Source: Clostridiaceae bacterium (GTDB lineage: Bacteria > Bacillota > Clostridia > Clostridiales > Clostridiaceae). From it: a DNA stretch of 64,000 nt. The stretch spans positions 1-64,000 of the forward strand of contig JACMJL010000033.1 of assembly GCA_014380625.1 (NCBI GenBank), read 5' to 3'. Below, one piece after another: positions 1-64,000 of this stretch (its first letter is position 1; each line of letters starts with the position of its first letter). The position numbers and the translations under genes were made by a program. The notes under the pieces were generated by a model that was given only the letters and a program-made list of their open reading frames with translations, did no database searches and was not told where the DNA came from.

Positions 1-1
1 G

Positions 2-385
2 GTTCAATATTTAGGAACAGGAAGAAGAAAGAAATCAATCGCAAGAGTAAGACTTGTACCTGGTGAAGGTAAAATAATCATAAATAAGAGAGATATCGAG
101 AACTATTTCGGACTTGGTACTCTATTAATAATAGTTAACCAACCATTAAACTTAACTTCAACAAAGGATAAATTCGATGTTTTAGTTAATGTACATGGTG
201 GTGGATTCACAGGTCAAGCTGGAGCTATAAGACATGGTATTTCTAGAGCTCTACTTAAAGCTGATGAAACTTTAAGACCAGAACTTAAGAAAGCAGGTTT
301 CTTAACAAGAGACCCAAGAATGAAGGAAAGAAAGAAATACGGTCTTAAGAAAGCTAGAAAAGCATCTCAGTTTTCAAAAAGATAA
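2..385 (+). CDS. rpsI: 30S ribosomal protein S9 (5' truncated by window edge)
   Basis: Frame 2 reads [36 protein letters not shown]...[20 protein letters not shown]...[25 protein letters not shown], the canonical S9 C-terminus. Confidence 0.97.
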
Positions 386-401
386 TATTTATGAAATTCC
401 A

Positions 402-440
402 AATCCCACAAACATTGTGTTTGTGGGATTTTTCTTTTTT
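402..440 (+). terminator. Rho-independent terminator after rpsI
   Basis: AATCCCACAAAC-loop-TTTGTGGGATT stem followed by TTTTCTTTTTT. Confidence 0.85.
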
Positions 441-534
441 AATTTAAGATCTAGTTCGTGATGCAACAATAATATATGAACTGGTTAGAAAGTTTTGTAA
501 ATTATTAAGCCGTCAAGATTGACGGCTCATTTAT

Positions 535-885
535 TTATTCTCCTATAGGATTTTCAATTAGTGTAGCAAAGATGAATTGGTGAAAATGGTCATCGTCAAC
601 TGTGGTTTTTCCAGAAACGAAGTGTACGTGTCTACCGCCACCAACAGAAATAGCCAGTCCAGTTGTAGCTGAAACTTCATGATGATGATCTTCATAGAAA
701 TCTGAATTACCTAATAGTCGATGGACATGACTATTTCCACGTGGTATAACCTCACCAGTAACTCCTGCAAAACGATGATTGTGGGGTTCTTCTTCTTCTT
801 CAGCGATCATAGTACTACCTTCATACTCGTGTACATGAGTTTGACTCTTTTTGCAATTTTTATTAGAATTTGATGAGTTGTACAT
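535..885 (-). CDS. YmaF-like histidine-rich protein
   Basis: Repeated H-x-H motifs (THVHEYEG, PHNHRFAG, NSHVHRL, DHHHEVSATTG, RHVHFVSGKTT, DHFHQF) typical of YmaF family; GGAGG upstream of the start on the minus strand. Confidence 0.8.
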   Translation of the reverse strand: MYNSSNSNKNCKKSQTHVHEYEGSTMIAEEEEEPHNHRFAGVTGEVIPRGNSHVHRLLGNSDFYEDHHHEVSATTGLAISVGGGRHVHFVSGKTTVDDDHFHQFIFATLIENPIGE

Positions 886-1080
886 AACTCCCCCTCCTTA
901 TATTCAGACAGGCTGACCTGTCTCAACACATAATATGTACAACTAATTAAAGTGTTACTGAGTAATTGAGCACTTGAGTACTTGAGTAACATTGAAAATA
1001 ATATAGTTACCAATATATTAAATAGATATGGTAAGATAGTGAAAAGTACTGTTAAAATAAAACTAAAAAGGAGTAAAAAA

Positions 1081-1644
1081 ATGAGAAAACTAAAATTACA
1101 AGTTCAAGTTTCAGTTGACGGATTCATTTCAGGCTTAAATGGTGAGATGAACTGGATGACTTCCAACTGGGACAATGAACTTATTAAATATGTAAAAGAA
1201 ATAACAGAACCTGTTGACTGCATAGTTCTTGGAAGAAAACTTGCACAAGGTTTTATTCCATATTGGGCTTCTAAACCAGAAGGAGAAGACGCCTTTGGTG
1301 TTGACAAAATGAATAATACAACAAAAGTCATTTTTACAAAAACTCTTGAAATGTCAGAATGGGACAATACCGTTTTAGCAAAAGGTGACCTTGTTGACGA
1401 AATCACTAAACTAAAAAAACAAGATGGTAAAGACATCATCGCTTATGGTGGTGGGACTTTTGTATCGGCTCTAATTAAACAAGGACTTGTTGACGAATTT
1501 CATTTATTAATTAATCCAACTGCAATTGGTAATGGAATGCCAATATTTAAGGGTCTTGAATTCAACCAAAAGTATAAATTGCTTAAGTCAAAATCATTTG
1601 AGTGTGGAATTGTTGTTATTAATTATGAATTAGCTAAAAGTTAA
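1081..1644 (+). CDS. Dihydrofolate reductase family protein (RibD C-terminal-like)
   Basis: MRKLKLQVQVSVDGFISGLNGEMNWM...DCIVLGRKLAQGF...IIAYGGGTFVSALIKQGLVDEFHLLINPTAIGNGMPIF; ATG at 1081 follows an AAGGAG site, so the 982 start is probably too long. Confidence 0.85.
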   Translation: MRKLKLQVQVSVDGFISGLNGEMNWMTSNWDNELIKYVKEITEPVDCIVLGRKLAQGFIPYWASKPEGEDAFGVDKMNNTTKVIFTKTLEMSEWDNTVLAKGDLVDEITKLKKQDGKDIIAYGGGTFVSALIKQGLVDEFHLLINPTAIGNGMPIFKGLEFNQKYKLLKSKSFECGIVVINYELAKS

Positions 1645-1694
1645 AAAATAGAAGACTTTAACCAAATAATTAAAATGAGAGGAGTTAATATGAT

Positions 1695-2111
1695 TTGAAA
1701 AGAAAAATAGGAATTGTAATCTTTGTAGTATTAGTTCTATGCTCCATAATACTAACGCTAAATGTTTATAGAGAAAAAACTGTTACAAGTATTATTGGTA
1801 AGACTGTTACTAATGTCACAAAAATTGAATTAATTGAAAATGAAACTATAACAAACACAATTACTGATAAACAAATTGTGGGTGATATTATAAAAAATAT
1901 TGGCAAAACAAAAGTAAAAAAAGCATTAGAGCAACCAGGTCTTGTTCCATATTCAAGGTATACGTATATACAATTTTATAAAAATGATAAAGTAATAGTT
2001 ATAATGTCTTTTGATAATGGTAGAGGCTATATTGATATAGGCCGTACTGAATATCATTTAATTAGTGAAGGAATGTCACTTCAACAATTTAAAAATGCTA
2101 TTAATAAATAG
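1695..2111 (+). CDS. Hypothetical membrane-anchored/secreted protein
   Basis: ORF with one N-terminal hydrophobic segment; probable TTG start after AGGAG. Confidence 0.6.
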   Translation: MKRKIGIVIFVVLVLCSIILTLNVYREKTVTSIIGKTVTNVTKIELIENETITNTITDKQIVGDIIKNIGKTKVKKALEQPGLVPYSRYTYIQFYKNDKVIVIMSFDNGRGYIDIGRTEYHLISEGMSLQQFKNAINK

Positions 2112-2193
2112 TACCTATTAGTGCATGCATAAAAAATTGAATCTTGCAGACAATATCATATGTAATTAATATTTAATACAGGAGGTATGACAA

Positions 2194-2376
2194 ATGATAC
2201 AACAGAAAATGAACCATGCTAACGCAGGAGTTAAGTGCATCGTTAATACTTGTCACTATTATATGCAGGGTGATCAATGTTCAGCGGAAAGAATAGAAGT
2301 TCAACCTAAAAATGCGCGTGATACACAAGAAACAGATTGTGCAACATTTATTACAGAAGCACAAGCAAATTTATAA
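2194..2376 (+). CDS. DUF1540 domain-containing small Cys protein
   Basis: VKCIVNTCHYYMQGDQCSAERIEV...DCATF matches the DUF1540 Cys pattern; strong AGGAGG. Confidence 0.8.
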   Translation: MIQQKMNHANAGVKCIVNTCHYYMQGDQCSAERIEVQPKNARDTQETDCATFITEAQANL

Positions 2377-2443
2377 GGTTCCATAACATATTAGCACGTT
2401 AGGGTATGATCCTTAGTAAGTTTCTTCTAAAGTCAATTTACTA

Positions 2444-2491
2444 TATACCGTATTATTCAGTAAGATGAATTTTACGGTATTTTTTTAAAAA
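2444..2491 (+). terminator. Putative Rho-independent terminator
   Basis: ATACCGTA...TTACGGTAT stem followed by T7. Confidence 0.6.
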
Positions 2492-2605
2492 GAATAAAGT
2501 ATTCAAACAATCTAGAAGTTTCCTGCAGGGTGAAGGATAGCAAGTATAATTTACTTTGCACTTGTTTATACTATCATTAATAACTTTGTATTGGAGTAGG
2601 GTAAT

Positions 2606-3199
2606 ATGAATATTGGTTGGAATATAGAAACATATTTATCAATTTTATCTTTGGCACTTACAGGCATTCTTTCTTTTCTTGTTATAAAAATTGATTGGAA
2701 AAGATATGGCTTTCTATTTGTGTTAAGTGCAATTATTGGTGTAATACTGTGCTATATTTTTATTTACATGGATTTATATACATTTCCATATAGACTTTTC
2801 CCGAAAATTTCAAAGATACCATTTACACTTATCTTAACCATATTTCCCTTTTATGTTTTGCTAGGAGTAAGATATAGCCCTAAGTCATGGCCTTTTAAGA
2901 TACCATTTTATTGGGCTATTGTTCATTTTGGTGTATTTACTGAGGCTTGGGCTGAAAATAGAACACAACTTATTAAGTATAATCCAACGTGGGACCTATG
3001 GGATTCATATACCTGGTGGTGGATATTTCTACTAGTATTTGAATGGGTTGGTGGTTTAATAATATCTCCGGAGCTAAGAAAACCTCTTGACCAAGAATTG
3101 TTAAGGTATGGTCAATTAGGCTGGTTTATTTTGCATTTCATCTTAATAAGCACAATTTTTACAGCTGGGGTCTATGCAGGCAAGGTGTTGTTTAAGTAA
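2606..3199 (+). CDS. Polytopic membrane protein (CBO0543-like)
   Basis: Several hydrophobic helices; Trp-rich C-terminal half resembling CBO0543-type clostridial membrane proteins. Confidence 0.5.
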   Translation: MNIGWNIETYLSILSLALTGILSFLVIKIDWKRYGFLFVLSAIIGVILCYIFIYMDLYTFPYRLFPKISKIPFTLILTIFPFYVLLGVRYSPKSWPFKIPFYWAIVHFGVFTEAWAENRTQLIKYNPTWDLWDSYTWWWIFLLVFEWVGGLIISPELRKPLDQELLRYGQLGWFILHFILISTIFTAGVYAGKVLFK

Positions 3200-3260
3200 A
3201 GGTTATATACAAAGAATTAATTAAAAGAAGAACTACTATTTAGTTGTTTATCAAAACCAA

Positions 3261-4070
3261 TTATTGTTTATTTTTAAAAGACCTTAGAACGGTGCAGATA
3301 TCTTCCACCTCATCAAAGGTCAAATTATTAAAATCATCTAATTTACCTTTAATGATTTCCATAGTCTCATCTTTAAAGGTACTTGTCTCAGCCTTTTTCC
3401 CTATGAAAAATGTTGAAATAGTTCCTGTAAGCATACCAATAAAGCCAATTCCAACAAGCATTAAAATTGAGGCGATTATTCTACCAGGTCCAGTTGTAGG
3501 TGAGATATCTCCGTATCCTACAGTTGTTATAGTAACAAAACTCCACCATAGACTATCTAAAATAGGCTTATCTTCAGCTAGGTGCATACCCATAGCTCCA
3601 AAGGCAACAGTACTCATAGTTATCCACAGTACATATTGAAAGTTATTTGTTTTAAGAAAAGGTGAAATTTTGTTTTTAAATTTTTGAAGAAAAATAATAG
3701 CACGTAACAACTTAATAATTCTTAGTATTTTTAGTAATTTAGTAAGCTTAGTAATTCTAAATATCCTAGCAGCTTGGAATACAGAATTAAATGGTAGTAT
3801 TGCAATTAAATCAATAATATTTTTCTTGAAGAAAAGCTTTTTATTATCAGCCAAAAAGAGCCTAATAAAATAATCTATTGTAAAAACTAATAAAACTATC
3901 TCATCCAGTATATAAAAAACATTGATTTCAAGAGTATTCAGGTCATAAGAATATTCAAATATAAGCATTACAACAGCTAATATTGATAAAGTAGCTATTG
4001 TTACTTCATAAACTAGTAGAAATGTACTATTTTTCTTGATTCGTAATAAAAACTTTTTAATTGTAATCAC
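3261..4070 (-). CDS. Voltage-gated-like potassium channel / ion transporter
   Basis: Selectivity filter TITTVGYGDISP, preceding voltage-sensor-like helices (ARIFRITKLTKLLKILRIIKLLRAI). Confidence 0.88.
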   Translation of the reverse strand: MITIKKFLLRIKKNSTFLLVYEVTIATLSILAVVMLIFEYSYDLNTLEINVFYILDEIVLLVFTIDYFIRLFLADNKKLFFKKNIIDLIAILPFNSVFQAARIFRITKLTKLLKILRIIKLLRAIIFLQKFKNKISPFLKTNNFQYVLWITMSTVAFGAMGMHLAEDKPILDSLWWSFVTITTVGYGDISPTTGPGRIIASILMLVGIGFIGMLTGTISTFFIGKKAETSTFKDETMEIIKGKLDDFNNLTFDEVEDICTVLRSFKNKQ

Positions 4071-4244
4071 CCCTAATTGTCCAATATTAGAACATATTCG
4101 TTTAATAAAAAAAAAATCCTGCTAATTAGTATAAATCTTATAAGTATATTGTGAAGTTAGTGAAATTATTTAAAGAAAATTAAAGAATTATAAGATATAA
4201 TAGGAGGACAAGCAAAAAAATACGTTTAAGAAAGAAGGGTTCAG

Positions 4245-5450
4245 TTGAAGGATATTTTAAAATGCATAATTGGTTTTAAAAGGAGTAAGATATCATTAAT
4301 AACATTAGTTGCATCATTAATAATACTTTTTGTGGGCTGTTCAGCTGTACCGCAAGTAGATAAACCACTTACAAATAATACAGCCATGGTATCAGGACAA
4401 TTGAAGGTACACTATATTGACGTTGGCCAAGGTGATAGTATTTTAATTCAACAAGGCTCTGAAAATATGCTTATTGATACGGGTACCAATTCTTCTGCCA
4501 AATCCTTAATTAATTATTTAGAAGCTCAGAATATAAAGAAAATAGATGTTTTGGTTCTCACCCATCCACATGAAGATCATATCGGTGGAGCTGATGTTGT
4601 TATTAAAGAATTTGATATTGGAGCCATTTATATGCCTAAAATAACAAGCACTACTGAAACCTTTAAAGATGTGATAAGTGCAATAAGTAGTAAAGGACTA
4701 AAGATAATATCCCCAAAACCAGGAGATATAATAAAATTAGGCGACGCTGTTAGTACTATTTTAGGTCCTATTAGCTCTAATGATAAAGATTTAAACACAT
4801 ATTCAATTGTTCTTAAATTAGCTTTTGGAAATAATAAATTCTTATTTACTGGGGATGCAGAAGCTTCAACTGAAAAGGATATGATTAACAAAGGTTATGA
4901 TTTATCAGCAGATATTTTAAAAGTTGGACATCATGGCAGTGATACTTCAACTTCTCAAGGATTTTTGGATAAAGTTAATCCTAAATACGCAATTATTAGT
5001 GTAGGAAAAGAAAATAATTACGGACATCCACATTTGCTGACTATGGACAAGCTAAAGATTAAGAATATACCAGTCTATAGAACAGATGAAAAGGGAACTA
5101 TATTAGTTACAAGTGATGGTAATAATATAACCTTTAATTCTAAGGTTGAAAGCAGTACACAAACTCCGGTACCGCAAACAGAGGAGAATGTGAATGTGTC
5201 AGCAAGTGTAGATAATCCAACACCCATACAGAACTCCACCATAAATTTAAGCGTAGGTGGACCGGCAGGTGCGTCAGTTACAGCAGTTTGTCATTTTAAG
5301 AGTACAAACACTACTTATAATGGAAGGGTAGGGACGCCTATAGCAATTAAAGTGGGAAAAGCTTCTCATGGGGTTACTGTTAATATAGATATTGTGGTTA
5401 GCATTAATGGTAAAGTTTATAATACACAAACTTCCTTTACAACAAAATAG
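4245..5450 (+). CDS. ComEC/Rec2-like MBL-fold metallohydrolase, lipoprotein, with C-terminal extension
   Basis: VHYIDVGQGDSILIQ, THPHEDHIGG, FTGDAE, LKVGHHGSDTSTS; lipobox-like LIILFVGC. Confidence 0.88.
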   Translation: MKDILKCIIGFKRSKISLITLVASLIILFVGCSAVPQVDKPLTNNTAMVSGQLKVHYIDVGQGDSILIQQGSENMLIDTGTNSSAKSLINYLEAQNIKKIDVLVLTHPHEDHIGGADVVIKEFDIGAIYMPKITSTTETFKDVISAISSKGLKIISPKPGDIIKLGDAVSTILGPISSNDKDLNTYSIVLKLAFGNNKFLFTGDAEASTEKDMINKGYDLSADILKVGHHGSDTSTSQGFLDKVNPKYAIISVGKENNYGHPHLLTMDKLKIKNIPVYRTDEKGTILVTSDGNNITFNSKVESSTQTPVPQTEENVNVSASVDNPTPIQNSTINLSVGGPAGASVTAVCHFKSTNTTYNGRVGTPIAIKVGKASHGVTVNIDIVVSINGKVYNTQTSFTTK

Positions 5451-5520
5451 ACAAGGAAATTTATGTTGTCTCAAAGTCTCTAAAGCAAGGGTGCTAAGTT
5501 TTCAAAATTATTTATTTAAA

Positions 5521-5547
5521 AGAGAGGAGTATATCCTCTCTTTTTTT
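5521..5547 (+). terminator. Rho-independent terminator
   Basis: AGAGAGGA-GTATA-TCCTCTCT followed by T6. Confidence 0.85.
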
Positions 5548-5593
5548 ACGCAAAATAGAACAAGAAAAATAATTATATTTTGGAGGCGAAATC

Positions 5594-6295
5594 TTGAAAC
5601 ATAAAAATTATATGGTACTTATATTGGTATTAATGTTAACAATACTTACAAAGTCTACAACTGTAGGTGCAGAAACTAGTGAAGAAAATGAAGGGGAAAA
5701 GCTTATACTTATAGATCCAGGGCATGGAGGTTATGACGGAGGCGCAGATGGAAATGGAGTAAAAGAAAAAAATATAAACTTAAGTATAAGTTTATTATTA
5801 AAAGAGGAATTAATTAAACAAGGTTTCGATGTAATGATGACTAGAGAAAAGGACGAAGCCTTAAAGTTAGATACTGTGAAGTTTAAAACACATAAAGCAG
5901 AAGATTTAGCAGCGCGCTGTAAGATTAAAAGTGAATCCAATTGTGATCTTTTTATTAGCATTCATATGAATACATATCCAGAAAGTCAGTACTCTGGAGG
6001 CCAGGTGTGGTACTCGCGAAATCCAGAAAGTCGTAAGTTAGCAGACTTAATTCAAAGAAATTTTAGAAAGTACATCGATGATAAAAACAAAAGGGTAGCT
6101 AAACCAGCTTTAGATGCTTTTAAGATGTTAAGGAGTGTAGATACTATGCCCGGAGTTCTAGTAGAATGTGGTTTTATATCTAACCCAGAGGAGGCAGGAA
6201 AACTCAATAATAAGGATTATCAGAAAAGTATTGCTGAGAGTATAACTCGAGCTATAATGGAATACTTTGAAAATAATAAGCTACCTAAAGGTTAA
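5594..6295 (+). CDS. N-acetylmuramoyl-L-alanine amidase (Amidase_3, CwlD-like)
   Basis: LILIDPGHGGYDGGADGNGVKEKNINLSI, FISIHMNTYPESQYSGGQVWY, GVLVECGFISNPEEA. Confidence 0.9.
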   Translation: MKHKNYMVLILVLMLTILTKSTTVGAETSEENEGEKLILIDPGHGGYDGGADGNGVKEKNINLSISLLLKEELIKQGFDVMMTREKDEALKLDTVKFKTHKAEDLAARCKIKSESNCDLFISIHMNTYPESQYSGGQVWYSRNPESRKLADLIQRNFRKYIDDKNKRVAKPALDAFKMLRSVDTMPGVLVECGFISNPEEAGKLNNKDYQKSIAESITRAIMEYFENNKLPKG

Positions 6296-6572
6296 TGAAT
6301 TTTCTGTAACATAAATCCCCGAAGAGATAACACCATAATAAAATATGACACCTATTAAATGAGTATAAAGTTATCTATTATTATAAATAGATGGAATTAC
6401 TTTTATTGTAACATAATACTAAAATGTTCCAAAAACAATAAATATAGGAGGGGATTATGGCAAAAAAGAAAACGTTGTCATAAAAGTTCTGCTTGCACTA
6501 TGCTTCCAGAATTAATATTAGCACAGTCTTTTATAGACTAAATTAGAAAAACTAATAAGGAGGGATCTGCAA

Positions 6573-7214
6573 ATGAAGCTAAAAAAGAAAATACTTAGTT
6601 TACTTACCTTGTTTGCCTTCACATTTCTGTTTTGCCTACCTGTATATGCAACGCCGGTAAATGATATTAAAGCCTATTTAGAGAATCTAGGGGTTCCGGA
6701 AAGTCAATGTGGCAATATTATAGAGTACTTGCAAAAGGTAAATATATCTGATAGTAACTATCAAAGTATATTAGCTAAGATTGATAGTACTGTTCTTTTA
6801 CTCAAGGGCAGCAAAGATATCACAAGTCTTGATATAACAACAGAAACACAGATTGAAAAAAACATGACGGAGGCTTTTTCTATTTTAGGGTTGTCAGCAA
6901 CCTTTAGTTCAGGTTCGGATGGAAACATTATCATTAATGTTAAAGATTCCAGTGGTACAAGTATGCTATCTATGGATTCACAGGGGACAAATGATTTTTT
7001 AACAAATTTTGATGGAAATGTACTTAAAACTACGATAACCTCCGCACGACAATTCTCCAATAATGCAGATAAAGGTAAATTTGACCCAGTATCAGGGATA
7101 ATGAAAGCAACAGCAACAAATAATGGTAACTATATTTTATTAGGTATTTCTTTAATTATTATTTCTTCCATTTGGATACTTAGAAGTGCCGTTACTAAAA
7201 GACAAAAAATATGA
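6573..7214 (+). CDS. Processed acidic surface protein-like; secreted candidate sortase substrate
   Basis: Sec signal peptide, C-terminal hydrophobic helix plus basic tail (NGNYILLGISLIIISSIWILRSAVTKRQKI), directly upstream of and overlapping the sortase gene. Confidence 0.6.
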   Translation: MKLKKKILSLLTLFAFTFLFCLPVYATPVNDIKAYLENLGVPESQCGNIIEYLQKVNISDSNYQSILAKIDSTVLLLKGSKDITSLDITTETQIEKNMTEAFSILGLSATFSSGSDGNIIINVKDSSGTSMLSMDSQGTNDFLTNFDGNVLKTTITSARQFSNNADKGKFDPVSGIMKATATNNGNYILLGISLIIISSIWILRSAVTKRQKI

Positions 7215-7825
7215 TAAGTTTTAAAAAAAAGGGGATTAGTTTTGGAATTCCTATTTTCCTATTTATAGTTGGTGTTCTTATAACAATCTCTGCTGGCTGG
7301 AGATTGGTAAGCCAAACTTATCTTATACAAAAGAGTATAGCGAAACAACCACAAAATCAAGCTCCTGAAAGGAAATTTAATATTAATAATACGCTAATGC
7401 AACGGCCTAAACTTGGTGAGGAGTTTGCTGAAATGGTAATTTCTTCAGTATCTTTAGATTATCCAATAATTCATGGTGATAGGGATGAAGACTTGGAAAA
7501 GGGCATAGGTCACTTTGCCGGTAGTACTCTTCCAGGTGAAAGTGGGAATGTAGTTATATGTGGACATAGAGACACGGTTTTTAAGAAATTACAATATGTA
7601 AAAGTGGGAGAAGAAATAACAATTAAGACTAATTATGCTTCATTTATTTATAAGGTTTCAAAAATTAGAATAGTTGAGGCTGATGACAAAACAGTAGTAG
7701 TACCAAGTGATAAAGAGTTATTAACAATGTATACTTGCTACCCCTTCAGCTATATTGGACATGCACCTAAGAGATATGTAATTGTGGCTGATTATGTTAG
7801 TAGCAACAAGAATAAAAAAACCTAA
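7211..7825 (+). CDS. Class D-like sortase
   Basis: IIHGDRDEDLEKGIGHFAGSTLPGESGNVVICGHRDTVFKKL (catalytic His), TMYTCYPFSYIGHAPKRYVIVADYV (TLxTC and Arg). Confidence 0.9.
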   Translation: MISFKKKGISFGIPIFLFIVGVLITISAGWRLVSQTYLIQKSIAKQPQNQAPERKFNINNTLMQRPKLGEEFAEMVISSVSLDYPIIHGDRDEDLEKGIGHFAGSTLPGESGNVVICGHRDTVFKKLQYVKVGEEITIKTNYASFIYKVSKIRIVEADDKTVVVPSDKELLTMYTCYPFSYIGHAPKRYVIVADYVSSNKNKKT

Positions 7826-7841
7826 GCTGAAAGTGAGAAAT

Positions 7842-8720
7842 ATGAAGATAGTTAAAAATATAGTATTTTTTATTTTAGGTCTGTTTTTAGTTTTTAATAT
7901 TGTCTTTGTAACATTAGGTCTGTTTGTACATTTTAAATTATATAATTACAATTATTATATTTCTAAGTTTAATAGCTGTGATTACTATCATGCTATCTCA
8001 ATGAAATCAATTACAAAGCTCTCAAGTTTATCTAGTACAACTAACATACCTAAGGAGGCCTTCAAAGCATATTCTGATGAAACATGGATTAAGAGTCAAG
8101 TAAATAATTATACAAAACATCTTATTCAGTATGTTACTTTTAAAAAAGAAAGTCCATATAATATTGATTTTCGAATGCCAGGGCTTAAATTTGATAAAAG
8201 TATGAATAAATATCTTGAAAGTAATAATATGCTATTAGATAAAAACATCTCAGATGAGATTAGTACTGTCAAAAGGGAGTCAGAAGAAGTAATTGATGAT
8301 AGTATTAATATCTTTGATTTGAAAGGTATAGTTGCATATGAGGACTTTCAAGTTGTGAGAAAATCATTAGGATTTATTTATTCCAATATTTTTGTGTACT
8401 GTAGTGGTCTAGGGCTTTTACTAATATTAATTTTAATTTATTATAGAAAGGTTTTTTATAATATCTTATTATGGTATGGTTATTCATTTGTTGCTGCAGG
8501 GGCACTGATATTTTTCTTTTCTTTTACACCCTATTTTATTAATTTTTCAAGGATTATGTCTCTTATGGAGGATGAACACATAAGGGTATTAATAACTTCC
8601 ATAATAGATGGGTTCGATAAATATTTTATAGAAGCTGGAGTTATCATAGTAGTTTTAGGCCTTAGTTTAATTTGGATTTCATCTAAAAAAACTATAAATT
8701 ATAACTTGAAGATAGGATAA
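7842..8720 (+). CDS. Hypothetical membrane protein in the sortase/GH16 gene block
   Basis: ORF with N-terminal TM and several C-terminal TM helices; ATG at 7842 more likely than the 7782 start. Confidence 0.55.
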   Translation: MKIVKNIVFFILGLFLVFNIVFVTLGLFVHFKLYNYNYYISKFNSCDYYHAISMKSITKLSSLSSTTNIPKEAFKAYSDETWIKSQVNNYTKHLIQYVTFKKESPYNIDFRMPGLKFDKSMNKYLESNNMLLDKNISDEISTVKRESEEVIDDSINIFDLKGIVAYEDFQVVRKSLGFIYSNIFVYCSGLGLLLILILIYYRKVFYNILLWYGYSFVAAGALIFFFSFTPYFINFSRIMSLMEDEHIRVLITSIIDGFDKYFIEAGVIIVVLGLSLIWISSKKTINYNLKIG

Positions 8721-8776
8721 AGGGTTAGAAGGGTGATCAAGGACTTTAATTTTACAGGAGAGGGGAATTTCTATCT

Positions 8777-9208
8777 ATGTTAAGGAAAGGTATGTTTTTA
8801 ATTATTCTACCCTTAATAATTGGTATAGGGATTTATGCACTTTTTAGAAGCAGTGATATGGTTATTTTCTCCTGGTTTCCAGTATTTAAAACTGTTAAAG
8901 ATATGGTTAAGTTAAATTCTAGCTTGGATTTTTTAAATCCTGTAATAAAAAATTATATTTTATTTTCTGTGCCTGATGGATTATGGTTATACTCATTTAC
9001 TAGTAGTATGATTCTAATTTGGAAGAAATCTAATTTTAGATATAAGAATTTATGGATGTTTTCAGGTGGAATTATTGCTATAAGTCATGAGGTAGGACAA
9101 AGATTAGGTTTATTTAGTGGTACCTATGATGTAAAGGATTTAACTACATATTTAATTGCAACTATAGTGGCAGTAAGTGTAACTAATATTTTTTTTAAGG
9201 AGGCTTAA
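8777..9208 (+). CDS. VanZ-like small membrane protein
   Basis: AISHEVGQRLGLFSGTYDVKDLTTYLIA resembles the VanZ ExxQ...GxFDxxDlxxN pattern; 4 hydrophobic segments. Confidence 0.5.
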   Translation: MLRKGMFLIILPLIIGIGIYALFRSSDMVIFSWFPVFKTVKDMVKLNSSLDFLNPVIKNYILFSVPDGLWLYSFTSSMILIWKKSNFRYKNLWMFSGGIIAISHEVGQRLGLFSGTYDVKDLTTYLIATIVAVSVTNIFFKEA

Positions 9209-9212
9209 TAAT

Positions 9213-12200
9213 TTGAGAACAAAATTTAGAGTCGTTCTATCTATGTTTGTAATTGTAACTTTCTGCATTATGCTGCTTGGAAGTAATAAGAAGATTGCAG
9301 ATAATGGTAAAAGCGATTGGACATTATCATGGAGCGATGAATTTAATGGTACAAGCGTTGATACAACTAAATGGGATTACGATATTGGCAACGCCATTGT
9401 AGATAAGGACGGAAATAAGGTTACCGAGGGTTGGGGTAATAATGAATTAGAATATTATACTAAGTCTACCAAAAATGTAGGTGTTAAGGATGGCAAGTTG
9501 TCTGTAACAGCTTTAAAAGAGACCTCACCTGCACAATTCGGCAAAACTTTTAATTATACTTCAGGTAAAATAAAAACCTTAGGTAAGTTTTCTATGAAAT
9601 ATGGAAAACTTGATATAAAAGCAAAACTGCCTATTGGAAAAGGGTTATGGCCAGCAATATGGATGTTACCTGTAAAGGATGCTTATGGTGGATGGGCAGC
9701 TTCGGGAGAACTTGATATAGCAGAAGGCTGGGGGAGTAAACCTCAGACTGTTGCTGGAACAATCCATTATGGGGCTACTTGGCCAAATAATAAATATACT
9801 GGAAAAGAGTTCAATTTTCCAACAACTACCTCAGTAAATGAATTTCACAATTACGGTCTTGAATGGGAACCAGGCGAAATAAGATGGTATATTGATGGTG
9901 TATTATATCAGACACAAAACAATTGGAGTACAAAAGGTGTTGATAATGAACAAAAATACTCTTTCCCAGCACCCTATGACCAGGATTTTTATTTAATATT
10001 AAATCTGGCTGTAGGCGGTAATTTTGATGGAGATCCTATTGCAGAGACAAAATTCCCAACAGCTATGGAAGTTGATTATGTTAGAGCTTATAAGCTTACA
10101 GGTAGAGAATATAAAACTCCTGTTGAACCTAAAGTAACAATGGAACCATTACCTACAGGGGCAAAGGTAGCAACAGCAGATGGCAATTTACTAAGTAATA
10201 GTAACTTTACAGAACCAATCCAAGATAATCCAGAAGCAGCTCTAGACTTTTCAGATAAATGGAACTTTGTACATGTGTCTCAATTTGCAGGAAATGGAAC
10301 GCAATCTATAGATACTATTGATGGAAAGAAATATGCAAAGATAAGTGTTACTAATGCAGGATCACAAAATGTTTCAGTGCAACTCATTCAGCTTACAACA
10401 CTGGGAAAAGGAAGATATTACAAGGTGTCCTTTGATGCTAAAGCAGCTACAACCAGAAAAATTGGTATGAAGATGTCAGGTGGTGCAGAGGCAGGCTGGG
10501 GTGTTTATTCAGATATTTATGATTTTGCCTTAACGGATAAATTTCAACATTTTGAAAAGGTATTCCAGATGGCGGGGGCCTCTAATATTAAATCTCGTCT
10601 TGAATTTAATTTGGGTTCTGACACTAACGCTGTTTGGATTGGTAATGCAAGAGTTGAAGAGGTTAATGCACCTATTCAAAATTTTGATGCTTCAAAAACA
10701 CCATTTTCAGATGGGAACCATATTTATAATGGTACCTTTGATAAAGAAAGTATAGATCGTATGGCTTATTGGAATTTCAATGTAGCAACAGGAGCAGAAG
10801 CAACAGCAATTGTGCCAGAGGCTACAAGAGAATTGTTTGTTAAGGTAAGTAAGGGTGGAAAAGAGGCAAGCGCAATTACTTTAAATCAAAAGGGAATTCA
10901 ATTAGAGCAAAATACTGACTATAAATTAACCTTTAAGGCTAGAGCAAAATCAGCAAAAACGATTAAGGTAGGCTTCTTAAGTAAAGATGGTACAGTTAGT
11001 TATAATGAGGATAAGACAATAAATTTAACAAAGTCAATGGAGGAAAAAACCATTAGCTTTAAGATGAATAAACCTACGGATTCAGAAGCTCAGATAATAT
11101 TTAAACTTGGTGGGGATAACAATGATGTATATATGGATGATGTAACCTTAACCTCATCAATAAATTATTCATTAGTTGATATTTATCCGCTTAAAAATGG
11201 TGATTTTTCAAAAGGGTTAGAGTCATGGACACCATATCCTAACATAGGAGATGGTGCAGCTTCAACTATTACAGCAGTAAATGGAGCCGCTAAAATTTCA
11301 TTAACTGCACCAGGACCAAATCCTTATTCTGTAATGCTAAATCAAGAAAATTTTAAAGTTACTAAGGGAGTTCAATATAAAATAGCTTTTGATGTAAGCG
11401 CAACAGCAGAAAGAAGTATAGGAATAGTTATTGACAATGCAGCCTATTATCAATATTTAACTAAAAATGTAAAAGCCACTAGCGGAGTTACTCATTATGA
11501 GTTTACATTAATACAAGCAAAGGATGATACTGTTAGTTTGAAATTCTTATTAGGAAATGTTGATGCAACAGTACCAACCAAAGCGCATGATATAGTTATT
11601 GATAATGTAGTTTGTGAAGTTAAAGATGCACCTTTCAAGAGGTCTCCTACATTAACTAAGAGTGAAACTGATAATAAACTTACTAAACCTATAAATATTA
11701 CCTTTACTGATGACTTAGCTTGGCGAAATGCAATAACTTCTGTAAAGATTAATGATATTGCAATAGCAACAAATAGATATACAGTAGCAGCAGGTAAAAT
11801 TACTTTAGCTGCAGACAACTTTGCTACTATTGGTAATTATACTATTATGGTTGTAGCTAATGGATACGCCAATGCTACTTGTGTACAAGATATAAGAGCT
11901 AATGACAATTTAATAATCAGTAATGGAACTTTTGATGCTGATACAACTGGATGGTCAGTATATACAGGTGATGGTTCAAATGCTAGTGTAGCTTCAGCGG
12001 ATGGAAAGCTGAAAGTTAGTTTCCCTGATTATGCTGGTTGGAATAGATGGTCCACCCAAGTATATCAAGATACAATAAAGTTAGAAGCAGGAAAGAAATA
12101 TGTACTTAAGTTTGATGCCAGTTCAACAGTGGCAAGAGATGGCTGGGTGGAAATGAATAACATGGAACAACAAGTTTTAGCACTAACACCTACAACCAAA

Positions 12201-12791
12201 ACTTTTTCATATGAATTCACAGCTGCAAATACAATTTCTAATGGTAAACTAAATATCCTTTTAGGAACAAATAATCTTGATGGCACATTGTTTGCTAAGA
12301 ACCAAAGTGTCAATATTGATAATATTTCAATCACTGAAAAATCAATAGTAGTTGATAAAATAATTAGTAATGGTACTTTTGACGCTGATACAACTGGGTG
12401 GATGACATATACAGCTGATGGCTCAAATGCTAGTGTAGCTTCAGTGGATGGAAAGATGAAAGTTAATTTCCCTGATTATGCTGGCTGGAATAGGTGGTCC
12501 ACTCAAGTATACCAAGAAACAATAAAATTAGAAGCAGGAAAGAAATATGTACTAAAGTTTGATGCTAGCTCAACAGTGATAAGAGAGGCTTGGGTGGAAA
12601 TGAGTAACATGGACCAGCAAGTCTTAGCACTTACACCTGCAGCTCAAACCTTTACCTATGAATTCACTGCAGCGAATACAATTTCTAATGGAAAACTAAA
12701 TTTCCTTTTAGGAACAAATAACCTGGATGGGGCATTGTTTACCAAAAATCAAAGTGTAAGCATAGATAATGTCTCGATTACTGAAAAGTAA
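9213..12791 (+). CDS. Secreted glycoside hydrolase family 16 (beta-glucanase/laminarinase-like) with multiple carbohydrate-binding (CenC-like) modules
   Basis: WSDEFNGTSVDTTKWDYDIG...GWGNNELEYYT; GLWPAIWMLP; active site ASGELDIAEGWG; C-terminal NGTFDADTTGW... modules; N-terminal signal segment. Confidence 0.93.
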   Translation: MRTKFRVVLSMFVIVTFCIMLLGSNKKIADNGKSDWTLSWSDEFNGTSVDTTKWDYDIGNAIVDKDGNKVTEGWGNNELEYYTKSTKNVGVKDGKLSVTALKETSPAQFGKTFNYTSGKIKTLGKFSMKYGKLDIKAKLPIGKGLWPAIWMLPVKDAYGGWAASGELDIAEGWGSKPQTVAGTIHYGATWPNNKYTGKEFNFPTTTSVNEFHNYGLEWEPGEIRWYIDGVLYQTQNNWSTKGVDNEQKYSFPAPYDQDFYLILNLAVGGNFDGDPIAETKFPTAMEVDYVRAYKLTGREYKTPVEPKVTMEPLPTGAKVATADGNLLSNSNFTEPIQDNPEAALDFSDKWNFVHVSQFAGNGTQSIDTIDGKKYAKISVTNAGSQNVSVQLIQLTTLGKGRYYKVSFDAKAATTRKIGMKMSGGAEAGWGVYSDIYDFALTDKFQHFEKVFQMAGASNIKSRLEFNLGSDTNAVWIGNARVEEVNAPIQNFDASKTPFSDGNHIYNGTFDKESIDRMAYWNFNVATGAEATAIVPEATRELFVKVSKGGKEASAITLNQKGIQLEQNTDYKLTFKARAKSAKTIKVGFLSKDGTVSYNEDKTINLTKSMEEKTISFKMNKPTDSEAQIIFKLGGDNNDVYMDDVTLTSSINYSLVDIYPLKNGDFSKGLESWTPYPNIGDGAASTITAVNGAAKISLTAPGPNPYSVMLNQENFKVTKGVQYKIAFDVSATAERSIGIVIDNAAYYQYLTKNVKATSGVTHYEFTLIQAKDDTVSLKFLLGNVDATVPTKAHDIVIDNVVCEVKDAPFKRSPTLTKSETDNKLTKPINITFTDDLAWRNAITSVKINDIAIATNRYTVAAGKITLAADNFATIGNYTIMVVANGYANATCVQDIRANDNLIISNGTFDADTTGWSVYTGDGSNASVASADGKLKVSFPDYAGWNRWSTQVYQDTIKLEAGKKYVLKFDASSTVARDGWVEMNNMEQQVLALTPTTKTFSYEFTAANTISNGKLNILLGTNNLDGTLFAKNQSVNIDNISITEKSIVVDKIISNGTFDADTTGWMTYTADGSNASVASVDGKMKVNFPDYAGWNRWSTQVYQETIKLEAGKKYVLKFDASSTVIREAWVEMSNMDQQVLALTPAAQTFTYEFTAANTISNGKLNFLLGTNNLDGALFTKNQSVSIDNVSITEK
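11912..12788 (+). repeat. Tandem duplication of the last two CBM-like modules of the GH16 protein
   Basis: Units about 11912-12342 and 12360-12788 encode near-identical SNGTFDADTTGW...YAGWNRWSTQVYQ(D/E)TIKLEAGKKYVLKFDASSTV...NNLDG(T/A)LF(A/T)KNQSV(N/S)IDN(I/V)SITEK. Confidence 0.9.
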
Positions 12792-12860
12792 TGTGGAGAT
12801 GGGTCAATTGTCTGAATTAAGAAATCTCCTAGATAGTTATTTAGCTTTCTAAATATAAAA

Positions 12861-12904
12861 GGGACTATTTCAAAATAATTATTTTTATTTTGAGATAGTC
12901 CCTT
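12861..12904. repeat. GGGACT-type hairpin repeat, copy A (terminator-like)
   Basis: GGGACTATTTCAAAATAATT...ATTTTGAGATAGTCCC preceded by CTAAATATAAAA. Confidence 0.8.
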
Positions 12905-12984
12905 TAAATTTTTTGTTTGAAAAAGTTAATTTAGATAAATTTATGGTAAAATTATAAGTACCTTATATATTTAGGAGGTATTAT

Positions 12985-13779
12985 ATGAATCTTATAAAGG
13001 AAGAGTTTTTTAAAAGGTGTCATCTGTCAGAAGAGGATATTATCAAAAATCAGATAAATTGGGATGATTTAAATTACATATACATTGATTATAGTAAGTA
13101 TAAGAGTAGTTGTGAAAGTCAAGCTGACTTTATAGCAACTACCCTTAGAACTCATAAAAAAATTCATTCGGTGAAGTCTAGGGTAAAAGATTCTGAAAGG
13201 TTAATAGAAAAAATTATTAGGAAGACACCTAGCAGAAAAGAAAAGTATGGATCCAAGTTTCAATTTTCTATTGAGAATTATAAAGAAGAAATAAATGATT
13301 TAATCGGAATTAGAGCAATTCACATTTTTAAAGAGGAATGGGAAGATATACACAATTTTATTTGTAGCACATGGAAGGTTATTGAGATCACTGCTAATGT
13401 TAGAGAAGGTGATGATACCCAAAGGTTTGAAGAACTTGATATTCAAATTCACTCTAGAAAATCTGGATATAGATCAGTGCATTATTTAATAGAATTTTTT
13501 CCTACAAGCCAAAGAGTTATAACAGAAATTCAGGTTAGAACAATATTTGAAGAAGGTTATGGGGAAATTGATCATCAACTTCGATATTCTCACAGTGAAA
13601 TCCCAGAGATACTGGCTTTAAATCTTTTGCTATTTAATCGTCTAGCGGGGAGTGCAGATGAAATGGCATCCCTCATTAATGTTTTAAATAGAGATCTAAC
13701 TGAAATAGAAGAGAAATACGAGAAGATAATAGACTTGAAGGATAAAGAGATTAGGAAACTAAAGGGAGAAATTTGTTGA
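12985..13779 (+). CDS. RelA/SpoT nucleotidyltransferase-domain protein (GTP pyrophosphokinase-like)
   Basis: KVHSVKSRVKDSERLIEKI-like region, NDLIGIRAIHIF, SGYRSVHYLIEF, ITEIQVRTIFEEGYGEIDHQLRY. Confidence 0.85.
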   Translation: MNLIKEEFFKRCHLSEEDIIKNQINWDDLNYIYIDYSKYKSSCESQADFIATTLRTHKKIHSVKSRVKDSERLIEKIIRKTPSRKEKYGSKFQFSIENYKEEINDLIGIRAIHIFKEEWEDIHNFICSTWKVIEITANVREGDDTQRFEELDIQIHSRKSGYRSVHYLIEFFPTSQRVITEIQVRTIFEEGYGEIDHQLRYSHSEIPEILALNLLLFNRLAGSADEMASLINVLNRDLTEIEEKYEKIIDLKDKEIRKLKGEIC

Positions 13780-13885
13780 AAGTATTAATAAGCCCTTGTC
13801 ATGTATAAATAAGTGGTGCTAAAATTAATATGGGGAGAATCAACAAAATTCTAAAATTTTCAACAAAGGATGGGGATTTTTAACA

Positions 13886-16198
13886 ATGAATAAATTATTG
13901 CGAAATAGAAGAAGAACTATAGGTGTTTTAATTAATTCTGTTGATGGTTTTTATCAATCGCCTATTTGGAGAGGAATAAAAAAAGTTGCAGAAGAAAGAA
14001 ATTTTGATGTGCTTTTTTTTGCTGGAGGAGCTCTAGAATCCACAGTTGGAGATGAGGCGCAGCAGAATGTTATTTATGATTTAGTTAATACAGATAAACT
14101 GGATGGATTAATTGTATGCTCAGGATTATTATTAAATTATATTGGCTTAGATAAATTTGTAGAATTTATAGAAAGGTATAGAGATATACCTATGGTTAGT
14201 ATTGGAATAGATATTAAAGATATTCCTAGTGTGGTTTTTGACAATAGAAAATATATGCATTTAATGGTTAACCACTTAATTGATCATCATAATTATTCGA
14301 AAATAGCATTTATAACAGGAACCTCTTTAAATCCTGATGCGGTTATGAGGCTTGAAGGATATAAAGATGCTTTAAAGGAACATAATATGATTTTTGATAA
14401 GGAGTTAGTTGTTGAAGGTGATTTTCATGAATTATCAGCGGCTAAGGCTATAGATGAACTTATGGTGCATAGGAATATGAAACCAGAGGTTATAGTGGCT
14501 TCAAATGATGAAATGGCAATTGAAGCATTTTATCGTTTGAAACAGATGGGAATTGAAGTAGGAGAACATATAGCCTTAACTGGATTTGATAATGTTGAAA
14601 CAGTAAGGTCTTTCTATTCCGCTTTTACCACTATCGAGCAACCTATTTTTGAAATGGCTTCAGAAGCAGCTAAGTTTATAGATTTAATTTTAGATGGGGA
14701 GCATGTGCCTCAATGTACTTATTTAGACGGGAAATTAATAATAAGAGAGTCTTGTGGTTGTTGCAATATCTTAAAAAATAAAACACCAATAATATTAAAG
14801 GGGAGTTTGAAGGAGGTTACTTCATATTATAAAGAATGTGAAGAACTTGAAAATTACTTAATTAAAGAACAATACAATATATTAGATTTAATAATAAGGG
14901 AACTTGGGCTACCAAAGGTTGAGTTAGTAGAGTATGAGAGAAGTATTATTAACTTATTAAATTCATTTATAAGAGATATGAAAATAAAAAAAACAGAAGG
15001 GGAGTTTATAAAAGAGCTTAAAGAAATTTTATTTCATTCGATTTTTGTAAAAAAACTTGATTACTCTTGGAATGAAGCACTTTATTCTATGAGAAATCTT
15101 GTGATTTCTGTTATAACTAATTATGAAGCCTTAAGGATAGCCGATGAAATATTTTATTTGTCTAGTTTTTTAATAGGAAATGTTTTACGTAAAAGAGAAT
15201 CCATACAGCAATATAATTTTAAAAGAATGTATATAGGTACAAGGGACATAATGCGAGAATTTAACTTTGTACGAAGTGTTGAGGAATTAACTAAGGTTAT
15301 TAGAGCTGCAATGTTCTGGTATGGGATTAAGCAATGTTACTTATGTGTTTATGATAGTCCTACAACTAGTTTGTGTGAAGCTAATTTTAAACTACCTTCA
15401 AAGGCTAAGCTGATTTTAGGATATAACGAAGGGACGTTGGCAGAGATACAGTATGTAGACACATTAGACATACTACCTGAGCAGTTTATTTATCAAGAAA
15501 AAAGGAATGATCTGATTTTCTTTCCTTTAGTTACAGGCAAAGATTATTTTGGTTATATCGCTTGGGATATGAATGCAGTAGATGAATTTGTTTATGAGAA
15601 CTTTAGGGAGCAAATTGGGAATACCTTAAAGATTCAAAGGCTGTTTGATGAACGCATAAAAGCAGAAGAACAACTAAATTTAGCTGTTATTGAACTTGAA
15701 AAGAGTAATGGGGATTTAAAAAACAGATATGTAGTTGATGAATTAACAGGTATATTGAATAGAAGAGGATTTTATATGCATGGCGGTAACCTATATAAGT
15801 CAGCTGCTTTAACTGGTGGTAAAGCTATTATGTGTTTTGGAGACATGGATGGTTTAAAGAAAATCAATGATACTTATGGTCACAAAGAAGGGGATGAAGC
15901 CATATTAGTGACAGCCTTGCTAATTAAGGAATCCTTTGGAGTAGATGATGTAGTAGCCCGTATTGGGGGAGATGAATTTACCATAATTGCAGCAAATAAG
16001 TCTACTAAAGATGAGATTAATGCAATTGTTCAACGTATTAAGTCTAATTTTGATAGATATAATACAGCTTCAAAAAAACCATATAAGTTAGCTATAAGCT
16101 TAGGGTTTTCAGTCTATTCTCCAGATCAGAAGTTTACCTTTGAAGAACTAATTCAAGATGCGGATAAGCAACTTTACGAACAAAAAAAGAAAAGATGA
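13886..16198 (+). CDS. LacI-type periplasmic-binding-fold sensor fused to GGDEF diguanylate cyclase
   Basis: N-term IGVLINSVDGFYQSPIWRGIKKVAEER...EVIVASNDEMAIEAFYRLKQMGIEVGEHIALTGFDN without HTH; C-term VDELTGILNRRGF...MCFGDMDGLKKINDTYGHKEGDEAI...VARIGGDEFTIIA. Confidence 0.9.
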   Translation: MNKLLRNRRRTIGVLINSVDGFYQSPIWRGIKKVAEERNFDVLFFAGGALESTVGDEAQQNVIYDLVNTDKLDGLIVCSGLLLNYIGLDKFVEFIERYRDIPMVSIGIDIKDIPSVVFDNRKYMHLMVNHLIDHHNYSKIAFITGTSLNPDAVMRLEGYKDALKEHNMIFDKELVVEGDFHELSAAKAIDELMVHRNMKPEVIVASNDEMAIEAFYRLKQMGIEVGEHIALTGFDNVETVRSFYSAFTTIEQPIFEMASEAAKFIDLILDGEHVPQCTYLDGKLIIRESCGCCNILKNKTPIILKGSLKEVTSYYKECEELENYLIKEQYNILDLIIRELGLPKVELVEYERSIINLLNSFIRDMKIKKTEGEFIKELKEILFHSIFVKKLDYSWNEALYSMRNLVISVITNYEALRIADEIFYLSSFLIGNVLRKRESIQQYNFKRMYIGTRDIMREFNFVRSVEELTKVIRAAMFWYGIKQCYLCVYDSPTTSLCEANFKLPSKAKLILGYNEGTLAEIQYVDTLDILPEQFIYQEKRNDLIFFPLVTGKDYFGYIAWDMNAVDEFVYENFREQIGNTLKIQRLFDERIKAEEQLNLAVIELEKSNGDLKNRYVVDELTGILNRRGFYMHGGNLYKSAALTGGKAIMCFGDMDGLKKINDTYGHKEGDEAILVTALLIKESFGVDDVVARIGGDEFTIIAANKSTKDEINAIVQRIKSNFDRYNTASKKPYKLAISLGFSVYSPDQKFTFEELIQDADKQLYEQKKKR

Positions 16199-16213
16199 AA
16201 AGATGCCTTAAGT

Positions 16214-16257
16214 GAGGCTACCCCAAAATAATTAATTATTTTGGGATAGCCTCTTTT
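16214..16257 (+). terminator. Rho-independent terminator
   Basis: GAGGCTACCCCAAAATAATTAATTATTTTGGGATAGCCTC followed by T-tract. Confidence 0.85.
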
Positions 16258-16363
16258 TTATTGCCATAAATCCTTAATTGTAATAATTTATATGTTTATA
16301 ATAGGCTAATCTGTGGAATACTAAAAAATCAGCAATTTATATATGAATATTAGGAGGTAAAAA

Positions 16364-19300
16364 ATGAAGATATTAAAAAAACTATTGCTTAAAAAAAGCT
16401 GGATTGCCTGTATTATTTGCATTAATATTATTAGTATAAACATGCCAGCTACGGTACATTCAGAGGTAACGACAACTTTAAGTCTAGGACAAACGTATAG
16501 TGGCTTTAGGTTAATGTCGGAGAAACCTTTAGCAGAAATTAATTCCACTGCTATGGTATTTCAGCATATTAAAAGTGGAGCTCGTCTTTTGTATTTAAAA
16601 AATGAGGATCAAAATAAAGTCTTTTCTATTAATTTTTACACGCCACCCTCTGACGATAAAGGGGTAAATCATGTTATTGAGCACTCAGTACTGTATGGTT
16701 CAGAAAAATATCCCGTGAAGTCACCACTTATGCAGATTATGAAGGATTCGGTAAGCAATTATGCTAATGCAATAACCTTTAATGATAGAACTGAATATCC
16801 TTTTGCTACTAATAATTCTAAAGATTTTAGAAATCTTATGGGAATATATATGGATGCAGTCTTTTGTCCTAACTTTAGAAAAGATTCTAAAATATTTTCT
16901 CAAGAAGGATGGCACTATGATTTAGCCACTAAGGATGCTGATTTAACCTATAATGGAGTCGTCTATAATGAGATGAAGGGTAATTATTCTTCACCAGAGG
17001 TAATATTGCAAGATGCTATAATGAAATCTCTTTTCCCGGATACCTTATATAGATTTGAAGCTGGTGGGGACCCACAAGCCATTCCACAATTAACTCGGGA
17101 TAAAACATTAGAAACTTATTATAAATATTATACACCTTCCAATAGTTATATATATTTATATGGAAAACTTGATATTCTTGACAATTTAAAGTTTTTAGAT
17201 GGTAGCTATTTAGGTAAGTTTCATAAGAAAGAGGTAATTACAACTATAGAAGTACAAAAGCCTTTTTTTCAAAGACAGGAAAAAGATGCTGAATATTCAG
17301 TGCCAATTGGCTCAGATACTAAGAATAAATCTTATTTATCTTTAAACTATGCAGTTAATATAAATAAAAATATGGATGATATGTTAGGGTTACAATTGCT
17401 TAATTTAATGCTATTTGCCTCGGATACTTCACCAATTAGTAATGCAATAATACAAAGTGGGTTAGGGTCTTCAGTACAGAGTAATCTAAATACTAATTTG
17501 GCAGAGCCGGTATTTCAGATAACTGTCAATGGCGCTGAAGCTACTAATAAAGATAAATTTCTACAGTTTATGGATTTGAACTTAGCTGGTATTGTAAAAA
17601 ATGGAATTGATAAGCAAACCATAACCTCTGTTTTCAATCTTGCAGAAACTTCTATTAGAGCACAAAAGACAGTAGGTAATAAGGGTTTAGGCTATGGAGA
17701 GAATGCTATAGCTGGGTGGATGTACACCGGAGACCCTACAACATACTTAGGCTTTGAGGAAAATCTAGCTAATATTAAGAAATCAATAGATACAGGGTAT
17801 TTTCAAAAATTAGTGCAAAAGTATTTTATAGATAATAAACATTCTTCCTTGATAGTTTTTAAGCCTAAGGTTGGACTTCAGGAAGAAATGGATGCTAAGG
17901 TAAAAAAGAGTTTAGCTGATTATAAGTCAAAACTTTCTGCAAAAGATATCGATGAGTTAGTAAAGCAAACCAAGGATTTAAAAACCTGGCAGGATACTCC
18001 GGATTCAAAAAAGGCTTTGTCAGCCATACCAACACTTTTACTTTCAGACATAAATACTAATACAGAAAAAACACCTCAAATTGAAAAAAAGATAGATAAG
18101 GTTAAGATTTTAGAACACCCACTGTATACAAATAAAGTAGCTTATATGAATATGTATTTTGATACCTCTACAGTACCTCAAGATAAACTTCAATATCTAT
18201 ACTTATTGTCTAATATAATTGGGAGAATAGATACAGATAAACACAATGCTACTGAAGTTTATAATGAGTTATTAAATGTTGGAGGCTTGTGCTTTACACC
18301 TTCTGTAATACCTAAATTTAAGGACAATACAGTTTATTATCCTAAGTTTGTTGTATCTTGTAGTACCCTTACAGATAATTTACCCAATGCTATTAATGTG
18401 ATAAGTGAATTAATAAATAATAGTAAGATGGATAATAAGGCACAATTAAAGAATCTGGTAAGATCAATAAAGGATAGCCTAGTAGGATCTATAATAAACA
18501 CACCAAATAGTGTTTCCAATACCCGAATTCAATCCTATTTATCTCCACTTGGTCAATATAATGAAACCGGAGACTTGCAATTTTACAAATTTATATTAGA
18601 CCTAGATGCAAATTTTGATTTTAAAGCTGAAGAAGTGATTAATAATTTAAAAGCTGTATCTGGTTTGGTATTTAATAAGGAAAATCTTATTGTAGGAGTT
18701 ACGATAGATCCAGACCAATATAATAAATTCGAACAAAGCTTAGCCACTTTGCTAAGTCAAATACCTAATAGAAAACTTAAAGTTTATAATTATAAATTTA
18801 ACAATACAACTAAAAATGAAGGGTTAATGCTCCCAAGCCAAGTACAGTATATAGCAAAGGGTTACGATATAAATAAACTAGGTTATAAATATAATGGAGC
18901 CATGGAAGTCTTAGGGAAGATACTTACAACAGAATACTTAATGAATGAAGTTAGAGAAAAAGGAGGGGCTTACGGAGCTTCATTTTCAATATCGCCCCAG
19001 GGAACGGCTATGTTTTCCTCCTATCGTGATCCTAACCTTAAAGAAACTTTAAAGATCTTTGATAAGTCAGGGGATTTTTTAAGAAAATTTAAGGCTGACG
19101 ATACTCAGATGACTAGCTACATCTTAGGCTTAATAAATTCTAAAGACACATTACTAGATCCTAGTACTAAGGGCGCTATAGAAGACTATGGATACATATC
19201 TGGTAAAGTAGAGCAGGACTCAACTAAAATATTTAATGAGATAATTAATACTAAGGCTGAAGATATAAGAGCTTATGCGCCTATGATGGAAGCCATAGCA

Positions 19301-19408
19301 AAACAAAACATTTATTGCGTAGTCGGTGGCAACGAAAGACTTCAGCAAAACAAGAGCTTATTTACTAAGATAATAGATGTTTTAACTGCAGGGATTTCTT
19401 ATAACTAG
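16364..19408 (+). CDS. Secreted insulinase-family (M16C, presequence-protease-like) metallopeptidase
   Basis: Signal-like N-terminus; inverted zinc motif GVNHVIEHSVLYGS (HxxEH), NALTFNDRTEYPFA-like region, GVVYNEMKG; M16C size. Confidence 0.9.
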   Translation: MKILKKLLLKKSWIACIICINIISINMPATVHSEVTTTLSLGQTYSGFRLMSEKPLAEINSTAMVFQHIKSGARLLYLKNEDQNKVFSINFYTPPSDDKGVNHVIEHSVLYGSEKYPVKSPLMQIMKDSVSNYANAITFNDRTEYPFATNNSKDFRNLMGIYMDAVFCPNFRKDSKIFSQEGWHYDLATKDADLTYNGVVYNEMKGNYSSPEVILQDAIMKSLFPDTLYRFEAGGDPQAIPQLTRDKTLETYYKYYTPSNSYIYLYGKLDILDNLKFLDGSYLGKFHKKEVITTIEVQKPFFQRQEKDAEYSVPIGSDTKNKSYLSLNYAVNINKNMDDMLGLQLLNLMLFASDTSPISNAIIQSGLGSSVQSNLNTNLAEPVFQITVNGAEATNKDKFLQFMDLNLAGIVKNGIDKQTITSVFNLAETSIRAQKTVGNKGLGYGENAIAGWMYTGDPTTYLGFEENLANIKKSIDTGYFQKLVQKYFIDNKHSSLIVFKPKVGLQEEMDAKVKKSLADYKSKLSAKDIDELVKQTKDLKTWQDTPDSKKALSAIPTLLLSDINTNTEKTPQIEKKIDKVKILEHPLYTNKVAYMNMYFDTSTVPQDKLQYLYLLSNIIGRIDTDKHNATEVYNELLNVGGLCFTPSVIPKFKDNTVYYPKFVVSCSTLTDNLPNAINVISELINNSKMDNKAQLKNLVRSIKDSLVGSIINTPNSVSNTRIQSYLSPLGQYNETGDLQFYKFILDLDANFDFKAEEVINNLKAVSGLVFNKENLIVGVTIDPDQYNKFEQSLATLLSQIPNRKLKVYNYKFNNTTKNEGLMLPSQVQYIAKGYDINKLGYKYNGAMEVLGKILTTEYLMNEVREKGGAYGASFSISPQGTAMFSSYRDPNLKETLKIFDKSGDFLRKFKADDTQMTSYILGLINSKDTLLDPSTKGAIEDYGYISGKVEQDSTKIFNEIINTKAEDIRAYAPMMEAIAKQNIYCVVGGNERLQQNKSLFTKIIDVLTAGISYN

Positions 19409-19569
19409 ACATATTGAGGGATAGATTGAGGTAGTAATGTTTACTTGTTAACAGAAAGTTAATAGTAATAGTGTTGATTAACTAACAATAATTGTTTATA
19501 ATTATAAGTATAAATCTATCCCCAATAGATATAGATATGAAAGACATAGATTTCCCAAACCCCTTGTGT

Positions 19570-19600
19570 GCACCGTCTCTAGGCGGTGCATTTTTATTCT
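19570..19600 (+). terminator. Rho-independent terminator
   Basis: TGCACCGTCTCTAGGCGGTGCATTTTTATT. Confidence 0.75.
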
Positions 19601-19690
19601 AGTCCAAAAGCATGAATACTATGATATACTGAGGTAAGGCATTTTTGTTTTAAATGCTAAATAAATAATAAGCTGTTCTGAAAGGTAGTA

Positions 19691-21136
19691 ATGATGGAAA
19701 ATACATTTAAAAACTTTAATATTAGTGAAGATATAATAAAAACTATTGAGAAACTAGGATACTTGACACCTACTGAGGTTCAAGCTAAAGTAATTCCAGT
19801 TGCTTTACAATGCAGGGATATAATAGTGAAATCGCAAACTGGAAGTGGAAAAACTGCGGCCTTTGGTATACCCATTTGTGAAAATATAGAAATAGAAAGA
19901 AATAAACCTCAAGCATTAGTGTTAACTCCAACTAGAGAACTATGTGTTCAAGTAAAAGAAGAGATTGGGCACATTGGTAGGTTTAAAAGGATTAGAGCTA
20001 CTGCTATTTTTGGAAAACAACCCTTTATTGCGCAAGCTAAAGAATTAAAACAAAGGGTCCATGTTGTAGTTGGAACTCCTGGAAGGACTTTGGATCATCT
20101 GGAAAGAGGAACTTTAGACATCGAGGAAATAAGATATTTAATTATAGATGAAGCGGATGAAATGTTAAACATGGGCTTTATCGACCAGGTTGAAGCAATA
20201 ATTAAAAAATTGTCTAAGAATAGAATTACAATGTTGTTTTCTGCAACTATGTCAAGGGAAATAGAGGCTTTAAGTCAAAAGTATATGCTTGAGCCAATAA
20301 AAATAGAGATAACTCCAGAAAACCTTACTGTGGAAAAAATTGAGCAGGTAGTTTATGAAGTAGAGGAAGAAGAAAAATATAAATTACTAAAGAATTTAAT
20401 TTATATAGAACATCCTGATAGCTGTATAATATTTTGTAGAACCAAGGATAACGTGGATAAACTAGTAAGAAAACTCACAGAAAAGAATTTTTCCTGTGAT
20501 GGACTTCATGGTGGAATGTTACAAAATGATAGACTTGCTGCAATTAAAAAGTTCAAACTTGGAGAGTTTAGGATTCTAGTTGCAACAGATGTGGCTGCAA
20601 GAGGGATTGATGTAGAGGATGTTACACATATTTTTAATTATGATGTACCCTTAGAGAAGGAAAGTTATGTTCATAGAATAGGAAGAACTGGAAGAGCTGG
20701 TAAGGAAGGAAAAGCAATAACCTTAGTAACTCCTTTCGAAAAAAGGTTTTTAAGAGAAATTCAAGATTATGTAGGCTATGAAATATTTAAAGTAGAGGCA
20801 CCTTCAAAAGAAGAGGTTGAAGTGGCAAAGGTTAATTTTAATGAAACTGTTAAAATAAAACAAAAGCCTAAAGCTGAAAAGGGAGCCGCCCTTAATAAAG
20901 AAATAACAAAGATTTATATAAATGCTGGCAAAAAGAAAAAGGTTAGGCCTGGAGATATTGTTGGTGCTATTACAAGTATAGAGGGAATAACCTCTGAACA
21001 CATAGGGATTATTGATGTTCAAGATAATATAACCTATGTGGATATATTGGATGGTAAAGGTCCTGAGGTTTTAAAGGCATTGAAACAAATGACTATAAAG
21101 GGGAAAGTGCTAAAGATTCAGAGGGCAGTAAAGTAG
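19691..21136 (+). CDS. DEAD-box RNA helicase with DbpA-type C-terminal RNA-binding domain
   Basis: [57 protein letters not shown]; DbpA-like tail ([24 protein letters not shown]). Confidence 0.93.
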
Positions 21137-21146
21137 GGTGAATTAA

Positions 21147-21462
21147 GATGCTTTTCTCCATATACAAATCCTGCAGCCTGGAATTTGATGTTATAGATTT
21201 CTCACTGTGCCAAGAGAGACTAAGGTTTCTGCTTATGAAATTACTAAACCCTTTAAACTCGCTTTAATTAATCTACAAAAGATGTATAGACGAAAGATTA
21301 TATAGTATTATAAAGTTTTCTTGACATAACTTTGCTCAAACAATAAAGGGTTCTTAACGTAATTTAATAAACGGAAACCAAGTCTTTCTAAGGCTCTCTC
21401 GGATAATCTCGTCACATCAAATACCATGCCGCAGGAAATGGTATATCGAAAAATTATCTTAA
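21147..21462. repeat. About 316-bp non-coding segment bounded by inverted copies of a roughly 38-nt dispersed repeat (MITE-like)
   Basis: Left end AATTAAGATGCTTTTCTCCATATACAAATCCTGCAGC; right end GCCGCAGGAAATGGTATATCGAAAAATTATCTTAAATA (inverted). Confidence 0.5.
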
Positions 21463-21560
21463 ATATGATAATTGTTTAGAGAATCTCAGATATAGTTAAT
21501 TGGGCTTCTAAATATAAAAGGTAGTACTTTTAAATTCCTGTAAAAATAATGGTATTTTTT

Positions 21561-21597
21561 AAGATTAGCGGTAATAATTACGCTAATCTTTTTTTGT
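21561..21597 (+). terminator. Terminator/attenuator-like hairpin upstream of the GT4 gene
   Basis: AAGATTAGCGGTAATAATTACGCTAATCTTTTTTTG. Confidence 0.7.
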
Positions 21598-21676
21598 TTG
21601 TAATTAATATTAATGCACATACTAAGTAGGCTCGATTTAATGTACATCAATAAACAGAAATAGGAGGTGCACACAT

Positions 21677-21709
21677 TTGGAAAATATTTTTCTGAATGAA
21701 ATACTATGA
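21677..21709 (+). CDS. Possible 10-aa leader peptide (MENIFLNEIL) overlapping the GT4 start (ATGA)
   Basis: TTG start 9 nt after AGGAGG; stop TGA at 21707-21709 overlaps ATG at 21706. Confidence 0.35.
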   Translation: MENIFLNEIL

Positions 21710-22896
21710 AAATAATGATGTTATCTTGGGAATATCCGCCTAGAAATGTGGGGGGAATATCAGATCATATTTATTATCTATCCCATGAACTTAACAAGTT
21801 AGGGCATGAGGTACATGTAATTACTTGTGAAGAGGGATTTGCGGCTGTGGATGAAGACGATAAAGGTGTTTATGTACATAGAGTCTCACCTTTTAAAATT
21901 GACACCGGGGATTTTACAAAATGGGTTATGCATTTAAACTACGCTATGATTCAAGAGGGGATTAAACTGGTTACTAGAGGTGGAAGATTTGATATTATCC
22001 ATGCTCATGATTGGTTATGTGCATACAGTGCTAAAGTATTAAAATGCTCTTTTAATACTCCAATGGTTTGTACAATTCACGCTACTGAGCATGGTAGAAA
22101 TGGTGGAATAAGAAATGAAATGCAAAGATACATCTCTAGTGCAGAATGGATGCTTACTTATGAGGCTTGGAAAGTTGTTGCATGTAGTAATTATATGAGG
22201 CGTGAAGTTAATAATGTATTTGGAGCTACTTGGGAAAAGATATGGATCATTCCTAATGGTGTAGATGAAGAATCCTTGCAAATAGATTTTGACCTAGTAC
22301 CTTTTAGAAGGCAGCTGGCTTGTGATCATGAAAAAATAGTTTTTTTTGTGGGTAGGCATGTCTATGAAAAAGGGATTCATATTTTAGCAGAGGCTGCTAA
22401 AGAAGTTACTAATAGAAGTGGTAATGTGAAGTTCGTAATAGCTGGAACAGGTCCTATGACACAAGAAATTAAAAATTGGGTTAATAGGAATGGTATTGAA
22501 AATAAATTTATCTTTACTGGGTACGTAGATTCAGAGACAAAAAACAAACTTTATCGGGTTGCTGATGCTGCAGTTTTCCCATCTATATATGAACCCTTTG
22601 GAATTGTGGCCCTTGAGGCAATGGCAGCAAAGTGTCCAGTAATTGTATCAGATGTAGGAGGTCTAGGAGAACTAGTAGAACATAAAAAGACTGGTTTAAA
22701 AGCCTACGCTGGGTCAAAAAACAGCCTTGCAGATAATATCATTGAGATTTTATGGAATGACAAAATGGGAAATACCTTAAGTGATAATGCTATGAAAGTT
22801 GTTAAAGAAAAATACTCTTGGAATAGGGTCGCGGGTATAACTAGTGATATGTATAAGATGGTTAAGGAGGAAGCAAAGGGGACAGAATGGTGTTAG
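21706..22896 (+). CDS. Glycosyltransferase family 4 (glycogen synthase-like)
   Basis: MLSWEYPPRNVGGISDHIYYLSHEL, HAHDW, VFFVGRHVYEKGI, PSIYEPFGIVALEAMA. Confidence 0.9.
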   Translation: MKIMMLSWEYPPRNVGGISDHIYYLSHELNKLGHEVHVITCEEGFAAVDEDDKGVYVHRVSPFKIDTGDFTKWVMHLNYAMIQEGIKLVTRGGRFDIIHAHDWLCAYSAKVLKCSFNTPMVCTIHATEHGRNGGIRNEMQRYISSAEWMLTYEAWKVVACSNYMRREVNNVFGATWEKIWIIPNGVDEESLQIDFDLVPFRRQLACDHEKIVFFVGRHVYEKGIHILAEAAKEVTNRSGNVKFVIAGTGPMTQEIKNWVNRNGIENKFIFTGYVDSETKNKLYRVADAAVFPSIYEPFGIVALEAMAAKCPVIVSDVGGLGELVEHKKTGLKAYAGSKNSLADNIIEILWNDKMGNTLSDNAMKVVKEKYSWNRVAGITSDMYKMVKEEAKGTEWC

Positions 22897-22968
22897 GATA
22901 AAAATAAATAAATTTGAGTATAATAACTTTGTTAACCTTTAATGCTGAATGATGGAGGCGTGATATAG

Positions 22969-25440
22969 ATGAAGGGAGTTATAATGGCAGGAGGAGAGGG
23001 TTCTAGGCTAAGGCCTCTTACCAGTGGTATTCCTAAACCTATGGTTCCTATTATGAACAAACCTGTTATGGAGCATATCATTAATCTTCTAAAAAAATAT
23101 AATGTTAATGATATTGCAGTGACGATGTGTTATCTTCCAGATGTTATTACAGACTACTTTGGATCCGGAGAGTCTTTTGGTGTGGATTTAAAGTATTATA
23201 TTGAAGAAATACCGCTAGGTACAGGTGGTAGTGTTCTTAATGCGAAGGATTTTTTAGATGAAACCTTTATTGTTGTAAGTGGTGATGCTTTAACTGATAT
23301 TGACCTGAAAAAGGCAGTAAAGATGCATAAGGATAAGGGAGCAAAAGCTACCTTGGTATTAAAGCAGGAATCCATTCCTTTAGAATATGGAATGGTAATT
23401 ATCGATGAAAATCAGCGCATAGTAAGGTTTCTTGAAAAACCAGGGTGGGGTGAAGTTTTTAGTGACACTATTAACACTGGAATATATATATTAGAACCTG
23501 AAGTTCTAGATTATTACAATAAAGGAGATAATTTTGACTTTAGTAAGGATTTATTTCCTAGATTATTAAAGGATAATATCCCTATGTTTGGTTATGTGGC
23601 TGAAGGATATTGGAATGATATAGGAGATTTAAATGCTTATAAACAAACTCATCTGGATATACTTGATAAGAAGGTAGCAGTAATAAATGAAGGCGATGAG
23701 GTTTTTCCTGGAGTCATAGTATGTAAAGATACCTATTTACCTGAAAACATTAGGATAACACCACCTGTTTTTATTGGTCGTAACTGTACAATAAAAAACC
23801 AAGTATTTCTTGATGCATATACAGTTTTAGGTGATAACTGTGAAATTGGTGAGAATTCAAATATTGCTAGGAGTATAATCTGGAGTAAAAGCCATATTGG
23901 AAATAGTAATGAATGTAGAGGCACAATACTCTGTAATAAGGTGAATACACTGAGTAATGTTAATATTTTTGAAGAATCTGTTATAGGGCATCAATGTAGT
24001 ATAGGCTCAGGAGCCACAATTAAGCCTAATGTGAAAATATGGCCTAATAAAAATATAAATGAAAATGCTGTGATTAATAGAAATCTTGTGTGGGGTATAA
24101 GAACAACAAGAAGTTTATTTGGGAATAAGGGGATTTCTGGAGAGGTAAATGTTGATATAACACCTGAACTGGCCTCATTATTAGGTTCTGCCTTCGGAAG
24201 TCAATCTAATAAAGATAACGCTACTATCGTTAGTAGTGATGGATCAAAAGCTTCTGCCTTAATAAGGGAATGTTTAGCTGCAGGTATTCTGATGGCAGGG
24301 TCAAGGGTTATAAGTATTGATAATGCAATAACTCCAATTAATAGGTTCGCTGTCAGATTCTACAGAGCAGAAGGCGGAATTCATGTAAGTCAAGATTTCT
24401 TTAACCGTAATTTAATTAAAATTGAGATTTTTAATAAGTTTGGTGGAGATATAGATAGAAAGCTTGAAAAAAAGATTGAAACCCTTTTTCTTAGGGAAGA
24501 CTTCGAAAGAGGTAATATAGATATAATTGGTGACATAATCAGAATGGAGAATTTTACATCATTTTATCTACAAAGCAATATGACAATGATAGAAAACCTG
24601 GTGGAAGTTAAAAAAACTAATTTTAATGTTATTATAACCTCACCATCTAGTGAGGAAGTATCTATTGTTATAACATATTTAAAATTACTTGGTTGTAATG
24701 TAGAGGTGATTTATCCTTCTGGTAAACTAAACAATATAAATCAGTATGTAAGTTTCCTTTCTCAAACCATTAAAACTAGAAGTTTTAACCTGGGAGTTGT
24801 ACTAAATGGTACTGGAGAGGAGCTAATTTTAATTGATGAAAAAGGTAACGTGCTAAATAAAGAGAAATTCACGCTTCTAGCAGCTTATGTTTCCCTAAAG
24901 TCAGGAGTTTGTACGAAGGTTATAGTCCCAAATACGGTTACTAATAAGGTAGAAGAGATGGCTAAGGAATATGGTGCTGAGGTTTTGAGAACAAAATCAT
25001 CTGTTTCTGATACAATTAATGAACTACTAGATTCTACCACGCCCAGTGGTGAACGTATGCTGCAATATCAATTATATTTTGATGTAGTAGCTGCGTTGGG
25101 AAGAATAATTAGCTTTTTGGTAAAAACCAATGAAAATATTAGTATGATCATAAAAGAATTACCAGATTTTCATATGAGGAAGGTAGAGCTATCTTGTGAG
25201 TTTCAAGATAGAGGAAGAGTAGTAAATGAACTAATAAAGCAAAATAGCAATAGGAGTATTGATCTTCTTGATGGAATTAGAATAAATACACAGACTGGAT
25301 GGGCATTGGTTCTTCCTGATTCCAATAAACCAGTATTTAATATTTTTTCAGAAGGATCTACTGAGGAATATGCTGAAGAAATCTCATTAAATATTAGTGA
25401 AGACGTAAAAAAGATAATTATGTCGAAAAATAAGGAATAG
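22969..25440 (+). CDS. Mannose-1-phosphate guanylyltransferase/phosphomannomutase-like fusion
   Basis: N-term [36 protein letters not shown]; left-handed beta-helix repeats; C-term phosphohexomutase-like region. Confidence 0.9.
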
Positions 25441-25494
25441 ATTTTGGCGTTTTGGTCGAAAATATAAATGAAAAAATTATTGGAGGTGTAAAGT

Positions 25495-25824
25495 ATGAAT
25501 GTTCATGAAAGATTAGGTCATGTTGCTGTAGTTCCGGATAATAGTATTGCAATTGAACTGCCAGTAGTTAAAAAAGGGAATAAGACTTCTGTATGCTATA
25601 ACGGTATATTAAGTAATAGCGGAGCAGAAAAGGTGTATTTGCATTATGGATTTGATGGTTGGAGGAACACAGAAACAGTTCCTATGTATAAAAGCAATCA
25701 TGGTTCTTACAGCACAGAAGTTAAAGTAGACGGCAAAGAAGTACTAAATTTTTGTTTTACAGATAATGCTAATAATTGGGATAATAATAACGGGAGTAAC
25801 TGGACAGTAGGAATTGATTCCTAA
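25495..25824 (+). CDS. Stand-alone carbohydrate-binding protein (CBM25/53-like)
   Basis: VYLHYGFDGWRNTETVPMYKSNHGSYSTEVKVDGKEVLNFCFTDNANNWDNNNGSNW resembles starch-binding CBM25/53 signature. Confidence 0.75.
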   Translation: MNVHERLGHVAVVPDNSIAIELPVVKKGNKTSVCYNGILSNSGAEKVYLHYGFDGWRNTETVPMYKSNHGSYSTEVKVDGKEVLNFCFTDNANNWDNNNGSNWTVGIDS

Positions 25825-25840
25825 TTAGGAAAGATTAAAA

Positions 25841-25880
25841 GAAACTAGGTTAAGGCTTATTGCCATGACCTAGTTTCTTT
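25841..25880 (+). terminator. Rho-independent terminator
   Basis: GAAACTAGGT...ACCTAGTTTC perfect 10-bp stem followed by TTT. Confidence 0.75.
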
Positions 25881-26004
25881 ACTTTAGCTATATTAAGAAA
25901 TATCATGAAATTGTAAAACTCTCTATACTAAAAAGTCCATCCTTTTCAAAATTTTGAAATTGGTGTACTATAGATAGTAGTAAGTAAAGGAGGGAATTTA
26001 GTAG

Positions 26005-26856
26005 ATGTTATTAGTTAGAGAAATTTATGTTTCAGATATAATTAAGGCAGTAAGAAATTTATGTATTGACGCAAACTATTATCTTGCAAGGGATATTAAA
26101 AATAAATTAGAACAATCACTAGAGGAAGAGACTTGGCCTATCGCTAAAGATGTTTTAGAAAAGCTCTTGGAGAATGCGCAAATAGCTGAATTAGAAAATG
26201 TTCCTATGTGTCAGGATACAGGAATGGCTTGTGTGTTTGTTTCAATTGGACAGGATGTACATATTGTTGGGGGATTTCTTGAGGAAGCTATAAACCAAGG
26301 TGTAAGGCAGGGTTATAAAGATGGATATCTTAGAAAGTCCGTAGTAAAGGACCCCTTAGATAGGGTTAATACTGGCGATAATACACCGGCAGTAATTTAT
26401 TATGAAATAGTTCCTGGAAATAAACTTAAAATTATTTTGGCTCCTAAAGGTTTTGGATCTGAAAACATGAGTAAGATTAAAATGTTAAAGCCTTCTGATG
26501 GAATTGACGGAGTTAAAAAATTTATATTAGATACAGTTAAAGAGGCAGGACCGAACCCATGTCCACCAACTATAATTGGTGTTGGACTGGGGGGTACCTT
26601 TGATAAGGTTGCAGTCTTGGCAAAAAAAGCACTTTTAAGACCTATAAATAAAAATAATGAAAATCCTTTTTATGCAGATCTTGAAAAAGAACTTTTAGAG
26701 AAAATAAATGAGTTTGGCATAGGGCCTCAAGGTTTTGGCGGGAAAACCACATCCTTAGGAATTAATATTGAGGTATATCCAACACATATTGCAGGTCTTC
26801 CTGTTGCAGTTAATGTTAGCTGTCACGCTACAAGACATGCTGAAATAATAATCTAG
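26005..26856 (+). CDS. Fumarate hydratase class I, alpha subunit
   Basis: VPMCQDTGMACVFVSIGQDVHIVGG, DNTPAVIYYEIVPG, GSENMSKIKMLKPSDG, GVGLGGTFDKVAVLAKKALLR. Confidence 0.93.
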   Translation: MLLVREIYVSDIIKAVRNLCIDANYYLARDIKNKLEQSLEEETWPIAKDVLEKLLENAQIAELENVPMCQDTGMACVFVSIGQDVHIVGGFLEEAINQGVRQGYKDGYLRKSVVKDPLDRVNTGDNTPAVIYYEIVPGNKLKIILAPKGFGSENMSKIKMLKPSDGIDGVKKFILDTVKEAGPNPCPPTIIGVGLGGTFDKVAVLAKKALLRPINKNNENPFYADLEKELLEKINEFGIGPQGFGGKTTSLGINIEVYPTHIAGLPVAVNVSCHATRHAEIII

Positions 26857-26873
26857 GCGAAGGAGGGTTACAA

Positions 26874-27440
26874 ATGGAAAAAAAGATAGCAACTCCATTA
26901 ACAGAAGCGGTAATAAGAGATTTAAAAGCTGGAGATTGTGTATTGATCTCTGGTGTTATTTTTACAGCCCGAGACGCAGCACATAAAAGGTTAATTGAGC
27001 TTTTAGAAAAGGGTGGAGAACTTCCTATAGATATTAAAGATGAAATAATATATTATGTAGGGCCAACTCCTGCCAAACCAGGTCAGGTAATGGGTTCAGC
27101 AGGACCAACTACAAGTTATAGAATGGATTCATATACTCCTAAACTTCTGGATTTAGGACTGAAAGGTATGATAGGAAAAGGTCTTAGATCTAAAGAAGTA
27201 ATAGCTTCTATTATTAAAAATAAAGCAGTATATTTTGGAGCAATTGGTGGAGCAGCTGCACTTATTAGCAAGTCCATTAACAATGCAGAGGTCTTAGTCT
27301 ATGAGGATTTAGGCTCCGAGGCAATTAGGGGGCTTGAAGTCAAAGACCTTCCAGTGGTTGTTATAATTGATAGTGAAGGAAACAACTTATATGAAATAGG
27401 ACAAAAGAACTATTTAGATAGTCTAAAGGGGATATTATGA
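26874..27440 (+). CDS. Fumarate hydratase class I, beta subunit
   Basis: LKAGDCVLISGVIFTARDAAHKRL, YVGPTPAKPGQVMGSAGPTTSYRMD, MIGKG. Confidence 0.94.
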   Translation: MEKKIATPLTEAVIRDLKAGDCVLISGVIFTARDAAHKRLIELLEKGGELPIDIKDEIIYYVGPTPAKPGQVMGSAGPTTSYRMDSYTPKLLDLGLKGMIGKGLRSKEVIASIIKNKAVYFGAIGGAAALISKSINNAEVLVYEDLGSEAIRGLEVKDLPVVVIIDSEGNNLYEIGQKNYLDSLKGIL

Positions 27441-27607
27441 AGATTATAATTTATCTTTTATTTTTAGCTTTGACATTACTACTTCCATTATCAATTTTGG
27501 CCTTTGGGGACATGGGAAATATAATATTTCAATTGATTTTTTTAATCTTTTTAGGTGGATATTTTTATATAATATATTTAGTTATTAAAAAAAAGAAGAA
27601 CAATTAG
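27437..27607 (+). CDS. Small membrane protein (56 aa), absent from the supplied ORF track
   Basis: MKIIIYLLFLALTLLLPLSILAFGDMGNIIFQLIFLIFLGGYFYIIYLVIKKKKNN*; ATGA overlap with fumarase beta stop. Confidence 0.55.
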   Translation: MKIIIYLLFLALTLLLPLSILAFGDMGNIIFQLIFLIFLGGYFYIIYLVIKKKKNN

Positions 27608-27626
27608 AATGCTAGTGAGGTACAAC

Positions 27627-30035
27627 ATGGAAAAAAATATTCTTCAAAATATTGAACATCTTTCTAAAAAGGCTGAATATAATATCTACAAAAAAATTGT
27701 AACTGAAATAAATAGTGTAAAATTTGATGCCTTACAGAAAGAGAATATTTTAAATAAATCAACGGAACTCAGAGAAAAACTTTCGCAAGGCATTTTTATT
27801 GATGAGATAATTATAGAAGCCTTTGCACTTGTAAAAGAGGCAATTAAAAGATCCTTAGGACTTACAGCTTATGATGAACAACTAATAGCTGGGATAGCTA
27901 TGCATAAGGGAAGACTTATAGAAATGCAGACTGGAGAAGGTAAAACTTTAGCGGCAGTGTTTCCAGCATATCTAAATGCACTCACTGGACTTGGTTGCCA
28001 CATTCTTACCTTTAATGATTATCTTGCAGCCCGTGATGCAGTGTGGATGGGACCTATATATGAAATGCTAGGGCTAACGGTAGGCTTTGTGCAGGATGAT
28101 ATGAGCATGAAAGATAGACAGAAGGCATATTCCTGTGATATTACATATATAACAGCAAAAATAGCCGGATTTGATTATCTTAGAGATTCTATTTGCTACG
28201 AAAAAAGTCAATGCATTCAGCGTGTTTTTAATTTTGTTATTGTGGACGAAGCGGACTCTATAATAATTGATGAGGCAAGAATACCCTTGGTCATCGCAAC
28301 CGGAGGATTTGAGAATAATAGCACCCTATCTGCTACAATGGACATTATAAGAAAACTGGAACCTAAAATTCATTATGACAAGGATGAGTATGAAAGAAAT
28401 GTATTTTTAACAGAAGTAGGCTTAAACTTTGTGGAAAAGCAACTTTTTTGTGATAATTTATACTCTGAAGAAAACTTAACCTTACTTAATGAAGTGCATA
28501 ATACTCTATATGCTGAGGCATTATTAAAAAAGGATATAGATTATATTATAAGAGATAATAAAATTGAAATGGTAGATGAATTTACTGGTCGCGTCGCTGA
28601 AAATAGGCACTGGCCAGATGGAATTCAAGCAGCCATAGAGGCTAAAGAAAAACTTGGTTTCAGATCTAGAGGTAGAGTTATGAACCAGATAACCCTGCAC
28701 AATTTTATCTTACTTTATAAAAAAGTTGCAGGCATGACTGCTACAGCAATGGATTCTGAAGAAGAAATTAGAGAGTTTTATGGACTTGAAGTATTAGTTA
28801 TTCCTCCGCATGTACCTTGTAAACGAATAGATCATCCAGATGTGATATTTACCCATAAGGAGGCAAAGTACCAGGCTTTAATTAAGGAAATTGTTAGGGT
28901 GCATGCTACTGGTCAACCTATTTTAATTGGAAATCCAAACGTTAAAGAGTCAGAATATTTGGCTTTAGAGTTAAAAAAAGTAGGGGTTCAATGTCAGGTT
29001 TTGAATGCTAAAAATGATGAACTTGAAGCTAAAATAATAGAGCAAGCTGGTACATTAGGTGCAGTTACTGTTTCTACTAATATGGCTGGTAGAGGTGCTG
29101 ATATTAAATTAGGTGGAACAAACTACGATAACAGAGAGAAGATTATTGCTTTAGGTGGACTGTATGTTATTGGGACAAATAGACATGAAAGTAAGCGTAT
29201 TGATAAACAACTCAAAGGTAGGGCTGGGCGACAAGGTGATGCTGGGATGTTTAGATTCTTTATAAGCCTTGAAGATGATTTGATTAAAAGATATGGTATC
29301 GATAAGATAATTCCTGCCTTTATTAGACCTAAAAATCAGGAAAAACCAATTGAAAGTTCTAAAATAGCACATAAAATAAATCAAGTGCAGAGAATTATTC
29401 AGGGACAGGATTCTGATTTACGTAGAGCCTTATGGAAGTATTCAGAAATAATAGAAAAACAAAGGCTTCAGGTACATCTTAGACGCTTGGAAATACTAGA
29501 GGATAGAGAGCCCTTTAATATATTAAAAAAAGAAAATCAGGAGCTTTATGAAAAATTGAATATTATCTTTGGTGAAGAGTGTATAAATAAACTTGAAAAA
29601 CAAGTAACTTTATATAATATAGATGAAAGTTTTGCTAATTACCTTTCTGATGTTGCTAGTATTCAAGAAGGTATAAATTTAAAAATCATCGGTGGTAAAA
29701 ATCCTCTTAGAGAATTTCAAATGGAGACAAATCAGTGCTTTGACATTTTACAACAAGACATACAAGAAAATATTTTGACGGATCTTACCAGCATGGAACT
29801 AACAGAAAGTGGTCTTTTAAGTTTATACCAAAGAATAGAACCCCCTACAGCCACTTGGACTTATCTTGTTAAAGACAACACTATTATGGATTGTCTTTCT
29901 TTAATACTAATTGGAAGCGGCGGTGGAGGAATAGCTGGTATTGGAATACTTGTAGGAACCCCTATAGTCTATGCAATGGTGTTACTTGAAAAAATTTCAA
30001 TGACTTTAAAAAAGAAATTTAATGTTAATAATTAA
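27627..30035 (+). CDS. SecA-like translocase ATPase with C-terminal hydrophobic segment
   Basis: GMAMHKGRLIEMQTGEGKT-type motif, VDEADSIIIDEARIPL, STNMAGRGADIKLGG, GTNRHESKRIDKQLKGRAGRQGD; C-term LILIGSGGGGIAGIGILVGTPIVYAMVLLEKIS. Confidence 0.85.
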   Translation: MEKNILQNIEHLSKKAEYNIYKKIVTEINSVKFDALQKENILNKSTELREKLSQGIFIDEIIIEAFALVKEAIKRSLGLTAYDEQLIAGIAMHKGRLIEMQTGEGKTLAAVFPAYLNALTGLGCHILTFNDYLAARDAVWMGPIYEMLGLTVGFVQDDMSMKDRQKAYSCDITYITAKIAGFDYLRDSICYEKSQCIQRVFNFVIVDEADSIIIDEARIPLVIATGGFENNSTLSATMDIIRKLEPKIHYDKDEYERNVFLTEVGLNFVEKQLFCDNLYSEENLTLLNEVHNTLYAEALLKKDIDYIIRDNKIEMVDEFTGRVAENRHWPDGIQAAIEAKEKLGFRSRGRVMNQITLHNFILLYKKVAGMTATAMDSEEEIREFYGLEVLVIPPHVPCKRIDHPDVIFTHKEAKYQALIKEIVRVHATGQPILIGNPNVKESEYLALELKKVGVQCQVLNAKNDELEAKIIEQAGTLGAVTVSTNMAGRGADIKLGGTNYDNREKIIALGGLYVIGTNRHESKRIDKQLKGRAGRQGDAGMFRFFISLEDDLIKRYGIDKIIPAFIRPKNQEKPIESSKIAHKINQVQRIIQGQDSDLRRALWKYSEIIEKQRLQVHLRRLEILEDREPFNILKKENQELYEKLNIIFGEECINKLEKQVTLYNIDESFANYLSDVASIQEGINLKIIGGKNPLREFQMETNQCFDILQQDIQENILTDLTSMELTESGLLSLYQRIEPPTATWTYLVKDNTIMDCLSLILIGSGGGGIAGIGILVGTPIVYAMVLLEKISMTLKKKFNVNN

Positions 30036-30071
30036 AAAGCAAAAATATGTTTAGGAGAAAGGTTGGTATTT

Positions 30072-32060
30072 ATGAGTTTCGATGATGAAAATAATACGGA
30101 TTTAAATGATAGAGGTATAGATTACTTAAAACTTCTTTCAAAGCAATACCCAACCATTGATGCAGCCAGTACTGAAATTATCAATTTACAGGCGATATTT
30201 AACCTTCCAAAGGGTACGGAACACTTTATGTCAGATATACATGGAGAAAATGAATCCTTCAATCATGTTTTAAGAAATGCTTCTGGGGTTATAAAGCGAA
30301 AAGTTGATGAGATATATGGAAATTCCTTAAGAGATTATGAAAAGAAAAAACTTGCTACACTAATATATTATCCTGAACAAAAACTAGAGATGATTTTACA
30401 AAAGGAAAAAAATATTGAAGATTGGTATAAGATCACTCTTTATAGGCTAATACAAATATGTAAATCTGTCTCCTCAAAGTATACAAGATCAAAGGTAAGG
30501 AAGGCATTGCCACCAGACTTTGGATATATTATTGAGGAGCTGATACATGAGGATGGAGACCGGATAAATAAACAAGAATATTATAATAAGATAATAGAAA
30601 CTATTATTGATTTAGATAGGGCAAAAGCATTTATTGTTGCAATATCTAAACTTATACAGAGGCTTGCAGTAGATAGACTTCATGTTATAGGGGATATTTA
30701 CGATAGAGGACCAGGGGCAGATATTATTTTTGATACACTAATGGGCTATCATTCATTAGACATACAGTGGGGAAATCATGATATTTTATGGATGGGTGCC
30801 GCAGCTGGAAGCGAAGCTTGCATCTGTAATTCCATTAGAATTTCAGCTAAATATGCTAATTTACACATTTTAGAAGAAAGTTATGGAATTAATCTTCTTC
30901 CATTAGCCACTTTTGCTATGGATGTATATAAGAGTGATAATTGTCATAAATTTAGACCAGAGGGCATGAATGCCCAGGAACAAAGTGAAAAGGAACTTAA
31001 TTTAATTGCTATGATGCATAAGGCTATAGCAATTATACAATTTAAACTTGAAGGTCAAACAATTAAGGGACATCCTGAGTATGGCATGGAGGATAGGTTA
31101 CTGCTGGATAAGATAGATTACGAGAAAGGAACAATAGATATAAAAGGAAAAGAGTATAAACTTCACGATAACTATTTTCCAACTATTGATGCACAGAACC
31201 CATATGAGCTTTCCAAGGAAGAAAGAGAACTGATATACAAATTAAAATACTCGTTTTTGAATAGTAATAAGTTGCAGGAACATGTACGACTATTATTTTC
31301 AAAAGGAAGCATGTACCTAGTATATAACTCTAATCTTCTTTTCCATGGTTGTATACCTATATCTGAGGATGGAAAGTTAAAAGAAATATTGATAGGTAAT
31401 GAACTTTATAGTGGAGAAAATTTTTATAAAAAGGCTGAGAGCATGGTTCGGGAAGGGTATTTCGATAATGATATGGAATGTAAAATAAAAGGTATGGACT
31501 TGATGTGGTACCTTTGGTGTGGACCCAATTCTCCCTTATACGGAAAAGAAAAAATGGCAACCTTTGAACGGTATTTTATAAGTGATAAGAAGACTCATAA
31601 GGAGGAAATGTCTCCATATTATAATATGAGGAATTCAGAAGAGTGTTGTAAGAGTATCCTGCGTGAATTTGGAATTGATCCTGAGAAATCACATATTGTA
31701 AATGGTCATGTACCTGTTAAAGTGGCAAAAGGGGAAAGTCCAATTAAAGCAAATGGACGACTTCTTGTTATCGACGGGGGTTTTGCTAAAGCTTATCAAA
31801 CGGTTACTGGTATTGCGGGATATACACTTATTTCTACTTCTTATGGATTAATGTTAGCCTCACATGAGCCTTTCGAATCTACCCAAAAGGCAATTGAAGA
31901 GGAAAGAGATATTTTATCCTCAACTATTGTTTTAGAACATTCTGCAACTAGAAAGCGTGTTGGAGATACAGATGCGGGAGTGGAGCTGAAGAGTCAAATC
32001 AAAGACTTGAAATTATTACTTCATGCTTATAGAAAAGGATTAATTAAAGAACAAAAATAG
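30072..32060 (+). CDS. fbp: Class III fructose-1,6-bisphosphatase
   Basis: [86 protein letters not shown]. Confidence 0.95.
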
Positions 32061-32115
32061 GAGTCTTCTAAGGTTCTGGTCAGTTAATGAACAGAACCTT
32101 AGAGGGCTCTTTATT
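32061..32115 (+). terminator. Terminator hairpin after fbp
   Basis: GAGTCTTCTAAGGTTCTG...CAGAACCTTAGAGGGCTC followed by TTTATTTT. Confidence 0.75.
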
Positions 32116-32217
32116 TTGAAATAAAGCCAAAAATTTATAGAGTATTAAATACACAAAAGTAACAATGTGGTAATATGGATATATATCTTTTAAGAATTGT
32201 AAAATTGGGGGGACATT

Positions 32218-33048
32218 ATGTATATAGAGAAGAAACCAATAAATAGGTCTATAATCAGAGGAATATTAGGGAGAAAATATTATGCGATTAAGCGCTTTAA
32301 ACAATGGTACTTTGGAGGAATAAACTTTTCCCAGTATAGAATTAGTGAAGTTTACCCTAATATTATATTTACCCATGATACTCCACTTTTAAGAGAACTA
32401 AAGGATGTGGACATGTACCTTCAATACAATAAAATTACAAATCTTAAACTTGCCACTAATAGATTGAACGGAGTTATTATAAAACCGGGAGAAACCTTTT
32501 CTTACTGGAAGTTTATTGGTAAGCCTACCTATAAAAAAAAGTATGTAGATGGATTAGTATTATGCGCAAATGGAACTTTCAAGGCTGGGGTCGGAGGCGG
32601 ACTTTGTCAACTCTCAAACCTTATATACTGGATGACTTTGCATACACCTCTAACTGTTACGGAAAGACATAGACATAGCCATGATGTGTTTCCAGATACT
32701 AATCGAACTCAGCCTTTTGGAACAGGTGCAACCTGCTCTTATAATTCCCTTGATCTTCAAATATATAATGGTACAAAGGTTGAATTTCAACTAATAGTCT
32801 ATGTGACAAAGGACAAGCTGTTTGGTGAGTGGAGAAGTATAGAGCCTTTAATGGATAATTACGAAGTTTATGAGAAAGAACATTTTATTACCACTGGAAT
32901 GTTTGGTGGATATGTTAGAAACAATATCATATATAGAAAGGTCTATAATAAAAATATGGGATTAATAAAAGATGAGTATGTTACGGAAAATCATGCTTAT
33001 ATGACTTATTCACCTTATTTAAATTCAGGTCATCAAGAAAGTCTTTGA
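32218..33048 (+). CDS. VanW family protein
   Basis: NGVIIKPGETFSYWKFIGKPTYKKKYVDGLVLCANGTFKAGVGGGLCQLSNLIYWMTLHTPLTVTERHRHSHDVFPD. Confidence 0.9.
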   Translation: MYIEKKPINRSIIRGILGRKYYAIKRFKQWYFGGINFSQYRISEVYPNIIFTHDTPLLRELKDVDMYLQYNKITNLKLATNRLNGVIIKPGETFSYWKFIGKPTYKKKYVDGLVLCANGTFKAGVGGGLCQLSNLIYWMTLHTPLTVTERHRHSHDVFPDTNRTQPFGTGATCSYNSLDLQIYNGTKVEFQLIVYVTKDKLFGEWRSIEPLMDNYEVYEKEHFITTGMFGGYVRNNIIYRKVYNKNMGLIKDEYVTENHAYMTYSPYLNSGHQESL

Positions 33049-33237
33049 GACAGATTATCATAGGATGGAGCATTAGAAAGACTTAGTTGATATTTGTTCC
33101 ATAATACTCTAATCAAACCAGAAAAGAAGTTTGCAAACACTAGTTTGTTAAATTATAATAAGTATTGAGCATTCATTAAGTAAAATGTTATAATCTATTA
33201 ACAAATTGCAATAGGCAAAATTTTTGACAGCATAAAG

Positions 33238-36200
33238 GTGATAAATATGGAAGAAAAAAGTTATAAAGATAGATTAACAAGGATATATAAGTTTTTAAAG
33301 GAATATAACAGTATTAAAAACCCTGTTTTGATAAATATAAAAGAGCAACTTTGGAGCCAGTGGTTAGGAGAAATTCCTGTTCATGAAACTATAAAATGTT
33401 TTATTTTTAGTAATGAGGAAGAAGAAGATTTTGTACTAAGTGTTAAAAGACCTGTATTGACGGAGGCGCCAAAACCTCCTAAGGTAGCCGTTGAGTGGAT
33501 AAAACCAGGCTGGAATAATGCAAGATCAAGAGTAGAGGTAGTGGAAGAAAAGACTATTAAAAATGATAAATATAATGACAAAGAAAACAATGGGGCAGAT
33601 AAATATCTAATTATAAGGTTTAGTGATGAACTTGAGAGAGTAGAAGCCTACGAGGAATGGATAGAAAAAAGAAATGAATGGGCTAAAAAGGAAATACCAA
33701 CTCAAAAAGCCATGGAGGTCTTTAATTCTATTTATGCATTATATTCAAGAATTCAGAAGGAAGCTGAAGGTGTTGAGCTGATGTTAGGAGATGGGTTATT
33801 GTATTGGAATGAGGGAAACTCATCTATGGCAATTGAACATCCTATACTTCTTCAAACTGTTAAACTAGATTTTGATGCAAATGTGCCAGAATTTAAGGTT
33901 AGTTGCACGGAAAAAATGCCAGAATTATACTCAGCTTTGTTCTATAGTATACCTGATATAAATATTCAGCTACTTAAAGAAAATATTAATGATCTTGAGA
34001 AAAATAATTATAGCCCTATGTGGAATGAGAATACTAGCGCATTTTTGAAAAGAGTTACTGTAATGCTCTGTTCACAAGGAACGTTAATTGAGGAAAAGAT
34101 AGAAATAAAAAGAAATGAAACTTTCCCACAAGTATATAGAAAACCCGTTTTATTTTTAAGAAAAAGAACTTTAGGGTACAATGTTGCTATAGATTCTATA
34201 CTTGAAGATATGCAAGGGAATGATCAGATACCTAACTTTTTAAAGGATGTAGTTGGATGTCTAGAAGAGCCAGGTTCTACTAGGTCACAGGAAGGAACAT
34301 CCAGCATAAACCCCAATGGAATAGATGAAGAAATATTACTCACAAAACCAGCAAATGCAGAGCAACTTACCGTGGCTAAACAATTGGAGCAATATGGAGC
34401 GGTGCTTGTTCAAGGACCTCCTGGCACTGGAAAAACACATACTATTGCAAATCTAATTGGACATTTACTAGCTCAAGGTAAAAGTATTTTAGTCACTAGC
34501 CATAGTGAGAAAGCTTTATCTGTGGTTAAGGAAAAGGTAGTGGAGGAATTACAGCCCCTTTGTCTAAGTTTGCTTTCCTCAACAGAAAGTAGAGCTGAAA
34601 TGGAAAAAACTTTGGATATCATAAATGAAAATAGATCTAAACTTGATATTAATAAGTTACTTAAAGAAATTAACATACTTCAGAGTGATAGAAGCCATAT
34701 AATAAATGAATTAGATAACTTTAGGCTTCAACTTAAAAATGTGAGAAGTAATGAATATAGACCTTTAATTATAGCTGGAGAGGAGTATAGTCCAATAGAG
34801 GCAGCAAAGTTTATAAAAGATAATGAATTAAAGTCAAATTGGATACCGGAACCTATAGCTATTGGAAAATCAATTCCCCTAACTTTAAATGAATTAAAGG
34901 AACTATATAAAACTAATGGAGAATTAACCGTTAAGGATGAACAAGAATGTAAACTTAAACTACCTGAGATTTCAGAACTTATAACTCCTTTGGAATTTAA
35001 AAGAGTAATAGAGGAAAAGGAAAATTTAAGAAAACTTAATATAGATTTTAATAAGGAATTTTGGAGAGAAAACAAGATAGATTATGCTGAAAATATTCTT
35101 GAAGGTTTAATCAATAAAATTGATAATGCACTAGGATGTTTAGACGAAAATCAGGAATGGACACTGGCAACTATAGAAGCAGGGACTAAAGAGGAAGTAA
35201 TTAAAAAACAATGGCATAACTTGGTCGAAGAGATAAATAAAACTTATGATATTTCAATCAATTCCTCGGAGGAAATAATACAGTTTGATCCTAAATTTAT
35301 AAAAAATCCCTTAGACCCTAATGTGAGTAAGACCTTGGAAGAAATTATTGAAAAGTTACAAGTGGATAAGAAAATAGGTAGCTTAAGTCTATTTTTAAAT
35401 CCTAATTGGAAGAAGTTAATAAAGGCTAGTTTAGTAAATAACCAAGAACCTAAAAAATTAGAGGAATTTAAAGCCTTAAAGGCGTATCAACAATTGCTTT
35501 TAGGAAGAGAAACATTACAGAGCAGATGGGATAGACAGATAGCTATTTTAGGTGCTCCTAAAGTAATAGAATTAGGAATAGATTTTGAAAAGACCTGTAA
35601 GAAATATTGTGAACCAATAGAGATAAATTTAAATTGGTTTAAAGAAATATGGAGCCCCATTATAAAGCAACTTAAAGAAATTGGATTCCTTTGGGACCGT
35701 TTTGATAAAAGAATAGATTTAAGTACAGAGAAGTATAGTCAGCTGAAGTATATAAAATCAGAACAGGGAAATCTTCTAATAAAAACTATTGAGGCTGAAA
35801 TTAATAGGGTATCATATAATAAACTTATAAATAACTTAGAGAAAGTTGCTAATTTTGCAGGTAGATATTCAAATAATCAAAAAGATAATGTAATATTCAA
35901 CATAATTAATGCCGTTGAAGAAGACAATCTCCAAATGTATACATTAGCTTATGAAAGGTTAATAGAAGTTAATACTTTAATGCCAATACAAGAAAATAGG
36001 AATATGCTTCTAGAAAAGTTAAAAGTGAAAGCTCCTGGATGGGCAGAAATAATAGAAAGTAGAACTGGTATACACGGAAGAGCCAATCTTCCTGAAACAG
36101 TGCAAGAAGCGTGGCTATGGACACAATTTAATAGCGAATTAAAAGAAAGAAGTGAAGTCAGTTTAGAAAAAATTCAAGGTCAGATATTAAAACTAGAAAA

Positions 36201-37740
36201 TGAACTGATGGACAACACCTCCAAGTTGGCTTTTAAAAAAGCCTGGAAAGCTAAACTTATTTTATTTGATAATAATAAGAGCCAGGTTCAGGCAATAGAG
36301 GGTTGGAGACAAATAATAAGAAAAATTGGAGCTGGAAAAGGTAAAAGGGCAGATAGTTTAAAAGCAGAAGCAAGAAAACTTATGCCACTTTGTCAGGCTG
36401 CGGTTCCTGTATGGATCATGCCACTAAATAAGGTGGTTGAAAATTTTGATCCAAAGCAAAACAAATTTGATGTGGTTATTATTGATGAGGCAAGTCAAGC
36501 CGATGTTATGTCTTTTATAGCTTTATACTTAGGGAAAAGAGTTCTTATTGTTGGCGATAACGAACAGGTAAGTCCATTAGCCATTGGCCAAAAGGTTAGT
36601 GATATTGAAAAATTAATTAATGAATATTTGTTTGATATTCCTAACCATATTTTATATACTGGACAATTTTCCATCTATGACTTAGCCCAGACTGCGGGAT
36701 ATCAACCTGTTAGATTAAAGGAACATTTTAGATGTGTTCCTGAAATCATTCAGTACTCTAATATTTTATCTTATAATGGTCAAATTAAACCGCTTAGAGA
36801 TAGTAGTCAGGTGAAAACTAGACCATTTACAATAGCTTATCGGGTGGAAAATGCAATTAGTAAGAATAAAGTTAATAATCAAGAAGCTGAAACTATAACT
36901 TCATTAATTATAGCCTGTGTTGAGCAACCTGAATATCTAGGCAAAACCATTGGAGTAATTACCCTTAGAGGGGAAAAACAAGCTGCTTTAATCGATAATT
37001 TACTTCAGAGCAAAATGGAACCTGTGGAATATAATAAAAGGCATATCCTTTGTGGAAATTCAGCTAACTTTCAGGGTGATGAGAGAGATATTATCTTTTT
37101 ATCTATGGTGGATACCAATGAAACAGAGGGTCCTTTAAGATTAAATGGCTATGGAAATGATAATTTGTATAAGAAAAGGTATAATGTTGCAGTCAGTAGA
37201 GCAAGAGATCAACTATGGCTGATTCATTCCTTAGATGTTAATAATGATTTAAAACCAGGGGACATAAGAAAAGAACTTTTAGAATATGTTCAAAATTTAA
37301 ATACTAAGGAAAACTTGTTTAAATTAGCTAATCAGAAGTCTGAGTCAGAGTTTGAAACCAGAGTTATGAAGAGTTTGATTAATAAGGGCTTTAAGGTTGT
37401 TCCTCAATGGGAGGTAGGAGCTTATCGGATAGATATGGTAGTTGAGGGAAATGGAAAACGTATTGCTTTAGAATGTGATGGAGAGCGATGGCATAATTCA
37501 AGCAATTTAGAAGAAGATATGATTAGACAAGCAATACTGGAAAGATTAGGTTGGAGGTTTATAAGAATAAGAGGAAGTGAATTTTTTAGAGATCCAGAGA
37601 CTACCATGAATATGGTTTTTGAAAAATTAGAGAGCATGGAAATAACCACAACAGGACTAGAAACATCTGAGAAAGAGGATGATAATGAACTAAAGGGTAG
37701 GATAGTAGGGAGAGCTGAAGAGATAAGGGCGCAATGGTAA
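33238..37740 (+). CDS. SF1 (DNA2/NAM7-like) helicase/AAA ATPase fused to C-terminal restriction-endonuclease-fold nuclease
   Basis: Walker A VQGPPGTGKTHTIANLIGHLL; Walker B VVIIDEASQADV; GDNEQVSP; NVAVSRARDQLWLIHS; C-term FKVVPQWEVGAYRIDMVVEGNGKRIALECDGERWHNSSNLEEDMIRQAILERLGWRFIRIRGSEFFRDPE (Vsr/DUF559/DUF2726-like). Confidence 0.88.
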   Translation: MINMEEKSYKDRLTRIYKFLKEYNSIKNPVLINIKEQLWSQWLGEIPVHETIKCFIFSNEEEEDFVLSVKRPVLTEAPKPPKVAVEWIKPGWNNARSRVEVVEEKTIKNDKYNDKENNGADKYLIIRFSDELERVEAYEEWIEKRNEWAKKEIPTQKAMEVFNSIYALYSRIQKEAEGVELMLGDGLLYWNEGNSSMAIEHPILLQTVKLDFDANVPEFKVSCTEKMPELYSALFYSIPDINIQLLKENINDLEKNNYSPMWNENTSAFLKRVTVMLCSQGTLIEEKIEIKRNETFPQVYRKPVLFLRKRTLGYNVAIDSILEDMQGNDQIPNFLKDVVGCLEEPGSTRSQEGTSSINPNGIDEEILLTKPANAEQLTVAKQLEQYGAVLVQGPPGTGKTHTIANLIGHLLAQGKSILVTSHSEKALSVVKEKVVEELQPLCLSLLSSTESRAEMEKTLDIINENRSKLDINKLLKEINILQSDRSHIINELDNFRLQLKNVRSNEYRPLIIAGEEYSPIEAAKFIKDNELKSNWIPEPIAIGKSIPLTLNELKELYKTNGELTVKDEQECKLKLPEISELITPLEFKRVIEEKENLRKLNIDFNKEFWRENKIDYAENILEGLINKIDNALGCLDENQEWTLATIEAGTKEEVIKKQWHNLVEEINKTYDISINSSEEIIQFDPKFIKNPLDPNVSKTLEEIIEKLQVDKKIGSLSLFLNPNWKKLIKASLVNNQEPKKLEEFKALKAYQQLLLGRETLQSRWDRQIAILGAPKVIELGIDFEKTCKKYCEPIEINLNWFKEIWSPIIKQLKEIGFLWDRFDKRIDLSTEKYSQLKYIKSEQGNLLIKTIEAEINRVSYNKLINNLEKVANFAGRYSNNQKDNVIFNIINAVEEDNLQMYTLAYERLIEVNTLMPIQENRNMLLEKLKVKAPGWAEIIESRTGIHGRANLPETVQEAWLWTQFNSELKERSEVSLEKIQGQILKLENELMDNTSKLAFKKAWKAKLILFDNNKSQVQAIEGWRQIIRKIGAGKGKRADSLKAEARKLMPLCQAAVPVWIMPLNKVVENFDPKQNKFDVVIIDEASQADVMSFIALYLGKRVLIVGDNEQVSPLAIGQKVSDIEKLINEYLFDIPNHILYTGQFSIYDLAQTAGYQPVRLKEHFRCVPEIIQYSNILSYNGQIKPLRDSSQVKTRPFTIAYRVENAISKNKVNNQEAETITSLIIACVEQPEYLGKTIGVITLRGEKQAALIDNLLQSKMEPVEYNKRHILCGNSANFQGDERDIIFLSMVDTNETEGPLRLNGYGNDNLYKKRYNVAVSRARDQLWLIHSLDVNNDLKPGDIRKELLEYVQNLNTKENLFKLANQKSESEFETRVMKSLINKGFKVVPQWEVGAYRIDMVVEGNGKRIALECDGERWHNSSNLEEDMIRQAILERLGWRFIRIRGSEFFRDPETTMNMVFEKLESMEITTTGLETSEKEDDNELKGRIVGRAEEIRAQW

Positions 37741-37794
37741 AAGAAGAATTAGCCAGCTTCTAATCGGTTTTGCGCCACATTTCATTATAAATTT

Positions 37795-39489
37795 TTACAA
37801 TTTTAAATCATTTATATTATTTAACCAGTTTTCAATATGTGAAGTTATTCCTTTAAAGCTTTCCTCTACGAAAGGGGATTGTAGTTTTGCTAGCTTTACT
37901 AATTCTAGGAAGGATTTACTTCCACCAGCTTTGCATAAGGTCCTGTAGTCTTCCCAGGCTTGGGATCTATCTTCATTGGCTTTTTTCCAAAATTGCAAGG
38001 CACAAATCTGAGCTAGAGTATAATCAATATAGTAAAAGGGAACCTCGTAAATATGAGCTTGCTGTTGCCAGTATCCACCATCTTCTAAAAATTCGTTATC
38101 CTCATAATTTCTGTGTGGTAGGTATTTCTTCTCTATGGACCTCCATGCTTGCTTTCTCTCCTTAGGGGTTGCTTCTGGATTCTCATAAACAAAATGTTGA
38201 AATTCATCAACTGTAACCCCATAAGGTATGAAGAGAAGAGCTCCGCTCAAATGAGAAAATTTATATTTATCTGTTTGTTCTTCAAAAAATAAATTCATCC
38301 ATGGCCAAGTTAAGAATTCCATACTCATAGAATGAATCTCAGCGGCTTCTGAAGAAGGCCAATGGTATTCAGGTATTTGATAACCTCTGCTAGAGTATAC
38401 TTGAAAAGCATGCCCTGCTTCATGGGTTAAAACATCTATATCTCCTGAGGTACCATTAAAATTTGAAAATATAAAGGGAGAGTTATATTTGCTAATATAA
38501 GTACAATAACCTCCACCAGCTTTGCCCTTTTTATTTACTAGGTCTAAAAGTCCATTTTCAATCATAAAGTTAAAATATTCTTCTGTTTCAGGTGATAATT
38601 CAGAATACATTTTCTTTCCGTTGTTTAGAATCCATTCAGGATCACCCTTGGGTTTGGCATTACCATCTTTATAGGTAATATTTTCATCATAATAGTATAG
38701 AGTATCAAGACCTAATCTTTTCTTTTGTTTTGATCTTAAACTACTTGCGATTGGAACAATATATTTTTCTACTTGTTTTCTATATATAGCTACCATTTCA
38801 GAATTATAATCAGATCTAAGCATTCTAGCATAAGCAACCTCAACAAAGTTCTTGTAACCAAGCTTTTGGGCTATTCTTGTTCTTACCTTTACTAAGGAAT
38901 CATAAATAGAATCGAATTTTAACTCGTTTTCTTTAAAGAAACCCCATCTTGCAAGGCTAGCAGCTTTTCTAGTTTCCCTATCTGTAGACTGACCAAAGGG
39001 TGTTAATCCAGATAAGTTTCTTTCTTCACCTTGAAAGATGATTTTAGCTGAGGCAATTAGCTTAGTATACTCGCTTGTAAGTTTGTTTTCCTCTTGTAGG
39101 TCCTCAATAATAGCAGGAGAGAAAGTTTTTAAAGATAACTCTGCCAGCGTAAATAGTTGGTTACCCCATTTTTCTATTAGTTGATTTTTAAACTTAGAAT
39201 TAACTAAAGCAGTGTAATAATTAGAAATCAATTCTAAATATAGAGGCGTATTCTCATCGAAGAATGTTTGCTCTTCATCATAGAATTTATCTGTAGTATC
39301 AATAGTATTTCTGATTCCTACAATTTCTTTCATGGATTCAAAATCGCTTCTTATATTATTTATATCTACCATTAATTCATCTTGTTCCTTAAAGGTTTTA
39401 GCTGTAATAAGTTTGTCTATAGCAGAATTAAACTCAACTTTGAGTAGGTTAATGTCAGGTCTTTCATAGGGGAATTCATTAAATTTCAT
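37795..39489 (-). CDS. M3 family oligoendopeptidase (PepF-like)
   Basis: Zinc motif DVLTHEAGHAFQVYSS with downstream EAAEIHSMSMEFL. Confidence 0.92.
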   Translation of the reverse strand: MKFNEFPYERPDINLLKVEFNSAIDKLITAKTFKEQDELMVDINNIRSDFESMKEIVGIRNTIDTTDKFYDEEQTFFDENTPLYLELISNYYTALVNSKFKNQLIEKWGNQLFTLAELSLKTFSPAIIEDLQEENKLTSEYTKLIASAKIIFQGEERNLSGLTPFGQSTDRETRKAASLARWGFFKENELKFDSIYDSLVKVRTRIAQKLGYKNFVEVAYARMLRSDYNSEMVAIYRKQVEKYIVPIASSLRSKQKKRLGLDTLYYYDENITYKDGNAKPKGDPEWILNNGKKMYSELSPETEEYFNFMIENGLLDLVNKKGKAGGGYCTYISKYNSPFIFSNFNGTSGDIDVLTHEAGHAFQVYSSRGYQIPEYHWPSSEAAEIHSMSMEFLTWPWMNLFFEEQTDKYKFSHLSGALLFIPYGVTVDEFQHFVYENPEATPKERKQAWRSIEKKYLPHRNYEDNEFLEDGGYWQQQAHIYEVPFYYIDYTLAQICALQFWKKANEDRSQAWEDYRTLCKAGGSKSFLELVKLAKLQSPFVEESFKGITSHIENWLNNINDLKL

Positions 39490-39629
39490 TATATTCCTTC
39501 TTTCTTAAAGCTATAATCTTTTTTGCTTACAAAGTTATGAAGTCATGTAAAAATTATATATCTTCATTTTTACTTTCGTCAAGGGGGAAATATTGACGAA
39601 AAGTATTGCTTAAACCTCTAAATATAAAA

Positions 39630-39671
39630 GGGACTGTCTCAAAACAATTAAGTTTATTTTGAGACAGTCCC
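39630..39671. repeat. GGGACT-type hairpin repeat, copy C
   Basis: CTCTAAATATAAAAGGGACTGTCTCAAAACAATTAAGTTTATTTTGAGACAGTCCC. Confidence 0.85.
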
Positions 39672-39676
39672 GTTAA

Positions 39677-41002
39677 TTATTTTGTTTTAAATATATGAGT
39701 TTGGACTTCAAGCTGTTTTGAAATCTTGCTAAGTTCATTAGAGGTGTTTAATATTTGTTCCATGTTAGAAGATTGTTCCTCTATTGAAGCGGAAACTTCT
39801 TCAGTATTAGAAGCTGACTCTTGAGCAACTGCAGCAATTTGCTCTATAGTTTCAATTACTTCATTTTTATTATCATTAATAGTATTGATGTTTTCAACTA
39901 AGTTATTTATTTGGTCGATTGTATTGTGTAAAGCCGTTTGTATTGCAGCAAAAGATTGTCCCGTTGATGCTCCAGTTTCTCCAGCTCTAATAATAACTTC
40001 CTTTAGTGAAGACATCTCAATATTAACTTCGCTAATCATGTGTTTAAAGTCGTTTATAATTACTTCTATTTCTTTTGTGGATTTCTCTGTGTCTGTTGCT
40101 AATTTTTTTATTTCAGTGGCTACCACTGCGAAACCTTTTCCAGCTTCACCAGCTCTAGCAGATTCTATACTAGCATTTAAGGATAATAAATTTATCTGAT
40201 TTGCTATAGTTTTTATAGTATTTGTAATTTCACTAATAACATTGGATTTCTCATCAATTGAATAGATTTTTAAACCTACTTTTTCAGAAACAGTCTTGTT
40301 TTCTAAAACAATAACTTTTAGTTTATCCATAGATTCTATTCCTTGAGTATTGGCAGCTTCAGTTTCATGAATATAATTTTTTATTAATTTAGCAGAATTA
40401 TTTACATTTTCTATTTGCTTAGCTAAACTTTCAAGCTTATTAGTTCCACTAATAGAGCTTTGAGAAAGTTCAACAGAACCATCAGCAATCTGGTTTACAG
40501 CACTAGCTACTGATTCTATAGCAATAGTATTTTCTTTAATTATCTTGTCCATATTTAAGGTTCCTGAAGCTACATTCGTTGAACTTTCAATAATAGAATC
40601 TATTAAGGTTCTTATTGCCAATCTCATTTTAACAAGAGATTCACCCATTTTAGTTAATTCATCACGACCTTTATATTTGGAAAGCGCTTTAGCTGCTACA
40701 TCATCGTAGACAAAATCAAAATCAGCAGTTGCATCTAGAGCTTTAGTAACTATGGAAATTTGTTTTGTCATAGCATTAATCATAATGTAGCCTACAATAG
40801 CAGAAATTATTATAATTAAACCAATAATCATGAATGCACCATTTCCCGCTGGTATGTCTTGGGGGTTAGAAGAGGACCCATCTTTTTTTAAAAGGTTTAA
40901 AGAAACGAAAAAAAACGTGCCTTGTAAAAAGTTTAATAATACAATTATTCCAAATAACGACATTAGTTTCTTTTTAATTGATGTTTTCATTGATTTCCCC
41001 AC
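39677..41002 (-). CDS. Methyl-accepting chemotaxis protein
   Basis: Two TM segments; signalling hairpin [37 protein letters not shown]. Confidence 0.93.
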
Positions 41003-41180
41003 TTTCGATTAGTAATAAGTATAAATTATTTCAATTTACAACAATTTAATTATATATTTTATAATAGATTCAGTCAATGGAATACATTTAGTATAAAAAT
41101 AAAGAAAAGATGGTCTTAAAGGACTTTTGGATATATAATTATTCTATATTTGATTAATAAAAAATAGGAGATGATAATCT

Positions 41181-41453
41181 TTGATAAATAAATGTCCAGC
41201 TTGTGGCAAATCTGCCATGACCATATCTAAAAAACTTTTCAGTAAACGTGGCAATGAATTTAAATGTAAGGAGTGCGGCACAAAAGTGAAAATTTCAGTT
41301 TGGGACAGAATAGTTCAGATTGTTGCGATACTCGGTGCATTATTTTTTGCTATGTTCGCCATTCCTCTTACAAGTGGTTGGATAACAGGAATAATAATTT
41401 TTCTAGTGTTATATACAGTAGCGGAAATAGTAATGCCATTAGAGAAAAGCTAA
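41181..41453 (+). CDS. CxxC-20-CxxC zinc-ribbon membrane protein (TIGR04104-like)
   Basis: CPAC-(20 aa)-CKEC plus two TM segments. Confidence 0.8.
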   Translation: MINKCPACGKSAMTISKKLFSKRGNEFKCKECGTKVKISVWDRIVQIVAILGALFFAMFAIPLTSGWITGIIIFLVLYTVAEIVMPLEKS

Positions 41454-41470
41454 AGTAAAGAATATAAATA

Positions 41471-41690
41471 GGACACCTTAGTATAGTTTAGCTACAGCTA
41501 CCTTCGCTGCAACAAGTAACTCTAATGCTGGCTCGTTTAAAAAATCCTACCACTCTTAATCCCACTTCCTGCGGGTAAGAGTGCTGTGCCCCTTCCTTGG
41601 GGCACAATTACGGATTTTTTAAGTCGCCAGCATAAGAGTTACTAAGTTTCGCTCAAAGTATCTTTCCCCTAAACTATACTAAGGTATCTA
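41471..41690. repeat. 220-bp foldback element with long imperfect inverted arms and two internal hairpins
   Basis: ACCTTAGTATAGTTTA (41475-41490) pairs perfectly with TAAACTATACTAAGGT (41670-41685); AGTAACTCTAATGCTGGC...TTTAAAAAATCC pairs with GGATTTTTTAA...GCCAGCATAAGAGTTACT; inner hairpins CACTCTTA...TAAGAGTG and TGTGCCCC-TTCCTT-GGGGCACA. Confidence 0.8.
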
Positions 41691-41803
41691 AGAAAATCTT
41701 TAAGACCAACTATATTAGTATCAAATTAATAGTTGATATGGCATTGAATGTTAATTTGCACGAAGTGTTATCGACTATATACCTTATACCATAACTGCTA
41801 ATA

Positions 41804-43021
41804 TTAGAGCAGTAACCCCTTAACCTTATTATAAGCATACTCTAAACTAGAGCTTAAATTGTTAGCACTCTTCCCAGCACCTTGTGCGGAGAAGTCACTG
41901 CCGCCACCTTTTCCATCGATTAAAGTAATGGCATCTTTAAGTAGCAGGTTCATACTAATGAGATTCAAATCCTTTGAACACATAAATAGTAGATAAGTTT
42001 TATCGGCAGTTTTTGCACCAAATAAAATAATAACCTTTGGAAAGGAAACTAATTTTGTTGCTAAAACATTAGTGTGTTTAATATCAACATCATTGTAGAT
42101 AGATTTAATAATTCTAACATCCTTTATTGTTTCTGCGGATGTTAGCATGTCTAAAACTTCATAATCAGCTATTTCTGACTTAAGAGAGCTCTTTTCAGCA
42201 AGTGCTTTTTTAAGTTCACCACTTAAGGCTTCAACCTTTTGCAAAACCTCTATATCTTTACAACCAAAGAGTTTTGACATCTTTTCAATAGCCATATACT
42301 TATCTAAATAATCAGAAACTGCTGCTCTTCCACAAATGAATTCAATTCTAGAAATATTTCCACGTTTCTCAAGCTTAGTAAGTTTAATCATTTGAATTTC
42401 AATAGTTGAAATGGGATGCAGTGCCTTGCAAGGACAAGCCTGGAAGTCTAGTATTTGAACTACTCGAATTTCTTCATTTTTGTTTGCATTACTTTTTTTA
42501 ATATTCATTTTTTTTAGCTCAGCATTGTTGGGATACAGTACCTGAATCTTTATGTTATCGGAAATCAGTTTATTTGACATTTCTTCTACTTTTAATAGAT
42601 CCTCTTGTAGGAGGTTTTTATCTATCTCGATAAATGAACTTCCGGAAGGGGAGCTAATTGTATTTGCATTAAATAATTCCTGAAAACAGATAGAAAGTAC
42701 ATGTTTTCCTAGGTTCTGCTGCATAATAGTGAACTTTTTATCAAAATCAATAACACAGGATACTCTATGGATTTTTATAGGTTTCACTTCAAGTACATGG
42801 TATATTCTTGAGTTTTCTTCATATATAAACATAACTGGAAAGTTATTTATCCAACCAGTATCACAGACCTGCCCATCAGTATTTGGATAGAAATAGGATT
42901 TATCAAGTTCTACGTGATATTTGTTGTCTTTTTCAGTTACATTGATAATTTCTGCTGTAAATTCCTTTTGATATATATTTTCATAATAAGATTTCTCCAA
43001 TATAGCACATCCTTTTCTCAT
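41804..43021 (-). CDS. AlaX-like alanyl-tRNA editing protein with DHHA1 domain
   Basis: FYPNTDGQVCDTGWI (AlaX PTSGGQ.xDxG-like), CPCKALHPIS-like Cys/His, C-term GGGSDFSAQGAG; start may be TTG about 43000. Confidence 0.75.
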   Translation of the reverse strand: MRKGCAILEKSYYENIYQKEFTAEIINVTEKDNKYHVELDKSYFYPNTDGQVCDTGWINNFPVMFIYEENSRIYHVLEVKPIKIHRVSCVIDFDKKFTIMQQNLGKHVLSICFQELFNANTISSPSGSSFIEIDKNLLQEDLLKVEEMSNKLISDNIKIQVLYPNNAELKKMNIKKSNANKNEEIRVVQILDFQACPCKALHPISTIEIQMIKLTKLEKRGNISRIEFICGRAAVSDYLDKYMAIEKMSKLFGCKDIEVLQKVEALSGELKKALAEKSSLKSEIADYEVLDMLTSAETIKDVRIIKSIYNDVDIKHTNVLATKLVSFPKVIILFGAKTADKTYLLFMCSKDLNLISMNLLLKDAITLIDGKGGGSDFSAQGAGKSANNLSSSLEYAYNKVKGLLL

Positions 43022-43121
43022 AGTTTACCACAAATCAAGTTATGTGGTAAAATAATCAGAGGAGAGTGGGTTCTACATAGTGAAAAGCAGAATAATTAAG
43101 GTATGCATGGTATTTATAGAG

Positions 43122-43724
43122 CTAGGGTTTAGTAAAATATTTATCAATTAAGCTTTCAGCTAGTCGTTTATTAGCCTCTGCTTGAGCTACCAAGGTGATA
43201 ATAGTTAAAAATATTTCGGCAGTACCCCTGTCCTTATCAGTTAGGTTAATTTCAGAAATTTTATCCTTAATTTGTTCAAGATTTCTATTACATATATAAA
43301 TATAGTTATCAGCTTCTGAATTTTTCATTTCTAAAAAAATCGAATAAATATCCTCAAGCGGAATAATATCATCTTTTGAAGTTGTAATGTCTTTTAAAAT
43401 AGGTTTGAATAAAGCCTTTATATCATTTATTGAAAGTATTTGCTTCAAGTGGTAGATTAGTATTAAGGAAATAATATGATATTTGGTATATTTCTTTTTG
43501 TTTTTGGGGGGCATTAATATACCATCTTTTGTATAACTATTTATCATGGTTTTAGTTAATAACTTATCATCTTCATTTCTTTTTAATCCATCTAAATTAG
43601 TATCTATAAAACTTGTTAATTGTTCCATGTACAAATCTATATTGGGAATATCAGAAGGATTAATATCCTTTGATAGATTAATAGCGTTTAATAATTCATC
43701 TATATTTAATTCCATAGGTTTCAC
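43122..43724 (-). CDS. DUF1836 domain protein (putative regulator)
   Basis: TKTMINSYTKDGILMPPKNKKKYTKYHIISLILIYHLKQILSINDIKALF typical DUF1836. Confidence 0.85.
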   Translation of the reverse strand: MKPMELNIDELLNAINLSKDINPSDIPNIDLYMEQLTSFIDTNLDGLKRNEDDKLLTKTMINSYTKDGILMPPKNKKKYTKYHIISLILIYHLKQILSINDIKALFKPILKDITTSKDDIIPLEDIYSIFLEMKNSEADNYIYICNRNLEQIKDKISEINLTDKDRGTAEIFLTIITLVAQAEANKRLAESLIDKYFTKP

Positions 43725-43870
43725 CTCTTTAACAATATATCTATATTATATAGATATGATTTCTACATTTCAAGGAAAAAAATTAGGCGTCTGAAATAAA
43801 AAACTAGAACATAGCGTTGCTGTCTTTTATGGATAAGGTAGATAATGTAAGAAAAGTACAGTAAATGAAA

Positions 43871-43926
43871 TACAACTTGTCCATATGCATTTCTACCAAA
43901 CGTGGAAATGAAATCTGCATGTTGTA
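43871..43926 (+). promoter_or_regulatory. Imperfect stem-loop upstream of pspA-like gene
   Basis: TACAAC...ATGCATTTC-loop-GAAATG...GCATGTTGTA. Confidence 0.35.
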
Positions 43927-43992
43927 GATGTACTCAATATATTGTATTATAATGTAAAGTAATAATTTAACAAAATACGAGGAGGAAAATAA

Positions 43993-44640
43993 ATGGGAAT
44001 TTTCAGTAGAATAGGTAAGATGACACAGGCTAAAATAAATAATGCTATTGATGAAATGGAGAATCCAATAGAGTTGTTAGATCAAAAGCTTAGAGATATG
44101 GAAAAATCACTAAATGATGCAAAGATAGCATCTGCTCAGGTCCTTGGAAGTTTTAAACAAACTGAAAGAAAAATGAAGGAAGCTTTAGCAGAATCCGTAG
44201 AATGGGATGAAAAGGTTAAACTTGCAATGAGTAAAGGCAATGAAGATTTAGCTAAAAGAGCTCTTGCAAAAAAACTTGACTGTGACAAGTCTTATGAGGT
44301 ATTTAAAACTACTTATGAAGCAGAGAAAATTAAGGCTGATCACTTGAAGAAAAAGTTAGTGGAGTTAGAAGCAGAAGTAGATAAAACTAGAAGTTATAGA
44401 GATGAAGCCGTTGCAAGATTAACCAGTGCTGAAGCTGGAGTTAAAGTAAATGAAATTTTAGCGAATGTCTCAACAAAATCAGGTGCTATCAACATGGATA
44501 GTATAGAGAGAAAAATAGCAAAGAAAGAGAACTTAGCAGAGGGTCTTGGAGAGATAGCAGAAGTTGATACTTTGGATAGTGAGTTTGAAGCTCTAGGAAA
44601 TCCGGATTTAGATGCTGAATTGGAGAAGTATAGAAAGTAA
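43993..44640 (+). CDS. PspA/IM30 (LiaH-like) family protein
   Basis: MGIFSRIGKMTQAKINNAIDEMENPIELLDQKLRDMEKSLNDAK; long coiled-coil. Confidence 0.92.
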   Translation: MGIFSRIGKMTQAKINNAIDEMENPIELLDQKLRDMEKSLNDAKIASAQVLGSFKQTERKMKEALAESVEWDEKVKLAMSKGNEDLAKRALAKKLDCDKSYEVFKTTYEAEKIKADHLKKKLVELEAEVDKTRSYRDEAVARLTSAEAGVKVNEILANVSTKSGAINMDSIERKIAKKENLAEGLGEIAEVDTLDSEFEALGNPDLDAELEKYRK

Positions 44641-44664
44641 ATCTTTATAAAAATAAATTTTGAA

Positions 44665-44752
44665 GGAACTGTCTCAAAATAAAATATCAATACAATATTA
44701 TACCCTAACGCAAATGAGCGTAGCATGTATAGTGCTATTATTTTGAGACACC
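44665..44752. repeat. Degenerate GGGACT-type hairpin repeat, copy D, enlarged loop
   Basis: GGAACTGTCTCAAAATAA ... ATTATTTTGAGACACC with a long intervening sequence. Confidence 0.6.
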
Positions 44753-44792
44753 ACTATTGCTTCATAATAATTAAGAAAGTAGGAGATTAGGA

Positions 44793-45443
44793 TTGACTTT
44801 TGAAAAGTTTATAGAGAAAGAAACAGCAGATTACGGGAAACTTTATGCTGATGTGATTTTCGCCTTAGAGGAGATAGAGGAGTTTGTACCTAGTGAACAG
44901 TTAAGAGAAAGAAAGTTTGTAGAATACTTACCTACATTAAAGGCATATATGGATATTTTGAAAAATACTGAAATTGATAATCATACCAAAGGAGTCTTTG
45001 CAAAGGTTTTTGGTAACAGTGATTCTCAAGCTGCAGTTATTGAAAAATTTAAATCTGAAAATGTGGAAAAGTTTGATCAAATTAGAAGTTGTGTGAATTG
45101 CAAGTGCTTAACATGTTCAAATGAGTGCATTATGGAAGGTTGCAATAGATGTGAGAAGAGTGGACGAGTAGCCAAATGTGATAAGAAGACAACTTGCATA
45201 TATACTTTTACAAATAAAGAACTCCAATTAACAAACAATAAGACTGGTGAAGATAGTTTGTATAATGTTTTGTCTATAGTTCAAGATAAAGAATATAATC
45301 AATTGTTCATAATAATAGAATTAAATAGAGAAAAGTTTGTATTGTATTTTTATCCAGGTATCAGTGAAGATACCTATGGAGAAATATCTGATGTAGAAGA
45401 CTTTAATTTTGCCTTTAGTGCCTATGAACAGGCGGAGCTTTAA
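44793..45443 (+). CDS. Uncharacterised protein with Cys-cluster (putative metal-binding) in Ter module
   Basis: SCVNCKCLTCSNECIMEGCNRCEKSGRVAKCDKKTTC: nine Cys within about 37 residues, flanked by alpha and beta-rich regions. Confidence 0.65.
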   Translation: MTFEKFIEKETADYGKLYADVIFALEEIEEFVPSEQLRERKFVEYLPTLKAYMDILKNTEIDNHTKGVFAKVFGNSDSQAAVIEKFKSENVEKFDQIRSCVNCKCLTCSNECIMEGCNRCEKSGRVAKCDKKTTCIYTFTNKELQLTNNKTGEDSLYNVLSIVQDKEYNQLFIIIELNREKFVLYFYPGISEDTYGEISDVEDFNFAFSAYEQAEL

Positions 45444-45498
45444 AAATGTTGTTTAATCATTTTCATTAAGGTAAAATGTAGTTAGAGGATGATAAAAA

Positions 45499-46416
45499 AT
45501 GAAAACAAATAAATATATTATAGATAACTACAAGGTGTTAGGTAAAAAATTTTATAGAGAAAGAAATATTGAAAGGGCTTTAGAGTTTTATAATAAGGCA
45601 TATAACTTAATTAAAGGCAAAGAAGATGTTGAACTTCTTTTAGATATGGCTATTATATATGATGAGCTTGATGAGTTTTCTCTGGCAGAAGAGAAATATA
45701 AAGAGGTAATTTCAATTGATAGTAAAGATGCTAGGGCTTATTATGGACTAGGCACAATTTGTGATACAAAGGAAGAAAATGAACAGGCAGCAGAGTTTTA
45801 TGAGAAGGCTATTGAATTAAATCCTGAATATAATAGAGCATATTTTTTTCTTGCAAACGTCTATGAGGCATTAGGTAAAAATGAAAAAGCCATTGAAGCT
45901 TATAGAAAGGTTATTGAACTTGATGATCAGGACTTTTGGGCATATACAAACTTAAGTTGTATTTATGAAGAAATGGGACAATATAAGCTTGCATTAGGCC
46001 TTTTAGAGGAGAGTTTAAGGATAGACTCAGATCAATACCTGGCTCTTTTTAATATGGGTGTGGTTCTAGGGAACTTAGGTAGGGAAGAAGAGGCAATAAA
46101 GTATTATAAAAGAAGTATTCAAGAAAATCTTAACTATCCTTATAGTTATTTGAATCTAGCTGTTATTTATAAGGAAAGAGGTTTTTATGATATAGCTTTA
46201 AAAATAATAACCGGTGGTATTCTTAATAATTCCCAAGAGGGATTCTTGTATTACAATAGAGCTTGCTTTTATGTTCATGAAGGAAAAACACAAGAAGCTT
46301 TAAAGGATTTAGAAACAGCTATTGATTTGTATCCAGATTTCAAGAAATATATAAAAGAGGATGAAGAACTGGATTCATTGAGGAGCTTGGCCAGCTTTAA
46401 AGAGCTTAGTAAATAG
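45499..46416 (+). CDS. Tetratricopeptide repeat protein
   Basis: Repeated AxxxY/LGxxxxxxxxxxxAxxxYxKAIELNPxY units. Confidence 0.92.
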   Translation: MKTNKYIIDNYKVLGKKFYRERNIERALEFYNKAYNLIKGKEDVELLLDMAIIYDELDEFSLAEEKYKEVISIDSKDARAYYGLGTICDTKEENEQAAEFYEKAIELNPEYNRAYFFLANVYEALGKNEKAIEAYRKVIELDDQDFWAYTNLSCIYEEMGQYKLALGLLEESLRIDSDQYLALFNMGVVLGNLGREEEAIKYYKRSIQENLNYPYSYLNLAVIYKERGFYDIALKIITGGILNNSQEGFLYYNRACFYVHEGKTQEALKDLETAIDLYPDFKKYIKEDEELDSLRSLASFKELSK

Positions 46417-46499
46417 ATTCAAATATTAGACAAATATTAAAGGATTAACTACTAAAATGTAGAATATATACAAGGTAGAATATTTATACGGGTGATTAT

Positions 46500-48914
46500 A
46501 TGATAGCAGCAACAAAATTTCCTATACTTTTAAAAAGCAATAAAGTTTTTAATGATATGTTACTGCCACTTAGAGAACGAAAAACCTCTTTAGATGACAG
46601 TAATAGTTATGTGTTTTTTTGTAGATATATTGGATTAACCACAGAAAATGAATATTATGATAAAATATTAAACTTTCATAGAGAGTTAAGCAAGCTTACG
46701 AATATCTATCTTGTTTTGAAGAATAAAATTGATATTCCCTTAAGTTCAGAAGTAACAGATAAAATAAACAGTTGTATCAGTTCCATAGGAGTAGATAAAC
46801 TAGCTTCAGGAGAAATCATTGATGTTCTTGAACAGAACAATATTTTTTCTGCTTTTTTAGATTCGACTCTAAAAGTCAACGTAAGAGAGGCCTTTAGAGA
46901 AGTAATTTGCTTATTTGTAGCAAATGAAAAACTATCAAATGTTAGCATTGGAATAAACTTTATTATTAAGTTAATGTGTTGGGTTAATAGATATGTTCCA
47001 TCCTTGTTTGATTTTTCTATGACAGTTTATAATCCAAAAGTAATGTATTATGGAGATATAAAAAAACATGAGGGTTACTTTTTAATTTTATTGTCTTTAA
47101 TTGGTTGTGACGTCATCTTCATAAATACTAATTCTGACGAGATTTTTAATGCTATAGATAAAATGAATAGATATTCCTATGTAATTGAAGAACCAAAAAG
47201 AATGGTAGTTAAAGAAATAGAACTTTTGGCAAGCAAGGTGAATATGTCTATAACTAGTGAAAGGAAAACCTCTCCTAAAGTTATTTTAAGGGGTTCAACT
47301 GATATCTTTAATGACCTACTCCTGCCAATTAATCAAAGATTGGATTTTATTGAGAACACTATTTATCCAGTTTTCTTTCAGCGGTATATTGGAGTAGAAG
47401 ATAATAGCAATAATGGGTTGGATATTTATTATAATGCTATATTTAATATAGATAAAAAACTTTGTGGTTTAAAAAATGGGTATGTAAGGTTTGATAGACC
47501 TATTCCTATGATAAGTGGAGAGGAAACGGCTAACATATTAAAGGAGTTACAAGACCCAAACTTTTTTAACTTAAGCCAAAAAGATATTTTTATAAATAAA
47601 CTATTGAACTTAAAAGTCTTTCCAAAATCCAAGGATGAAATTATGAATTTACAAATAAAAAAGGCTTTTAGAGAAATAATTTATTTGTATATAGAACGAG
47701 ATCAAAGCATAAACACCTCTAAATTGCAAAACTTTGTAGTAAAGCTTATTGGCTGGATAAATAGTTATATAAACCTACTTTTTAAAGAGTTAATACAAGA
47801 TGCTAACCCTAAAATATTATATTATGGTGAAATAAAGCAACATGATATATATTTCCTAATATATTTTTTTAAACTAGGTTGTGATGTGATTTATATAAAT
47901 TCAGAGGAGAATTATGAAAAGCTGTTTCAAGATATTGATCCAAGTGACCAGTATTCAACAGTAATAAAGTTAAAGGAACGTTGCAAGTTGCAAGAATTTC
48001 CATTGATGGAGAGACAAGTAAGGAAATCCACTGTTGCATATAATGCCTCTAAGGAAATAGAGCAGGTCATTTATGGTGATGGAGAAACGGGACTTTTTAA
48101 AGCTAGACAGTATGATGAAGGTCAAACTTATTCAGTTGGACTTAAAACTACTTATGATGAACTTAAGATATTATGGAATGAACCTGCTAATATAAGACCA
48201 GAATTTAGAGTGGAAGGTAATACAGTTTATGTTCCAAATTTATTTGCTAAAATAAATGGAGTTTTCGAAAATATAAATGATTACTGGTCAGATTATAAAT
48301 ACTTTACTGTGGCACATAATACTTTTATAGTTAAAGGATTGCCCTTTACAAAAATAATGTATTCAAAACAGGATCTGTTTGCTTCTGCATTTCTTTTTAA
48401 TGACAAGGGGTTAGTGGATGAGAATAAATTATTTAAAAGCTCTTTATATAAAATGGGATATTTAAAAAATTCCCTTCAACATTTTATAGTACATAAAATT
48501 AATGAGTTAATTCTATCCAAGGTCTTTAAAGAAAATTATGATGAAAAATTCAAACTCAAAATCCTTATGACTATTATTAACATGGAGGGTGAAATTCTAA
48601 AGTTACTAGAAAAGTTTGACTTTACTGCAGAAGTTCCTAAGCTAGTTATCTACGATAATACAAAAGAAAATTTTAGTGAGGAAGACATTATTTTAATAGC
48701 CTTCATGAATAAGGTAGGAGCAGACATAGTTATATTTGCACCTACAAATTATAATAATGTAGAAACCTTAATAAGGGATAGCTTATTTGATGTCCATCAA
48801 TTAAAAACTGTGGCATTTGAACTACAAATACCTGAAGTAACTAATATTAGTGAGAAAAGTACTAAATCATCAATCTTTAAATTTTTCGATTTCAAAGGAG
48901 GAAGTAAAAGATGA
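46500..48914 (+). CDS. YceG-like protein, Ter biosynthetic-module component, enlarged by internal repeats
   Basis: PKVMYYGDIKKHEGYFLILLSLIGCDVIFIN-type motif repeated; next to TelA and TerD genes as in yceC-H loci. Confidence 0.8.
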   Translation: MIAATKFPILLKSNKVFNDMLLPLRERKTSLDDSNSYVFFCRYIGLTTENEYYDKILNFHRELSKLTNIYLVLKNKIDIPLSSEVTDKINSCISSIGVDKLASGEIIDVLEQNNIFSAFLDSTLKVNVREAFREVICLFVANEKLSNVSIGINFIIKLMCWVNRYVPSLFDFSMTVYNPKVMYYGDIKKHEGYFLILLSLIGCDVIFINTNSDEIFNAIDKMNRYSYVIEEPKRMVVKEIELLASKVNMSITSERKTSPKVILRGSTDIFNDLLLPINQRLDFIENTIYPVFFQRYIGVEDNSNNGLDIYYNAIFNIDKKLCGLKNGYVRFDRPIPMISGEETANILKELQDPNFFNLSQKDIFINKLLNLKVFPKSKDEIMNLQIKKAFREIIYLYIERDQSINTSKLQNFVVKLIGWINSYINLLFKELIQDANPKILYYGEIKQHDIYFLIYFFKLGCDVIYINSEENYEKLFQDIDPSDQYSTVIKLKERCKLQEFPLMERQVRKSTVAYNASKEIEQVIYGDGETGLFKARQYDEGQTYSVGLKTTYDELKILWNEPANIRPEFRVEGNTVYVPNLFAKINGVFENINDYWSDYKYFTVAHNTFIVKGLPFTKIMYSKQDLFASAFLFNDKGLVDENKLFKSSLYKMGYLKNSLQHFIVHKINELILSKVFKENYDEKFKLKILMTIINMEGEILKLLEKFDFTAEVPKLVIYDNTKENFSEEDIILIAFMNKVGADIVIFAPTNYNNVETLIRDSLFDVHQLKTVAFELQIPEVTNISEKSTKSSIFKFFDFKGGSKR

Positions 48915-50038
48915 ATTTAACAGGAAATGAATTTCAGCCAAAGGAAGTAAAAACACAAGAGGTAATAATAAAACCTGTAGAAGAATTCAATGTTGTAGAA
49001 CAAAAGGAAAAAATGGCATTAAAGGTTCAGAACTCTCCAGAGGTTATGAGTATTGTTAGGCAAATAGATATCAAAAACATGGATAGCATTATGAAGTTTG
49101 GTAATTCAACAGCAGAAAATATTGCTAAGTTCTCTGATTTGTTGCTTCATCAAATGGAAATTGCAAAGGTTGAGGACTCTGGTACAATGTTGATGCAATT
49201 AAATAAAATAATGGAGAAGTTTGATATAAAGGATTTTAAAGAAAAGGAACCTGGCTTTTTAGAAAAATTATTTAAGAAAGTGAATACCTCTATTGAAGCT
49301 ATATTTAAGAAATATCATACTATGGGAGATGAGGTAGACAAGGTATATGTGACTTTAAAAAGTTATGAAGCTGAGATCTCAACTGCTAATAAAAATTTGG
49401 AAAGTATGTTTGAGAAAAATTTAGAGTATTATGAGGAATTAGAAAGATATATTTATGCTGGAGAATTAGCTCTAGAGGAATTTAATAATAATATAATCCC
49501 AAGTTTAGAGAAGAAAGCAGAAGAATCAGGAGATAGAATAGATCAAATGGAAGTTTCTAACATGTTACAAGTTAAAGAAATGTTTGATCAAAGAATTTAT
49601 GATCTTAAGTTAGCAGAAAATATTGCGCTTCAAACTATGCCTTCTATCAAGACTATACAATATGGTAACTATAATCTTGTAAGAAAGATTAACTCTGCCT
49701 TCATAATTACTTTACCGATATTTAAGCAATGTTTGACTCAATCAATAATGCTAAAGAGGCAGGATATACAGGCCAAGGCTTTATCAGCTCTGGATGAAAA
49801 AACTAATGAATTGCTACTAAGGAACGCTCAAAACACAGCACTTCAGTCAAAAATGACTGCTAAATTAGCATCAGGAAGTTTTGTATCTATTGAGACCTTA
49901 GAGAAATCTTGGCAGACTATAGTAACAGGCATAGAGGAGACAAAGCAAATTCAAAACGAAATGAAACAAAAGAGAGTTGAGGGAAGCCAAAGACTACAGC
50001 AATTAAAAAAGGATTTTGAAGATAGAAAATTACTTTAA
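48911..50038 (+). CDS. Toxic anion resistance protein TelA/YceH-like
   Basis: GNSTAENIAKFSDLLL, RQDIQAKALSALDEKTNELLLRNAQNTALQS, coiled-coil; ATGA overlap with yceG-like gene. Confidence 0.9.
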   Translation: MNLTGNEFQPKEVKTQEVIIKPVEEFNVVEQKEKMALKVQNSPEVMSIVRQIDIKNMDSIMKFGNSTAENIAKFSDLLLHQMEIAKVEDSGTMLMQLNKIMEKFDIKDFKEKEPGFLEKLFKKVNTSIEAIFKKYHTMGDEVDKVYVTLKSYEAEISTANKNLESMFEKNLEYYEELERYIYAGELALEEFNNNIIPSLEKKAEESGDRIDQMEVSNMLQVKEMFDQRIYDLKLAENIALQTMPSIKTIQYGNYNLVRKINSAFIITLPIFKQCLTQSIMLKRQDIQAKALSALDEKTNELLLRNAQNTALQSKMTAKLASGSFVSIETLEKSWQTIVTGIEETKQIQNEMKQKRVEGSQRLQQLKKDFEDRKLL

Positions 50039-50121
50039 GTTATAGATTTAAGGGGAAGTTTTAGCTTCTCCTGTTTCATATATTGAATTATTAGACAGAT
50101 GGAAAGGAAAAGGAATTTTAC

Positions 50122-51165
50122 ATGAGATATTTTAATAGCATAAAGAATAAAAATGTTTTTTATAAAGAACCAGAGCATTTCTATTTCAGTTCTGAAAAAG
50201 ATTTGCTTTCTCATGCACTTGGTGCAACAATTTATATGCCTGCTAACAGGGAAAACCTAATGAAAGATGTACTTAACACATCTTCTTGTGCCGTGGTAAT
50301 TTGTTTAGAAGATGCTGTCCCAACTAGTTTAGTTGAAGAAGCAGAGCGAAATTTAAGTGATTTTTTTACTGCAATTGAAAGTAGAGCACGTGAAGATAAA
50401 GACTTTTTAGATGCCTTACCTTTAATATTTATCAGAGTAAGAGATAAAGAGCAACTATTGAGACTCTTGAACAAATCTATGCTTGAAGGACTTTGTGGGC
50501 TGGTAATTCCAAAGTTCAGACCAGTTGAAGGTGAAAAGTATCTAGAAATAATAAGTGAATATAATGAAAGGAATAAAAAACATTTATATGTAATGCCAAT
50601 TCTGGAAACACCAGAAGTTATTTATAAGGAAACTAGAATTGAGGAATTGCTAAGAATTAAGAAAGTTTTAGATAATTATAAGAATCTGATCTTAAATATA
50701 CGTATTGGTGGGACGGATTTTTCAGGAGTTTATGGCCTTAGGAGAAGCTCTGAAGTAACCATATATGATGTAACTGTAATTAATGATTGTATTGGTGATA
50801 TTGTAAATATGTTTAAACGAGATGATTATGTTATTTCTGCTCCTGTAAATGAATATTTTGCTGGCAATTTAGAAGTGTTAATAAAAGAAATTAGTTTAGA
50901 CAAGGCTAATGGACTTTTGGGGAAAACTGCAATACATCCAAAGCAAGTTGGAATTATTAATTCTCTAATGGCTGTTTCTAAGGAGGAGTATTTGGATGCA
51001 GAGGCAATTTTAATTTCTGAAATAGATGGGGTTATAAAAAGTTCTTATTCTAATAAAATGAATGAGGTCAAGCCTCACTTGAAGTGGGCGCAGGAAATCA
51101 AAATACTTTCAAGGATAACGGGGGTTTTAGACGATGGAAAAGACTTTAGAGACGTACTCAAATAG
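50122..51165 (+). CDS. HpcH/HpaI aldolase/citrate lyase-like C-C bond lyase
   Basis: LGATIYMPANRENL, VICLEDAVP, GLVIPKFRP, LNIRIGGTDFSGVYGLRRS, GLLGKTAIHPKQV. Confidence 0.88.
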   Translation: MRYFNSIKNKNVFYKEPEHFYFSSEKDLLSHALGATIYMPANRENLMKDVLNTSSCAVVICLEDAVPTSLVEEAERNLSDFFTAIESRAREDKDFLDALPLIFIRVRDKEQLLRLLNKSMLEGLCGLVIPKFRPVEGEKYLEIISEYNERNKKHLYVMPILETPEVIYKETRIEELLRIKKVLDNYKNLILNIRIGGTDFSGVYGLRRSSEVTIYDVTVINDCIGDIVNMFKRDDYVISAPVNEYFAGNLEVLIKEISLDKANGLLGKTAIHPKQVGIINSLMAVSKEEYLDAEAILISEIDGVIKSSYSNKMNEVKPHLKWAQEIKILSRITGVLDDGKDFRDVLK

Positions 51166-52474
51166 TAAGAGAGAATATGTTATTGATAAAAATTTACATA
51201 TTAATTTACATATTAAAAAAAACAGATATAAAATACCAAGTGAGTTTCTTTTTAGCATGGCAGCTAGAAAAAACACTAAAAGGGAGTTTTTATTTGTAAG
51301 TAGAGTTATTGGTAAACATCTACCTATGACACCACTAGCACTTAATCTTATTGGTGGAATTTTAGCAAGAAGTTGGCTAGAAGAACGAGAAAATATACTT
51401 TTAGCGGAAACAAAGGTATTAGTTAATGCTTTTAATTATCTTCAAGGGCTAGAAATCGGACAACCTACAGAAATTTCTAGGATAGAATCAGCCATAGAGA
51501 TCTTAAAAAGTCCAATAAAGCTTACTCATAAGACTCTTTTTATAGGGTTTGCAGAAACTGCAACAGGACTTTCACATGCAGTTTTCAATAGTTTCTCCAA
51601 TTCTACATATATTCACACTACCAGGGAGGATATTAAAGGTATAGAAGCAAGTATTCTATTTCAAGAAGAGCATTCCCATGCTATGGAACATCAGCTTTAT
51701 CCTATTAATACTAATATATTTCAGGAACACGAAGATATAGTGTTAATTGACGATGAACTAACTACAGGAAAAACAGCATTAAACCTTATTAATAAAATTA
51801 AAGGGAAGTCCTTTGGTATAATTTCTGTGCTAGACTTTCGAGAAAAAGAGCAGGAGCTAATTTCTGATAGTTACAATGGCAAAGCTGTGAGGATTTGTTC
51901 TTTAATTAAGGGGACTATCAGACCTAGTAAAACTGGGCAATTAGATTTTGTAGATAAAATGGATGCTGCTTTGATGGATAAAGAGGTTACCTTTAAAGAA
52001 ATCAAGGTGAACAAAGGCAACTTTATTCACGGATATATAATGGAAACAGGAAGATTTGGATGTACTTCAGAAATGCATAGGGAGTTTATGGTAGAGGTAA
52101 AGAATATTGCTGTTGATTTAAAGAAATTAAGGATTGCTGGAAACTGTTTATGCATAGGTACAGAGGAGTTTATTTATATACCTTGTGCTATAAGCAGCGA
52201 AATGGGTAGTGAAATTTATTTTCAATCAACTACTAGAAGTCCTATTTATGTAAGGAATCTTCCTAACTACGGGATAAACACAAAAATTACTTTTAAAACT
52301 TCAGAAGATTTAGAAACTCAAAAGTATATGTATAACATACCTAAGTCATTCTATAAACAAGTATTTATGTTCTCAGAGAAGCCTTTAGAGGAGGATAAAA
52401 AAGAGGAGTTCGCTCAGATATTTAATCATTATAATATTAAGAATGTGGTGTTTGTAAGTTTCCAAGAAAGTTAA
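51134..52474 (+). CDS. Phosphoribosyltransferase with C-terminal TRSP domain
   Basis: PRPP loop IVLIDDELTTGKTALNLI; IGFAETATGLSHAVF; TRSP-like HGYIMETGRFGCTSEMHREF. Confidence 0.88.
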   Translation: MEKTLETYSNSKREYVIDKNLHINLHIKKNRYKIPSEFLFSMAARKNTKREFLFVSRVIGKHLPMTPLALNLIGGILARSWLEERENILLAETKVLVNAFNYLQGLEIGQPTEISRIESAIEILKSPIKLTHKTLFIGFAETATGLSHAVFNSFSNSTYIHTTREDIKGIEASILFQEEHSHAMEHQLYPINTNIFQEHEDIVLIDDELTTGKTALNLINKIKGKSFGIISVLDFREKEQELISDSYNGKAVRICSLIKGTIRPSKTGQLDFVDKMDAALMDKEVTFKEIKVNKGNFIHGYIMETGRFGCTSEMHREFMVEVKNIAVDLKKLRIAGNCLCIGTEEFIYIPCAISSEMGSEIYFQSTTRSPIYVRNLPNYGINTKITFKTSEDLETQKYMYNIPKSFYKQVFMFSEKPLEEDKKEEFAQIFNHYNIKNVVFVSFQES

Positions 52475-52555
52475 GTAAGATAATTTCTCAGATAAACAAA
52501 TCCTGCGGTATTCCGTAGTCGGTTATAACTATCCTATAAGAGGAGGCAAGAGTAA

Positions 52556-53644
52556 ATGAATGAAAATATATTATCTGGTAGTTATCCTTTAGAGGATGTT
52601 ACTTTTTTACTAAAGAATATTAATGGATTAATTGAAGAACAAAACAATGATTATAGGGAAAATGCAATTCAAAGTGGAGTTCACTATTCGGAAATGCTTC
52701 CTATAGAGTATCACCCCTCTAGCGAATATATGGATATTTTTCATGAGACCTTAGCGCAGAGTAAGAAAAAATTAGCCCAGCTTACTGCTGTACTAAGCGA
52801 AGAAATAATTAAAAAAAGAGGGGATAAACTAGTGCTGGTTTCCTTGGCTCGCGCTGGTACTCCCATTGGAATTTTAATAAAAAGATACATAAAATATAAG
52901 TATCATATAGATGTTCCTCATTATAGTATCTCCATAGTTCGAGACATAGGGATCGACGAAAATGCTCTTAACTATATATTAAAAACCCATCCAAATAGTC
53001 AGCTACAGTTTATTGATGGGTGGACAGGTAAGGGTGTAATTCAACAAACCTTAATCGAGGCCTGTAATAAGTTTTATGCGGATTACAATATTAAACTTAA
53101 TCCGGATTTAGCGGTATTGTCAGACCCTGCATATTGCACAGATACTTATGCTACTAGAGAAGATTTTTTGATTCCTAGCGCATGTTTGAATTCTACTGTG
53201 TCTGGACTTATTAGTAGAACTGTATACAATAAAAAATTTATAGGTAAAGAAGATTTTCATGGGGCAAAATATTACTCTGAATGGGAAACTTCAGATGTAT
53301 CAAATAATTTTATAGATACAGTAACTGGGGAGTTTGAAGGAGTAGATAAAGCTTATTACTCAGAAAAAGATACTACTAATAATAAGGGACTTAAGGATGT
53401 CAAAAACATACAGAAAATATATGAAATTGATAATATAAATCTTATAAAGCCAGGGGTAGGTGAAACTACTAGAGTATTACTTAGGAGGATTCCTTGGAGA
53501 ATTTTAGTAGATTCCTTAGATAACCCTAACTTAAGACATATCTATAGGCTTGCAGCGGATAGAAAGGTTAAAGTAGAAATATTCAAGGATATGTCTTACT
53601 CCTGTTGTGGCATAATTAAGCCAAAAGGCTTGGGTGATATTTAA
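52556..53644 (+). CDS. StiP-like protein (PRTase-like plus C-terminal PELOTA-like RNA-binding domain)
   Basis: LVLVSLARAGTPIGILIKRYIKYKYHIDVPHYSISIVRDIGIDENALNYI...FIDGWTGKGVIQQ; C-term VLLRRIPWRILVDSLDNPNLRHIYRLAADRKVKVEIFKDMSYSCCGIIKP. Confidence 0.87.
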   Translation: MNENILSGSYPLEDVTFLLKNINGLIEEQNNDYRENAIQSGVHYSEMLPIEYHPSSEYMDIFHETLAQSKKKLAQLTAVLSEEIIKKRGDKLVLVSLARAGTPIGILIKRYIKYKYHIDVPHYSISIVRDIGIDENALNYILKTHPNSQLQFIDGWTGKGVIQQTLIEACNKFYADYNIKLNPDLAVLSDPAYCTDTYATREDFLIPSACLNSTVSGLISRTVYNKKFIGKEDFHGAKYYSEWETSDVSNNFIDTVTGEFEGVDKAYYSEKDTTNNKGLKDVKNIQKIYEIDNINLIKPGVGETTRVLLRRIPWRILVDSLDNPNLRHIYRLAADRKVKVEIFKDMSYSCCGIIKPKGLGDI

Positions 53645-54438
53645 TGATTTTTGCTTCAGATTTAGATCGTACTCTTATTTATTCTAAGTCCTTTATTAAT
53701 GAAGAAATGAAGGATGTCTTTCCCGTGGAAAAAAAAGATGGAGTAATAATATCTTATATGAGTAAGAACTCCATGGAAATATTAAACCTTTTGAGTAAAA
53801 AAGTTATCTTCATACCTGTAACTACTAGATCTTTAGAACAATTTAATAGGATTACCTTCTTTAAGGATAGTTTAATAAATAAATATGCAGTTGTGGCTAA
53901 CGGTGGAGTATTAATTAAAAATAATGAGATTGATTTAAATTGGCAGAAACTAATACGTAAACAAATGGATGAAATTATTTCACCAGAGGAGTTATTAAAT
54001 AATTTAGGCCGGTTTCTGAAAAATCCTGAGGTAAATTCCTTTAGGTGTTGTGATAAGGTATTTATATATATTGTTTTAAAAACTAATGTTATAGAAGAAG
54101 AATATTTAATTGAATTACAGCTGTTCTGTGGTGACTATGGTTATGGAATGGTTAAGAATGGTCGAAAGATTTATATAATTCCACATTTCATAAATAAATG
54201 GGCACCGCTAAAATATATAATGGAAATGGAGCAAGATGATCAATTAGTAACTGCTGGAGATTCTATTTTAGATTTGCCAATGCTTGAAAATTCTATGTCG
54301 GGTTTTATTCCTGCCCATGGAGAATTAAATATGAAATATGGACAATTACTTTTGGGTAACAATAAAATATTTTGCACAAGTTGCCATGGGATATATTCTA
54401 GTGATGAATTATTAAATAGAATATATAGGATTGTTTAA
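53644..54438 (+). CDS. HAD superfamily (Cof/sucrose-phosphatase-like) hydrolase
   Basis: FASDLDRTLIYS (DxDxT), VTTRSLEQFNRI, LVTAGDSILDLPML. Confidence 0.88.
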   Translation: MIFASDLDRTLIYSKSFINEEMKDVFPVEKKDGVIISYMSKNSMEILNLLSKKVIFIPVTTRSLEQFNRITFFKDSLINKYAVVANGGVLIKNNEIDLNWQKLIRKQMDEIISPEELLNNLGRFLKNPEVNSFRCCDKVFIYIVLKTNVIEEEYLIELQLFCGDYGYGMVKNGRKIYIIPHFINKWAPLKYIMEMEQDDQLVTAGDSILDLPMLENSMSGFIPAHGELNMKYGQLLLGNNKIFCTSCHGIYSSDELLNRIYRIV

Positions 54439-54446
54439 ATACAAAA

Positions 54447-54484
54447 GGGACTATCTCAAAATAAAATGATTTTGAGATAGTCCC
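54447..54484. terminator. GGGACT-type hairpin repeat, copy E; likely bidirectional terminator between HAD and TerD operons
   Basis: GGGACTATCTCAAAATAAAATGATTTTGAGATAGTCCC, near-perfect inverted repeat with T tract. Confidence 0.85.
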
Positions 54485-54497
54485 TTATTTAAGCTTT

Positions 54498-55103
54498 CTA
54501 ATATCTGCCTATTATAGTTTTTAAAGAATCATCTGTAGTTGACTCACCGATAGCTGCAAATTTCCATTCTTCTTCATGCCTGTATATTTCTCCAACGATA
54601 AGAGCCGTTTTTCCGGCATAATTACCTGAAAGATCATATCTTATTAATTCTTTCTTGTTAGAGTCATTTAGCACTCGAATGAAAGCATTTTTTATCATTC
54701 CAAAGTCCTGATGTCTTTTTATACAGTCATAAATATTTACGGTAAATAGAAGTTTTTTGAAATTCTTAGGTACCTTTGATAAATTAACAAGGATTACTTC
54801 GTCATCTCCATCACCTTGACCTGTTAAGTTATCGCCAGTGTGAACTACGCTTCCATCTTTACTTTTCAAGTTGCCAAAGTAAACAAGATTAGTAACACCC
54901 TGGAGCTTATTGTTTTCGTCTAGCATAAGCACTGAAGCGTCGCAATCGATATCCACAGTACTTTTACCTAAAAGGGAACTGAATAAGCCTTTAGCACCTT
55001 TCTGTGCAACTTCATCCCAACCTAACCCTACAATGATTTTTGATAATCCACTATTTCCTTTAGTTAAATCTACCTTTTGACCTTTTTCAAGACTAACTGA
55101 CAT
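54498..55103 (-). CDS. TerD family protein (TerZ/YceC-like subtype)
   Basis: LQKGQ-type VDLTKGNSGLSKIIVGLGWDE...[36 protein letters not shown]. Confidence 0.93.
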   Translation of the reverse strand: MSVSLEKGQKVDLTKGNSGLSKIIVGLGWDEVAQKGAKGLFSSLLGKSTVDIDCDASVLMLDENNKLQGVTNLVYFGNLKSKDGSVVHTGDNLTGQGDGDDEVILVNLSKVPKNFKKLLFTVNIYDCIKRHQDFGMIKNAFIRVLNDSNKKELIRYDLSGNYAGKTALIVGEIYRHEEEWKFAAIGESTTDDSLKTIIGRY

Positions 55104-55133
55104 AGTTATCGCCTCTTCCCGCCAAATACTTTA

Positions 55134-55730
55134 TTAATTTGTATAACGACCAATTATAGATTTTAATGAAGGATCATTTGTACCTTCACCAGTAGCTGAA
55201 AATTTCCATTCACCATTATTTCTATACATCTCCCCTAATATAAGAGAAGTTTTTCCAGCATAGTTTTCGGAAAGGTTATACTTTAACAACTCTACATTGC
55301 CAGAAGTATTTACAATACGAATAAAGGCATTGTTAATCAAACCAAAATCTTGCTTTCTATTTATACAGTCATAAATATTAACAACAAAAATTAATTTGTC
55401 TATTTCTTCAGGTACTTTTGATAAATCCACTAGTACTTGTTCATCATCGCCATCCCCATCACCAGTTAAATTATCTCCGGTGTGGGTTACGCTTCCACAA
55501 CTACTCTTTAAATGACCAAAATAAATAACACTCTCCATACTACTGAGTTTACCTAATTTATTTATCATTAAAACAGAAGCATCACAATCAATATTGGCTG
55601 GTTTTTTACCAAAGAGACCTCTGCTGACTGGAGCTGAAGCATCCCAACCTAGGCCAACTAAAATCTTTGATAAACCCTTGTTTCCTTTTGTAAGATCAAC
55701 ACGTTGACCCTTTTGAAGATTTACTGACAT
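55134..55730 (-). CDS. TerD family protein (TerZ/YceC-like subtype)
   Basis: NLQKGQRVDLTKGNKGLSKILVGLGWD...NIDCDASVLMI, HTGDNLTGDGDGDDEQVLVDLSKVP. Confidence 0.93.
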   Translation of the reverse strand: MSVNLQKGQRVDLTKGNKGLSKILVGLGWDASAPVSRGLFGKKPANIDCDASVLMINKLGKLSSMESVIYFGHLKSSCGSVTHTGDNLTGDGDGDDEQVLVDLSKVPEEIDKLIFVVNIYDCINRKQDFGLINNAFIRIVNTSGNVELLKYNLSENYAGKTSLILGEMYRNNGEWKFSATGEGTNDPSLKSIIGRYTN

Positions 55731-55778
55731 TATTGTTTCCTCCTATATTTATCATATTGATTAAAGTAATAAGGTGAT

Positions 55779-56357
55779 TTAAACATTAATTCCAAAATTT
55801 AAGCAAAGTGATCTTAGGCCACCATGGAATCCACTACCTATGGCGTTGAATTTCCACTCAGTACCATATCTGTATAGCTCCCCAACAACTATAGCCGTTT
55901 CAACGCTAAAATCTTCACCTAAATCATATCTAATTATTTCTTCACCATTTTCTTCATTACAGAGTCTAATATAAGCATTTGAAATTTGACCAAAATTTTG
56001 AATTCTTGTTTCTGCATCAAAAATTGTTACAGTAAAAGCAATTTTTTTTATATTCTGAGGAACTTTTGTTAAATCAACAGTAATTTGCTCATCATCGCCA
56101 TCGCCTTCACCGGTGAGATTATCTCCCATATGTATTACAGCGCCTGAAGAATGTTTCAAGTTATTGTAAAATACAAAATCTCCATCACTTAGTGTTTTGC
56201 CAGTTTCACCAACTAAAAAAGCTGCAGCATCTAAGTCAAACTGGAATCCACCATCATATCTATTTGTGTCCCAACCTAAACCGGCAATTACCTTTACCAA
56301 GTTAGGATGCCCTTTAGTTAAATCAACCTTTTGACCCTTTTGTAGATTAATTGTCAT
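55779..56357 (-). CDS. TerD family protein (TerD/TerE subtype)
   Basis: [70 protein letters not shown]. Confidence 0.95.
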
Positions 56358-56401
56358 CTTAATCACCCTTTTCAAAATTATTAATTATTTTCTTTGGTGT
56401 A

Positions 56402-56980
56402 TTAAACTGATACTCCAAAGTTTTTGCATAAGGATTCTAGACCACCTTGAAAACCACTACCTATAGCATTGAATTTCCATTCAGTTCCGTTTCTGTATAA
56501 CTCAGCTACTACTACGGCTGTTTCAACACTAAAGTCTTCGCCAAGATCATATCTTATTAATTCTGCACCAGTTTCTTCATTACAAACTCTAATAAAGGCA
56601 TTAGATACCTGCCCAAAGTTTTGTTTTCTTGCATCTGCGTCATTAATTGTTACTGTGAAAGAAACCTTTGAGATATTTTGTGGAATTTTACCTAGCTCTA
56701 TCTTTAATTGTTCATCATCGCCATCACCTTGACCAGTTAAGTTATCACCTAAATGAACTACTGAACCAGAAGCATCTTTTAGATTATTGTAAAATATAAA
56801 ATCGGCATCACTATTTACTTTTCCCGTTTCACCTAAAAGAAAAGCAGCTGCATCTAAGTCGAAATCTGAACCTCCATCGTACTTGTTTGTATCCCAGCCA
56901 AGTCCTATTAGTACTTTTGTAAGACCAGGATTACTCTTCGTTAAATCTACCTTTTGACCCTTTTGTAAACTAACTGCCAT
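56402..56980 (-). CDS. TerD family protein (TerD/TerE subtype)
   Basis: [70 protein letters not shown]. Confidence 0.95.
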
Positions 56981-57187
56981 TTTAAATCCTCGCTTTCATT
57001 ATTTTAAATTATTTGAATTGTGTATACATCATTATTTTACAATATATTTACATTAAATGCAATGAAGTAAATGTATATTGGGAAAAATAGAACTGCCATA
57101 TAGAGAAATGAAACATAATACTTGATTTTTGTGGAATTTAAAGTAGAATTAGTATTATATTTAATAATTTAAAGAGGGTGTGGGAAA

Positions 57188-59980
57188 TTGAAATATTTTA
57201 ATGTCAACACTGAAGAAGCTTTAGAAGAGCTTAAAGTAGATAGTCAAAAGGGGTTAAATGATTCAGAAGTTGAAAAAAGAATGCTTAGATATGGGAAAAA
57301 TGAGTTTACTCCTTTAAAGGAGAGTTCATTACTTGAAGAAATAATTGACGCTATTAAGGAACCTATGATGGTAATTTTACTAATCGCTGCTGTAGTTAGT
57401 GCATTAATTGGTGAATGGCAAGATGGAATAGGTATTGTTTGTGCAGTTATAATTGGAATAGGCATAGGAATTATTACGGAAGGTCAATCTGCTAAAGCGG
57501 CAGATGCACTTTCTAAAATGACTGAAGATATAGTTGTAAAAGCCTTAAGAAATGGTAATATACTTCAATTAAATAAATCTGACTTAGTGCCAGGAGATAT
57601 AATTTTAATAGAAACAGGAGATATGATTCCTGCTGATGGTAGGTTAGTAGAGAGTGTAGACCTTAAAATTAGAGAAGACATGCTTACAGGAGAATCAGAG
57701 GATGTTTCTAAGCGCGATGATATACTTGTACTTATGGAAACCTTAAAAAAGGGCGATAAGGAGCTTATACAAGATCCTATTCATGCTAAACAAAGGAATA
57801 TGGTATTTGGTGGAACCTTTGTAGCTTATGGAAAGGGTAAGATGGTAGTTACTGCTACTGGAGATAGCTCAGAAATGGGAATGATAGCTCAAAATCTTTG
57901 TAAACTTGATATTGAGACTCCACTTCAAATTAAACTAGGCAACCTTGGTGGAATGATATCTAAAATATCAAGTATAATTGCTCTTTTATTATTTATAGTA
58001 ATGGTTATGAAGATGGTTTTATTAAAAACAATAAATATAGATCTTTCTGGATTTTTTCCGTTCTTAGATTCAATTTCTCCTATTAAAACCTCTTTCATAG
58101 TTTGTATAGCACTGATTGTTGCAGCAGTTCCAGAAGGACTACCTACAATGATTAACATGACATTAGCCATAACTATGCAAAGAATGGCAAAAATAAATGC
58201 TTTAGTTCGTAAGAAAGAAGCTTGCGAGACTATTGGGTCTGTAAGCGTAATCTGCTCAGACAAGACAGGTACTTTAACTCAAAATAGAATGTCTGTAGAA
58301 AAAGTTTATTTAAATAATGAATTCGTGGAATATAAAGAGAGTAAAGCACATAATTACTTTGTAGAAAATTGTATTTTAAACTCTACTGCAGATATAGAAA
58401 AAAGTGAAGAGGGAATAAAATACTTAGGAAATGCTACAGAGTGTGCACTATTACTTTATAATGAAGAACATGATTACATAGAATATCGTAAGTCAAAAAA
58501 AGTTGTTCATCAAGTTCCTTTTTCTTCCGAAAGAAAGCGAATGTCTACAGTTGTGAATGGTGACGAAGAATATGTAGTGTATTCAAAAGGAGCTCCTGAG
58601 ATAATATTAGAGCTTTGTAGCTATGAATTAGTTAATGGAAAAATAATAGCATTAACCGAGCCTAGTATAAGAGAAAAATTAACAGAGATTGAAAAACTTC
58701 AGAAAAATTCAAGTAGAATAATTGCCTTTGCACATAGAAGCCTAGAAGCAGAAGTAGCCCTTACTGCAGAGGAGAATTTTCACATGTTAGAAAAAGGACT
58801 TGTTTTTGAAGGTTTTGTAGGAATAAGAGACCCTTTAAGAACAGATGTTAAGGCTGCTATTGAACTGGCGGAAATAGCTGGAGTAGAGACTAAAATGCTT
58901 ACAGGGGATAACATAAATACTGCAATCTCTATTGGTAGGGAATTGGGAATACTTAAAAATAATAAAATAGCTGTGGAAGCATCTTATATTGATGTTTTAA
59001 GTGATAAAGAATTACAAAAGGAAATTAAAAACATTGCAATCGTGGCTCGTTCTAAGCCTGATACTAAACTAAGGATTGTAGAAGCTCTTCAAGCAAACAA
59101 CGAAGTTGTAGCTGTAACAGGAGATGGTATAAATGATGCACCTGCTTTAAATAGAGCAGATGTTGGTATTGCTATGGGAATAGCAGGAACTGAAGTAAGT
59201 AAAAATGCAGCAGATATATTATTAACAGATGATAACTTCAGTACAATAGTACAAGGTATTAAATGGGGCAGAGGAATATATCAGAATTTTCAAAGATTTA
59301 TTCAATTTCAGATTACTGTTAATTTTGTAGCTTTTCTTACTGCAATTTTATCAGTATTACTAGGACTTACTATGCCTTTTACAACTATTCAGTTACTATG
59401 GGTTAATATTATTATGGATGGGCCACCCGCATTATCCCTTGGATTAGAACCCGTTAGAAATGAAAGTTTGAATAAGAAGCCAGTTAATAGAAATGCAAGT
59501 ATAATAACAAGAACTATGCTTACAAGTATGATTTTGAATGCAATCTATATTACAGGTATTATATTGACTCAGATGAAATTTAATATTTTAGGCGTTGATT
59601 TAAAGAATGTAATTATAAATAAAAGTACTAATGAAATTTCAGGTTCTGAAATGGGTACAGTTTTATTCGCATTATTTGCCTTTAGTGCATTGTTTAATGC
59701 TTTAAATTGCAGAGAATTTGGATTAGATAGTATAGTTAAGCATTTTACTCATAATAAGATAGCCTTAAAAATTATTTCAATAACTGCAGTTGTTCAAATT
59801 CTTGTAACACAATTTCTGTCAGGATTCTTTAACTCAGTACCTCTAAGTATAACTCTGTGGATAAAGGTGATAGCATTAGCCGCTATGATAATTGTTATTA
59901 ATGAATTAGTTAAATTTATTGGAAGAACAATTATCAAGAAAAAGGTTAATGAAAAGGACTCTTTAGAAGAAGCAGCTTAA
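57188..59980 (+). CDS. P-type calcium-transporting ATPase (PMCA/SERCA-like)
   Basis: TGES motif (MLTGESEDV), VICSDKTGTLTQN, AAVPEGLP, VTGDGINDAPALNRADVGIAMG, LWVNIIMDGPPALSLGLEP. Confidence 0.93.
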   Translation: MKYFNVNTEEALEELKVDSQKGLNDSEVEKRMLRYGKNEFTPLKESSLLEEIIDAIKEPMMVILLIAAVVSALIGEWQDGIGIVCAVIIGIGIGIITEGQSAKAADALSKMTEDIVVKALRNGNILQLNKSDLVPGDIILIETGDMIPADGRLVESVDLKIREDMLTGESEDVSKRDDILVLMETLKKGDKELIQDPIHAKQRNMVFGGTFVAYGKGKMVVTATGDSSEMGMIAQNLCKLDIETPLQIKLGNLGGMISKISSIIALLLFIVMVMKMVLLKTINIDLSGFFPFLDSISPIKTSFIVCIALIVAAVPEGLPTMINMTLAITMQRMAKINALVRKKEACETIGSVSVICSDKTGTLTQNRMSVEKVYLNNEFVEYKESKAHNYFVENCILNSTADIEKSEEGIKYLGNATECALLLYNEEHDYIEYRKSKKVVHQVPFSSERKRMSTVVNGDEEYVVYSKGAPEIILELCSYELVNGKIIALTEPSIREKLTEIEKLQKNSSRIIAFAHRSLEAEVALTAEENFHMLEKGLVFEGFVGIRDPLRTDVKAAIELAEIAGVETKMLTGDNINTAISIGRELGILKNNKIAVEASYIDVLSDKELQKEIKNIAIVARSKPDTKLRIVEALQANNEVVAVTGDGINDAPALNRADVGIAMGIAGTEVSKNAADILLTDDNFSTIVQGIKWGRGIYQNFQRFIQFQITVNFVAFLTAILSVLLGLTMPFTTIQLLWVNIIMDGPPALSLGLEPVRNESLNKKPVNRNASIITRTMLTSMILNAIYITGIILTQMKFNILGVDLKNVIINKSTNEISGSEMGTVLFALFAFSALFNALNCREFGLDSIVKHFTHNKIALKIISITAVVQILVTQFLSGFFNSVPLSITLWIKVIALAAMIIVINELVKFIGRTIIKKKVNEKDSLEEAA

Positions 59981-60002
59981 ATTAGTAAAACAACAAAAAA
60001 AT

Positions 60003-60041
60003 CACTTGTGTATTAATAAGAAAAACACAAGTGTTTTTTTA
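60003..60041 (+). terminator. Rho-independent terminator after P-type ATPase
   Basis: CACTTGTGT...ACACAAGTG followed by T7. Confidence 0.85.
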
Positions 60042-60221
60042 TTTTACAGGAATAAGGTGGTTTCTAGTTAAATTAAGATCTAGAAATATGCTCTCTTTTC
60101 ATACCAACCCTCTCAATTTCCATGCTGCAGGATTTGTACATCAGAGAAATTATCTTAATTGTAACTTGTAATTATCTGTGATAATATGAATTTAATTGAA
60201 GAAAAAATAGAGGTGAAAAAA

Positions 60222-61226
60222 ATGAGCACAACTATAAAAGATGTAGCAAAACTCGCAGGAGTATCTGTGGCTACAGTGTCAAGAGTAATTAACGGAACAA
60301 AGGCAGTGAGCCAAGAGGTCACTGAACGAGTGATTAAAGCAATAAATGAAACCTCCTTTAAGCCAAATGCACTTGCAAGAAGTTTGGCTGGTAAAAAGAG
60401 CAATATGATTGGAGTAGTAGTTAATGATATTAATAATATGTATTTTGGTGAGCTTGTATCTTCAATAGAGAAAACTGCAACTTATTATAATTATAGTACT
60501 ATATTGTGTAACTCTAATGGAGATAGGAAAATTGAGTTAGATAATTTTTACCTTTTGAAGGATAAAGGTGTAGATGGAATAATATTCACAGCACATAAAA
60601 CTGTTCAAGAGGGGATATTAGAATTTATTAAAAATAATCCTATGCCAACTATATCTTTAAATAGCACTTGTGCCGGGGCCTTAAGTATAAGTGTGGACAA
60701 CAAATTAGAGAGTTATGAGGCAACTAAATTTCTTATGGAAATTGGACATAGAAATATTGCTAATATTAGAGCATTTTGTAGTGATGATGCCTGTGGTGTG
60801 AGTAGATATGAGGGTTATAAGATGGCTATAATGGAGGCTGGTATACCATTAAAACCTAGTATGGTAACAGCGGGAGACTTTACTATAGAAAGTGGTTACA
60901 ATGCCTGTGAAAAACTAATGATGTTTAACAAGAATATAACTGCAATTGTCTGCGCTAATGATGAGATGGCATTTGGAGCATTAAACTATCTTTTCGATAA
61001 AGGTATCAATGTTCCTGGAGAGGTATCCATAATAGGCTTTGATGACATAAAGATATCTAGATTTATTAGGCCTAGACTTACAACGTTGCACCAACCCATA
61101 TCAGAGATTGGAAATATGTCTGCTAAGATTCTTATTGACATGATTAATAAGGGTGAAAAGATCCAAGACAAGGATATAGTATTAAAGGGATCAATAGAGG
61201 TAAGAGAGAGCACGAGGCAAATATAA
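60222..61226 (+). CDS. LacI-family transcriptional regulator
   Basis: MSTTIKDVAKLAGVSVATVSRVINGTKAVSQEVTERVIKAI HTH plus periplasmic-binding fold; GAGGTG before ATG 60222. Confidence 0.95.
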   Translation: MSTTIKDVAKLAGVSVATVSRVINGTKAVSQEVTERVIKAINETSFKPNALARSLAGKKSNMIGVVVNDINNMYFGELVSSIEKTATYYNYSTILCNSNGDRKIELDNFYLLKDKGVDGIIFTAHKTVQEGILEFIKNNPMPTISLNSTCAGALSISVDNKLESYEATKFLMEIGHRNIANIRAFCSDDACGVSRYEGYKMAIMEAGIPLKPSMVTAGDFTIESGYNACEKLMMFNKNITAIVCANDEMAFGALNYLFDKGINVPGEVSIIGFDDIKISRFIRPRLTTLHQPISEIGNMSAKILIDMINKGEKIQDKDIVLKGSIEVRESTRQI

Positions 61227-61255
61227 ACCATAGTTGCCTCTAAAAAAATACATGA

Positions 61256-61273
61256 CGGGAAACCGGTTACCTA
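61256..61273. promoter_or_regulatory. LacI-type operator-like palindrome 1
   Basis: CGGGAAACCGGTTACCTA; palindromic core AACCGGTT. Confidence 0.75.
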
Positions 61274-61441
61274 ATATATAAGAAGTAAAACATGTTTATT
61301 TAATATTTTAATGAATTTACAGTTATATTTCCAAGAAATTTAAATACAATAGTAAGTAAGTAAGCTTTTAAGAAAAAGAATACAAATAAAAACTAAGAAT
61401 TTAATTGACTTATATTTACATAAATGTTACAATTACCATGT

Positions 61442-61459
61442 CGGGAAATCGATTACCTA
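61442..61459. promoter_or_regulatory. LacI-type operator-like palindrome 2
   Basis: CGGGAAATCGATTACCTA; same frame-work as copy 1, core AATCGATT, 25 nt before the ABC substrate-binding protein start. Confidence 0.75.
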
Positions 61460-61484
61460 GATTAAGAGGGGGGTCTGTTAATTT

Positions 61485-62783
61485 ATGAAAACTAAAAAAA
61501 TTCTAGCTCTTATTGTAACTACTATGATTATGGCCACAACCATTGTGGGGTGTGGATCTAAGGATAGCAGCAGTTCAACAACTTCCACTGAAACAAGTAA
61601 AGAACCTGTAAAAATCGTTTATGCCAGAGGTAAGGATGTTACACCTGCTAATGTAAAGGTTGTGGAGAAATTCAATGAGTTAAACAAAGGCAAAATTCAT
61701 GTTGATTTTATAGAGATGCCATCAGACACAGGTAAGCAACATGATCAATATGTAACTGTATTTAATGCTAAAGGAACAGATTACGATGTTTTTGATGCTG
61801 ATGTTATTTGGCCAGCAGAATTTGCCCAGGCAGGTTATGCACTTCCACTTGATAATTATATTGCAAAAGATGGAATTAATTTGAAAGATTATATGGAGGG
61901 ACCGATAAATTCAGTTACCTTCAAGGGTAAAACTTGGGGAATGCCTAAGTTTATAGATGCAGGATTATTATTCTATAGAAAGGATTTAGTTCAAACAGCT
62001 CCAGCAACCTGGGAAGATCTTATAACACAAGCCAAAGCTTTAAAGGGAAAAATTGATTTTCCATACTTGATGCAAGCAAAACAATATGAAGGACTTGTAT
62101 GTAATGCTGTTGAATTTATATCTGCTTACGGTGGTAAAGTTGTAGATGGAGATGGAAATATTTCAATATCATCACCAGAAACTAAAAAAGGTCTTGAGAC
62201 AATGAAATCTATTGTAGCCTCTGATTTGGTGCCTAGTAATATAACTACCTTTATGGAAACAGAATCACACACTGCATTTATCGAGGGTAAAGGTGGATTA
62301 ATAAGAAATTGGCCTTACCAATGGGCATTAGCTCAAGATGAAGCTCAATCAAAAGTAGTTGGCAAAGTAGCTATTGCACCCCTTCCAAAAGGAAGCGTAC
62401 GTTCAGCCGCCTGCCTTGGTGGATGGAATACAATGATTAATAAGTATTCAAAGCACCCTGATGAAGCTTGGCAGTTTGTTAAGTTTATGACTGGAGCAGA
62501 AGGACAGAAAATTTCCGCTATAGATGGAGGAAGTGCACCAACCTTATTATCCTTGTATAAAGACTCAGCGGTAACAACAAAAAATCCTTTATTTGCAGAT
62601 AAGAATTTTGTTGATGGACTTTCAGCAGCAGTTCCAAGGCCAGTATCACCGATATATCCTAAACTTTCAGATATAATGCAGATAGAAATATCAAACTACT
62701 TAACTGGAAAACAAGATGTTGATGTTGCCATTAAGAATATGGATACAAAAATGAAAGCAGCAGTAACAGACGCAAGTAAATAA
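61485..62783 (+). CDS. Sugar ABC transporter extracellular substrate-binding lipoprotein
   Basis: Lipobox TTIVGCGSKDSSSS; family-1 solute-binding motifs (YDVFDADVIWPAEFAQAGYALPL, WGMPKFIDAGLLFYRKDL, AWQFVKFMTGAEGQ). Confidence 0.92.
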   Translation: MKTKKILALIVTTMIMATTIVGCGSKDSSSSTTSTETSKEPVKIVYARGKDVTPANVKVVEKFNELNKGKIHVDFIEMPSDTGKQHDQYVTVFNAKGTDYDVFDADVIWPAEFAQAGYALPLDNYIAKDGINLKDYMEGPINSVTFKGKTWGMPKFIDAGLLFYRKDLVQTAPATWEDLITQAKALKGKIDFPYLMQAKQYEGLVCNAVEFISAYGGKVVDGDGNISISSPETKKGLETMKSIVASDLVPSNITTFMETESHTAFIEGKGGLIRNWPYQWALAQDEAQSKVVGKVAIAPLPKGSVRSAACLGGWNTMINKYSKHPDEAWQFVKFMTGAEGQKISAIDGGSAPTLLSLYKDSAVTTKNPLFADKNFVDGLSAAVPRPVSPIYPKLSDIMQIEISNYLTGKQDVDVAIKNMDTKMKAAVTDASK

Positions 62784-62791
62784 AGGATATA

Positions 62792-62833
62792 GGGACTATC
62801 TCGAAATAACTAATTTTATTTTGAGACAGTCCC
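62792..62833. repeat. GGGACT-type hairpin repeat, copy F
   Basis: GGGACTATCTCGAAATAACTAATTTTATTTTGAGACAGTCCC, between SBP and permease genes. Confidence 0.8.
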
Positions 62834-62861
62834 TTCAAATATAAAGCTAGGAAGTGAAATT

Positions 62862-64000
62862 ATGGAGGGTAAAATTCAAGAAAATAAAAGTATTAAAAAG
62901 AAAAAAAATAAATTTCACTTAAGTGAATCAAAGACAGGATACCTGATGATAGCACCGGCTATTATAATAATTATGATGATAGCATTTTATCCAGTTATTA
63001 AGTCATTTTGGTATAGTATGTTTGATTTAAGATTAAATAATCCTACTAGAAACTCAACATTTTTAAATTACAAATTTGATATGGAGAGATATTTTAGTAA
63101 TTATGATTTAGCAAAGGCAGCATTAACAAATGCATCAAAGGATGCTAAGGGAGAAGATAAGGGAAAGCTTACACAGGCTTTAACTGAACTTACAGACTTA
63201 AACATTAAGATTTTAGCTCAAAATGCAATTTCCTCAAAAGAACAACAAGTTAGAAAATATACAAATTCTTTTCAAGCAATTCCTGATGAAAGGCTAAAGT
63301 ACATTGTTATTGATAAAACTGTGGCTGTAACTACGCATAATAAGTTTATAAGTTTAAGAAAAGAATTTATTGCTATAACTGCTGATACTGCTATAAAGGC
63401 CGATGTCAATAAGGCTTCAGGGCTTATTGAAGAATTAAGAGATTCTTTTATTACTCCAAATTTTGTAGGGTTAAGTAACTATTTATATTACCTGAACCCT
63501 TCAAATGATAGATTTTGGGGTGGCCTTAGTTATACTTTCATTTTTACTGTTATATCTGTTCTAGTAGAATTAGTGCTTGGAATATTTTGTGCTTTAATTA
63601 TTAGTAGAAGTTTTAGAGGAATTGGAGTTGTAAGAGCCTCTATACTGGTACCTTGGGCCATTCCAACTGTTGTTTCTGCAGTAATGTGGAAATTTTTATA
63701 TGATGGACAAAATGGGTTTATCGCACATCTTTTTGCACAACTTCATCTAATAAAGAATGCAGGAATATTACTTACCACCCATAATGGAGCTACCTTTGCT
63801 GCTATTTTTACAGATGTATGGAAAACCACACCCTACATGGCATTACTACTTTTAGCTGGCTTGCAAAACATAGACAGTAGTTTGTATGAAGCAGCCAATG
63901 TAGATGGTGCAGGTAAAATATACAGGTTTTTTAAAATAACTTTACCACTTCTTAAACCAACAATATTAGTGGCGTTATTATTTAGGACTCTTGATGCTTT
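62862..64000 (+). CDS. MalF-type sugar ABC permease (3' truncated by window edge)
   Basis: MEGKIQENKSIKKKKNKFHLSESKTGYLMIAPAIIIIMMIAFYPVIKSFWYSMFD...FVGLSNYLYYL...YEAANVDGAGKIYRFFKITLPLLKPT (EAA motif); open to the end of the window. Confidence 0.92.
   Translation, partial: MEGKIQENKSIKKKKNKFHLSESKTGYLMIAPAIIIIMMIAFYPVIKSFWYSMFDLRLNNPTRNSTFLNYKFDMERYFSNYDLAKAALTNASKDAKGEDKGKLTQALTELTDLNIKILAQNAISSKEQQVRKYTNSFQAIPDERLKYIVIDKTVAVTTHNKFISLRKEFIAITADTAIKADVNKASGLIEELRDSFITPNFVGLSNYLYYLNPSNDRFWGGLSYTFIFTVISVLVELVLGIFCALIISRSFRGIGVVRASILVPWAIPTVVSAVMWKFLYDGQNGFIAHLFAQLHLIKNAGILLTTHNGATFAAIFTDVWKTTPYMALLLLAGLQNIDSSLYEAANVDGAGKIYRFFKITLPLLKPTILVALLFRTLDA

Follow-up and report, generated by a model that had tools for sequence, protein, structure and literature searches.

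Is a Ter-type module that stands directly behind a PSP operon functionally coupled to it, or are the two chance neighbors? The question is raised by a locus in a 64,000-nucleotide stretch of DNA from a Clostridiaceae bacterium (the window; contig JACMJL010000033.1), which derives from a draft assembly that is 81% complete and comprises 338 contigs. The locus is a complete Ter-type chemical and envelope-stress module of the Bacillota kind that lies immediately 3′ of a co-directional PSP operon (Table 1). The set of lyase, PRTase-TRSP, StiP-PELOTA, HAD, YceG, TelA and TerD proteins is a standard Ter-type module that already is known by prediction; the new element is the position of this module behind the PSP operon. 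Every ORF named in a preliminary description of the region was recovered in place and without internal stops, with nine genes on the forward strand, four TerD genes convergent with these on the reverse strand, and the ATPase gene divergent from TerD1. The named Ter, PspA and TPR domains were all found by Pfam, and the ATPase by NCBIfam. The gene span that had been proposed for the locus also stood, but its start was slightly off as the divergent DUF1836 gene, which belongs with PspA, had been omitted. An Rfam search of positions 36000-64000 produced no match.

Table 1. Features of the PSP/Ter locus, with positions numbered from the start of the window.
Feature	Position	Strand	Evidence or remark
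DUF1836 regulator, divergent from pspA	43122..43724	-	PF08876 3.8e-32
PspA/IM30	43993..44640	+	PspA_IM30 PF04012 7.6e-42
Spacer, 152 nt, 13-bp inverted repeat (TGTCTCAAAATAA/TTATTTTGAGACA)	44641..44792		relatives mostly 1-25 nt
CysR (tentative name), Cys-rich	44793..45443	+	no Pfam/NCBIfam/PHROGs match
TPR protein, 305 aa	45499..46416	+	TPR_1 8.7e-41
YceG_bac protein, long form, 804 aa	46500..48914	+	PF14266 6.5e-126, three stretches
TelA	48911..50038	+	PF05816 1.3e-110
CitE-like C-C bond lyase	50122..51165	+	PF15617 (C-C_Bond_Lyase) 4.6e-109
PRTase_2 + TRSP protein	51134..52474	+	PRTase_2 4.4e-54, TRSP 1.8e-37
StiP + PELOTA_1 protein	52556..53644	+	StiP 1.7e-106, PELOTA_1 7.1e-34
HAD-IIB phosphatase	53644..54438	+	Hydrolase_3 5.7e-6
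Hairpin, 18-bp, terminator-like	54445..54486		between the convergent operons
TerD paralog	54498..55103	-	PF02342 5.4e-73
TerD paralog	55134..55730	-	PF02342 9.1e-72
TerD paralog	55779..56375	-	PF02342 2e-82
TerD paralog	56402..56980	-	PF02342 5.5e-85
P-type Ca2+ ATPase, PMCA-type	57188..59980	+	NCBIfam TIGR01517, 642.6 vs cut-off 507 bits

The PSP side of the junction was compared with other clostridial operons in a scan of named genomes that yielded 63 loci with a recognizable CysR ORF. CysR was encoded immediately 3′ of PspA in all 63, mostly with a spacing of 1-25 nt. PspA, the Cys-rich protein and the TPR protein had been regarded initially as a front end specific to this locus. This view holds insofar as the three are absent from all 54 Ter loci used for comparison, but the PspA-CysR pair constitutes a PSP operon that pre-exists in clostridia and is conserved there, and its presence in 63/63 loci rules out an ad hoc addition. 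The TPR protein is particular to the window locus among those compared (0/54 Ter loci, 0/64 PSP loci). A Ser-rich protein with a membrane segment is encoded upstream of pspA in 56 of the 63 operons, but this membrane partner is absent from the operon in the window. Four copies of the Ser-rich protein that were tested gave no Pfam match over the cut-off; the protein has a conserved PIPIP motif and its membrane segment is C-terminal. A divergent DUF1836 gene on the opposite strand is located near 22 of the 63 operons, and the DUF1836 protein of the window shares 58% identity with that of Tepidibacter thalassicus and about 30% with that of the next best locus. Among 14 control genomes the family was detected in B. 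subtilis only, which is consistent with membership of the htpX repressor YkrK, which we take to be a DUF1836-type regulator. Comparison of DUF1836-pspA intergenic regions with that of the window for a shared operator motif revealed AT-rich palindromes only and nothing convincing.

CysR itself matched no entry in Pfam, NCBIfam or PHROGs, and 7 of 18 relatives matched DUF1292 weakly. Of the 208 genomes searched from this bacterial family, 112 contained relatives, which were spread over 27 of 46 genera. Residues C100, C103, C108, C117, C120 and C129 are invariant in 47 sequences, and two further cysteines are nearly so. The predicted structure (mean pLDDT 83) comprises a helical N-terminus, a cysteine knuckle and a β-rich C-terminus. 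A fold search of this model against the PDB returned no significant match, and comparison of the CysR profile with the sequences of solved structures gave a single insignificant match. A second CysR copy in the locus of one relative (8881-11156 there) does not adjoin PspA; the two proteins on either side of it (261 and 264 aa) gave no Pfam match. As judged from sequence conservation, CysR is a conserved, unmodelled family of putative PspA partners in the Clostridiaceae. To our knowledge, no PSP system has been studied in the Clostridiaceae, and CysR provides a concrete new handle on the working of PspA in this family. The sections consulted of two recent PSP surveys mention neither a CysR-like clostridial family nor a link to TerD or TelA.

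For the Ter side, loci were located via the lyase, StiP or TRSP and then annotated with the window proteins; 54 Bacillota loci of at least 15 kb were counted. The Ter gene set is kept across these full-length loci, as would be expected of a module, with a core of HAD (54), lyase (52), StiP (52), PRTase (51) and TerD (49). Other members are the Ca2+ ATPase (28), YceG (26) and TelA (17). The Ca2+ pump was described originally as a further locus-specific addition. This is ruled out by its presence in 28/54 comparable loci, and the pump therefore is a recurring member of Ter loci. PspA, CysR, the TPR protein and DUF1836 were each found in 0/54 full-length Ter loci; PspA, CysR and the TPR protein therefore are the odd members here.

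Functional coupling and chance adjacency of the two modules were weighed about equally. Rearrangement or insertion that juxtaposed a complete Ter module and a standard clostridial PSP operon, leaving the two uncoupled, has a likelihood slightly short of even. Such an event would fit the rarity of the arrangement: PSP genes accompany none of the 54 Ter loci, Ter genes lie within 10 kb of 0/63 PSP operons, and no other fetched locus has the modules adjacent, the junction being known from one draft genome. In other examined genomes that have both, the PSP and Ter loci are apart, as in Clostridium sp. OS1-26 in which CysR and TRSP are separated by about 477 kb. Moreover, among the 208 family genomes TRSP was present in 50, CysR in 112, and both in 15, compared to an expectation of 27 (Fisher p 1.5e-4, phylogeny uncorrected), and this negative co-occurrence also speaks for chance. 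Set against these counts is the organization of the locus itself. The PSP and Ter genes are on the same strand with short gaps from CysR onwards (55, 83, -4, 83, -32, 81 and -1 nt, in order, through HAD), and PspA and CysR were each detected once in the 81% complete draft genome, both beside the Ter module. There also is a precedent for joint control as pspA-ydjGHI and yceC-H of B. subtilis are both under σW (PMC3498285). In addition, htpX, the gene of a membrane protease, is subject to repression by YkrK (PMC11790237). By analogy with this σW control and with repression of htpX by YkrK, a common membrane-stress trigger, and with it a functional link between the PSP and Ter modules, is plausible.

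The region between pspA and cysR bears on the same question. The spacer is palindromic, which favors chance juxtaposition, and its repeat half-sites recur as palindromes across the genome (64 strand matches vs. 0 for a reversed control pattern). The palindrome could uncouple the operon. Furthermore, the PSP unit at the window locus may be degenerating because it lacks the Ser-rich membrane partner and the CysR of the window lies on a long branch in the tree.

Whether the Ter module is equipped for synthesis of a metabolite was assessed from domains and conserved residues. All members of the catalytic set are present with Pfam support, which substantiates the earlier reading of the locus as one Ter biosynthetic module. 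In alignments of 26-27 orthologs the lyase keeps the invariant residues E63, D64, R105, K131, E162 and D199, and the PRTase keeps the invariant PRPP-loop residues D206-D207-E208-x-x-T211. The HAD phosphatase is the weakest domain call of the locus (Hydrolase_3 5.7e-6), yet the match is above its cut-off and the HAD motifs are intact as judged by eye. The 804-aa form of YceG is ordinary because other loci encode both long forms of 743-879 aa and short forms of 513-543 aa. Searches of the sequences of solved structures with YceG, TelA, lyase, PRTase and StiP found no relative. No TerC gene is present in the locus and one is located on another contig of the genome; TerC in the locus was not treated as required for membership of a Ter-type module. 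A search of an anti-phage library returned just generic TPR-type matches and one weak match, that of the PRTase to the PADLOC model PRTase_III-A (E 2.3e-5).

The StiP family is named a cysteine protease in Pfam, and were StiP to act as such the module would serve mainly proteolytic signaling instead of metabolite synthesis. Among 27 StiP orthologs, 26 retain C210 and all retain H235, and comparison of StiP with PRTase_2-TRSP profiles gave no significant match. However, no cysteine is invariant in StiP, whereas the D-x-W-T-G-K-G loop, which reads D-G-W-T-G-K-G in the window protein, is invariant at D154 and W156-G160 in the alignment of 26-27 orthologs. Furthermore, the larger part of a StiP model resembled PyrR/HGPRT-type PRTases in Foldseek comparisons with the PDB (probability 0.9-0.99) and the PELOTA part resembled L7Ae/Snu13-type proteins (probability 1.00), with E-values of about 1e-3 to 1e-2 overall and about 2e-3 to 9e-3 for the PyrR/HGPRT matches. 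The model was built on four sequences, namely the window protein and three viral-contig proteins, and is of moderate quality (mean pLDDT 68, pTM 0.72). It supports a PRTase-like fold joined to an L7Ae/PELOTA-like domain in StiP, in line with the original assignment, and a protease-centered module is very unlikely. Three IMG/VR contigs, one of which is 235 kb, encode StiP beside PRTase, lyase, HAD or TerD.

An assembly chimera at the PSP/Ter junction is extremely improbable: the genome is an incomplete draft in many contigs, but tetranucleotide composition shows no break across the junction and a second PspA or CysR copy was not found in the genome.

The explanation preferred for the locus as a whole, that of a Ter module behind the PSP operon of the genome with a path from stress to metabolite, is nearly as probable as not. 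In the working that we infer for its regulation, product and coupling, membrane stress would lift repression by the DUF1836 protein, and PspA and CysR would act at the membrane, CysR probably as a PspA partner whose cysteine knuckle is metal- or redox-binding. Levels of the TPR protein, YceG, TelA and the four enzymes would be raised via read-through or co-regulation. The lyase would act on a small acid by breaking or forming a C-C bond, phosphoribose would be attached or processed by the PRTase-type proteins, and dephosphorylation by the HAD phosphatase would leave a nucleoside-like product. At the membrane, the TerD proteins and TelA would respond jointly, with Ca2+ set by the Ca2+ pump. A more ambitious version is rather unlikely: a fused envelope-stress circuit in which a PspA-CysR sensor/effector and the DUF1836 repressor would drive synthesis of the Ter metabolite as the chemical output of membrane damage, with CysR as a new metal/redox-sensing family of PspA partners that occurs in more than half of the searched Clostridiaceae genomes. 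The placement of the Ter module right behind a PSP operon makes membrane stress as a trigger a directly testable hypothesis, and the adjacency hints, in a way that is open to test, that production of the Ter metabolite might be turned on by damage to the membrane.

Among known systems, the yceC-H operon of B. subtilis presumably lacks the lyase, PRTase and StiP enzymes and includes the TerC-type YceF, unlike the locus in the window. The operon likewise encodes TerD paralogs, YceG and the TelA-type YceH, and is controlled by envelope stress through σW, σB and σM (PMC3498285). In the pspA-ydjGHI operon, the companions of PspA are a zinc-ribbon protein and a membrane partner (PMC11237479). CysR belongs to a different, unmodelled family and the band-7 protein of pspA-ydjGHI is absent here; the upstream Ser-rich membrane protein of clostridial relatives, which is missing at the window locus, also distinguishes those operons from pspA-ydjGHI as described there. 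In C. difficile, metronidazole leads to higher synthesis of TerD paralogs (PMC6262375). No defined product or trigger of the Ter biosynthetic module was apparent in the literature searched. Anantharaman, Iyer and Aravind (2012, as cited in PMC8115787) predicted a nucleoside-like metabolite as the product of the Ter set, and PMC8115787 itself gives the interplay of the TerC complex with the biosynthetic cluster as unclear. The Ter systems of the 2012 study share the set of TerD, TelA, lyase, PRTase-TRSP, StiP-PELOTA and HAD with the window locus (PMC8115787), whereas here a PSP operon stands in front and TerC is absent from the locus. Although a PspA, CysR or YceG front end is not described for the ter locus of Klebsiella and E. 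coli in the sections consulted, its two opposed operons likewise place a biosynthetic cluster, which includes a HAD gene, facing terZABCDEF (PMC8115787).
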